From NCBI GenBank assembly GCA_029945855.1, contig JAQSDJ010000033.1, positions 6,799-40,176 of the forward strand: DNA of 33,378 nt. The letters are read 5' to 3'. The stretch comes from Lacunisphaera sp. (lineage in GTDB: Bacteria; Verrucomicrobiota; Verrucomicrobiia; Opitutales; Opitutaceae). A model generated the notes under the pieces. That model did no database searches. It was given only the letters and a program-made list of their open reading frames with translations, and was not told where the DNA came from. A program made the translations under genes and the position numbers. Shown in pieces: positions 1-33,378 of this stretch (position 1 is the stretch's first letter; the number at the start of each line of letters is the position of its first letter).

Positions 1-57
1 ATCCCGCCAGCGCCAGCCAGTTCGCGTGCGAGGCGGGATCAGCGATCCCGCCCTACA
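1..57. repeat. REPIN-like repeat, family A (left part cut by window edge)
   Basis: Positions 32-57 carry the arm GGCGGGATCAGCGATCCCGCC followed by CTACA split as in other copies; the arm is itself a hairpin (GGCGGGATC/GATCCCGCC around AGC). The end of an inverted first arm is visible at 1-8. The same element recurs at 1249-1322 and 15924-15997. It sits just downstream of the minus-strand gene ending at 66. Confidence 0.8.
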
Positions 58-65
58 AATCGACC

Positions 66-548
66 TCAATATGCGATGTTCAGCTTCTTATAGATGAAGT
101 GCAGCAGCCACGCGGGGCCGATGAGCAGGAAGACCACATCCTTGAAGAACGACGGTTTTTTACCCTCGATCTTGTGGCCGATGAACTGGCCGATCCACGC
201 CAGCACGAAGAGGATCAGGCTGCTTTTCCAGATGGGGAACGGGCAGTGGAGAGACTGCAGTTCCAGCACGATGCAGCAGCCCGCGATGAAACCGAGCAGA
301 CCGAACGCCAGCGGCACCGACAGCCGGAAGTAGAAGACCAGGGCGGCGATGATGACCGGATGAACCCAGTGGAACCAGGGCAGCGGGCCGGCGATCACCG
401 CCGGCACCGGGATGGACCAGAGCAGGCCCAGCACACAGTAGAAAATGACGGGCACGCAGATCCAGTGGATGGTCTCGTTGGCGTGATCCTGGTGGCTCTC
501 GCCATATTCGGCGAACCACTGATCGGCGGACTTCCGGGGTGTGGCCAT
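66..548 (-). CDS. Mpo1-like / DUF962 membrane protein
   Basis: This 160-residue protein matches the DUF962 (YGL010w/Mpo1-like) family. The yeast member is an Fe-dependent dioxygenase acting on 2-hydroxy fatty acids; the bacterial role is not established. The N-terminal motif has Tyr15, His19, Asn24 and His28 (SHQDHANETIHW), and a second motif near residues 117-130 reads WIGQFIGHKIEGKKP, matching the two conserved histidine blocks of the family. Four hydrophobic segments (about 31-50, 63-80, 80-98, 108-125) predict an inner-membrane protein. The length is normal for the family. The start ATG follows GTCACCCC with no Shine-Dalgarno sequence. It is transcribed alone, divergently from the YceI gene. 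The family assignment is firm; the substrate is unknown. Confidence 0.85.
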   Translation of the reverse strand: MATPRKSADQWFAEYGESHQDHANETIHWICVPVIFYCVLGLLWSIPVPAVIAGPLPWFHWVHPVIIAALVFYFRLSVPLAFGLLGFIAGCCIVLELQSLHCPFPIWKSSLILFVLAWIGQFIGHKIEGKKPSFFKDVVFLLIGPAWLLHFIYKKLNIAY

Positions 549-606
549 GGGGTGACGGCCGGAAGGTTGCCGCGCCCCGCCGCCGGGCGCAAGCTTGACT
601 ACTGGC

Positions 607-657
607 GGGGGCCAGACCGCCTTATGGCACCGAAAGTCAGGTTTGCGGTCTGACCCC
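607..657. repeat. Inverted repeat (REP-like palindrome) in divergent promoter region
   Basis: GGGG-C-CAGACCGC (608-620) is complementary to GCGGTCTG-A-CCCC (645-657), giving a 12-bp stem with one internal mismatch and a 24-nt loop. It lies between the divergent starts at 548 and 678. It may be a REP-type element or an mRNA 5' hairpin for the YceI gene; no promoter could be assigned. Confidence 0.6.
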
Positions 658-677
658 TGACAATCACACTCCCCGCC

Positions 678-1235
678 ATGAATGTCGTTCTGCGTCTCGC
701 CCTGTTCGTCCTTCTGCCCCTGTCCGTTCTAGCCGCCGAGCGCCCGCTGAAAATCGACCGCAGCCGCTCCTTTGTGGACGTCGACGTCGACGCGACGAAG
801 AACTTCACCGCCCACCTCGACCACTACGAGGCGAAGCTGACAGTGGACGAGGCCGGCAAGATCAAGAGCGGCGTCTTCACCTTCAAATTCAGCGACCTCA
901 AGAGCGGCAACAACGACCGCGACGCGGACATGATCAAGTGGCTGGGCGGCGGCGACCCCGAGGGGCGGTTTGAACTGGGCAATCTTGCGATCACGCCCAA
1001 TGGCCAGGGCCAGGCTTCCGGCCGGCTCACGTTCCATGGTGCCACCGAGCGCGTGGAATTCCCGATCAATCTCGCGAAGGAGGATGGCAGCTACACCATC
1101 ACGGCCGAGACGACCATCGACTACCGCAACTGGCACCTGAAGGTCATCCGCAAGGCCTTCCTGTTCTCGGTCGATCCGGTGGTGAAGATCCGCTTCAAGC
1201 TCACCGGCACGATCGTGACCGAGCCGGCGAAGTAA
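678..1235 (+). CDS. YceI family periplasmic protein
   Basis: This 185-residue protein has a signal peptide (about residues 1-19, ending near LAAERP) followed by a YceI lipocalin-like beta barrel. Typical family features are the opening phrase on Asp-x-Ser-x-Ser-phe-Val-Asp-Val, the central GVFTFKFSDLKSGN block, the D-x-D-x-x-M-x-K-W segment (DRDADMIKWL, about 79-88), and the C-terminal R-K-A-F-L-F-S-V-D-P-V-V-K-I segment. YceI proteins bind isoprenoid-type lipids in the periplasm; the ligand here cannot be read from sequence. The ATG is preceded by CACTCCCCGCC, with no Shine-Dalgarno sequence. The gene converges on the his operon, and a REPIN (1249-1322) fills the gap. Confidence 0.9.
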   Translation: MNVVLRLALFVLLPLSVLAAERPLKIDRSRSFVDVDVDATKNFTAHLDHYEAKLTVDEAGKIKSGVFTFKFSDLKSGNNDRDADMIKWLGGGDPEGRFELGNLAITPNGQGQASGRLTFHGATERVEFPINLAKEDGSYTITAETTIDYRNWHLKVIRKAFLFSVDPVVKIRFKLTGTIVTEPAK

Positions 1236-1248
1236 ATAAGGGTTCGTC

Positions 1249-1322
1249 TGTAGGGCGGGATCGCTGATCCCGCCTGCGTTAACCCCCGGTGCTCGGGGCG
1301 GGATCAGCGATCCCGCCCTACA
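1249..1322. repeat. REPIN-like repeat, family A (complete copy)
   Basis: The element is 74 nt long. Arm 1249-1274 is TGTAGGGCGGGATC-GCT-GATCCCGCC and arm 1297-1322 is its inverted copy, with a 22-nt spacer. Each arm folds alone and both together form a long stem. It sits exactly between the convergent yceI and hisIE stop codons, where it could act as a bidirectional terminator-like structure. Confidence 0.9.
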
Positions 1323-1323
1323 A

Positions 1324-1938
1324 TCATTTTCCTTTCGGCGCGTGCCGCTTTTCCAGCACGGCGAGCGCGGCGGCGAGTGACAGCTTCCGCACGCGCAGGA
1401 GCACGATGAGGTGGTAGAGCAGGTCCGCGGCCTCGCCGGCGAATTCCTTGTCGCCCGCGCGGAGCGCCGCCAGCGCCGTCTCGACGCCCTCCTCGCCGAC
1501 CTTTTGCGCGACGCGCGCCACGCCTTCCTTGGCCAGGCGGACGGTGTAGCTCTTGGTGTCGCCCGACTTGATCCGGGCGTTGATGGTTTGCTCCAGCTGC
1601 GCGAGGAAGCCGACGCCGCGGGCGCCGTCGTCGCCGAAGCAGCTGGGCGTGCCGCGGTGGCAGGTCGGGCCGTCGGGCCGGGCCGTGACGAGCAGCGTGT
1701 CGTTGTCGCAGTCGACCTTCACGTCGACGAGGTGCAGGAAATTCCTCGAGGACTCGCCCTTGACCCAGAGGCGTTGCTTGGAGCGGCTGAAGAAGGTGAC
1801 CTTCTTCGTGCGCAGCGTCTGCTTCAGCGCCGCGGCGTCCATGTAGCCAAGCATGAGCACCTGCAGGGTGGCGGCGTCCTGCACGATGGCGGGCACGAGG
1901 CCGGCGTTTTTCTTCCAGTCGATCTTGGGGCGTTTCAT
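1324..1938 (-). CDS. hisIE: Bifunctional phosphoribosyl-AMP cyclohydrolase / phosphoribosyl-ATP pyrophosphatase
   Basis: This cytosolic enzyme catalyses steps 2 and 3 of histidine synthesis: PR-ATP to PR-AMP, then ring opening to ProFAR. The cyclohydrolase half is N-terminal (about 1-115). It has the metal-binding DCDND motif (Cys77 with Asp76, Asp78, Asp80) and the zinc cysteines Cys93 and Cys100 in GPTCHRGTPSC. The pyrophosphohydrolase half (about 116-204) has the EEGVE motif at 150-154 and EAADLLYH at 170-177. The length of 204 is normal for fused HisIE. It is the last gene of the his operon. The ATG follows TTTCCCAA without a Shine-Dalgarno sequence. The fusion and terminal position match the enterobacterial operon type. 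Confidence 0.96.
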   Translation of the reverse strand: MKRPKIDWKKNAGLVPAIVQDAATLQVLMLGYMDAAALKQTLRTKKVTFFSRSKQRLWVKGESSRNFLHLVDVKVDCDNDTLLVTARPDGPTCHRGTPSCFGDDGARGVGFLAQLEQTINARIKSGDTKSYTVRLAKEGVARVAQKVGEEGVETALAALRAGDKEFAGEAADLLYHLIVLLRVRKLSLAAALAVLEKRHAPKGK

Positions 1939-2033
1939 TTGGGAAAGGTTTTAAACACAGAGTTCGCGGAGGGCGCGGAGAAATACAAAACTCAACTCTG
2001 GGTTCTCCGGGTTTAAAGGTTTGGCCGTCAGAA

Positions 2034-2801
2034 TCATGGCCGGATGGAAATGCCGTCGGCGATGAGCTGGGCTTTCAGGGCGGGAATCTTGATGGTGCCC
2101 TTGTGAAAGACCGACGCGGCAAGCGCGCCGTCCACGCCGGCCAGGCGGAAGACGTCGTGGAAGTGGGCGATGGTGCCGGCGCCGCCGGAGGCCACGAGCG
2201 GGATGCCCAGCACGGCGCGCACGAGCTTCAGCTGGGGGACATCGTAACCCTGCCGCATGCCGTCCTGGTTCATGCAGTTCAGCACGACCTCGCCGGCGCC
2301 GAGTTGCTGCGCCTCGCGGGCCCAGTCGATGGTCCGCCAGCGCGTGGCCTGGGTCTTGCCCGGGTCGCCGGTGTATTGCTTCACGAAGTAGTCGCCACCC
2401 TCCTGCCGGCTGTCGATGCCGACCACGACGCACTGGGAACCGAACTCGGCGGCCAGTTCGGTGATGAGCGCGGGATTTTCCAGCGCGGGGGAATTGATGG
2501 AGATCTTGTCCGCCCCGCCGTGCAGGATCTGGCGGGCCCCGTCGAGCGAGCGGATGCCGCCGGCCACGCAGAAGGGAATGTCGAGCACGCGGGCGACGCG
2601 GGTCACCCAGTCGGTCGAGACCGTGCGGCCGTCGCTGCTGGCGGTGATGTCGTAGAATACCAGCTCGTCGGCCCCCTCGTCGCGGTAGCGCTGGGCGAGT
2701 TCGATGATATCGCCCACGATCTCGTGGTCGCGGAACTGCGTGCCCTTGACGACCTGGCCGTCGCGGACGTCGAGGCAGGGAATGATGCGGCGGGCTAACA
2801 T
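2034..2801 (-). CDS. hisF: Imidazole glycerol phosphate synthase, cyclase subunit
   Basis: HisF is a (beta/alpha)8 barrel. It uses ammonia from HisH to convert PRFAR to imidazole glycerol phosphate and AICAR (histidine step 5). The catalytic aspartates are in place: Asp11 (PCLDVRDG) and Asp130 (VVVGID). The phosphate-binding ends VAGGIRS (about 79-85) and ASGGAGT are present. At 255 residues it is full length. By memory of E. coli HisF, blocks such as [28 protein letters not shown] and [12 protein letters not shown] are very similar, suggesting the gamma-proteobacterial HisF lineage. The start ATG lies after ACTCCCAA. The roughly 95-nt gap to hisIE (1939-2033) contains a short inverted repeat TTTAAAC/GTTTAAA (1950-1956, 2011-2017). 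Confidence 0.97.
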
Positions 2802-2841
2802 TTGGGAGTGAAAGTGAGAGGGAAGGTGAAAGTGGGCCGAC

Positions 2842-3570
2842 TCAGACGGAAAGGGCCTCTTTTAGCGTGAATTTCTTCTCGTAGAGCGCGCGGCCGACAA
2901 TGGCGCCGGCGGCGCCGGTGGGCTGCAGCGCGCGCAAATCGTCGAGCGACGACACGCCGCCCGAGGCTTGGATCTGGAGCGAGGGGAATTTCTTCACGAG
3001 GGCGGCATAGAGCGCGGTGTTCGGGCCGGTCAGCTTGCCGTCGCGGCTGATGTCGGTGCACAAGATGTGAACCAGGCCGGCGGCCAGGTAGTCGTTCAGA
3101 AAATCGTCGAGTGCGACCCCCGTGGTTTCCTGCCAGCCGGCGGCGGCGATGCGGGGCGTGCCGGTCGGATCAAGACGGACATCGGGCGAAAGAATGATGT
3201 GCCGGGCGCCGAAGCGGGCAAACCAGCCCTTGACGCGAGCAGGTTCGCGCACGGCGAGGGAACCGACGATCACCCGCTGAGCGCCGGAGGCCAGCAGGGC
3301 CTCGACCTGGGACTCATCGCGAATGCCGCCGCCGGTTTGGACGAGCAGGCCGCTTTCGCGGGCGAGCTGCTGGACGAGGGGAGTCTGGCGCCGGGTCGGA
3401 TCCTTGGTGCCGTCGAGGTCGACGACATGGAGCCAGGTGGCGCCGGCCGCGGCGAAGTCCCGGGCCACGGCAAGCGGGTCGGTGCCGTAGGTCGTTTCCT
3501 GGTCGAACTTACCCTCGGTCAGGCGCACGACGCGCCCACCGCGAAGGTCGATGGCTGGGTAGATGATCAT
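2842..3570 (-). CDS. hisA: ProFAR isomerase (HisA)
   Basis: HisA converts ProFAR to PRFAR by an Amadori rearrangement (histidine step 4). The 242-residue half-barrel duplicate begins [17 protein letters not shown], with catalytic Asp8 and Asp130 (SPDVRLD) and the glycine-rich phosphate sites QTGGGIR (about 79-84) and QASGGVSS. The open frame continues far upstream, but the family N-terminus fixes the start at 3570; an upstream start would add unrelated sequence. The residues before Asp130 read LSP rather than the more usual hydrophobic LAL. The 59-nt gap to hisH contains a 21-nt palindromic motif (3596-3616) shared with the hisB/hisC junction. Confidence 0.95.
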
Positions 3571-3595
3571 GATTGCGCGGTCGGATCCGGATAAT

Positions 3596-3616
3596 TTGTC
3601 AATTAATACGTTACAA
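3596..3616. promoter_or_regulatory. 21-nt imperfect palindrome in the hisH-hisA gap
   Basis: On the minus strand this reads TTGTAACGTA-T-TAATTGACAA, matching the perfect palindrome at 5404-5424 at 17 of 21 positions. It lies 26 nt upstream of the hisA start. It could be an operator or internal promoter element (it contains a TTGACA hexamer on the minus strand) or a small repeat. Function is not known. Confidence 0.5.
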
Positions 3617-3629
3617 ACGTGCGGGGGGC

Positions 3630-4223
3630 TCAGACGCGGCCCTCCACGAAATTTTTCAGCAGGCGGGCGCCGGCGGGGCCGGAACGCTCGGGGTGGAACT
3701 GGACGCCGGAGAAGTTGCCGCGCTGCACGATGGCGGTGAACGGCCGGCCGTGGTCGCAGCTGGCGACGGTGAAGGCGTTCACCGGGGCGGCGTAGCTGTG
3801 CACGAAGTAGAAGCGGGCGTCGGGGCCGATGCCGTCGAGCAGGCCGGGATCCCGGCCGGTCAGGACCGTGTTCCAGCCCATGTGCGGGACCGTGATGCCG
3901 GGCGACTCGGGCAGCAGCGCCACCGTGCCGGGAATCAGCCCGAGCGTCTCGGTCGGGCCCTCCTCGGAATTTTCGAAGAGCAACTGCATGCCGAGGCAGA
4001 TGCCGAGCACCGGCTGGGTGAGGCCGCGGACGCAATCGACGAGTCCCTTGGCCTGCAGGCGCTTCATGCCCTCGACGGCGGAACCGACGCCGGGGAGGAT
4101 GACGCGTGTGGCCGCGCGGATGACCGCGGGGTCGGCCGTGAGTTCGCTTTGCACGCCGAGCCGCTCGAGCGCGAAGCGCACCGATGCGATGTTGGCGCCG
4201 CCGCTGTCGACGATGGCTAGCAT
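3630..4223 (-). CDS. hisH: Imidazole glycerol phosphate synthase, glutaminase subunit
   Basis: HisH is a class I (triad) glutamine amidotransferase. It hydrolyses glutamine and passes ammonia through HisF in histidine step 5. The catalytic triad is Cys76 (LGICLGMQLLF), His177 and Glu179 (GVQFHPERSG). The oxyanion region around PGVGS (44-48) is present. The length of 197 is standard. The ATG at 4223 follows ATATTTCCC, with no Shine-Dalgarno sequence. It lies between hisB and hisA, as in enterobacteria. A double-hairpin repeat (4233-4294) sits upstream in the gap to hisB. Confidence 0.96.
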   Translation of the reverse strand: MLAIVDSGGANIASVRFALERLGVQSELTADPAVIRAATRVILPGVGSAVEGMKRLQAKGLVDCVRGLTQPVLGICLGMQLLFENSEEGPTETLGLIPGTVALLPESPGITVPHMGWNTVLTGRDPGLLDGIGPDARFYFVHSYAAPVNAFTVASCDHGRPFTAIVQRGNFSGVQFHPERSGPAGARLLKNFVEGRV

Positions 4224-4232
4224 GGGAAATAT

Positions 4233-4294
4233 TGGAGCCGCACCGACCCCGGTGCGGAAGGGTCATCGTGCGCGGCGAGGTCGCCGCGCCTCCA
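4233..4294. repeat. REPIN-like double hairpin between hisB and hisH
   Basis: Hairpin 1 is CCGCACCG/CGGTGCGG (4238-4245/4250-4257) and hairpin 2 is GCGCGGCGA/TCGCCGCGC (4270-4278/4281-4289). The outer ends TGGAG (4233-4237) and CTCCA (4290-4294) are inverted. The overall shape matches the other REPIN-like elements, but the sequence family is different. Confidence 0.7.
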
Positions 4295-4308
4295 GCAAGA
4301 GGCATTCA

Positions 4309-5373
4309 TCAGAGGACTCCTTTGCTGCTCGGGATTTCCGTGCCGGCGCCGCGGGCGAGGGCGGGCTTGAGCGCGCGGCCGAAGCCCTTGAACAACGCCT
4401 CGACCATGTGGTGCGTGTTGTCGCCGGTGACGCTCATGTTCAAGGTCAGGGCGAGGTTGTCGCTGACCGATTTGAAGAAGTGCGCCACCATCTCGGTGGG
4501 CATTTCGCCGACGCGATCGCGCGGGAACTTGGCGTCGAAGACCAGCCAGGCCCGGCCGCTGAGGTCGAGGGCGACCTGGGCGAGGGATTCGTCCATGGGC
4601 ATGACAAAACCGTAGCGACCGATGCCACGCTTGTCGCCCAAGGCCTGCTTCAGCGCGCTGCCGAGGGCGAGGCCGGTGTCCTCGATCGTGTGGTGCTCGT
4701 CGATATGCAGGTCGCCCTCGCACGCGATGACCAGGCTGATGCCGGCATGGCGGGCGATCTGCTCCAGCATGTGGTCAAAGAATCCGAGTCCGGTCGCGAG
4801 TTTGACGGGGGCGGTGGCGTCGAGGTCCACCGTGACGGTGATCTTCGTCTCCTTGGTGTTCCGCACGACGGTGGCGCGGCGCGGGGCGTCGACCAGCTGG
4901 CGGGCGATTTCCGGCCAGCCGAGCGTCTTGCGGTCGTAGCGCAGGCCGCGGATGCCGAGGTTCTGGGCGAGAGTAACATCGGTCTCGCGATCACCGATGA
5001 CGGCGGACAGCTCGCGCGACCAGGTGACGTCCTTCATGTAGTCGGTCAGCAGGCCGAGCTTGGGCTTGCGGCAGTCGCAACGGTCGGCGGAGGTGTGCGG
5101 ACACACGCGCACGGCCTCGAAGTCGATCCCTTGGGAGGACAAGAGGTCGAGGAGCAGTTTCTGGGGCGGACGAAATTCCTCCTCGCGGAAGCTCGGGGTG
5201 CCGAGACCGTCCTGGTTGGTGACCATGACGAACTTCCAGCCGGCGTCGCGCAGCCGGAGCAGGGCGGGGATGACGGCGGGCTCGAGGGCGAGCTTGTCGA
5301 GGCGGTCGACCTGCTGGTCGAACGGCTCGGCGATGAGCGTGCCGTCGCGGTCGATGAAGAGTATTTTTTTCAT
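4309..5373 (-). CDS. hisB: Bifunctional histidinol-phosphatase / imidazoleglycerol-phosphate dehydratase
   Basis: The N-terminal HAD phosphatase (about 1-165) performs step 8 and the C-terminal IGPD domain (about 166-354) performs step 6. The HAD nucleophile motif is FIDRDGTL, with Asp8 and Asp10. A Cys/His cluster CPHTSADRCDCRKP (about 92-105) matches the zinc loop of HisB-N. IGPD metal-binding motifs are visible: FFDHMLEQIARHAG and HIDEHHTIEDTG, plus a later His near the C terminus (NTHHMVEALFK). The length of 354 fits the E. coli-type fusion. The fused form is typical of gamma-proteobacteria and Bacteroidetes and less usual elsewhere, so its presence here supports an imported operon type. 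Confidence 0.96.
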   Translation of the reverse strand: MKKILFIDRDGTLIAEPFDQQVDRLDKLALEPAVIPALLRLRDAGWKFVMVTNQDGLGTPSFREEEFRPPQKLLLDLLSSQGIDFEAVRVCPHTSADRCDCRKPKLGLLTDYMKDVTWSRELSAVIGDRETDVTLAQNLGIRGLRYDRKTLGWPEIARQLVDAPRRATVVRNTKETKITVTVDLDATAPVKLATGLGFFDHMLEQIARHAGISLVIACEGDLHIDEHHTIEDTGLALGSALKQALGDKRGIGRYGFVMPMDESLAQVALDLSGRAWLVFDAKFPRDRVGEMPTEMVAHFFKSVSDNLALTLNMSVTGDNTHHMVEALFKGFGRALKPALARGAGTEIPSSKGVL

Positions 5374-5403
5374 GGCGAGATCGGGCGGGACGAGAAGGGC
5401 AAT

Positions 5404-5424
5404 TTGTAACCTAATAGGTTACAA
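5404..5424. promoter_or_regulatory. 21-nt perfect palindrome at the hisC-hisB junction
   Basis: The plus strand reads TTGTAACCTA-A-TAGGTTACAA: two 10-bp arms around a single central base. The hisC stop codon (5419-5421) lies within it, and it ends 31 nt before the hisB start. A related copy is at 3596-3616. The size and symmetry suit a dimeric regulator, but no regulator is identified. Confidence 0.6.
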
Positions 5425-6522
5425 GGGCGGATTGGACAGTCGTGCCAAGACCTCCAGGGTGGCGTTGTTTTCTTCGGCGGTGCCGACGGTGAGGCGGATG
5501 TGATTGGGCACGTCCTTGCTGCGGTCGCGCCAGACGACGCCCGCGGCGCGGCCGGCGGCCATGATGCGGGCGGAGTCGGCGACCTCGATCAGCAGGTAGT
5601 TGGCGTCGCTTGGCCAGACGCGCTTCACCGCGGGTAATTTCGCCAGCGCGGTAGCGAGGCGCGCCCGCTCGGCGACAAGGGCAGCCACGGATTCGCGCGC
5701 GGCGGCCAGGCCGGCGGGCGTGAGCGCGGCGAGGGCGGCCGCCAGCACGGGGGCGGGCACGGGATAAGGGGCGATGACCTTTTGCAGCACGGCGATCACC
5801 GCCGGGTCGGCGATGGTCGTGCCGACGCGGGCACCGGCGAGACCGTAGGCCTTGGAGAGGGTGCGCAGGACGACGAGGTTGGGATTCGCCGCAATCTCGG
5901 CGGCGAGGCTCGGCTGGCCGGAGAAATCCACGTAGGCCTCGTCGACCACGACGACGGCACGGCTGGCGAGCGAGCGCACGAGCGACAGGACGCCGGCGCG
6001 ATCCAGCAGGTTGCCCGTCGGGTTGTTGGGCGAACAGAGGAAGACAAGCTTCACCTCCGGGGTGGTTGCCTGGAGCACGGCGGCGGCATCGAGGGCGAAG
6101 TTTTTTTCGCGGATGAGCGGCACGGTGACGGTGCGCGCACCCTGGATGCCGGCGGCCACGACATACATGCCGTAGGTCGGCGGCGTGATCAGAATGGCAT
6201 CCTGCCCGGCGCGGCAGAAGGTGCGGAGCAAGAGGTCGATCCCCTCGTCGGAACCGCGCGTGACCAGCACCTGCGCGGGAGTGACGCCGTAAAGGGTGGC
6301 GAGTTGCGCGACGAGATCGGCGGGCTGCGGCTCCGGGTAACGGTTGAGCAGCGGCATGTGCACCGAGGGCGTCTCGGGGTTCTCGTTGGCATCGAGCCAA
6401 ACCCATCGACTGGGCTCAGGGCCGGCGCGGCCGCCCTTGGATTCCTTGCGCGCGGAACTGTAGGCCGTCAGCGCGAGGATGTCGGGACGGACGAGGGCGA
6501 GGACTTGGTCGACGGGAGTCAT
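5419..6522 (-). CDS. hisC: Histidinol-phosphate aminotransferase
   Basis: HisC is a PLP enzyme that transaminates imidazole-acetol phosphate to histidinol phosphate (step 7). Fold type I motifs are present: LDANENP (about 43-49), the SPNNPTG loop (164-170), Asp194 in VVDEAY for the pyridine nitrogen, and Lys224 in TLSKAYGLAGARVG for the Schiff base. At 367 residues it is slightly longer than the E. coli enzyme, mostly from a polar insertion near residues 24-38 (ARKESKGGRAGPEPS). The start ATG at 6522 follows CTACCCAACCC, with no Shine-Dalgarno sequence. A REPIN (6530-6592) occupies the hisD-hisC boundary. Confidence 0.96.
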   Translation of the reverse strand: MTPVDQVLALVRPDILALTAYSSARKESKGGRAGPEPSRWVWLDANENPETPSVHMPLLNRYPEPQPADLVAQLATLYGVTPAQVLVTRGSDEGIDLLLRTFCRAGQDAILITPPTYGMYVVAAGIQGARTVTVPLIREKNFALDAAAVLQATTPEVKLVFLCSPNNPTGNLLDRAGVLSLVRSLASRAVVVVDEAYVDFSGQPSLAAEIAANPNLVVLRTLSKAYGLAGARVGTTIADPAVIAVLQKVIAPYPVPAPVLAAALAALTPAGLAAARESVAALVAERARLATALAKLPAVKRVWPSDANYLLIEVADSARIMAAGRAAGVVWRDRSKDVPNHIRLTVGTAEENNATLEVLARLSNPPL

Positions 6523-6529
6523 GGGTTGG

Positions 6530-6592
6530 GTAGGGCGAATCCTCAGGATGAGCCGTTGTTCGACACGGCTCGTCGGGGACGACTCGCCCTAC
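6530..6592. repeat. REPIN-like repeat overlapping the hisD 3' end
   Basis: GTAGGGCGAATCCTCAGGAT (from 6530) and the inverse of GTAGGGCGAGTCGTCCCCGA (ending 6592) form facing arms whose outer 9 bases are identical. Both arms continue into GAGCCG/CGGCTC. The right arm encodes the last 16 residues of HisD. Confidence 0.75.
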
Positions 6593-7892
6593 CAGCGGCA
6601 AGTAGATCGAGACGTATTTTCACGGCGCGCTGGTGGGCGGCGAGGCCTTCGGCGAGGGCAAGGCGCTCGACGACCGGGCCGAGTTTTTGCAGGCCGGCCG
6701 GGCCGGCGGTCTGCACCGTCATGGTGCGCTGGAAATCGGACAGGCCCAGGCCGCTGCAGGCGCGGGCCCAGCCGTAGGTCGGGAGGACGTGGTTGGTGCC
6801 GCTGGCGTAGTCGCCGAGCGACTCGGGCGTCAGGTCGCCGAGAAAGACGGAGCCGGCGGTGGTGATGTCCGCCAGCAGCCCGCGCGGTCGGGCGACCTGC
6901 AAAATGAGGTGCTCGGGCGCGTAGCGGTTGGCGATCTCGACCGCCTCGTCGCGGCTGGCGGCGAGGAAGATGCGGCTGCGCTCCAGCGCGCGGCGGGCGA
7001 TGGCGGCGCGCGGCAGCGTGGCGAGTTGCGTGGCGAGCGCGGCTTGGACGCGCGCGGCGAATTTCTTTGAAAAAGCGACGAGCACCACCTGCGAGTCCGG
7101 GCCGTGCTCGGCCTGCGAGAGGAGATCGGCGGCGACGAAGGCGGGGTTGGCGCGGTTGTCGGCGATCACCAGCACCTCGGACGGTCCGGCCGGCAGGTCG
7201 AACGCGGCGCCGGCGGCATCACGCGACACCTGGAGCTTGGCCTCGGTGACGAAGGCGTTGCCCGGGCCGAAGAGCTTGTCGCATTTCGGCACACTGGCGG
7301 TCCCGTAGGCCATGGCCGCGATGGCCTGGGCGCCGCCGAGCTTGTAGACCGCGGTGATGCCACAGAGCCGCGCGGCGCAGAGGATCCACGGGTTGATGGC
7401 ACCGGTCTTGTCCGGCGGCGTGCAGAGGACGCGCCCGGGATTGTGGGCGAGCTGGGACGGGACGCCGAGCATCAGGGCGGTGGAGGGCAGCGGGGCGCTG
7501 CCGCCCGGCACGTAGAGGCCGACGCGGCCGATGGGACGCGCGGTCTTTTCGCAGACGATGCCCGGCGAGGTCTCGATCCGCAGGTCGTGAAACCGCTGGG
7601 CGGCGTGGAAGGTGTGGAGGTTGAGGTAGGCGGTGCGCAGCGCGGCCTTGTCGGCCCGGCCGAGCGCCGACTCGGCGGCGGCGAACTCGGCCTCCGTCAC
7701 GCGGAGCGAGCGCAGGGTGACGCCGTCGAATTTCTTCGTCAGCCGGCGCAGCGCCGCGTCGCCCTCGCGGCGCACGGCCGCGACGATCGCGCGCACGGCG
7801 GCGGCGACCGCGGGCTGCGCGGCCTGGGCCGGCCGCTGCAGGGCGGCGGTCCGGGCAGCGGGGGAGAGTTTTTTCCAGGGCAGGGGTTTCAT
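6543..7892 (-). CDS. hisD: Histidinol dehydrogenase
   Basis: HisD is the zinc- and NAD-dependent enzyme that oxidises histidinol to histidine in two steps (steps 9-10). The start chosen gives MKPLPWKKL and 449 residues; earlier in-frame codons add a Ser/Phe-rich unrelated stretch. Family motifs include GRVGLYVPGGSAPLPSTALML, the LLSQAEHGPDSQ block holding zinc Gln and His ligands, and NRYAPEHL, which supplies the catalytic Glu-His pair. The core ends at AVKIRLDLLAA; the last 16 residues (about 434-449, GRASRPRRAVSNNGSS) are encoded by a REPIN and have no counterpart that I recall in other HisD proteins. It lies between hisG and hisC. Confidence 0.95.
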   Translation of the reverse strand: MKPLPWKKLSPAARTAALQRPAQAAQPAVAAAVRAIVAAVRREGDAALRRLTKKFDGVTLRSLRVTEAEFAAAESALGRADKAALRTAYLNLHTFHAAQRFHDLRIETSPGIVCEKTARPIGRVGLYVPGGSAPLPSTALMLGVPSQLAHNPGRVLCTPPDKTGAINPWILCAARLCGITAVYKLGGAQAIAAMAYGTASVPKCDKLFGPGNAFVTEAKLQVSRDAAGAAFDLPAGPSEVLVIADNRANPAFVAADLLSQAEHGPDSQVVLVAFSKKFAARVQAALATQLATLPRAAIARRALERSRIFLAASRDEAVEIANRYAPEHLILQVARPRGLLADITTAGSVFLGDLTPESLGDYASGTNHVLPTYGWARACSGLGLSDFQRTMTVQTAGPAGLQKLGPVVERLALAEGLAAHQRAVKIRLDLLAAGRASRPRRAVSNNGSS

Positions 7893-7900
7893 GGGAAAAG

Positions 7901-7964
7901 CTGAAGGGCTGAATGACTGAAGCGCTGAAGTTAGCGAGGTGAAGAGAGGCATTCAGCCTTTCAG
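7901..7964. repeat. Imperfect inverted repeat with degenerate GCTGAA units in the hisG-hisD gap
   Basis: CTGAAGGGCTGAATG (7901-7915) and CATTCAGCCTTTCAG (7950-7964) are complementary at 14 of 15 positions. The spacer contains further GCTGAA/ACTGAA units every 8-9 nt, and another complementary unit lies at 7974-7984. It could form an intercistronic mRNA hairpin. Confidence 0.6.
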
Positions 7965-7988
7965 TTGTTCGGTCCTTCAGCCCTTGGT

Positions 7989-8900
7989 TCAGAGCATCAT
8001 CTTCTCGATCGGCAGCACAAGGATGCTGCTGGCGCCGGCTTTTTTGAGCGACTCCATGGTTTCCCAGAAGACGGCCTCCGAGCAGACGGCGTGGAGGGCG
8101 ACCTTGGTGTCGTCGCCGGCGAGCGGCAGGACGGTGGGGTTTTCCGAGCCCGGGAGGAGTTTCTTGATCTCCGCGAGGCTGGCCTTGGGGGCGTGGAGCA
8201 TGATGTATTTCGTGCCGGCGGCCTTCTGCACGCCGTCGAGCCGGCGGAGCAAAATCTCGAGCGCGTGCGACTTCTCGGGGGTGAGTTCCCGGGTGTTGCG
8301 CAGCAGGACGGCCGTGCTCTTGAAGATGGTCTCAACCGCGCGGAGCTTGTTGGCCTCGAGGGTGGAACCGCTGGCGACGAGGTCGCAGATGACCTCGGCC
8401 AGGCCGAGCCGCGGGGCGATCTCGACCGAGCCGCTGAGGTGGATGACCTCGGCCTTGACCTTCTGCTCGTCGAGATAGCGCTTGGTGAGGTGCGGGTAAG
8501 AGGTGGCGATGCGCAGGCCCTGCAGGTCCTTCGGGCCGGCGTAGGGGCGTTCCTCGGGGAGGGCGAGGGCGAGGCGGCAGCCGCCGAAATCGAGGGACCG
8601 CTCGATGAAGTAGCCGCCGACGGCGCCGTTGACGCGGCGCTCGAGCGCGGCCTCCTCGAGGACGTTGGTGCCGACGATGCCGAGGTCGCACACGCCGTCC
8701 ATGACGAGCTGCGGGATGTCGTCATCGCGGACAAACAGGATGTCGATGGGGAAGTTCTCGGCGTGGAGCAGGAGCTTCTCCTTGGGCGACTTGATGCGGA
8801 TGCCGCAGTTTTTCAGCAGATCGAGCGAATCCGTGGAAAGGCGGCCGCTTTTCTGGATGGCGAGGCGGAGGCGGTCTTTGGGCGGTGTGATGGGAGGCAT
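7989..8900 (-). CDS. hisG: ATP phosphoribosyltransferase, long form
   Basis: HisG catalyses the first committed step, ATP plus PRPP to PR-ATP, and is normally inhibited by histidine. The 303-residue protein has the catalytic lobes (about 1-225, with IAMQ-like [31 protein letters not shown] and [12 protein letters not shown] motifs). It also has a C-terminal regulatory domain (about 226-303, [47 protein letters not shown]). This is the hexameric, allosteric HisG-L type, so HisZ is not needed. The similarity to remembered E. coli HisG at the C terminus is striking. The start at 8900 ([11 protein letters not shown]) is set by family alignment. It is the first structural gene, about 130 nt after the attenuator. 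Confidence 0.96.
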
Positions 8901-9032
8901 GGCGGGAGGAAGGGAGAGTGAAAGGGACCCGCCGTCGCCCGATGGGCTATGGCGAGGCAAGAAGTTATGGTGAAAGATATATGTTTGGCGAGGCCCGGGC
9001 GGGCCGGTGACACGGAGAGGCCGGAACCGGGG

Positions 9033-9070
9033 CAACAAAAACCCCCGGCGGTTTGCACCTGCCGGGGGTT
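9033..9070 (-). terminator. Intrinsic terminator of the his attenuator
   Basis: On the minus strand the 10-bp stem AACCCCCGGC (9070-9061) / GCCGGGGGTT (9049-9040) has an 11-nt loop and is followed by a T-rich tail (GGGGGTTTTTGTT). It lies between the histidine-rich leader peptide and hisG, so as a plain terminator it would silence the operon. Its first arm can instead pair through CCGGC (9061-9065) with GCCGG (9109-9113) as an antiterminator. Confidence 0.8.
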
Positions 9071-9146
9071 GGGGAAATCGGGTTCCATCAGCCACGGGCA
9101 AGGCGCTTCCGGCCTTCCCGCGCGGGCCGGCTAGCTCAGGTGATGG
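9061..9146 (-). promoter_or_regulatory. Histidine attenuator: alternative pairing region
   Basis: On the minus-strand transcript, CCATCA inside the His codons (plus-strand 9141-9146) can pair with TGATGG (9085-9090). CCGGCC just after the leader stop (9125-9130) can pair with GGCCGG (9109-9114). GCCGG within the latter can instead pair with CCGGC of the terminator (9061-9065). These give mutually exclusive 1:2, 2:3 and 3:4 hairpins. A ribosome stalled on His codons would block segment 1, free segment 2 and prevent termination. The pairing was found by eye and not energy-checked. Confidence 0.65.
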
Positions 9147-9166
9147 TGGGGATGGGTGCGAACCAT
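9131..9166 (-). CDS. hisL: his operon leader peptide
   Basis: A 12-codon reading frame encodes [11 protein letters not shown] and a stop. It has four histidines in five consecutive codons (H-P-H-H-H), directly upstream of a terminator and hisG. This is the hallmark of a leader peptide for ribosome-mediated attenuation: low charged tRNA-His stalls the ribosome on the His codons and favours the antiterminator. The E. coli leader has seven His in a row, so this one is a shorter analogue. No Shine-Dalgarno sequence is visible (GGCCCTCCCCCC precedes the ATG), but the same is true of nearly every gene here. The symbol hisL is used by analogy of position and function, not by proven homology. Confidence 0.8.
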
Positions 9167-9324
9167 GGGGGGAGGGCCGTTTGATGGGGCGGGCGGGGGC
9201 GGGGCGCAAGTATTTTCTTGAACCGGCCGGCCGGGGGGCGTGGTCGCGCCGGCCCGCGCCGCGGGCTTGTATTTATGGCGGCAACGGTAAGATAATCGCC
9301 TCCGGTCCACCCCCATTCCTTGCT

Positions 9325-11358
9325 TTGAAAATCCTGTCTGCCCGCGTTCGCGCCTTTTTTTCCACGCAACTGCCGCGCCGCCATGGCGGCTTGATCCTCT
9401 TCTACTCGATCTTCGTGGGCCTGTCCTTCCTCACGCGGCTGGCGTTGCTGGTGAAGGCGTCGGGCGACGTCACGTGGACGCTGAGCCTGCTGGCCGCCTT
9501 CGGCTGGGGCGTGCTCTATGACCTGAGCGCGGCGGCGTTCGCCTCGCTGCCGCTCATCGTGCTGCTGACCGTCCTGCCCTCGGGCGCATTGCGCCGGATC
9601 TGGGTGCGCTGGCTGGCGGCGGGGATCGGTTTCGCCATCATCTTCGGGCTGTTGTTCGGCGCGGCCGCGGAATGGACCTTCTGGGACGAGTTCGGCGTGC
9701 GCTTCAATTTCATCGCGGTGGACTACCTCGTCTACACGACGGAGGTGATGGGCAACATCCGCGAGTCCTACCCGATGCCGCTCATCGTGGGCGGGCTGTT
9801 CACCGCGGCGACGGTCTTCGGCTGGCTGCTGTGGCGCAGCCGGCTGCCGCACGCATGGCTGGACGGCACGGTGGAGCACTGGCCCGTCCGCTACCGCCGC
9901 GGGGCGCTGTGGTTTGCCGGCGCCCTGGCGGTGGGCCTGGCGGTGAACGCCGACTGGCTGCCGAGCTTCAAGAACAACTTCAACCGCGAGCTGGCCAAGA
10001 ACGGCCTGTGGTCGCTCTTCGCGGCCTTCCGCAACAATGTCCTCGATTACGACGAGTTCTACCCCACCAAGCCACTCGAGCAGGTCTTCGCCCGCCTGCG
10101 CGAGGAACTGGCGGAAGACGGGGCGGTCATGCTCCGGCCCCAGGACCACGACACGCTGCGCTACATCCGGAACCCCGGACCCGAGCAGCGCCCCAACATC
10201 ATCCAGATCACGGTCGAGAGCCTGAGCGCCGATTTCCTCGGGATCTTCAACCCGGCCTCGACCATCACGCCCCAGCTCGACGAACTGGCGAAGCAGAGCC
10301 TCGTCTTCGAGAACTTCTACGCCACCGGCACGCGCACCGACCGCGGCATGGAGGCGCTCACGCTCTCGCTCCCGCCCACGCCCGGTCGCTCGATGATCAA
10401 GCGCCCGCGCAACGAGGACATGTTCACCCTCGGCTCCGTGCTCCGCGCCAAGGGCTACGACACCGCGTTCATCTACGGCGGCTTCGGCTACTTCGACAAC
10501 ATGAACTATTATTTCGGTCACAACGGCTACCGCGTGATCGACCGCACCGCCCGGCCGAAGGAGGACATCACCTTCGCCAACGTCTGGGGCGCCTGCGACG
10601 AGGACCTCTTCCGCTGGACGATGGCGGAGGCCGACGCCAGCGCGGCGGCGGGCCAGCCCTTCCATTATTTCGTCATGACGACGTCGAACCACCGGCCCTA
10701 CACGTTTCCCGAGGGCCGCATCGACCTGCCGTCGAAGGTCTCCGGCCGCGCCGGCGCGGTGAAATACACCGACTACGCGATCGGCCAGTTCATCCGCGAC
10801 GCCGCGGCCAAGCCCTGGTTCAAGAACACGGTCTTCGTCATCGTCGCCGACCACTGCGCGTCCAGCGCCGGCAAGACCGAGCTGCCGGTCGAGAACTACC
10901 ACATTCCGCTCATCATCTACGCGCCCGGCGGCCACATCGCGCCCGGCCGCATCAAGACACTCACCAGCCAGATGGACTTCGCGCCCACGCTGCTCGGCCT
11001 GCTCAACTGGAGCTACCCCTCGCGCTTTTTCGGTCATGACGTCCGCAAGATCGACCCGGGCGAGGCGCACGCGCTCATCGGCAATTACCAGAAGCTGGGT
11101 CACCTCGAGAAGGGCCAGTTTGTCATCCTGCGCCCGCGCGGCGAGTCCACCTATCAATACGAATTCGGCACCAACACCATGACGCTGACCGCCGACAGCG
11201 CCTACAGTTCATCCGAGGCGATCAGCTACTATCAGGGGGCCAGTTATCTCTACAAACACGGTCTCTACCGGGCGCTGACCGCCGAGGAGTTTGCGCGGTA
11301 TACGCTCCTCGGTGAAGCGAAGAGCCCGGGAAAAACGGCCGTCGTTTCAAGCCCGTGA
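9325..11358 (+). CDS. LTA synthase-like membrane phosphotransferase (alkaline phosphatase/sulfatase superfamily)
   Basis: The 677-residue protein has about five N-terminal membrane segments (roughly 1-200) and a periplasmic catalytic domain (about 285-600) of the sulfatase/LtaS fold. It carries NIIQITVESLSADFLG (about 291-306, with the metal-binding Glu), the nucleophile block TGTRTDRGMEAL (334-345; Thr336 or Thr338 is the likely nucleophile) and VADHCAS with metal ligands Asp509 and His510. Family members transfer phosphoglycerol or similar groups onto envelope polymers. In a Gram-negative the acceptor may be a lipid, glucan or LPS. No ATG fits the start of the hydrophobic region, so TTG at 9325 is chosen; ATG at 9184 is an alternative that would add an unlikely extension. 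It is translationally coupled to the next gene (4-nt overlap). Confidence 0.85.
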   Translation: MKILSARVRAFFSTQLPRRHGGLILFYSIFVGLSFLTRLALLVKASGDVTWTLSLLAAFGWGVLYDLSAAAFASLPLIVLLTVLPSGALRRIWVRWLAAGIGFAIIFGLLFGAAAEWTFWDEFGVRFNFIAVDYLVYTTEVMGNIRESYPMPLIVGGLFTAATVFGWLLWRSRLPHAWLDGTVEHWPVRYRRGALWFAGALAVGLAVNADWLPSFKNNFNRELAKNGLWSLFAAFRNNVLDYDEFYPTKPLEQVFARLREELAEDGAVMLRPQDHDTLRYIRNPGPEQRPNIIQITVESLSADFLGIFNPASTITPQLDELAKQSLVFENFYATGTRTDRGMEALTLSLPPTPGRSMIKRPRNEDMFTLGSVLRAKGYDTAFIYGGFGYFDNMNYYFGHNGYRVIDRTARPKEDITFANVWGACDEDLFRWTMAEADASAAAGQPFHYFVMTTSNHRPYTFPEGRIDLPSKVSGRAGAVKYTDYAIGQFIRDAAAKPWFKNTVFVIVADHCASSAGKTELPVENYHIPLIIYAPGGHIAPGRIKTLTSQMDFAPTLLGLLNWSYPSRFFGHDVRKIDPGEAHALIGNYQKLGHLEKGQFVILRPRGESTYQYEFGTNTMTLTADSAYSSSEAISYYQGASYLYKHGLYRALTAEEFARYTLLGEAKSPGKTAVVSSP

Positions 11359-12275
11359 CGGTCGTGCTCCCCCGGCATCGCCGGTTACTTCTGGTGGCGC
11401 TCCTGCTCGCGGTCACCGCCCGGGCGGCGGAGGAACCGGCCGCCGCCGGCCCCGCCAAGGCCACCGACGACGACCTGCGCATCCGCGGCGTGTTCAACAG
11501 CGTGCTGCCCCGGACGGAGAAGAAGAATTCCCTCCGGCTCATCGTGCACCCGCACCTCGGCGATCTCTTCGAGCGCAGCCATCTGCGCAGCGAGTTGGGC
11601 GTCCGCTACGGCCTCACCCGGCGCTGGGAGGTCACGGCCGAGGTCGACAGTTATTTTTCCCACGGCCTGAAGGAGAAGGCTTTCTTTGCGGACAGCGGCT
11701 TTTCCGAGATCCACCTCGGCACCAAATACCAGCTCGGGGATCCGTTCCGCTGGGGTTGGGAAACCGCGGTGGGACTCGATTGGAGCCGGCCCCTGGGCTC
11801 ACCCCCGCCGGACGTCACGGACGGCCTGCGCCACATCGCGCCCTACCTGACCTTTTCCCGCCAGTTGGTGCGGCACCCGGCATGGCGCGTGTTCTTCGGC
11901 GGGGTCTACGAGGACCTGAGCGCGACCGGCACGCCGGGGATTTTAGCGAAAAACCAGCTCAGTGCGGACAATGTCGGCGTGTCGGGCGGCTTCCTCTACA
12001 CCCGCGGGACGGTGACCTACACGTTCGAGGCGGCCTACAACACCGAGCACCCGACGGAGGATCTCGACGGTGAGATAGCCATCGTGCGCCCGGGCATCGT
12101 CTGGGTGGTGCCGGCCCGCTACACCTTCGGGGCTCGCGGCCAGTGGCTGCTCGGCTTCAGCCTCAAGCTCAGCCACGGCCACAACGGCTACGACATCGGT
12201 GCGGGCGCCAAGCTGCGGGTGAATTTCGACTTCAAGCGCTTGCTCGGCCGCAAGAAGCCGCCAGCCTTCAAGTGA
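11355..12275 (+). CDS. Outer-membrane beta-barrel-like protein of unknown function
   Basis: This is a 306-residue protein with a GTG start overlapping the previous stop in GTGA. An N-terminal signal peptide (about 1-24, LLLVALLLAVTARA) precedes alternating hydrophobic/polar strands rich in aromatic residues (for example WEVTAEVDSYFSHG, FSEIHLGTKYQLG, WGWETAVGLDWSRPLG, GTVTYTFEAAYNTEHP). These are typical of small outer-membrane barrels of the MetA-pathway/transporter-like group. The C terminus ends FDFKRLLGRKKPPAFK, lacking a terminal Phe, so insertion by a classical BAM signal is less clear. It is coupled to an envelope phosphotransferase upstream and a PAP2 phosphatase downstream, which suggests a role in envelope lipid or polymer handling. 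No specific function is recognised. Confidence 0.75.
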   Translation: MTVVLPRHRRLLLVALLLAVTARAAEEPAAAGPAKATDDDLRIRGVFNSVLPRTEKKNSLRLIVHPHLGDLFERSHLRSELGVRYGLTRRWEVTAEVDSYFSHGLKEKAFFADSGFSEIHLGTKYQLGDPFRWGWETAVGLDWSRPLGSPPPDVTDGLRHIAPYLTFSRQLVRHPAWRVFFGGVYEDLSATGTPGILAKNQLSADNVGVSGGFLYTRGTVTYTFEAAYNTEHPTEDLDGEIAIVRPGIVWVVPARYTFGARGQWLLGFSLKLSHGHNGYDIGAGAKLRVNFDFKRLLGRKKPPAFK

Positions 12276-12970
12276 TGTCCCCGCGACCGACCGCACCGAA
12301 CCGTTCCCTGGTGGTGACCCTCCTCCTGCTTGCGGGGGTGACGGCCCTGTTCGAACTCACCAACCTCGATCTGGTGCTGCAGGATCTCTGCTACAATTTC
12401 GAGGCGCGGCGCTGGGTCGTGGACGCGAAGGATCCGCTGGGCCGCGCGATCTTCTACAACGGGCCCAAGGCGCTCGTCTGGGTCTTCGCCCTGAGCGCGC
12501 TCACCCTGGCGGCCGGGCCGGCGCGCTGGCGGGACAAATTCCGGCTCAACCGGCGCGGCCTCTGGCTCGGGGTGCTCGTCATCGCCACGGTGCCGGCGCT
12601 CGCCGGCCTCGGGAAGAAATACACGAATGTCTTCTGTCCGTCGGAAGTCCGGCGCTACGGGGGCGACGTGGCCTACGCGAAGCTCTGCGAACCGTTTCCC
12701 GCGGACGACCGGCCAGACCGGAAGGGCGGCTGTTTTCCCGCCGGGCACGCCAGCGGCGGCTTTGCCCTGCTGGGCCTGCTCGCCGTGCGCGCCTCGCGCC
12801 GCTGGCGCCACGGGATCATCGCCCTCGGCCTGGGCCTCGGCTGGTGGATGGGTTTGTATCAGACACTGAAGGGCGCGCATTACCTCAGCCACACGCTGAC
12901 GACGATGCTCGTGGCCTGGCTCGTGGTCCTGCTTTGGCGGCGCGTGCTGCGGATCGCCCCGGCCGCCTGA
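12275..12970 (+). CDS. PAP2-family membrane phosphatase
   Basis: This 231-residue integral membrane protein has about five or six hydrophobic helices and the PAP2 active-site blocks. These are a divergent first motif around KKYTNVFCPSEVRRYGG, the second motif CFPAGHAS (153-160, with His158 as general acid; PAGH replaces the more usual PSGH), and a third motif in LKGAHYLSHTL carrying the nucleophile-type His. Members remove phosphates from lipid pyrophosphates, phosphatidylglycerol phosphate or lipid A. The ATG overlaps the preceding TGA by one base (TGATG), so it is co-translated with the barrel protein. The CFPAGHAS variant is common in Gram-negative PAP2 enzymes. The substrate is unknown. 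Confidence 0.85.
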   Translation: MSPRPTAPNRSLVVTLLLLAGVTALFELTNLDLVLQDLCYNFEARRWVVDAKDPLGRAIFYNGPKALVWVFALSALTLAAGPARWRDKFRLNRRGLWLGVLVIATVPALAGLGKKYTNVFCPSEVRRYGGDVAYAKLCEPFPADDRPDRKGGCFPAGHASGGFALLGLLAVRASRRWRHGIIALGLGLGWWMGLYQTLKGAHYLSHTLTTMLVAWLVVLLWRRVLRIAPAA

Positions 12971-12976
12971 AAAAGA

Positions 12977-13012
12977 CAGGGCCGCCCCCCGCTCGCGCGG
13001 AGGACGGCCCTG
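12977..13012 (-). terminator. Intrinsic terminator between convergent genes
   Basis: CAGGGCCG (12977-12984) and CGGCCCTG (13005-13012) form an 8-bp stem. On the minus strand it is followed by TCTTTTTC, a fair U-tract, so it should end the TonB-C-like transcript. On the plus strand no strong T run follows, but it may slow RNA polymerase after the PAP2 gene. Confidence 0.75.
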
Positions 13013-13032
13013 GTTGGCTGGCTGTTTACTGG

Positions 13033-13434
13033 TTATTTCGCCGCGAAGCGGGCGGCCCGGTCGAAGGAATCGACAATGGTCACCGGCAACACGACTTTGC
13101 GGGCCACGGGCAGACCGTCCACCAGCGCAGGGGAGAATTTCCACTGCGCGACGGCGGTCGTGACCGCGGACACCAGTTCGGCGTCGGCGCCGGGCGTGGC
13201 CGAGCTGATGAGCATCGGCTTGCCCGTCGCATCCACGACGAACTCGAGCGTAACCTGCGTGCCCGCGAAGCGGGGCGCCACCTCGGGCGAAACGACCGAG
13301 ACGGGCACCGGGATTCCCGAGCGACCCAGGTAGGACTCGACATAGGTCTTCTCGGGCGACTTCGCCAGCAAGGCGAGGGGAAGCGCGAGGAGACCGAGGC
13401 TGAGGGCTAGTTTGGACTTTGTGTTCATGTTCAT
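13033..13434 (-). CDS. Secreted TonB C-terminal-domain-like protein
   Basis: This small protein (133 residues from ATG at 13434) has a signal sequence (about 1-21, SLGLLALPLALLAKS). A domain follows that resembles the TonB C-terminal repeat fold: APRFAGTQVTLEFVVDATGKPMLISSATPGADAELVSAVTTAVAQWKFSPALVDGLPVARKVVLPVTI. The pattern V-x-F-x-V-D-x-x-G-x-P, then A-x-x-x-W-K-F-x-P-A, is typical. It lacks the N-terminal membrane anchor and Pro-rich linker of true TonB, so it is not a complete energy transducer. Such stand-alone proteins are common in Verrucomicrobia, with unknown roles. A second ATG at 13428 is an equally possible start. It is monocistronic, with a long structured 5' region upstream. 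Confidence 0.8.
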   Translation of the reverse strand: MNMNTKSKLALSLGLLALPLALLAKSPEKTYVESYLGRSGIPVPVSVVSPEVAPRFAGTQVTLEFVVDATGKPMLISSATPGADAELVSAVTTAVAQWKFSPALVDGLPVARKVVLPVTIVDSFDRAARFAAK

Positions 13435-13872
13435 AATCCCCGCGATAAGGCGGGGTTTGGTTTTCTGTTTAGGCAAGACGCCCCCACCGACCGGAATGGC
13501 CGCAGGAGAACGCCCTGTTTCGCGCCCGCCGGGTGATAAGGCCCGGCAGGCGCAAAAATCTCAGCTTTGGGGCGATCCGGGCGCGCAAAAGCGGCGCGAC
13601 CGGCAACCCGACAGAATACATGGCACACATCATCCTGGCTGCAGATCCCGCGGCCTCGCGCGGGATGCAACCAAAGTCAAAGAACGTCCTTGGGGAGGGT
13701 CCTTTGAAAGCAATAGTCTTTCGACTGCCGGCATAGTAGCACGGTTGGTGCCAATCGGTATGCGCCAATCAGGTGAACTCGCGGCTCAACAGCCTTATGA
13801 ATGCCGGCGGCCCGCCGCATTAGTTCTGGCGTAAAGCCTTGAACGAACGGGCGGACTCCATGTCGTAGCGGC
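13435..13872. other. Intergenic region without a gene, containing strong hairpins
   Basis: No convincing coding frame was seen. Two strong hairpins stand out: GCGCC-C-GCCGGG/CCCGGC-A-GGCGC (13522-13533/13542-13553) and ATCCCGCG/CGCGGGAT (13645-13652/13659-13666). A smaller one, CGGCGG/CCGCCG, is at 13805-13817. None is followed by a T-tract on either strand. The region must hold the divergent promoters of the TonB-C-like gene and the TPR gene. It did not match any riboswitch consensus I could recall. Confidence 0.5.
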
Positions 13873-14730
13873 ATGCGAATTCCAGGAATCATACCCGCGC
13901 GCCTCGCGCTGCTGCTGTGCGGCCTTCTCTGGCTGGCCCCGGCCGCGCCGGCGGAGACCCTCTCGGAAAGATCCCTCAAGGAGATCGTGGCCCGCCAGCG
14001 CAACATCTTCGCCCGGGCCGAGAAGGAAAGCGAACACCTCGACGAGGCTTGGTTGCGCGGCGAGTTGCAGGGCATCATCAACAGCTACGATGTGCTCATC
14101 CAGAAAAGCCCGGACTTCGCGCCGGGTTATGTCGCCTACGGGATGCTGCTCGGCCGGGTCGGCATGATCCGCGAGGCCGTCGGAATCCTCCTCAAGGCCA
14201 ACAAGCTCGATCCGCACATCCCGGTCGTGAAAAACCAGCTCGCCAAGCACCTCGCGGAGGATGGCAAGCCGCTGGAGGCCCTGCCCTGGATCATGGCGGC
14301 GATCGACCTCGAGCCGAAGGAGCCGCTCTATCACTACCACCTCGGCCTGCTGCTCGCGGATGCCCGCGATGAATTCATCCGCACCGGGCAGTTCACCCGC
14401 GCCGCGCTCGACCAGGCCATGCTCGATGCCTTCCAGAAGGCCGCGGCCCTGGCCCCGGGCAATTTCGCCTACGCCTACCGTGCCGCCGAGGCCTATTACG
14501 ATCTGGAAAAACCACAGTGGGACGCGGCGCTCAAGGCCTGGGCCGCGCTGGAGGATCGCGCCCAGCCCGGCGTGGAGCAGCAGACCATCCGGCTGCAGGC
14601 GGCCAATGTGCTGATCAAGGCCGGACAGCCCGACCGCGCGTCGGCCCTGATCGCCACGGTGACGGAGGGCGTGTTGCTGAAACAGAAGCAGACTTTGCTC
14701 GACCAGTTGGCCCCGAAGGCTGAGAAATAA
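13873..14730 (+). CDS. Secreted tetratricopeptide-repeat protein
   Basis: This 285-residue protein has a signal peptide (about 1-28, ALLLCGLLWLAPAAPAE). Helical TPR-like repeats follow: residues about 75-175 contain GYVAYGMLLGRVGMIREAVGILLKANKLDPHIPVVKNQLAKHLAEDGKPLEALPWIMAAIDLEPKEPLYHYHLG in spaced 34-residue units with the W/L-G-Y-A-F-A-P pattern. It probably works as a periplasmic scaffold; no catalytic motif is seen. It is followed after 5 nt by the rhomboid-like gene and then prmB, so the three are likely one operon. The start ATG at 13873 has GTAGCGGC in front and no Shine-Dalgarno sequence. Confidence 0.8.
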   Translation: MRIPGIIPARLALLLCGLLWLAPAAPAETLSERSLKEIVARQRNIFARAEKESEHLDEAWLRGELQGIINSYDVLIQKSPDFAPGYVAYGMLLGRVGMIREAVGILLKANKLDPHIPVVKNQLAKHLAEDGKPLEALPWIMAAIDLEPKEPLYHYHLGLLLADARDEFIRTGQFTRAALDQAMLDAFQKAAALAPGNFAYAYRAAEAYYDLEKPQWDAALKAWAALEDRAQPGVEQQTIRLQAANVLIKAGQPDRASALIATVTEGVLLKQKQTLLDQLAPKAEK

Positions 14731-14735
14731 GCCGC

Positions 14736-15557
14736 ATGCCGCTCCTCAACCGTCTCGAACGCGCCCTCGGCCGCTACGCGATCACCGACCTTTCCCTTTA
14801 CCTCGTGATCGGGCAGGTGCTGGTCCTGGCCCTGGCCCTGTTCGGCGGGTTCGACGTCGAGCGGATCGCCCTCCGGCCCGACGCGGTTTTCGCCGGCCAG
14901 CTCTGGCGGCCGTTCACGTTCATCTTCGTCCCGCCCGTGACCTCGCTGACCATGACGGGCGCCATCTTTTTGGCGTTCGGCTGGTATATCTTCTACCTGA
15001 TGGGCAGCGCGCTCGAGCACCACTGGGGCGTCTTCCGCTTCAACGCCTTCATCTTCCTCGGCTGGTTCCTCACGCTCGCGGTGTCCTTCATCACGCCCGG
15101 GGCCTACGCGACCAACGCCTACATCGCGGCGACGGTGTTTCTGGCCTTCGCCTACCTGAATCCGGACTTCGTGATGTATATCTTCTTCATCCTCCCGCTG
15201 AAGATCAAGTGGCTGGCCCTGCTCCAGTGGCTCGGCTACGCCTACCTCGTCGCCGTCGGCGACCTCGCGCAGCGGCTCATGGTGCTGGCCTCGGTGGGCA
15301 ACTTCCTCTGCTTCTTCTCGCGCGACATCGTGCTCTCGCTCAAGTCCGGTCGGCGGCGCATGGAGTGGCAGGCGCAGCAGTTTGCCAAGGAGCGCAACGA
15401 CCGCGACCCGCGCCACCGCTGCCACGTCTGTGGCAAGACGGACCTCACGGATCCCACCATGGATTTCCGCTACTGCTCCAAGTGCTCCGGCGACGAGTGT
15501 TACTGCAGCGAGCACATCGGCCACCACGAGCACGTCACCGACCCCCCCAAGCTCTGA
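14736..15557 (+). CDS. Rhomboid/Derlin-like membrane protein with C-terminal zinc ribbon
   Basis: The 273-residue protein has about six membrane helices (residues 15-205) with a rhomboid-like layout, for example ITDLSLYLVIGQV, QLWRPFTFIFVPP and LEHHWGVFRFNAFIFLGWFL. The catalytic Gly-x-Ser-Gly of active rhomboid proteases is absent at the expected helix (NAYIAATVFLAFAYLNP), so it looks like a pseudoprotease or Derlin-type member. The C-terminal 50 residues hold a Cys/His-rich module (HRCHVCGKTD, RYCSKCSGDECYCSEHIGHHEH) with CxxC knuckles that likely bind zinc in the cytosol. It is close to prmB (3-nt gap) and the TPR gene. The function may be membrane-protein quality control, but that is inference. 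Confidence 0.75.
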   Translation: MPLLNRLERALGRYAITDLSLYLVIGQVLVLALALFGGFDVERIALRPDAVFAGQLWRPFTFIFVPPVTSLTMTGAIFLAFGWYIFYLMGSALEHHWGVFRFNAFIFLGWFLTLAVSFITPGAYATNAYIAATVFLAFAYLNPDFVMYIFFILPLKIKWLALLQWLGYAYLVAVGDLAQRLMVLASVGNFLCFFSRDIVLSLKSGRRRMEWQAQQFAKERNDRDPRHRCHVCGKTDLTDPTMDFRYCSKCSGDECYCSEHIGHHEHVTDPPKL

Positions 15558-15560
15558 CCC

Positions 15561-16532
15561 ATGGCGACGCGACCCCGCACCCTCGGCGAGTGGCTTTCCT
15601 GGGCGGAACGGCAATACGCCCGGCACCAGCTCGCGCTCGGCCAGGTGGCGACCTCGGCGCATGACGAGGCGCTCTACCTGCTGCTGCGCACCCTGGACCT
15701 GCCGCTCGACAGCAAGCCCGCCGTCTTAAGGAAGAAAACCACGGCGGAGGAAAACACCCGCCTTGCCGAGGTCTTCCGCCGCCGGATCGAGGAACACGTG
15801 CCCGCGGCCTACCTCACGCGCGAGGCCTGGCTGGGCGAGCACCGCTTCTACGTCGACGAGCGCGTCATCATTCCGCGGTCCTATTTTCTGGAGATCATCC
15901 CTCAATTGGCGGAATTGTTCGGTTGTAGGGCGGGGTCGCTGACCCCGCCGCGATCGACTCGAAGGCAGAAAGGCGGGATCAGCGATCCCGCCCTACAGGG
16001 GATCCGGCTGCCCACCGTCAAGCGCGCCGTGGACGTGTGCACCGGCTCGGGCTGCCTCGCCATCCTGCTCGCGCACCAGTTCCCGGCGGCGAAGGTCGAC
16101 GCGATCGAGCTTTCCACCGACGCGCTGGCGGTCGCGAAGTTCAACGTCGCAACCCACCGGCTGGCCACACGCGTGAAGCTTCACCATTCCGATGTCTTCG
16201 ACGCGGTGCCCCGCGTGAAATACGACGTCATCCTCAGCAACCCGCCCTATGTGCCGACCCGGGAGCTGCGCGACCTGCCGGCCGAGTTCAGGAACGAGCC
16301 CACGATGGCGCTCGACGGCGGGCGCGACGGGCTCGACATCATCCGCAAGCTCCTGCGCCAGTCCCGCGAGCGGCTGCAGCCGCACGGGGTCGTGGTGCTG
16401 GAGGTCGGCGGCCTGCGCGCGGCGATGGACCGCGCCTTTCCCGAGCTCGACCTGCACTGGATGCACACGATGGATGGCGAGGACTGCGTCTGCCTGGTCC
16501 AGGCCCACCGGCTTCAGGCTTGGCGCGGTTGA
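15561..16532 (+). CDS. prmB: Ribosomal protein L3 glutamine methyltransferase (PrmB-like) with REPIN insertion
   Basis: PrmB N5-methylates a glutamine of ribosomal protein L3. The helical N-terminal domain (about 1-95, LGEWLSWAERQYARHQLALGQ) is followed by YVDERVIIPRS (about 94-104). Then comes an abnormal Arg/Pro/Gly-rich stretch at residues about 122-146, then the SAM motif I DVCTGSGCLA (about 158-167) and the catalytic SNPPYVPTRELRDLP block typical of PrmB (NPPY plus DLP-EFRNEP). The abnormal stretch is encoded by a family A REPIN (15924-15997). The frame stays open through it, so the protein has an extended linker between substrate-binding and methyltransferase domains. The total of 323 residues is slightly above the family norm of about 300-310. 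Whether it remains active is unknown. Confidence 0.85.
   Translation: MATRPRTLGEWLSWAERQYARHQLALGQVATSAHDEALYLLLRTLDLPLDSKPAVLRKKTTAEENTRLAEVFRRRIEEHVPAAYLTREAWLGEHRFYVDERVIIPRSYFLEIIPQLAELFGCRAGSLTPPRSTRRQKGGISDPALQGIRLPTVKRAVDVCTGSGCLAILLAHQFPAAKVDAIELSTDALAVAKFNVATHRLATRVKLHHSDVFDAVPRVKYDVILSNPPYVPTRELRDLPAEFRNEPTMALDGGRDGLDIIRKLLRQSRERLQPHGVVVLEVGGLRAAMDRAFPELDLHWMHTMDGEDCVCLVQAHRLQAWRG
15924..15997. repeat. REPIN-like repeat, family A, inside prmB
   Basis: This is a 74-nt element identical in architecture to 1249-1322: TGTAGGGCGGGGTC-GCT-GACCCCGCC, a 22-nt spacer, then GGCGGGATC-AGC-GATCCCGCC-CTACA. The left arm differs from the other copies by A-T to G-C on both sides of its hairpin, so base pairing is kept. 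It is read through in frame by prmB. Confidence 0.92.
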
Positions 16533-16556
16533 GGCGAGATCTTGCCATTGTCCGTT

Positions 16557-16605
16557 GGCCAGCGAGCTTGCTCGCGCTCTTCAGGCGCCCGCCAGCGGGC
16601 TGGCC
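16557..16605. repeat. REPIN-like double hairpin downstream of prmB
   Basis: Outer arms GGCCAGC (16557-16563) and GCTGGCC (16599-16605) enclose two hairpins, GCGAGC-TT-GCTCGC and GCCCGC-CA-GCGGGC. It lies 24 nt after the prmB stop and may also serve as a transcript end, though no T-tract follows. Confidence 0.75.
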
Positions 16606-16651
16606 TCCCGGTGCACCGTTCGGATAGGCAAACCCTGGCGGGAAATCATGG

Positions 16652-16882
16652 TCAATCGGATGAGCGCGTTTGAGGCGCGCTGGGGGTGGACTGGTAGTCC
16701 CGGCATTCGAGCCCGAGGCGCACGGTGGTGCCGTGGTGCGGCGACCGGGGATTGGTGCAGTAGCCGAAATCCGACCAGCCGCCGCCGGGGCGGAGGTGCT
16801 GGAAGCACGCACAGGCCTCGCTGCACGGCTGGATGATCCGCACCGGAGGTGGCGTGGGATCGTTTGCTTCCGGGACGGGCAT
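16652..16882 (-). CDS. Small cysteine-containing protein of unknown function
   Basis: The protein has 76 residues from ATG at 16882; a TTG at 16915 would add 11 residues. The pattern CSEACACFQHLRPGGGWSDFGYCTNP, followed by GLECRDYQS, gives five cysteines and conserved-looking Gly/Trp/Tyr positions. This suggests a small metal-binding or disulphide-stabilised domain. No signal peptide or membrane segment is seen. The family is not recognised. Coding is supported by its codon pattern and the Cys spacing only, so it could be a chance frame. Confidence 0.5.
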   Translation of the reverse strand: MPVPEANDPTPPPVRIIQPCSEACACFQHLRPGGGWSDFGYCTNPRSPHHGTTVRLGLECRDYQSTPSAPQTRSSD

Positions 16883-17102
16883 GGCGGGACGGAACCTATC
16901 CGGGAATGAGGGCAAAGGGCAACCGCCGGCCGGCTTTATAAGCGAGGGGAGTGGGCGGGATTAAGTTTGCCGCATTAAGATGGAACCCGGCCTTCCGCCG
17001 TCACCAAGCCTATGGTGGACAGGCCGGACGGGTTGATTTGGCGTGCGCAAAGAAACCGGTCACGGAGGACCGGTTCCACCCCAGGCAACTGCGTGAATCG
17101 CT

Positions 17103-17507
17103 TCAGGGTTTTTCCACCGTGATTTGACGCACCGGCAGACCGGCGGCCTGCCAGTCCTTGAAGGCGCCGGCGTTCGCGACGTTGCGGCCCTGCGCGGCGA
17201 GCACCTTGGCGACTTGGCCCGAGCGGTTGCCCGAGCGGCAATAGAGGATGATCTGCTGGTCGCCGGTCTTTTCCAGGAACTCCTTCCATTGCTGTTGGGC
17301 GCCGTCGAAATCGCTCTTCGGCAGCAGCACGGCCGGCGCGGCGACCCCGGTCGCGGCCCACTCGGCCGGCTCGCGCACGTCGACCAGCACGGCCGAGCCG
17401 GCGGCGACAAGTTTCGCGGCCTCGGCCGGCGTCAGCGGCGGCACGCCAGCGGCGCAGCCGGTGATGAACGAGACGAGAAGGGAGCACAGCAGGAGGCAAA
17501 GTTTCAT
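17103..17507 (-). CDS. Rhodanese-like lipoprotein
   Basis: This 134-residue protein begins with a lipoprotein signal (SLLVSFITGC, lipobox Cys18). It continues with a single rhodanese domain: LTPAEAAKLVAAGSAVLVDVREPAEW, a segment with PKSDF, and the active-site loop YCRSGNRSGQVAKVL with the sulphur-carrying Cys (about residue 89), ending DWQAAGLPV. The loop CRSGNRS is the typical six-residue phosphate/sulphur-binding loop. It would be attached to a membrane on the periplasmic side. The start ATG follows GCCTCCTCTC. It is probably monocistronic. Confidence 0.9.
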   Translation of the reverse strand: MKLCLLLCSLLVSFITGCAAGVPPLTPAEAAKLVAAGSAVLVDVREPAEWAATGVAAPAVLLPKSDFDGAQQQWKEFLEKTGDQQIILYCRSGNRSGQVAKVLAAQGRNVANAGAFKDWQAAGLPVRQITVEKP

Positions 17508-17590
17508 GAGAGGAGGCGGCGGGCACCGTCCGTTCAGTGGGGATAAATCGCAAAATAAAAATTCACGAGACTCGCCTCGGCGGCTTGAAT

Positions 17591-17651
17591 TGTAGGTCGG
17601 GGTTTATCCCCGGGGTGTCGGGCGTAAAGGGCCCTTTATACCCGACCTACA
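17591..17651. repeat. REPIN-like repeat, family B (copy 1)
   Basis: The arm TGTAGGTCGGGGTTTATCCCCG (split: TGTAGGTCGG + GGTTTATCCCCG) faces an inverted arm ending CCCGACCTACA. Each arm contains its own hairpin (GGGG-TTTAT-CCCC and CGGGCGTAAAGGG/CCCTTTATACCCG). A shorter relative lies at 20988-21035. Confidence 0.8.
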
Positions 17652-17707
17652 GTGCGGCATTTACGAACGCGTGTATCGATATTCGGATAGGCTCTACGCG
17701 AGTGCAT

Positions 17708-17736
17708 AAAAAAAGAGCCGGCGGGAGCCGGCTCTT
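17708..17736 (-). terminator. Intrinsic terminator of the Gly-rich protein gene
   Basis: On the minus strand, a perfect 10-bp stem AAGAGCCGGC/GCCGGCTCTT with a TCCC loop (17736-17713) is followed by a run of seven T. It lies 27 nt after the stop of the Gly-rich protein gene. Confidence 0.92.
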
Positions 17737-17762
17737 GGGTGCGGACAGGGCGGATGACGTGG

Positions 17763-18053
17763 TCAGGCCTTGGGCGGGATGGGGCAGTTGGCCTGGTTGC
17801 CGGTGCCGTCCTTCGCTCCCTTGCCGGGGGCGGTCGTCTTGCCGGAACCGTCCTTCACGGGCGTGCCGTTGGAGTTCGGGTTGCCGCGGTTGGGATTCAC
17901 CGACTGGCCGGAGCCGTCGCGCACCGGGACGCCGCCGCCGTTGCCGCGATTGCCGCCGCCCCCACCGCCGCTGCCGCCGCGGGCATAGGCCGTGGTGCCG
18001 AGCAGAAGCCCGGCGCTGATGAGGGAGGTGAGGAGGATGATTTTTGTTTTCAT
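17763..18053 (-). CDS. Small secreted glycine-rich protein
   Basis: This 96-residue protein has a clear signal peptide (about 1-24, IILLTSLISAGLLLGTTAYA) and a low-complexity Gly/Asn mature region. The unit [VT]PV[RK]DGSG[QK] occurs twice (VPVRDGSGQ and TPVKDGSGK), with a third weaker GAKDGTGN. A single Cys lies near the end (NQANCPIPPKA). No known domain is recognised; it may be a surface or matrix protein. A strong terminator follows, supporting a real single-gene transcript. The ATG is preceded by ATCAAACAT, with no Shine-Dalgarno sequence. Confidence 0.7.
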   Translation of the reverse strand: MKTKIILLTSLISAGLLLGTTAYARGGSGGGGGGNRGNGGGVPVRDGSGQSVNPNRGNPNSNGTPVKDGSGKTTAPGKGAKDGTGNQANCPIPPKA

Positions 18054-18168
18054 ATGTTTGATGATTTCATCCAGTCCAACTCCGGTGCGCCTCCGATATT
18101 ACAGGCCCGGACGAAATATCCGAAATCTGGTCCTTGGCTGTTTTCAATGGGCGGCTGGTAAGTCTATT

Positions 18169-18388
18169 CCCTGAGGTTTGGGGAACCACTAATGAGTTTC
18201 GCCAATGGGGCGAAACTTTGGATTACTCCTTCGACTAATCGTCTCCGGTTCAGGTTTCGGGGTCTGCTGATCGCAGACCGGGAAAGCCAGCCGGCGATCA
18301 GCCGGCCCTCGAAACCCAGTGGCGGAGACGATTAGTCGGAGCCTGATCTTTAAGGACTCATCGTTGATTAATCCCAATAGTGGTAAAA
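18169..18388 (+). ncRNA. Structured element, copy 1 (candidate ncRNA or structured repeat)
   Basis: About 220 nt fold into a closed multi-helix structure. The closing stem is ACCACTA/TAGTGGT (18185-18191/18378-18384). Hairpin AGTTTCGCC/GGCGAAACT is at 18195-18203/18209-18217. A perfect 16-bp helix CGACTAATCGTCTCCG (18232-18247) pairs with 18323-18338. Helix GGTTTCG/CGAAACC is at 18253-18259/18310-18316. Inner hairpins are GGTCTGC/GCAGACC (loop TGATC, 18261-18279) and GCCGGC/GCCGGC (loop GATCA, 18290-18306), with mutually complementary loops. A 3' hairpin is at 18354-18374. Strand and transcription are not established; plus is given because the sigma operon follows on that strand. Confidence 0.6.
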
Positions 18389-18412
18389 CAACTCCGCTGC
18401 TTGGGTCAGCTC

Positions 18413-18632
18413 CCCTGAAGTTTGGGAACCACTAATCAGTTTCTCCAATGGGAGAAACTTGGGACTACCCCTCCGACTGATCGTCTCCGGTTCAGGTTCC
18501 GGGGAGTCCGCTGATCGCGGACTGGGAAGAACAGCCTGCGATTAGCAGGCCCCAAAGCCAATCGGCGGCGACGATGAGTCGCCGCACACCTCCAAGGATT
18601 CATCCATTGATGAATCCCATTAGTGGTAAAAA
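18413..18632 (+). ncRNA. Structured element, copy 2 (candidate ncRNA or structured repeat)
   Basis: This is a tandem copy of 18169-18388 at a 244-nt period. The closing stem is a perfect 9 bp, ACCACTAAT/ATTAGTGGT (18428-18436/18619-18627). Hairpin AGTTTCTCC/GGAGAAACT is at 18438-18459. Inner hairpins are AGTCCGC/GCGGACT (18505-18523, loop TGATC) and GCCTGC/GCAGGC (18534-18550, loop GATTA). The 3' hairpin GGATTCATC/GATGAATCC is perfect. The long helix 18474-18489/18566-18581 pairs at 14 of 16 positions and competes with a local hairpin GCGGCGAC/GTCGCCGC (18565-18585). Relative to copy 1, four base pairs changed on both sides while pairing was kept. Confidence 0.6.
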
Positions 18633-18748
18633 TTCTGGGGCTTGGAGATCACGACATTGGCTTTACCCACTGAAAACAGCGATGGGCCCGAAAACTTTTG
18701 CGTCGATTCCGCTGTAATACAGGCTGCCCGTCGGGGTTAATCCCCACG

Positions 18749-19378
18749 GTGAATACTGCCTGCCTGCCCCCGTTTCTGCTGCTGCTCGCCGACTGGCTCG
18801 TCGGGCGGAGCGAAAGCGTGGCCCCGGTCGAGGCCCCCGCCGGGGACGAGGAGGCGGGCTGGATGATCCGGGTGGCGGCCGGGGACGAGGCCGGGCTGCA
18901 GCGCCTCTATGACCGGTGGAAACGCCCGCTCCTGAGTTTTTTCTACCGTTCGCTGGGCTCGCATGCCGATGCCGAGGACCTGGCGCTGGAGGTTTTTGTG
19001 CGGCTGCACCGTTCCGCCGCGGCCTACCGGCCGACCGCGAAGTTCTCGACCTACCTGTTTCACATCGCGCAGAACCTGCTGCGCAACGAACTGCGCCGCC
19101 GCCGTCGCAAGCCCGCCGATGCGGTGCCGCCCGAATTATTCGAGGCACTGCCGCAGGAAAACGAGCCGGACCGACGGCTGGCCGAACTGGAGGAGGTCTT
19201 TCAGCAGGCCCTCCTGCGGCTGCCGGAAAAACAGCGGACGGCGCTGCTGCTCATCCAACAACAGCAAATGGATTATCCCACCGCGGCGGCGGCGCTGCGC
19301 CTGACGGAAAACGCGCTGCGCGTGCTAGTGCATCGCGCACGACAATTGCTTAAAACCGAAATGGAGGCCCTGACATGA
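18749..19378 (+). CDS. ECF-type RNA polymerase sigma factor
   Basis: The start is assigned to GTG at 18749 (209 residues); the ATG at 18863 (MIRVAAGDEAGLQRLYDRW) is an alternative that keeps both domains. Region 2 covers about residues 40-112, with DEAGLQRLYDRWKRPLLSFFYRSLGSHADAEDLALEVFVRL and the promoter-melting part KFSTYLFHIAQNLLRNELRRRRRK. Region 4 covers about 150-205 (ALLRLPEKQRTALLLIQQQQMDYPTAAAALRLTENALRVLVHRARQLLK) with a helix-turn-helix. No other domains are present, so it is an ECF (group 4) factor. The stop overlaps the next ATG (ATGA), which encodes a membrane protein that is probably its anti-sigma partner. A short palindrome GGGGTTAATCCCC (18734-18746) immediately precedes the start. 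Confidence 0.88.
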   Translation: MNTACLPPFLLLLADWLVGRSESVAPVEAPAGDEEAGWMIRVAAGDEAGLQRLYDRWKRPLLSFFYRSLGSHADAEDLALEVFVRLHRSAAAYRPTAKFSTYLFHIAQNLLRNELRRRRRKPADAVPPELFEALPQENEPDRRLAELEEVFQQALLRLPEKQRTALLLIQQQQMDYPTAAAALRLTENALRVLVHRARQLLKTEMEALT

Positions 19379-19761
19379 AACCCGACCCACGTTCCACTCC
19401 GTCCGATGACGATCTCGACCGGCTGCTTGCCCGTCGCTACCACGACACTTCGCCCGAGTTTGAAGCCCGCTGGGTGGCGCTGAAGCGCGAACTGCGGCAG
19501 GCGCCGCCGCGTGCCCGGCTGCTGCCGGCGTGGCGGCTGACCGGCTGGTTCGGGGCGGTGGGTGCCCTGGGTGCCGCCGCGGCCATCGCCTTCGTCATGT
19601 ATTCCGCCCGTCCTGCCACCTCGTCGTCCCCGGAACTGACCCCGCAGGTGCGTGAACTGCTGGCCCTCGACGAAAGTTTGGGTCGCGCCTTGCCCCTGCT
19701 GGACGAGGAAACCCGCACCGCCCTGCTGCACTTGTCCGCGAGCACCCCCACCTCCCGCTAA
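19375..19761 (+). CDS. Probable anti-sigma factor (single-pass membrane protein)
   Basis: This 128-residue protein has a charged cytosolic N-terminal part (1-50, including DDDLDRLLARRYHDTSPEFEARWVALKREL), one membrane segment (about 56-78, GWFGAVGALGAAAAIAFVMY) and a periplasmic tail of about 50 residues (PELTPQVRELLALDESLGRALPLLDEETRTALLHL). It overlaps the sigma gene by 4 nt. Position and topology fit an anti-sigma factor, but no zinc-binding HxxxCxxC motif is present, so it is not a ZAS-type. The assignment rests on context. Confidence 0.65.
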   Translation: MKPDPRSTPSDDDLDRLLARRYHDTSPEFEARWVALKRELRQAPPRARLLPAWRLTGWFGAVGALGAAAAIAFVMYSARPATSSSPELTPQVRELLALDESLGRALPLLDEETRTALLHLSASTPTSR

Positions 19762-19768
19762 ACCGGCC

Positions 19769-20227
19769 ATGAAAACCTCCCTTTGTCTGTTTTTGTCCAT
19801 TCTCCTGCTGCCTGCGGCGATGTTGCGCGCCGCCGATCCCGCGCCGGCCCAACCGACCGCATCCGCCACCAAGGAGGTGGATCTGGCCGCTCTCGAGCGA
19901 TTCCTCGACCTCCCTGATGAGGAACTCGACCAGATGCAGCGGGCGATCGCCCTCATCCGGGCCATGGGTCCCGCGGAACGGGCGGAGCTGCACAAGGCCA
20001 TGAACCATTTCCGCAGCCTGCCCGAAACCCAACGCCGGCAGTTGCGGCAAGGCTGGGGCGCCCTCGAGTCCGGGCTGCAGGACGCCTGGCGGCGGATGAT
20101 GCAGTCCGCGACCCCGGAGCGGCGCGCGGAAATCCAGCAAAAGCTCCAGGCGCTGCCACCGGAGAAAAAGGCGGAATACCGCCGCCAGCTCGCCGAGGAA
20201 TACCTCCGGCAGGAAGCCAAGAAATAG
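19769..20227 (+). CDS. Secreted DUF3106-like helical protein
   Basis: The protein has 152 residues from ATG 19769, with a signal peptide (about 1-22, FLSILLLPAAMLRAAD). A charged helical region follows with repeated short helices of the type AALERFLDLPDEELDQMQRAIALI, ETQRRQLRQGWGAL, ERRAEIQQKLQALPPEKKAEYRRQL. The L-P-x-E-x-R-x-x-L pattern is like DUF3106 and other periplasmic sensor-type helical proteins (Spy/CpxP-like in style). It lies 7 nt after the anti-sigma candidate, so it is in the same operon. It may be a periplasmic sensor for the sigma system, which is inference. Confidence 0.65.
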   Translation: MKTSLCLFLSILLLPAAMLRAADPAPAQPTASATKEVDLAALERFLDLPDEELDQMQRAIALIRAMGPAERAELHKAMNHFRSLPETQRRQLRQGWGALESGLQDAWRRMMQSATPERRAEIQQKLQALPPEKKAEYRRQLAEEYLRQEAKK

Positions 20228-20284
20228 CCGCCACCGGTAATAACGGCGGCCGGGCGGGGTTTCACCGGAGACAATCCTCCTCCC

Positions 20285-20974
20285 ATGAAAATCCTGACAA
20301 CGACCGCATTGGTTCTAATTTCCGCCAGCCTGCTGTCCGCCCGCCCGGCTGACCGTGGCCAAGGCCGGGGCAATGGCCCGCGCGACGGCTGCACCGGCGC
20401 GTGTGCCGTCCAGGCGGGATCGACCACCCCGCTGACCCTGAGTGCATCCGCCCAAACGGCCTTGCGCTTCCAGATCGACGAGGAGCGCATGGCCGGCGAG
20501 CTCTACCAGGCGTTCGGCGAAAAACTGGACGCGAGGCCTTTTAAAAACATCCCGCGCGCCGAGGCGCGGCACCGGCAGCTGCTGGAAAACCTCGCGACCC
20601 GGGCGGGCCTGGCCCCGGCCAAGACAACGACCGCCGGACGTTTTGAAACCCCGGCCATCCAGGCACGGTATGACGCCTTGCTGGCGCGCGGCCAGACCTC
20701 GTTGATCGAGGCGCTCAAGGTCGGGGCGTTGGTCGAGGAGCAGGACATCGCCGACCTGCGGGTGCTGGCGGCGGCGACGGACAGTCCCGAGCTGAAGTCC
20801 GCGGTGACGGCGCTCGAGCAGGGCTCGCGGCACCACTTGAACGCCTTTGTGCGGAATCTCCGGTCGCGCGGGATTGATTATGTCGCGCAGATACTCACTC
20901 CGGCCGAAGTGAAGGAGATCACCGCGGCGGCCCCGGGCCGGCCGGGCAGAGGGCGCGGCAATCGGGCGGGCTAG
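20285..20974 (+). CDS. DUF2202 domain secreted protein
   Basis: This 229-residue protein has a signal peptide (about 1-20) and a DUF2202 ferritin-like helical domain (about 55-215). Typical elements are LRFQIDEERMAGELYQAFGEKL, FKNIPRAEARHRQLLENL, LIEALKVGALVEEQDIADL and EQGSRHHLNAFVRNL. These carry Glu and His residues in the E-x-x-x-A and E-x-x-H-x-x-x-L positions that could bind a di-metal site. The C-terminal tail is Gly/Arg-rich (AAPGRPGRGRGNRAG). The biochemical role of DUF2202 is not known. It is the last gene of the sigma-factor cluster, 57 nt after the DUF3106-like gene. Confidence 0.8.
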   Translation: MKILTTTALVLISASLLSARPADRGQGRGNGPRDGCTGACAVQAGSTTPLTLSASAQTALRFQIDEERMAGELYQAFGEKLDARPFKNIPRAEARHRQLLENLATRAGLAPAKTTTAGRFETPAIQARYDALLARGQTSLIEALKVGALVEEQDIADLRVLAAATDSPELKSAVTALEQGSRHHLNAFVRNLRSRGIDYVAQILTPAEVKEITAAAPGRPGRGRGNRAG

Positions 20975-20987
20975 CCAGGCCGCCATG

Positions 20988-21035
20988 GAGGTCGGGGTTT
21001 ATCCCCGACACGTCGGGCGTAAAGCCCGACCTACA
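20988..21035. repeat. REPIN-like repeat, family B (copy 2, short)
   Basis: AGGTCGGGGTTTATCCCCGAC is matched as a hairpin arm by CGTCGGGCGTAAAGCCCGAC-CTACA on the right side (the two parts are shown unbroken only up to 20 nt elsewhere). The element lies between the convergent DUF2202 and methyltransferase genes. Confidence 0.75.
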
Positions 21036-21064
21036 ATTACGGCCACGAAAATATTGAAACCGCC

Positions 21065-21676
21065 CTAAAGCTTCGCGGCCCCGCGGCGTGCCAGCACCTG
21101 CACCACGGCGGCGCGGCCGGAGTGGCCCGCGCCCTCGATCACATCGCGTTCGCACTCGCGCGCGATGAGGAGATCGAGACCAGCCAGTTCCCCGCGCAAT
21201 CCGGCGAGTGTTGGGAGAAGTGTCACCTCCTTCGGTCCGCCGGTGCCGAAGGCGAGTTGCGCCGGCGTGTAGGCTTCGAGGAGGAGGACCCCACCCGGTT
21301 GCAGCCCGGCCACGGCCTGAGCATATACCCGGGCGCGCAGTTCCGGGGGCAGGTGGAGGAAGATCGAGACGATGGCGGCCCAGGTTCCGGGTTGAATCGC
21401 GTAATCCGCCAGATCCGCCACGGTGGTCGCAAGAGCGAGATTACGCTCCGTGGCGAGCCGCCGGGCCTTGGCGAGGCCGGTGGCGGATTGGTCCACCGCG
21501 GTGACGGCGTAGCCGCGAGAAGCCAGGAACACGGCGTTGCGACCCTCGCCCTCGCCGAGGCAGAGCACCGGCCCGGCGGGAATGTGCCCGGCGCACGCGC
21601 GCAGGAAATCGTTCGGCTCCGTGCCGAAGACAAAGTCCGCGGTGGCGTAGCGGTTGTCCCAGAAGGCGGGGTTCAT
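21065..21676 (-). CDS. SAM-dependent class I methyltransferase (TehB/thiopurine-like)
   Basis: This 203-residue protein begins MNPAFWDNRYATADFVFGTEPNDFL. This N-terminal pattern, with W-D-x-R-Y-x-x-x-x-F-x-Y/F-G-x-x-P-N, is typical of TehB/thiopurine-type methyltransferases. SAM motif I is LCLGEGEGRN (38-47); the acidic residue after the next strand is in TAVDQSATGL. A later GGVLLLEAYTPAQLAFGTGGP segment matches the family. The substrate may be a small nucleophile such as an oxyanion metalloid or thiol; this cannot be set. It follows the Tll0287-like gene by 24 nt on the same strand, and the two may be co-transcribed. Confidence 0.85.
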   Translation of the reverse strand: MNPAFWDNRYATADFVFGTEPNDFLRACAGHIPAGPVLCLGEGEGRNAVFLASRGYAVTAVDQSATGLAKARRLATERNLALATTVADLADYAIQPGTWAAIVSIFLHLPPELRARVYAQAVAGLQPGGVLLLEAYTPAQLAFGTGGPKEVTLLPTLAGLRGELAGLDLLIARECERDVIEGAGHSGRAAVVQVLARRGAAKL

Positions 21677-21700
21677 GCAGCGCCGCGGAATCCGGTCGGC

Positions 21701-22345
21701 TCAGGGTTTCTTGGCCGGCGCGGCGGCCACGGACACGCGGATGACGCCGCGCCATTGGTAGACGGAGTAATTGACGGCCTTGTCCTCGGGATAGAGCTTC
21801 TCGAGTTTGGTTTTGACGCTGGGCAGCAGCGTATCGGTCGGGCCGTGGCAAACGACGCAGGACGACATGACGCTGATGGGGCGGTAGACACGCCATTCCT
21901 CCGGCACTGAGCCCGCGGCCGGGACGTGTTGCACAAGCACTTTCGGCGGGCTGTTGCCGTCCATCATCTCCTTCTGGATGGAGATCAGCGCGGCGAGATC
22001 GGCGTTGTCCGGGGCGTTGGCGACGCTGCGGACCAGGAGGCTGGTGCGCTTGACCGACGTGATGTGGGGTTTGCCGGTGGCCGGCGCCGGCAGGGTGAGG
22101 TTTTTCAGGTGCAGCACATCGATGGCGTCCTCCGCCGTCTGCTTGGCCAGCACCTGGCTGGTCTCGCGGATCAGCCGGTTGCCGACGAACGTGATAGCAT
22201 CCTCGCCAACCTGCCGGATCTCCGCGACGGCGGCGTCATCAGGATCCACCCAGGTGAACTTCAATTCGGTGATGGGTGCCAGCGGTTCGGCGCCCATCAC
22301 AGTGACGCTTAAGAGCAGGGTGAGGAGGGTCGGGGGTATTTTCAT
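21701..22345 (-). CDS. Periplasmic Tll0287-like (DUF3365) haem-binding protein
   Basis: This 214-residue protein has a signal peptide (about 1-19). A Tll0287-like/DUF3365 domain covers about 40-205, including DAAVAEIRQVGEDAITFVGNRLIRETSQVL and VQHVPAAGSVPEEWRVYRPI. The c-type haem motif CVVCH (Cys163, Cys166, His167), in MSSCVVCHGPTD, is intact. The family includes PAS-like haem proteins used as redox or gas sensors or as electron carriers. It contains no kinase or other output domain here, so it is a stand-alone periplasmic protein. The start ATG follows CTTTACCCC. Confidence 0.85.
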   Translation of the reverse strand: MKIPPTLLTLLLSVTVMGAEPLAPITELKFTWVDPDDAAVAEIRQVGEDAITFVGNRLIRETSQVLAKQTAEDAIDVLHLKNLTLPAPATGKPHITSVKRTSLLVRSVANAPDNADLAALISIQKEMMDGNSPPKVLVQHVPAAGSVPEEWRVYRPISVMSSCVVCHGPTDTLLPSVKTKLEKLYPEDKAVNYSVYQWRGVIRVSVAAAPAKKP

Positions 22346-22463
22346 GGGGTAAAGTATTTACCGACGCAGTGAGTCTGTCACGAGGCGGGGCAAAAGGCAA
22401 TCCGGGCGGCAGCCGCGGACATCATGGCGGCTGATCATCCCGCCGCCGCGGGATTGGGTTTGC

Positions 22464-23738
22464 TCATACCTGTTCGAGCGCCTGCTTGAGGTCCCAGATG
22501 AGGTCCTCGGGGTTCTCGATGCCGATGGAGAGGCGCACCAGGTCGTCGGTGACGCCCCACTGGAGCTTGTCCCCGGGCGTGAGGCCCGAGTGTGTCATCG
22601 CGGCGGGATGCTGGGCCAGCGACTCGGTGGAGCCGAGCGACACCGCGAGCTTGAAGACCTTCAGGTGGTCGAGGAAGGCAAACGCCTCCTGCTCCCCGCC
22701 GTGGATGTAGAATGAGATGAGTGAGCCCGGCCCGGTGTGCTGCTTCTGGAAGATGGCATGCTCGGGATCGGCCGGGGTGAGCAGCCCGAGGTAGCAGACC
22801 GAGCGCACTTTCGGGTGGGACACGAGGAACGCGGCGACCTGCTGCGCGTTGCGCTGCTGCTGCTCGGCGCGGATCTTGAGGGTCTCGAGCGAGCGGGTGA
22901 GCAGCCAGGCGGTGTAGGGGTTGGGCATGCCGCCGAGCATCGCCCGGTGCTGCGCGATGGCGCCGAGGAGGGCGTCGTCATTGGCCAGCGCCATGCCGCC
23001 GACCACATCCGAGTGCCCGCCGATGAACTTCGTCGCGGAATAGAGCACGATGTCCGCCCCGACCTTCGCGGGTTGGGCGAAGACCGGGCCGGCCATCGTG
23101 TTGTCGACGATCACCAAAATGCGGCCGCAGCTGCGGCCGGGATCGACGGGGGCGTGGCGCAGAGCCAGTTCCTTCATGCGGCCGATGTCGGTCAGTCGGT
23201 TGCTGGGGTTGGCCGGGCTCTCGATGAAGATGGAGCGGGTGCGCGGATTGATCAGCGGCTCCGCCAGTGCCGGGGCATCGATCCCGGCCGGCACGAAATG
23301 AGCCGTGACGCCGAAACTTTTCAGGAAATGGTGGATGAGTGCGTCGGTGCCGCCGTAGACCGGCGCGCAGACGATCATCTCGTCGCCCGGCCGGTGGGTG
23401 GCGAGCAGGGTCGTGGCGATGGCGGCCATGCCGCTGGAAAAGCTGTAGGCGTCCTTCATGCCCTCCCAGAGGGCGACGCGGTCCTCGAGGATCTCGAGAT
23501 TCGGGTTGTTGATGCGCGAGTAGATGAGGCCCTGCTCGCGGCGGGGCGGCGGCGTGCCCTCGCCGTGCGCCCAGGCGAAGAAGCGCTTGCCGTCGGCGGC
23601 GCACTTGAAGGCGAAGGTGGAGGTGAGGAACACCGGGGGCTTCACGGCGCCCTCGCTGAGCCACGGGTCGAAGCCGAAGCTGAGGGCGAGGGTTTCGGGG
23701 TGCAGCCGGGTGGTTTCGGCATCGGTCAATTTGGTCAT
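22464..23738 (-). CDS. Cystathionine gamma-synthase-family PLP enzyme
   Basis: This 424-residue PLP enzyme of the Cys/Met metabolism family carries the motifs YSRINNPNLEILEDRVALWEG (residues 73 on), SFSSGMAAIATT (99-110), Asp212 in VDNTM and the PLP lysine Lys237 in YSATKFIGGHSDVVGG. The C-terminal substrate loop is LGSTESLAQHPAAMTHSG. The family includes cystathionine gamma-synthase, gamma-lyases, methionine gamma-lyase and sulfhydrylases, and I cannot separate them from sequence alone. An unusual N-terminal insert (RFFAWAHGEGTPPPRREQG, about 52-70) is seen in a sub-group of this family. The start at 23738 is chosen because the family core begins there; the frame is open further upstream but meaningless. 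ATG follows CCCCCC. Confidence 0.88.
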   Translation of the reverse strand: MTKLTDAETTRLHPETLALSFGFDPWLSEGAVKPPVFLTSTFAFKCAADGKRFFAWAHGEGTPPPRREQGLIYSRINNPNLEILEDRVALWEGMKDAYSFSSGMAAIATTLLATHRPGDEMIVCAPVYGGTDALIHHFLKSFGVTAHFVPAGIDAPALAEPLINPRTRSIFIESPANPSNRLTDIGRMKELALRHAPVDPGRSCGRILVIVDNTMAGPVFAQPAKVGADIVLYSATKFIGGHSDVVGGMALANDDALLGAIAQHRAMLGGMPNPYTAWLLTRSLETLKIRAEQQQRNAQQVAAFLVSHPKVRSVCYLGLLTPADPEHAIFQKQHTGPGSLISFYIHGGEQEAFAFLDHLKVFKLAVSLGSTESLAQHPAAMTHSGLTPGDKLQWGVTDDLVRLSIGIENPEDLIWDLKQALEQV

Positions 23739-23866
23739 GGGGGGCTTTGGTTGCACCAAGTATAGCCCGAAAAACGCCCGCTGTCGGCAGCGCACCGGCG
23801 GCCGCCGGCACAAATTAAGCCGGCTGTTCGCGCTCATTACCGGAGCGCGGGAGCCGCCGCCGCGGC

Positions 23867-24856
23867 TCAGCGGACCAGGCCGGCGAGGATGGCCGCGAGG
23901 CTGCCGGTGCCGATCAGGACCCACAGCAAGAGGGCGTGGACCAGCGGCCGGGCGCCGACCGTGCACACGACCGCCGGGCTCAGGCCGGTGCCGATCAGGA
24001 AGAGCGTGAGCGTGAGCAGGGACCGGGAGACCGCGCCGGTGATCCGGGCGGCCGGCTGCAGGGCCGGCACGAGGGTGAAGAGCGCCGAGACGGCGACAAA
24101 ACCCGCGATGAACCACGGCACCTGGATCACGCCGCGGGCGGTCCCGGTCCCGCGCCGGAACCACGCGCCGAGGAGGAGCGCGACCGGCACGATCCAGAGC
24201 GCGCGCGCCAGTTTCACGGTGGTGGCAATGACCAGGGCCTCGTGGCCGTGGGTCAGGGCCGCGCCGGTGACGGAACTCGTGTCGTGGATCGCCAGGGCGC
24301 ACCAGAGGCCGAACTGGCGGGCATCCAGGCCCGCCCACGTGCCGACGACGGGAAAGACCAGCAGCGCGACGCCGTTGAGCAGAAAAACCACGGCGAGCGC
24401 GGCGGAGGTTTCCTCCGGGCGGGCGTCGATCGCCGGCGCCGCGGCCGCGATGGCGCTGCCGCCGCAGATCCCGGTGCCCGCGCAGACCAGCGCGGCCACC
24501 TTGGCGCCGACGCCGAGCCGGCCGGCCAGCCACGCGCCGGCGGCGAAGGTCGCGACCAGACCCACGAAGGTGTAACCTAATCCCTGCCCGCCTGCCCGGG
24601 CGACGACCCCGAGATCGACGCCGGCGCCCAGGCCAACGACGGCGATCTGCAGCAACCATTGCGCGGTCCGGCCGGTGGCGGCGGCGCAGGGATTGCCAAG
24701 GGTCAGCGCCAGCGCCGCGCCCGCCAGCAGGGCGGCCCAGGGTGGCGTGCCCGGGATCAGCGCCGCGGCCGCCCCGAGCGGCAGGAGCACGGCCGCGATC
24801 CGCTGTGCCGGCCGTGCCGGTTCCACCGAGCAAAGCGTGCGGAAATCAAAGCTCAT
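23867..24856 (-). CDS. YeiH-family putative sulfate exporter-type permease
   Basis: This protein of 329 residues (start MSFDFRT at 24856) has about ten membrane helices. It matches the YeiH/UPF0324 group through segments such as LLQIAVVGLGAGVDLGVV, LVCAGTGICGGSAIAAAAPAI, CALAIHDTSSVTGAALTHG and a C-terminal LFLIGTGLSPAVV. The conserved GTGICGGSAI and AIHDTSSVTGA blocks are both present. The group is called putative sulfate exporters; transport of a specific anion is not proven. The start lies 10 nt after the stop of the upstream DUF318 permease gene, so both are one transcription unit. Confidence 0.88.
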   Translation of the reverse strand: MSFDFRTLCSVEPARPAQRIAAVLLPLGAAAALIPGTPPWAALLAGAALALTLGNPCAAATGRTAQWLLQIAVVGLGAGVDLGVVARAGGQGLGYTFVGLVATFAAGAWLAGRLGVGAKVAALVCAGTGICGGSAIAAAAPAIDARPEETSAALAVVFLLNGVALLVFPVVGTWAGLDARQFGLWCALAIHDTSSVTGAALTHGHEALVIATTVKLARALWIVPVALLLGAWFRRGTGTARGVIQVPWFIAGFVAVSALFTLVPALQPAARITGAVSRSLLTLTLFLIGTGLSPAVVCTVGARPLVHALLLWVLIGTGSLAAILAGLVR

Positions 24857-24866
24857 GTCCGGCCGG

Positions 24867-25823
24867 TCACTGCAGGGCGTTGAAAAGCCAGCCGATGAGG
24901 GTCGTGCCAACCAGCACCACGAGGGAGAACATCACGAGCAGCCGGACGGTCATCACGCCCCGGAGCATGACCAGCTCGGGCAGCGACACGCCCACGGCGG
25001 AAAGCAGAAAGGCGAGGGCGGTGCCGAGCGGGACGCCCTTGGCCACGAAGGCCTCGAGCAGCGGCACGGTGGCGTTGGCGCTGACGTAGAGCGGCAGCCC
25101 GGCCAGCGAGGCCAGCGGCACGGTCCAGCTGCCGCGGCCGGCGAAGAGGTTTTGAAAGAATCCTTCGGGCACGAACCCGTGCATGGCGGCGCCGAGCAGC
25201 AGGGAACCGACCAACCAAGGGGCGATTTGTTTGAGGATATGGCCGCTGGTCTCCGCGGCATCCCGCAGGCGGGCGGTCCAGCCGTGTAGCGGGGCCTCCG
25301 CCTCTTCCCCGGCGGCGAGCACGGCGCCAGGCACCAGCCAGCGCTCCGCGTGCAGCAACGTGAGCGCCAGTCCCCCGCTGATGCCCAGGCCGATCCCGGC
25401 CGCCGCGTAGGCGAGGGCGAATTTCCAGCCGAAGAGGGCGGCCAGCAGGGCCACGGCGATCTCGTTGACCAGCGGCGAGGTGATCAGGAAGGCGAAGGCC
25501 ACCCCGATGGGAAACCGCGCCTGCACGAAGCCGAGGAACACCGGCACCGAGGAGCAGGAGCAGAAGGGAGTCAGCGCCCCGAACAGCGCGGCGGCGGGAT
25601 AGCCAAAAAAACGGCCGCCGGGCCGGTCCAAGGCGCGCCGGATCTTCTCCAGGGGCAGCGCGCCGCGGATCAGGGCCATGAGAAAGGCCACGCCGGCCAC
25701 CAGCACGGTGATCTTCAGCAGGTCGTAGACGAAAAAATGCAGCGCCGCGCCGGCGCCGGCCGCCGGGTCCAGCCCCGTCGCGCGCAGCACCGTGTCGGCA
25801 ATCCATTCAGCCCAGGTCCACAT
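24867..25823 (-). CDS. DUF318/UPF0718 (ArsP-like) permease
   Basis: This 318-residue protein has eight or more predicted helices. The family signature TPFCSCSSVPVFLGF (about 85-99) with Cys88 and Cys90 is present, as is the matching second half ANATVPLLEAFVAKGVPLGTALAF. DUF318 permeases include ArsP for organoarsenicals and proteins linked to metal efflux or thiol compounds; the Cys-x-Cys motif suggests binding of a soft metal or metalloid. It is clustered with a YeiH-type permease, DUF2892 and DUF134 genes on the same strand. No ars regulator or reductase is nearby, so the substrate is open. Confidence 0.88.
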   Translation of the reverse strand: MWTWAEWIADTVLRATGLDPAAGAGAALHFFVYDLLKITVLVAGVAFLMALIRGALPLEKIRRALDRPGGRFFGYPAAALFGALTPFCSCSSVPVFLGFVQARFPIGVAFAFLITSPLVNEIAVALLAALFGWKFALAYAAAGIGLGISGGLALTLLHAERWLVPGAVLAAGEEAEAPLHGWTARLRDAAETSGHILKQIAPWLVGSLLLGAAMHGFVPEGFFQNLFAGRGSWTVPLASLAGLPLYVSANATVPLLEAFVAKGVPLGTALAFLLSAVGVSLPELVMLRGVMTVRLLVMFSLVVLVGTTLIGWLFNALQ

Positions 25824-25881
25824 GAGCGGGTCAAACTACGGGGCGGACCGGGGCAGGCAAGCGAACCGTGGGAACAACGGA

Positions 25882-26082
25882 TTACTTCTTCTCTTCCGGC
25901 TTCACCCCGCAGGTGTTCAGGCCGAAGGGCAGGTAGGCCGGGCAGAAGCGGAAGGTGGCGGTGAGGATCGGCACGAGGCCGACGAGACCCCACCAGGACT
26001 TGAAATAAAGACCGGCGCCCAGCAGGGCGAGGCCGACGATATAACGGAGGATGCGGTCGATGCCGCCGACGTTGGTTTTCAT
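25882..26082 (-). CDS. DUF2892 (YgaP-like) small inner-membrane protein
   Basis: This 66-residue protein is of the YgaP-transmembrane type: MKTNVGGIDRILRYIVGLALLGAGLYFKSWWGLVGLVPILTATFRFCPAYLPFGLNTC. The family motif is N-x-G-x-x-D-R-x-x-R (residues 4-14), followed by two membrane helices and F-R-F-C-P-A-Y-x-x-x-G-x-x-T-C. The two Cys residues at the C terminus (FCPAY and NTCG) are typical. In other proteins this region follows a rhodanese domain, suggesting a link to sulphur transfer; here it stands alone. The gene lies between the DUF318 permease and DUF134 gene. Confidence 0.9.
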   Translation of the reverse strand: MKTNVGGIDRILRYIVGLALLGAGLYFKSWWGLVGLVPILTATFRFCPAYLPFGLNTCGVKPEEKK

Positions 26083-26122
26083 GGGTATGGGGGTGGTGAG
26101 GGAAATGAGGCGAGGCCGGCCA

Positions 26123-26434
26123 TCAGGGTCGCTTGACGCGGCCGGCGCGGGTGCTGACCGGGCGCAGGATCCGCAGGGCCTGGCCCTGGACCAGCGCGGC
26201 GGCGACCTTCATCCGGGCGCAGCGCACGATGCGGTCGAAGGTCTGGCGCGACACGCCCATGCGGACGGAAGCGGCGGTGTGAAACAAATCCTCGACGTCG
26301 GCCAGGCGCAGGGCCTCCAGTTCATCGGCGGCCAGGACGATCTCCTTGAGCTCATAGAGCGGGATGCCGGCCGGCTTGAAGTAGTCGCAGGGCGGCCGGT
26401 GGGCGATGCGGCGGGGACAAAGGGGGCGGGGCAT
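26123..26434 (-). CDS. DUF134 DNA-binding regulator
   Basis: This 103-residue protein matches the DUF134/UPF0251 family, with MPRPLCPRRIAHRPPCDYFKPAGIPLYELKEIVLAADELEALRLAD and the helix-turn-helix segment about 47-75 (LADVEDLFHTAASVRMGVSRQTFDRIVRCARMKVAAAL). The Cys pair and Arg-rich N terminus are family features. The helix-turn-helix is related to sigma region 4, so DNA binding is expected. The gene starts 35 nt from the palindrome at 26469-26482, a fit for autoregulation and for control of the divergent NifX-like gene. Members often sit beside NifX/NifB-type genes. Confidence 0.88.
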   Translation of the reverse strand: MPRPLCPRRIAHRPPCDYFKPAGIPLYELKEIVLAADELEALRLADVEDLFHTAASVRMGVSRQTFDRIVRCARMKVAAALVQGQALRILRPVSTRAGRVKRP

Positions 26435-26468
26435 GGCGCTGATAATCAGGGCTTGCAGGGCGTGGTTG

Positions 26469-26482
26469 TGAGCATATGCTCA
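26469..26482. promoter_or_regulatory. Candidate operator, palindrome TGAGCATATGCTCA
   Basis: A perfect 14-bp palindrome lies in the divergent promoter between the DUF134 gene (start 26434, minus) and the NifX-like gene (start 26549, plus). The flanks TTG...TAA extend it to an imperfect 20 bp. Its 13-bp core GAGCATATGCTCA recurs at 29726-29738 before the MBL-fold gene. Confidence 0.7.
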
Positions 26483-26548
26483 TAACAAAGATGGCGTCCG
26501 CCGCGATCCGGGTCAAGCCCGCAGGCGTCGCGCCACCCTCCTCCTCCC

Positions 26549-26980
26549 ATGAACCTGGCCCTCCCCCTCACCGCCACCGGCGAATTTGCCGCCCATTACG
26601 GCGCCGCCACCCAATTCATCGTTTACGAGCTCGAGCCGCAGACGCGCACCGTCCGGCGCCGGCTGCAGGTTCATCCGGTCGAGAACCGGCCCTGTCATTG
26701 GCCGGTGTTGCTGGGGATGGCCGGGGTGGACCTGGTGCTGGCCGGCGGCATGGGCCGCGGCGCCCGGCAACACATGGCGGAGCAGGGGATCACGGTGCTG
26801 GCCGGCGTCCCACCGGCGGATCCCGAGGTGCTGGTGACCAGCTGGCTGGCCGGGACGCTGGTCACCGGGGAAAACACCTGCGGGGGCGGGCACGCGGCCG
26901 ACGAAGGGCATTGTCACGGGCACGCCCACGAACACGGAGCAGCGCACGACCATGAACACGGCTGCGGCTGCGCCCACTGA
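26549..26980 (+). CDS. NifX/NifB-type dinitrogenase cofactor-family protein with His-rich tail
   Basis: This 143-residue protein has the RNase-H-like NifX fold (about 1-105). It begins MNLALPLTATGEFAAHYGAATQFIVYEL, includes LAGGMGRGARQHMAEQGITVLAG (about 64-86), and lies next to a DUF134 regulator. The family binds iron-sulphur/molybdenum cofactor precursors. No nif genes are in the window, so a generic metal cofactor carrier or sensor role is more likely than nitrogen fixation. The tail (about 108-143) is unusual: CGGGHAADEGHCHGHAHEHGAAHDHEHGCGCAH, rich in His and Cys and likely metal-binding. It overlaps the thioesterase gene by 29 nt. The ATG follows CTCCTCCC. Confidence 0.85.
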   Translation: MNLALPLTATGEFAAHYGAATQFIVYELEPQTRTVRRRLQVHPVENRPCHWPVLLGMAGVDLVLAGGMGRGARQHMAEQGITVLAGVPPADPEVLVTSWLAGTLVTGENTCGGGHAADEGHCHGHAHEHGAAHDHEHGCGCAH

Positions 26981-27443
26981 GGCGATCCTGCGTGCGACCG
27001 GCCGGCGCGAGCACCCGGGTTGCTTTGCGTGCGGCGATCCGGCGGCGGGCGGGCTCGGGCTGAAGTTTAAAATCGCCGTCCCGGGCGGCGTGGAGGCCCG
27101 GTGGACGTGCCCCGCCGGGGGCGAGAGCTATCCGGGGATCATGCACGGCGGGATGGTGGCGACCTTGCTCGACGCGGCGATGGTGCACGCGCTCTTCGCC
27201 CGCGGGATCACGGCGCGGACGGGCGAGTTGCGCATCCGCTACCGCCGCCCCGTGAGCAGCGGGAGTCCGGTCACCATCCGGGGCTGGCTGGTCCGGGCCT
27301 GCGGGCCGCTGTTCATGCTCCAGGCCGAATTGCAGCAGGACGATTCGCTGTGTGCCGAAGCCCGCGCCAAATTCATGCAAATCCCCGGAGCCGGCGAACC
27401 CGTCGGCCGGGCCGGGGTCGTCATACCGTTGCGCACCCCGTGA
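26952..27443 (+). CDS. PaaI-type hotdog-fold thioesterase
   Basis: This 163-residue protein has the hotdog-fold signature PGIMHGGMVATLLDAAM (about 59-75), where the HGG motif and Asp follow the PaaI pattern. An N-terminal HPGCFACGDPAAGGLGLKF section is typical of a PaaI-related subfamily. It probably hydrolyses an acyl-CoA, but the substrate is unknown. The start at 26952 lies 29 nt inside the end of the NifX-like gene and is an ATG in another frame, so the two genes are translationally linked. The C-terminal 20 residues (AGEPVGRAGVVIPLRTP) are outside the core. Confidence 0.85.
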   Translation: MNTAAAAPTEAILRATGRREHPGCFACGDPAAGGLGLKFKIAVPGGVEARWTCPAGGESYPGIMHGGMVATLLDAAMVHALFARGITARTGELRIRYRRPVSSGSPVTIRGWLVRACGPLFMLQAELQQDDSLCAEARAKFMQIPGAGEPVGRAGVVIPLRTP

Positions 27444-27501
27444 CCGTGAACCGGCTGAACATGGCCGACTCAATTTTCAGCAACCTCCAGAAAACAAATC
27501 C

Positions 27502-27879
27502 ATGAAAACATTTCCTGAAACCGTGCAAACCGCCTGGGCCAACCGGGAGGGACCGATCGTGCTCGCGACCGTCGACGCCGGCGGACAACCGAATGTGATC
27601 TACGCCGGCAGCGTCCGGGAATACGGCGACGACACGCTGGTGATTGCCGACAACTACTTCAACAAGACGCGGGCCAACATCCTGGCGGGCAGCCGGGGCG
27701 CGCTGCTGTTCATCACGAAGGAGCGCAAATCCTACCAGCTCAAGGGGCGTTTCACGTATCACACCTCGGGCCCGGTGTTCGACGACATGAAGACGTGGAA
27801 TCCGGCGAAACACCCCGGGCACGCCGCGGCGGCCCTGAAGGTGGAGCAGATTTTCTGCGGCGCCGAACGATTGGTCTAG
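27502..27879 (+). CDS. Pyridoxamine 5'-phosphate oxidase-like flavin-binding protein
   Basis: This protein has 125 residues from ATG 27502. The split-barrel FMN-binding fold is recognised by VQTAWANREGPIVLATVDAGGQPNVIYAGSVREYGDDTLVIADNYFNKTRANILAGSRGALLFITKERKSYQLKGRFTYHTSG in segments. The N-R-E-G-x-x-x-L-A-T-V-D-x-x-G-x-P-N pattern is the family start, and the K-T-R-x-N segment is typical of the phosphate-binding part. It is not a full PdxH (too short, lacking its substrate residues). The operon position after the NifX-like and thioesterase genes suggests co-regulation by the palindrome. Confidence 0.85.
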   Translation: MKTFPETVQTAWANREGPIVLATVDAGGQPNVIYAGSVREYGDDTLVIADNYFNKTRANILAGSRGALLFITKERKSYQLKGRFTYHTSGPVFDDMKTWNPAKHPGHAAAALKVEQIFCGAERLV

Positions 27880-27907
27880 AGGGTGCCCGAAGATCACAAG
27901 TTCTGTT

Positions 27908-27966
27908 GTGGGCGACGTGCTTGCACACGCATTTCTAATCTGGCGCGACCAAGGTCGCCAGCCCAC
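27908..27966. repeat. REPIN-like double hairpin between convergent genes
   Basis: Outer GTGGGC (27908-27913) and GCCCAC (27961-27966) enclose hairpins GTGC-TT-GCAC and CGACC-AA-GGTCG. It lies between the PPOX-like gene and the 5'-nucleotidase gene, which converge, and may help stop transcription. Confidence 0.7.
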
Positions 27967-27995
27967 CAAGGCCCTACGACCGCGGTCCAGATCCC

Positions 27996-29651
27996 TTAGG
28001 GCAGCAACCGCCAGTTGCCAGAGGGCTCGGCGGGGATCTCGCCGTGGCGCTCGACCCAGGCGATGATGAGGTCGCGGATCTCGGTGCTGGAGCGGGCGTG
28101 CACCTTGGCGTCCTTGAACATCGTGTAACCGCCGCCGCCGTTGTAGCGGTAGTTGTTGGTCGCGAGGCGGAGCGTGCGCTCGGGGGTGAGCGGCGCGCCT
28201 TGAAAGCTCAGGTTTCGGATGCGGTCGCCGAGGGGCCGGCGGAGGTCGATCTCGTAGTTGACGCCCTCGGCGATGTCAAAGTTGTAGCCGGGGACGTTGC
28301 GGTCGATGAGCTCGGCGGGTGACTTGCCTTCCTCGAAAGGGAGGAAATAGCGGGCGGAATGCTCGAGCGCGGCCTTCAGTTGGGCGCCGGTGACCTCGAT
28401 CACGTAGAGGGTGTTTTCGTAGACGTAGAGTCCGGCGAGGTCGCGCACGGTGACGGGGCCGGCGGGGATGCGGGCGCGGGGATTGAAGTTGGCGGCGAGC
28501 GAGACGTCGGCCGGGCCGGCGTCGAGCTGGGCGCGGTGGATGAGGTCGAGCAGCGCGGAATCCTGCAGGTGGCCGTTCACGGCCGCGAGCGGGCGGGCGC
28601 TGGTGCCGACAGGGCGGGAAAGCCAGGCCTGGGTTTCGCGGTGGTAGGGCTCGGCGAGGGCGAGCACCGCCGGGTCGGCCGGGGTGTCGGCCTGCACCGG
28701 CAACGACCGGGCGGCCTTGGCGGCGAGGGTCCAGTTCCCGCCGGCCTCGCGGGTGAAGGTCAGGTCGATGCGGGCGAGGCGGTCTCCCCAGCGGCCGGCC
28801 TGGGCGAGCAGCGCGCCGTTGACGACGAGCGCCGGGATGTCGCGGTGGGTGTGGCCGAGGAACAACACATCGAGGCCCGGCACCTCGCGGGCGAGCGCGA
28901 GCGCGGCGTTCTCCCCGGCGAAATCGCCCACCGAGGCCGGCCGCCCGGTGGCAAGATCCTCCTCGACGCCGCCGTGCAGGGCGACGACGACGGCATCGAC
29001 GTGCTCGCGGTCGCGGAGGAGCGCGACCCATTTCTTCGCCTCGCTGACGAGTGGCCGGAATTCGAGGCCGGCATAGTTCTCGGGGTTCTCCCAGTTGGGA
29101 ATGGCCGGGGTGGTGAGACCGAGGATGCCGATGCGCACGCCGGCGACCTCCTGGACGAGATAAGGCTGGTAGGCGGGCTCGTCGGTGCCGGTGCGGTAGG
29201 TGTTGGCGGAGAGCCAGGGGAAGGTGGCTTCGCGCCGGGCCTTTGTGAGGACGCCGAGGCCGAAGTTATACTCATGATTGCCCGGCGTCAGGCTCACGTA
29301 GCCGAGCGAGTTCATCACGAGCATCATCGGGTCTGGCGTCGTGGGGTTCTTCCGGTGGTGAAAATAGACCAGCGGGGTGCCTTGGATGGTGTCGCCGCAG
29401 TCGAGCAGGAGCGCGGCGGGGGCCTCCCGGCGGACCTGCCGGATGAGGGTCGCGAGCTTGGCGATACCGAGGTCGGCCGGCCGGTCGGTGTAGTAGTCGA
29501 CCGGGTAGATGCGGCCGTGCAGGTCGGTGGTGGCCAGCAGGGTGACCTGCGCGCGGTCGGCGGCGCCGGCGGTCAGCGCGGCGAGGGCGACGCCCAGGAC
29601 GACCGGCCGCAGATGATGGAATCCCAGTCGGAGAAGAACGGTGATGTTCAT
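27996..29651 (-). CDS. Periplasmic metallophosphatase / 5'-nucleotidase family protein
   Basis: This 551-residue protein has a signal peptide (about 1-30, VALAALTAGAAD). The N-terminal calcineurin-like domain has LLATTDLHGR (Asp43, His45), LDCGDTIQ (Asp84 or Asp87), GNHE (124-127) and GHTHRD. The C-terminal 5'-nucleotidase domain (about 340-530) contains ADVSLAANFNPRARIPAGPVTVRDL, YVYENTLYVIEVTGAQLKAALEHSARYF and a late ATNNYRYNGGGGYTMF. Both halves are typical of the UshA/CpdB group, which hydrolyse nucleotides or cyclic nucleotides in the periplasm. The length fits. It starts 99 nt from the divergent MBL-fold gene, sharing the promoter region with the palindrome. Confidence 0.92.
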   Translation of the reverse strand: MNITVLLRLGFHHLRPVVLGVALAALTAGAADRAQVTLLATTDLHGRIYPVDYYTDRPADLGIAKLATLIRQVRREAPAALLLDCGDTIQGTPLVYFHHRKNPTTPDPMMLVMNSLGYVSLTPGNHEYNFGLGVLTKARREATFPWLSANTYRTGTDEPAYQPYLVQEVAGVRIGILGLTTPAIPNWENPENYAGLEFRPLVSEAKKWVALLRDREHVDAVVVALHGGVEEDLATGRPASVGDFAGENAALALAREVPGLDVLFLGHTHRDIPALVVNGALLAQAGRWGDRLARIDLTFTREAGGNWTLAAKAARSLPVQADTPADPAVLALAEPYHRETQAWLSRPVGTSARPLAAVNGHLQDSALLDLIHRAQLDAGPADVSLAANFNPRARIPAGPVTVRDLAGLYVYENTLYVIEVTGAQLKAALEHSARYFLPFEEGKSPAELIDRNVPGYNFDIAEGVNYEIDLRRPLGDRIRNLSFQGAPLTPERTLRLATNNYRYNGGGGYTMFKDAKVHARSSTEIRDLIIAWVERHGEIPAEPSGNWRLLP

Positions 29652-29703
29652 GGAGGAAGCGTGAAACCCAGTCTGGCCCGGGTCGGACCAGGGGGAAAGA
29701 CAT

Positions 29704-29739
29704 TTGACAAAACGGCGGGAGTTAAGAGCATATGCTCAA
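29704..29739 (+). promoter_or_regulatory. Promoter-operator of the MBL gene: TTGACA and palindrome GAGCATATGCTC
   Basis: A TTGACA hexamer (29704-29709) precedes the perfect 12-bp palindrome GAGCATATGCTC (29726-29737) by 16 nt, so the palindrome covers where the -10 box should be. This is a layout suited to repression. The 13-bp core with the following A is identical to that at 26470-26482. The ATG is 13 nt after the palindrome. Confidence 0.65.
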
Positions 29740-29750
29740 TACGTCAACGC

Positions 29751-30593
29751 ATGATCACCGTCACCCTCTTGGTGGAAAACACGGCGCGCGGGACCGGCAT
29801 CCTCGGTGAGCACGGACTGGCGTGGTGGATCGACACCGGCACCCACCGCGTCCTGTTCGACACCGGGCAGGGCATGGCCCTGTTGCACAACGCGGCGGTC
29901 CTCAAGGCCGACCTGGCGGCAGCCGACGCGATCGTGCTCAGCCACGGGCACCACGACCACGTGGGCGGGCTGGAGGCGGTGCTGGCGGTGGCCGGGCGCG
30001 CGGAGTTGGTGTTCCACCCGCGCGCGGTCGAGGCGAAGTTCACCGGCTCCGATCCCGGGGCTCCGCGCCGCATCAGCAAGGAGTTCGTCGAGCGGGAGTG
30101 GTTCCGGGACGGGGTGAGGCGGGTGCGGGTGACCCGCGAGCCGCAGGAAGTCGTCCCCGGGGTCTGGACCACGGGGGAGATTCCCCGCACGAATGATTTC
30201 GAGGACACCGGCGGACCATTCTTTCTCGACGCGAAGCTGACGCAGCCCGATCCGCTGCTGGACGACCAGGCGGGGTTCTTCATGACCGGGGAAGGCGTGG
30301 TCGTGGTGCTGGGGTGTGCGCATGCCGGCGTGGTCAATACCTTGGAATACATCGCGCGGCTCACGGGCCGGAGCACGATGCACACGGTGGTCGGCGGCAT
30401 GCATCTCGAAAACGCCAGCCCGCGACGGATGGCGGGGACGCTGGCGGCGTTCCGCCGGTTCGACGTGCGGCGCATAGGGCCGGTCCATTGCACCGGCTTT
30501 CTGGCGGCGGGGGCCTTCTGGCGGGAGTTTCCGACGCGCTGCTTCCCGTGTGCCGCCAGCACGCGCCTGAGCTGGGCGTCGCTGGTCCGGTGA
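29751..30593 (+). CDS. MBL-fold metallo-hydrolase
   Basis: This 280-residue protein carries the metallo-beta-lactamase motif SHGHHDHVGG (64-73; His65, His67, Asp69, His70). It also has VLGCAHAGVVNTL (about 191-203) and a C-terminal HCTGF. The layout (LLVENTARGTGILGEHGLAWWID, then FDTG, then HxHxDH) is the subgroup that includes the predicted 7,8-dihydropterin-methyl-aminobenzene phosphate synthase-like proteins. Its exact reaction is unknown. The upstream palindrome ties it to the DUF134/NifX divergent promoter 3.2 kb away. It converges with the ABC transporter genes. Confidence 0.88.
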   Translation: MITVTLLVENTARGTGILGEHGLAWWIDTGTHRVLFDTGQGMALLHNAAVLKADLAAADAIVLSHGHHDHVGGLEAVLAVAGRAELVFHPRAVEAKFTGSDPGAPRRISKEFVEREWFRDGVRRVRVTREPQEVVPGVWTTGEIPRTNDFEDTGGPFFLDAKLTQPDPLLDDQAGFFMTGEGVVVVLGCAHAGVVNTLEYIARLTGRSTMHTVVGGMHLENASPRRMAGTLAAFRRFDVRRIGPVHCTGFLAAGAFWREFPTRCFPCAASTRLSWASLVR

Positions 30594-30685
30594 CCTTTAC
30601 CAGGAAGAAACAGCTGCGCCTTGCTCCAGGCCGCCCATGCCGCGGAACGGCCGAACCTCGCCAACGACTGCAGTAGACGGCGCAG

Positions 30686-31453
30686 TCAGGATAATGGTTT
30701 GACCACTGGCGCCGGTTCTGGCGCGGGGCCGGCATGCTCGCGGAGCGCGCCATCCTCCATTTCGAGGGTGCGGTCGAAGACGTCGAGGGCGCGATGGTCA
30801 TGGGTGACCACGATGACGCCGGCGCGCTGCTCGTGGGCCACCTGGCGGAGGAGTTCCATCACCTGGCGGCTGAGGTGGCCGTCGAGGGCGGCGGTCGGTT
30901 CGTCCGCCAGGACCAGGCTCGGATGGTTCGCGAGGGCACGGGCGACGGCGACGCGCTGCTGCTGGCCGCCGGAGAGCATGAAGGGCAGGTTGTGCCGCCG
31001 GTCGCCCAGCCCGAGGTAATCGAGCAGTTCGTCGGCCCGGGCCCGGGCGGCGCGCGGGGCCACGTCGTTGACCTCGAGGGCCACCTGCACGTTCTGCCGC
31101 GCGGTGAGGAACGGGATCAGGTTGGCCTTCTGGAAGACGAACCCGAGATGATGGCGGCGGAACGCGCGCAGGTCGACAAGCGGCCGCGGGCCGTCCATGA
31201 CCGGTTCGCCGTTGATGGCGATGCGGCCGCGGGTCGGCGGGTTGATCAGGCCGATGGCGGAGAGCAGCGTGGATTTGCCGGAACCGCTCGGGCCGAGCAG
31301 GGCGATGACCTCGCCGCGGGCGACGGTGAAGCTGGCCTCCCGCACGGCGATGACCTCGGTGTTGCCGCCGCCGTAGATCTTCGTCAGGCCGTCGACCTGC
31401 ACGGAAAAGCCGGCGGCGACCGGGGCGGCGGTATGGAGGGCAGGCGCGGTCAT
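30686..31453 (-). CDS. ABC transporter ATP-binding protein (MacB/LolD/DevA-like)
   Basis: This 255-residue ATPase has Walker [10 protein letters not shown] (54-62), Q-loop [11 protein letters not shown], signature [15 protein letters not shown] and Walker [13 protein letters not shown] followed by the H-loop VTHDHRALD. It belongs to the MacB/LolD/DevA group that works with FtsX-type permeases. Its start overlaps the stop of the permease gene (TGATG), and together with the adaptor gene they form a minus-strand operon, adaptor-permease-ATPase. The likely role is export of a lipid, peptide or other envelope compound through a periplasmic adaptor. ATG at 31453 fits the family. Confidence 0.93.
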
Positions 31454-32664
31454 CAGGAAAGCAGGGTGTTGGGCTCGATGCGGAGCGCCTTCCAGATACC
31501 CAGGCCGCTGGCGACGACGGAGATGAGGAGCACGATGACGGCGAGCAGTGCGAGGTCCGGTCCGGTGATCAGCACGAGGCGGGGAAAGAGGCTGAAGGCC
31601 CACTGGCCGATCACCCAGGCGAGGGCATAGCCGACCGCGCCGAGGATGAGGGCCTGCTGCAAAATGAGGCCGACGATCACGCGGTTGCGGGCGCCGATGA
31701 GCTTGAGCATGGCGATGTCGTGGGCCTTGTCCAAGGTCAGCGTGTAGATGATCAGCGACATGATGATGGCGGACACGAGCACCAGAATGGCGCGGAACAG
31801 GCCAATCTGGCGGCGCGCGCGGTCCACGCTGCCGCGCAGCAGCAGGTCGCGCTGCTCGGCGTGCGTGTAGACGGTGACGTCGGGCCAGCCGGCGATGGTG
31901 CGGGCCACGGCGGCGGCATCGGCGCCCGGCGTCAGCGTCAGCAGCACGGCGCTGACCGTCGGCGGGCCGAGCACGGGCAGGGCGGGGGAGGGGCTGGCGG
32001 CGCGTTCCAGCAACCCGGGTTGCTGCTGGCCGAGTTCAGCCGCGGAGGCGCGGTAGCGCCGGGCCTCGCGGTCGAGCCGGAGGGCCTCGCCGGGCTGGTC
32101 GAATTGGATGGCCTGGGCGTCGCGCAGGGTAAAGAAGGCCATCGGATCGCCCGACGAGGAGGTCATGCCCTTGGTCAGGCCGACCACCGTGAAGGTGTCC
32201 TTGCCCAGCCGCACCCGCTCGCCGAGGGCGACCCCGAGCGTGCGGTCGGCGATCATTTCGAAATGGGCCTGGCCCAGCGGCCGGCCGGTCAGGAGCGGCA
32301 GCGCCTGGCCGCGGTCGACGGGCCAATCCAGGCCCTGCACGGAGAAGCGCCAGGGCTCGCCCGCGCGCTCGCGCTGCACGGTGTGATAGACGAAGCGGCG
32401 CGCCGACGCCACGCCCGGGACGGCCGAGAGCCGCGGCTCAAGACTGGCGGGAATCCGGGACACCTCGGCGAAAGGCCCGCGGGTGGAGCGTTGCACGACC
32501 CACAGGTCGGCGTCGAGGCGGTCGATGAGCAGGGTGGCTTCGTAGACCATGCCCGCATAGATGCCGCCCATGCCGAGCACGATCATGAGCAGCAGGCCGA
32601 TGCCGGCGGCGGTGAGCGCGAAGCGTCCGCCGTTGTGGCGGATGTCCTGGGCGGCGAGATTCAT
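31453..32664 (-). CDS. FtsX/DevC-like ABC transporter permease
   Basis: This 403-residue permease has an N-terminal helix (about 16-38, ALTAAGIGLLLMIVLGMGGIYAG), a periplasmic domain (about 45-270) and three C-terminal helices (about 290-395) in the FtsX arrangement. The periplasmic part includes LDADLWVVQRSTRGPFAEVSRIP, a pattern I recognise from DevC-type permeases. The C-terminal block TLDKAHDIAMLKLIGARNRVIVGLILQQALILG is typical of the FtsX domain. It overlaps the ATPase gene by one base and the adaptor gene by 4 bases. Confidence 0.9.
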   Translation of the reverse strand: MNLAAQDIRHNGGRFALTAAGIGLLLMIVLGMGGIYAGMVYEATLLIDRLDADLWVVQRSTRGPFAEVSRIPASLEPRLSAVPGVASARRFVYHTVQRERAGEPWRFSVQGLDWPVDRGQALPLLTGRPLGQAHFEMIADRTLGVALGERVRLGKDTFTVVGLTKGMTSSSGDPMAFFTLRDAQAIQFDQPGEALRLDREARRYRASAAELGQQQPGLLERAASPSPALPVLGPPTVSAVLLTLTPGADAAAVARTIAGWPDVTVYTHAEQRDLLLRGSVDRARRQIGLFRAILVLVSAIIMSLIIYTLTLDKAHDIAMLKLIGARNRVIVGLILQQALILGAVGYALAWVIGQWAFSLFPRLVLITGPDLALLAVIVLLISVVASGLGIWKALRIEPNTLLS

Positions 32665-33378
32665 GGCCGGGTGATGCGCCGGCCCTCGAGCGGCAGGCCC
32701 GGCTGCAGCGGCGCGGCGACGCGGTCGCCGGCCTGCAGGCCCCGGGTGACCTCAATGGCGGTGGAGTTGCGCAGTCCGGTCTCGACCGGCTCCCAGCGGG
32801 CGCGGCCGCCGCGCAGCACGAAGACGCCGGCCCGGCCGTCGCGATGGAACAGAAACCGGGCAGGCAGGGTGAGGACGGCGGGGCGTTGGCCGGTGGTGAT
32901 GAGGACTTCGGCCCGCTGGCCGAGGGTCCAATTGGCCGGCAGGCGTTCCACCATGACATCGACGAGAAACTCGCGGGTCTCGCGGTCGGTCTCGCGGCCC
33001 AGCCGCACCACGCGACCCGGATAAACGACGGCGGGTTCGGAGCGGAAGAGCACGCGAGCGGGCTGGCCGGGCGCCAGGCCGGAACTGGCGGTCTCGTCGA
33101 CCCAGGCGGAGACCCAGATCTCGGTGGGGGTGATGAGCTGCAGCACCGCGCCACCGGGCGTGACGATGTCGCCGGGATCACGGTCGCGGCGGACGATCAG
33201 GCCGGCAAAGGGCGCGAGCAGGCGGGTGTGCGCGAGCAATTCCCGCTGGAGGCCCACCTGGCTGGCGGCGGCCGCGTGCTGCGCCTCGGCTTCGGTGATC
33301 GCGGCGGCGGCGCGGGCAATGTCGGCTTCGGCGACTGAGAGCTTTTCGACGGCCTTGTCGCGGTCCGACTCGGCCATG
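32661..33378 (-). CDS. HlyD/MFP-family periplasmic adaptor subunit (5' end beyond the window)
   Basis: The visible 3' portion encodes about 238 residues: a coiled-coil hairpin end (EKLSVAEADIARAAAAITEAEAQHAAAASQVGLQRELLAHTRLLAPFAGLI), the barrel-sandwich second half (VRRDRDPGDIVTPGGAVLQLI) and the beta-barrel region with the signature IWVSAWVDETASSGLAPGQPARV. The membrane-proximal part ends EGRRITRP. It is an adaptor for the FtsX/ATPase pair. The ATG at the window edge is in the coiled coil and is not the true start; the N terminus with signal and first lipoyl half lies outside. Confidence 0.9.
   Translation of the reverse strand, partial: MAESDRDKAVEKLSVAEADIARAAAAITEAEAQHAAAASQVGLQRELLAHTRLLAPFAGLIVRRDRDPGDIVTPGGAVLQLITPTEIWVSAWVDETASSGLAPGQPARVLFRSEPAVVYPGRVVRLGRETDRETREFLVDVMVERLPANWTLGQRAEVLITTGQRPAVLTLPARFLFHRDGRAGVFVLRGGRARWEPVETGLRNSTAIEVTRGLQAGDRVAAPLQPGLPLEGRRITRP

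Follow-up and report, generated by a model that had tools for sequence, protein, structure and literature searches.

The window analyzed here is a 33,378-nt stretch of a Lacunisphaera sp. contig (JAQSDJ010000033.1, positions 6,799 to 40,176). On its minus strand, at about 1324–9200, lies a run of ORFs that, judged by eye, are putative histidine-biosynthesis-like genes. A transposon-like insertion occupies positions 18121–18696 and contains two tandem copies of a structured sequence, hereafter the core. The initial annotation had described the region 18169–18632 as a pair of ~220-nt repeats with a 244-nt period. The two repeats are real, but each core is ~200 nt long (18185–18384 and 18428–18627), with starts 243 nt apart and 80% identity between copies, and the full unit is wider, since it includes terminal inverted repeats (TIRs) and a target-site duplication (TSD). 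The element itself measures 560 bp (18129–18688). It is bounded by imperfect 23-bp TIRs, GGTCCTTGGCTGTTTTCAATGGG on the left (18129–18151) and, as the reverse complement, GGCCCATCGCTGTTTTCAGTGGG on the right (18666–18688), and is flanked by an 8-bp TSD whose left copy, CGAAATCT (18121–18128), differs by one mismatch from the right copy, CGAAAACT (18689–18696). No ORF of 80 or more amino acids lies wholly inside 18129–18688; hence, the window element carries no transposase gene. Tandem arrays of three cores are present at two other loci (L211 in genome G005 and L258 in genome G105), so the tandem pair in the window is not unique.

Each core has the limits ACCRCTAAT...ATTAGYGGT and consists of a terminal stem (ACCACTAAT.../...AATAGTGGT in copy 1) enclosing six local hairpins, A–F. 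Read on the plus strand, copy 1 contains hairpin A at 18196–18216 (helix 2 of the structure tested for covariation); hairpin B at 18228–18248, with pentaloop TAATC (18236–18240) and a conserved 3 × 3 mismatch loop; hairpin C at 18261–18279, with pentaloop TGATC (18268–18272); hairpin D at 18290–18306, with pentaloop GATCA (18296–18300); hairpin E at 18322–18342, with pentaloop GATTA (18330–18334); and hairpin F at 18354–18374 (helix 10). Copy 2, a tandem duplicate, contains the same six hairpins, and both copies are matched on the plus strand by the covariance model described below (at 24983–25182 and 25226–25425 of contig C33 in genome G000). Across the family the pentaloops are TNATC in hairpins B and C and GATNA in D and E; the hairpin tips (C-TNATC-G and C-GATNA-G) hardly vary and are among the most conserved parts of the core. 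Within a core, hairpins A and F, B and E, and C and D are reverse-complement partners. The core is therefore symmetric under reverse complementation, and full copies match the covariance model on both strands. Each window copy folds well below its dinucleotide shuffles on either strand (z = −8.05 and −6.02 for the plus strand, −9.79 and −5.77 for the minus strand).

The initial annotation had listed four base pairs that change on both sides between the two copies and still pair. All eight bases were confirmed as stated (G18201–C18211 to T18444–A18453, G18261–C18279 to A18505–T18523, T18265–A18275 to C18509–G18519, and G18293–C18303 to T18537–A18547), and multi-copy covariation and same-locus comparisons showed such structure-preserving change to be far stronger than two copies alone could reveal. 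We aligned 36 of 46 delimited copies, leaving out some near-duplicates along with copies that had insertions or unusual lengths, and built covariance model R1 from this alignment. In the local-hairpin structure, 94.7% of the cells at paired positions were paired, and 25 of the 49 pairs had changed on both sides. The covariation score for the 36 copies was 0.266, compared with an average of 0.107 for column shuffles and at most 0.062 for slid controls. A long helix formed between hairpins B and E was rejected as the main fold: its energy was similar (−119.7 versus −117.4), but its covariation was lower (0.202). The 3 × 3 mismatch in hairpin B is itself conserved, with Watson-Crick pairs at offsets 4, 5, and 6 in only 1, 4, and 0 of 58 copies, respectively, while the pairs that flank it are maintained. 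The loops of hairpins C (TGATC) and D (GATCA) had been proposed to kiss. Covariation lends this proposal no support, as their variable loop bases are complementary in just 24 of 61 copies, a value equaled by 31% of shuffles; a modest excess of complementarity was seen for the variable loop bases of B and E (30/58) and of C and E (34/61), each reached in 0.16% of shuffles.

A search with R1 detected the core in 40 of 150 sampled Opitutaceae genomes, representing 18 of 49 genera. In a class-wide sample, 8 of 236 genomes matched, and all 8 were Opitutaceae; both samplings used stricter filters, by which weak matches are lost. A DNA search gave matches in 22 of 95 genomes, own genome included; the 9 matches in the latter include the window's two copies plus an antisense self-match. 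With R1, the matches listed for the same genome fall in at least 12 distinct places, copy numbers being lower bounds in which both strands count. A pattern scan of named genomes gave 44 loci, 41 of them assigned to Opitutaceae, Opitutia, Opitutus, Verrucomicrobia, Lacunisphaera, or Oleiharenicola. Two other apparent hosts, Microbispora (L193) and a Rhodocyclaceae metagenome-assembled genome (MAG; L204), were rejected because they had no R1 match at E 0.01. A contig from a Cytophagaceae MAG (L197) did match R1, with 140 bits, and is probably misbinned. No match to the core pattern was found among viral contigs. The copies are spread mostly between genes, with 2 of 61 overlapping a called gene.

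Many cores, including the window pair, are enclosed by inverted repeats of the form GGTTCCTCGCTRYTTTCAGTGGG and its complement, which we designate TIR-a. Among the 21 distinct TIR-a elements in the loci examined, the 8-bp TSDs were perfect in nine, had one mismatch in five, two mismatches in three, and three to six in four. Thus 14 of 21 elements had at most one mismatch, compared with 0.25% of shuffled partners (2,000 draws); at most two mismatches were found in 2.15% of the same draws. The TIR-a pattern occurs 95 times in G005, 27 times in G010, 10 times in G015, 11 times in G163, and, at the stringency used, just twice in the window's own genome, G000, both times at the window element; a reversed-pattern control gave 0, 1, 0, 1, and 2 occurrences, respectively; the G000 figure, being equal to its control, carries no meaning alone.

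An empty site was found for a core copy other than those of the window. Two genes that we call, by eye, PP2C-like and GGCT-like enclose a core in G015 and G010, and the G015 copy is flanked by an 8-bp duplication with one mismatch (CCATGAAC/CCATGACC). Matches to the two genes overlap or lie no more than 20 bp apart in 9 of 21 genomes of the genus (G001, G003, G004, G009, G011, G013, G017, G019, and G020), and the core is present in 2. Others have longer gaps, one with a palindromic insertion of a different, CTGAGCGAAGCGAAGAATCC type at the place where G015 and G010 have the core (L306 in G018).

The window element is MITE-like in having TIRs and a target duplication, in being dispersed, and in carrying no gene; its autonomous source was not found. 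TIR-a appears to resemble the ends of ISL3-family elements. The search for its enzyme covered the Pfam ISL3 transposase model (PF01610), which matched in none of 6 genomes, and inspection by eye of the match list for five genomes, whose drafts are broken at repeats, revealed no convergent TIR-a pair more than about 600 bp apart.

Ends of a second kind, TIR-b, resemble CTAGGGAGTGT; in nine elements, 16 of the 18 ends have TA. The window's genome contains three TIR-b copies that are 98% identical over ~319 bp (L225–L227), and G013 contains five that are 93%–97% identical over ~252–258 bp (L233–L237), L234 and L236 reaching 366. TIR-b also bounds core-less MITEs of 151 and 172 bp, as well as an insertion sequence of 868 bp in G147; the transposase of the latter matches the NCBIfam IS5 family model NF033580 with 227.8 bits (cut-off 110). 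TIR-b is thus shared with an IS5-family element, whereas the TIRs of the window element are different and come with an 8-bp duplication. Lying inside both TIR-a and TIR-b, the core is therefore carried by no fewer than two kinds of non-autonomous MITE-like element and travels among as many unrelated TIR types. In G188, a further pair of copies (L244/L245) has the ends TAGAGCGTTTT. The same genome holds cores in repeats of ~390–420 bp (L247–L250) with other ends, possibly a further end type, and with an extra GC-rich segment inside hairpin B.

Many other cores have no recognizable TIR. Directly around the core itself, no common target duplication was found, since each of the 15 top-ranked offsets rested on one copy.

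Covariation is usually regarded as strong evidence of structured RNA, and the initial annotation had left the choice between an RNA and folded DNA of a mobile element open. As an RNA, the core would be a cis-regulatory leader or a small RNA that is amplified as a repeat and selected for the fold of its transcript. The very stable fold, the strong covariation, the mostly intergenic location, and the maintenance of the fold at shared loci (see below) are all in line with this. Structured RNA, however, tolerates G–U pairs and not A–C mismatches. For this comparison, 100 chosen loci were searched with R1, and of the 212 matches the best 150 were aligned; these fell in 79 places, and 61 copies less than 90% identical were retained. 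Their stem cells comprised 2,809 Watson-Crick pairs, 70 G–T, 51 A–C, and 47 other combinations. The ratio of 70:51 is a slight lean toward wobble (p = 0.10), obtained with copy orientation picked by model score, which tends to favor G–T. An RNase P control from 21 genomes of the genus, based on a fold predicted by RNAalifold and not on that of Rfam, gave 237:62, or 205:119 when folded backwards.

Gene context, determined with our own codon-score gene caller, also speaks against RNA. There is no orientation preference: 15 of the 61 copies lie in sense and 12 in antisense orientation between co-directional genes, and 13 between divergent and 6 between convergent genes, with another 13 located at contig edges and 2 overlapping an ORF. 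Wobble pairs in the 27 co-directional copies number 13 on the inferred transcript-sense strand and 36 on the opposite strand. This is the opposite of what RNA selection produces, and a clear excess of G–U over A–C on the transcribed strand, as expected of a structured RNA, was not seen. Nor did any Rfam family match at its gathering cut-off, in agreement with the earlier remark that the repeat resembles no RNA family; a relaxed E-value gave six matches, all far under their gathering scores (the best with 17.1 bits versus 48.5). A structured RNA is therefore unlikely. The proposed riboswitch-like role tied to the adjacent ECF sigma gene finds no support either, because copies occur in co-directional, divergent, and convergent contexts in both orientations, and neighboring genes differ among the copies inspected. 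Of the two options first offered, DNA is favored by the TIRs, the 8-bp duplications, the empty sites, and the recent dispersed copies, as well as by the equal behavior of both strands, which fold alike, and the lack of a wobble excess in the transcript sense. Matched changes thus most likely preserve the core folds at the level of DNA, not of RNA.

To follow the fold at fixed positions, we compared five pairs of copies, each at the same locus in different species. Paired sites differed at 38 of 484 positions and unpaired sites at 126 of 473 (Fisher p = 5.9 × 10^−15), a roughly 3.4-fold lower frequency of change at paired sites. Eight compensated double changes were observed at the five loci; random placement of changes averaged 0.84, and none of 2,000 simulations reached 8. 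Against this stand 14 pairs in which a change in one partner created or removed a mismatch; in 8 others, one partner changed and pairing persisted. Immediate flanks are clearly homologous only for L303/L304, L069/L240, and L154/L362; for L166/L242 just one of the two flanks matches, and for L017/L043 only sequence beyond 60 nt does. The three pairs with homologous flanks alone gave 28/292 versus 80/281 and contain 7 of the 8 double changes.

Such maintenance of the fold at fixed loci is unexpected for a dead MITE; either the core does more, or template switching homogenizes the stems. Template switching between the arms of a hairpin could keep stems perfect and mimic compensation even if folding were not selected. 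In its favor, short inverted repeats are plentiful in the elements, their paired sites change together, and PMC8794818 reports such events for rRNA genes, in which compensatory-looking changes arise and loops are retained. Homogenization should, however, erase the 3 × 3 mismatch of hairpin B, which persists; moreover, the tips are nearly invariant, and paired sites change less than unpaired ones. The persistent mismatch and the invariant tips indicate that template switching is not the whole story, and as the main explanation of the intact stems we regard it as less likely.

If the core does more, it may serve the host: having arrived as MITE cargo, it would now act at some loci, for instance in bidirectional insulation or DNA topology, with selection keeping the fold after decay of the TIRs. 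This would fit the compensated folds at shared loci that lack a recognizable TIR, and also the site between rnhC and mutY (names from family matches, the mutY score being below its strict cut-off). At this site we examined 31 loci, 30 of them from the best of 141 matching genomes, the other being L039. Of these, 26 contain both genes; the core lies between the divergent genes in 4 (G004, G013, G121, and G147) and is absent from 22. The cores in this intergenic region (L039, L359, L355, and L362) come from three genera. With 22 of 26 loci lacking a core, either repeated loss or repeated insertion at a favored site must be allowed, and common descent of these copies is not certain. A single ancient insertion was rejected as an explanation: immediate flanks are common to three genera, yet numerous congeners have no core here, and the immediate flanks of the copy in G004 (L039) are different. 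Comparisons with L039 were accordingly left out of the five-pair sum; they gave 16/97 versus 33/94 with 5 compensated doubles, and 16/97 versus 38/92 with 4. Absence from most relatives here and at the nine compact PP2C–GGCT junctions means that the core is dispensable at these sites, and the copies have no common gene context. A domesticated host element is thus a rather doubtful reading.

The hairpins also recall REP sequences, which would be mobilized as single strands by Y1 (HUH) transposases of the RAYT type. Y1_Tnp was detected in 13 of 19 genomes but was missing from G002, G006, and G008, each of which has only a ~27-nt core match, and two Y1 loci in G012 have cores within 2 kb. The two Y1 proteins near cores are, however, dissimilar by eye, 61 of 63 Y1 loci (some overlapping) have no core in the inspected flanks, and G001 and G003 possess Y1 genes without a core match. 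In addition, the core consensus has no GTAG tag, and its CGTC lies inside hairpin B and is not a terminal tag. TIRs together with an 8-bp target duplication fit a DDE enzyme. Mobilization by a RAYT is, on this evidence, very improbable.

We consider it likely that the window pair forms the interior of a single non-autonomous, MITE-like DNA transposon bounded by TIRs, with a hairpin core that acts at the DNA level. The usual single core would have been duplicated in tandem within this element. Transposases acting in trans would move such elements via their TIRs, with an IS5-family enzyme as the candidate for TIR-b; the TIRs would be cut and joined by enzymes supplied from elsewhere. The folded form presumably matters as DNA, either as a cruciform or as hairpins on single-stranded DNA during replication, and its hairpins would be selected or mutationally kept. 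The equivalence of both strands and the high conservation of the tips favor a cruciform, or hairpins exposed by replication, to which a protein may bind. The core would then probably be a platform for a protein that reads the hairpin tips, and this putative platform might benefit the element or, at old sites, the host. Against this transposon reading, no autonomous TIR-a partner was found, and many cores lack a recognizable TIR. In a tentative alternative, the core is an independent DNA module, selected for its structure, passed between transposons with unrelated ends, and retained by hosts after decay of the ends, its tips being read by a protein.

Among known systems, bacterial MITEs and the Yersinia element YPAL/RU-2 are closest in kind (PMC2229807, PMC10969869), and REPs are close as well (PMC3733652). 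As described in PMC2229807, Correia/NEMIS, ERIC/RU-1, RUP, and RPE MITEs are similarly short and intergenic, with TIRs, a target duplication, and stable stem-loops, most such MITEs forming a stem-loop by end-to-end pairing. In contrast, the elements described here have a six-hairpin core with conserved tips, which occurs in elements with different TIRs and whose covariation was demonstrated statistically both among genera and at shared loci. YPAL/RU-2 is, by its description in the same source, alike in its size (~168 bp), its internal inverted repeats, its composition, which is not A+T-rich, and its target duplications. It differs in having internal inverted repeats and duplications of 3–26 bp where the window element has TIRs and 8 bp, and its host group is unrelated to Opitutaceae. 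REP/BIME/REPIN sequences with their RAYTs are also hairpins located between genes, in the account of PMC3733652, but the core is much longer, lacks the GTAG tag in its consensus, and is associated with TIRs and an 8-bp duplication. What sets the core apart is that it is a symmetric array of six hairpins, that its ends are exchangeable, and that its covariation has been quantified. Among the matches listed by a literature search within one collection, none was a prior report naming this element.

Mitochondrial double-hairpin elements are likewise mobile hairpins with variable, compensated stems, but they are organellar, much shorter, and have two hairpins. For searches that rely on covariation, the core is a caution: its covariation is very strong, yet it is strand-symmetric and tied to mobile DNA, so covariation scans may report false RNAs. 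It also poses two testable questions, whether selection or template switching lies behind the intact DNA hairpins, and how the core enters transposons with different ends.

The window contains other palindromic repeats, belonging to families that begin with GTAGGTCGGG... (17591–17629 and 20986–21038) and GTAGGGCGGGATC... (29–58, 1249–1322, and 15923–16005), with members of each in both orientations. They are probably GTAG-type REPs like those of Opitutus terrae, a species highly enriched in GTAG repeats according to PMC3733652. At L303 and L304, in both species, a ~31-nt GTAG-containing hairpin is inserted within hairpin B of the core, and the query stretch with this hairpin (at about 520–555) gave short matches in many genomes of the genus.
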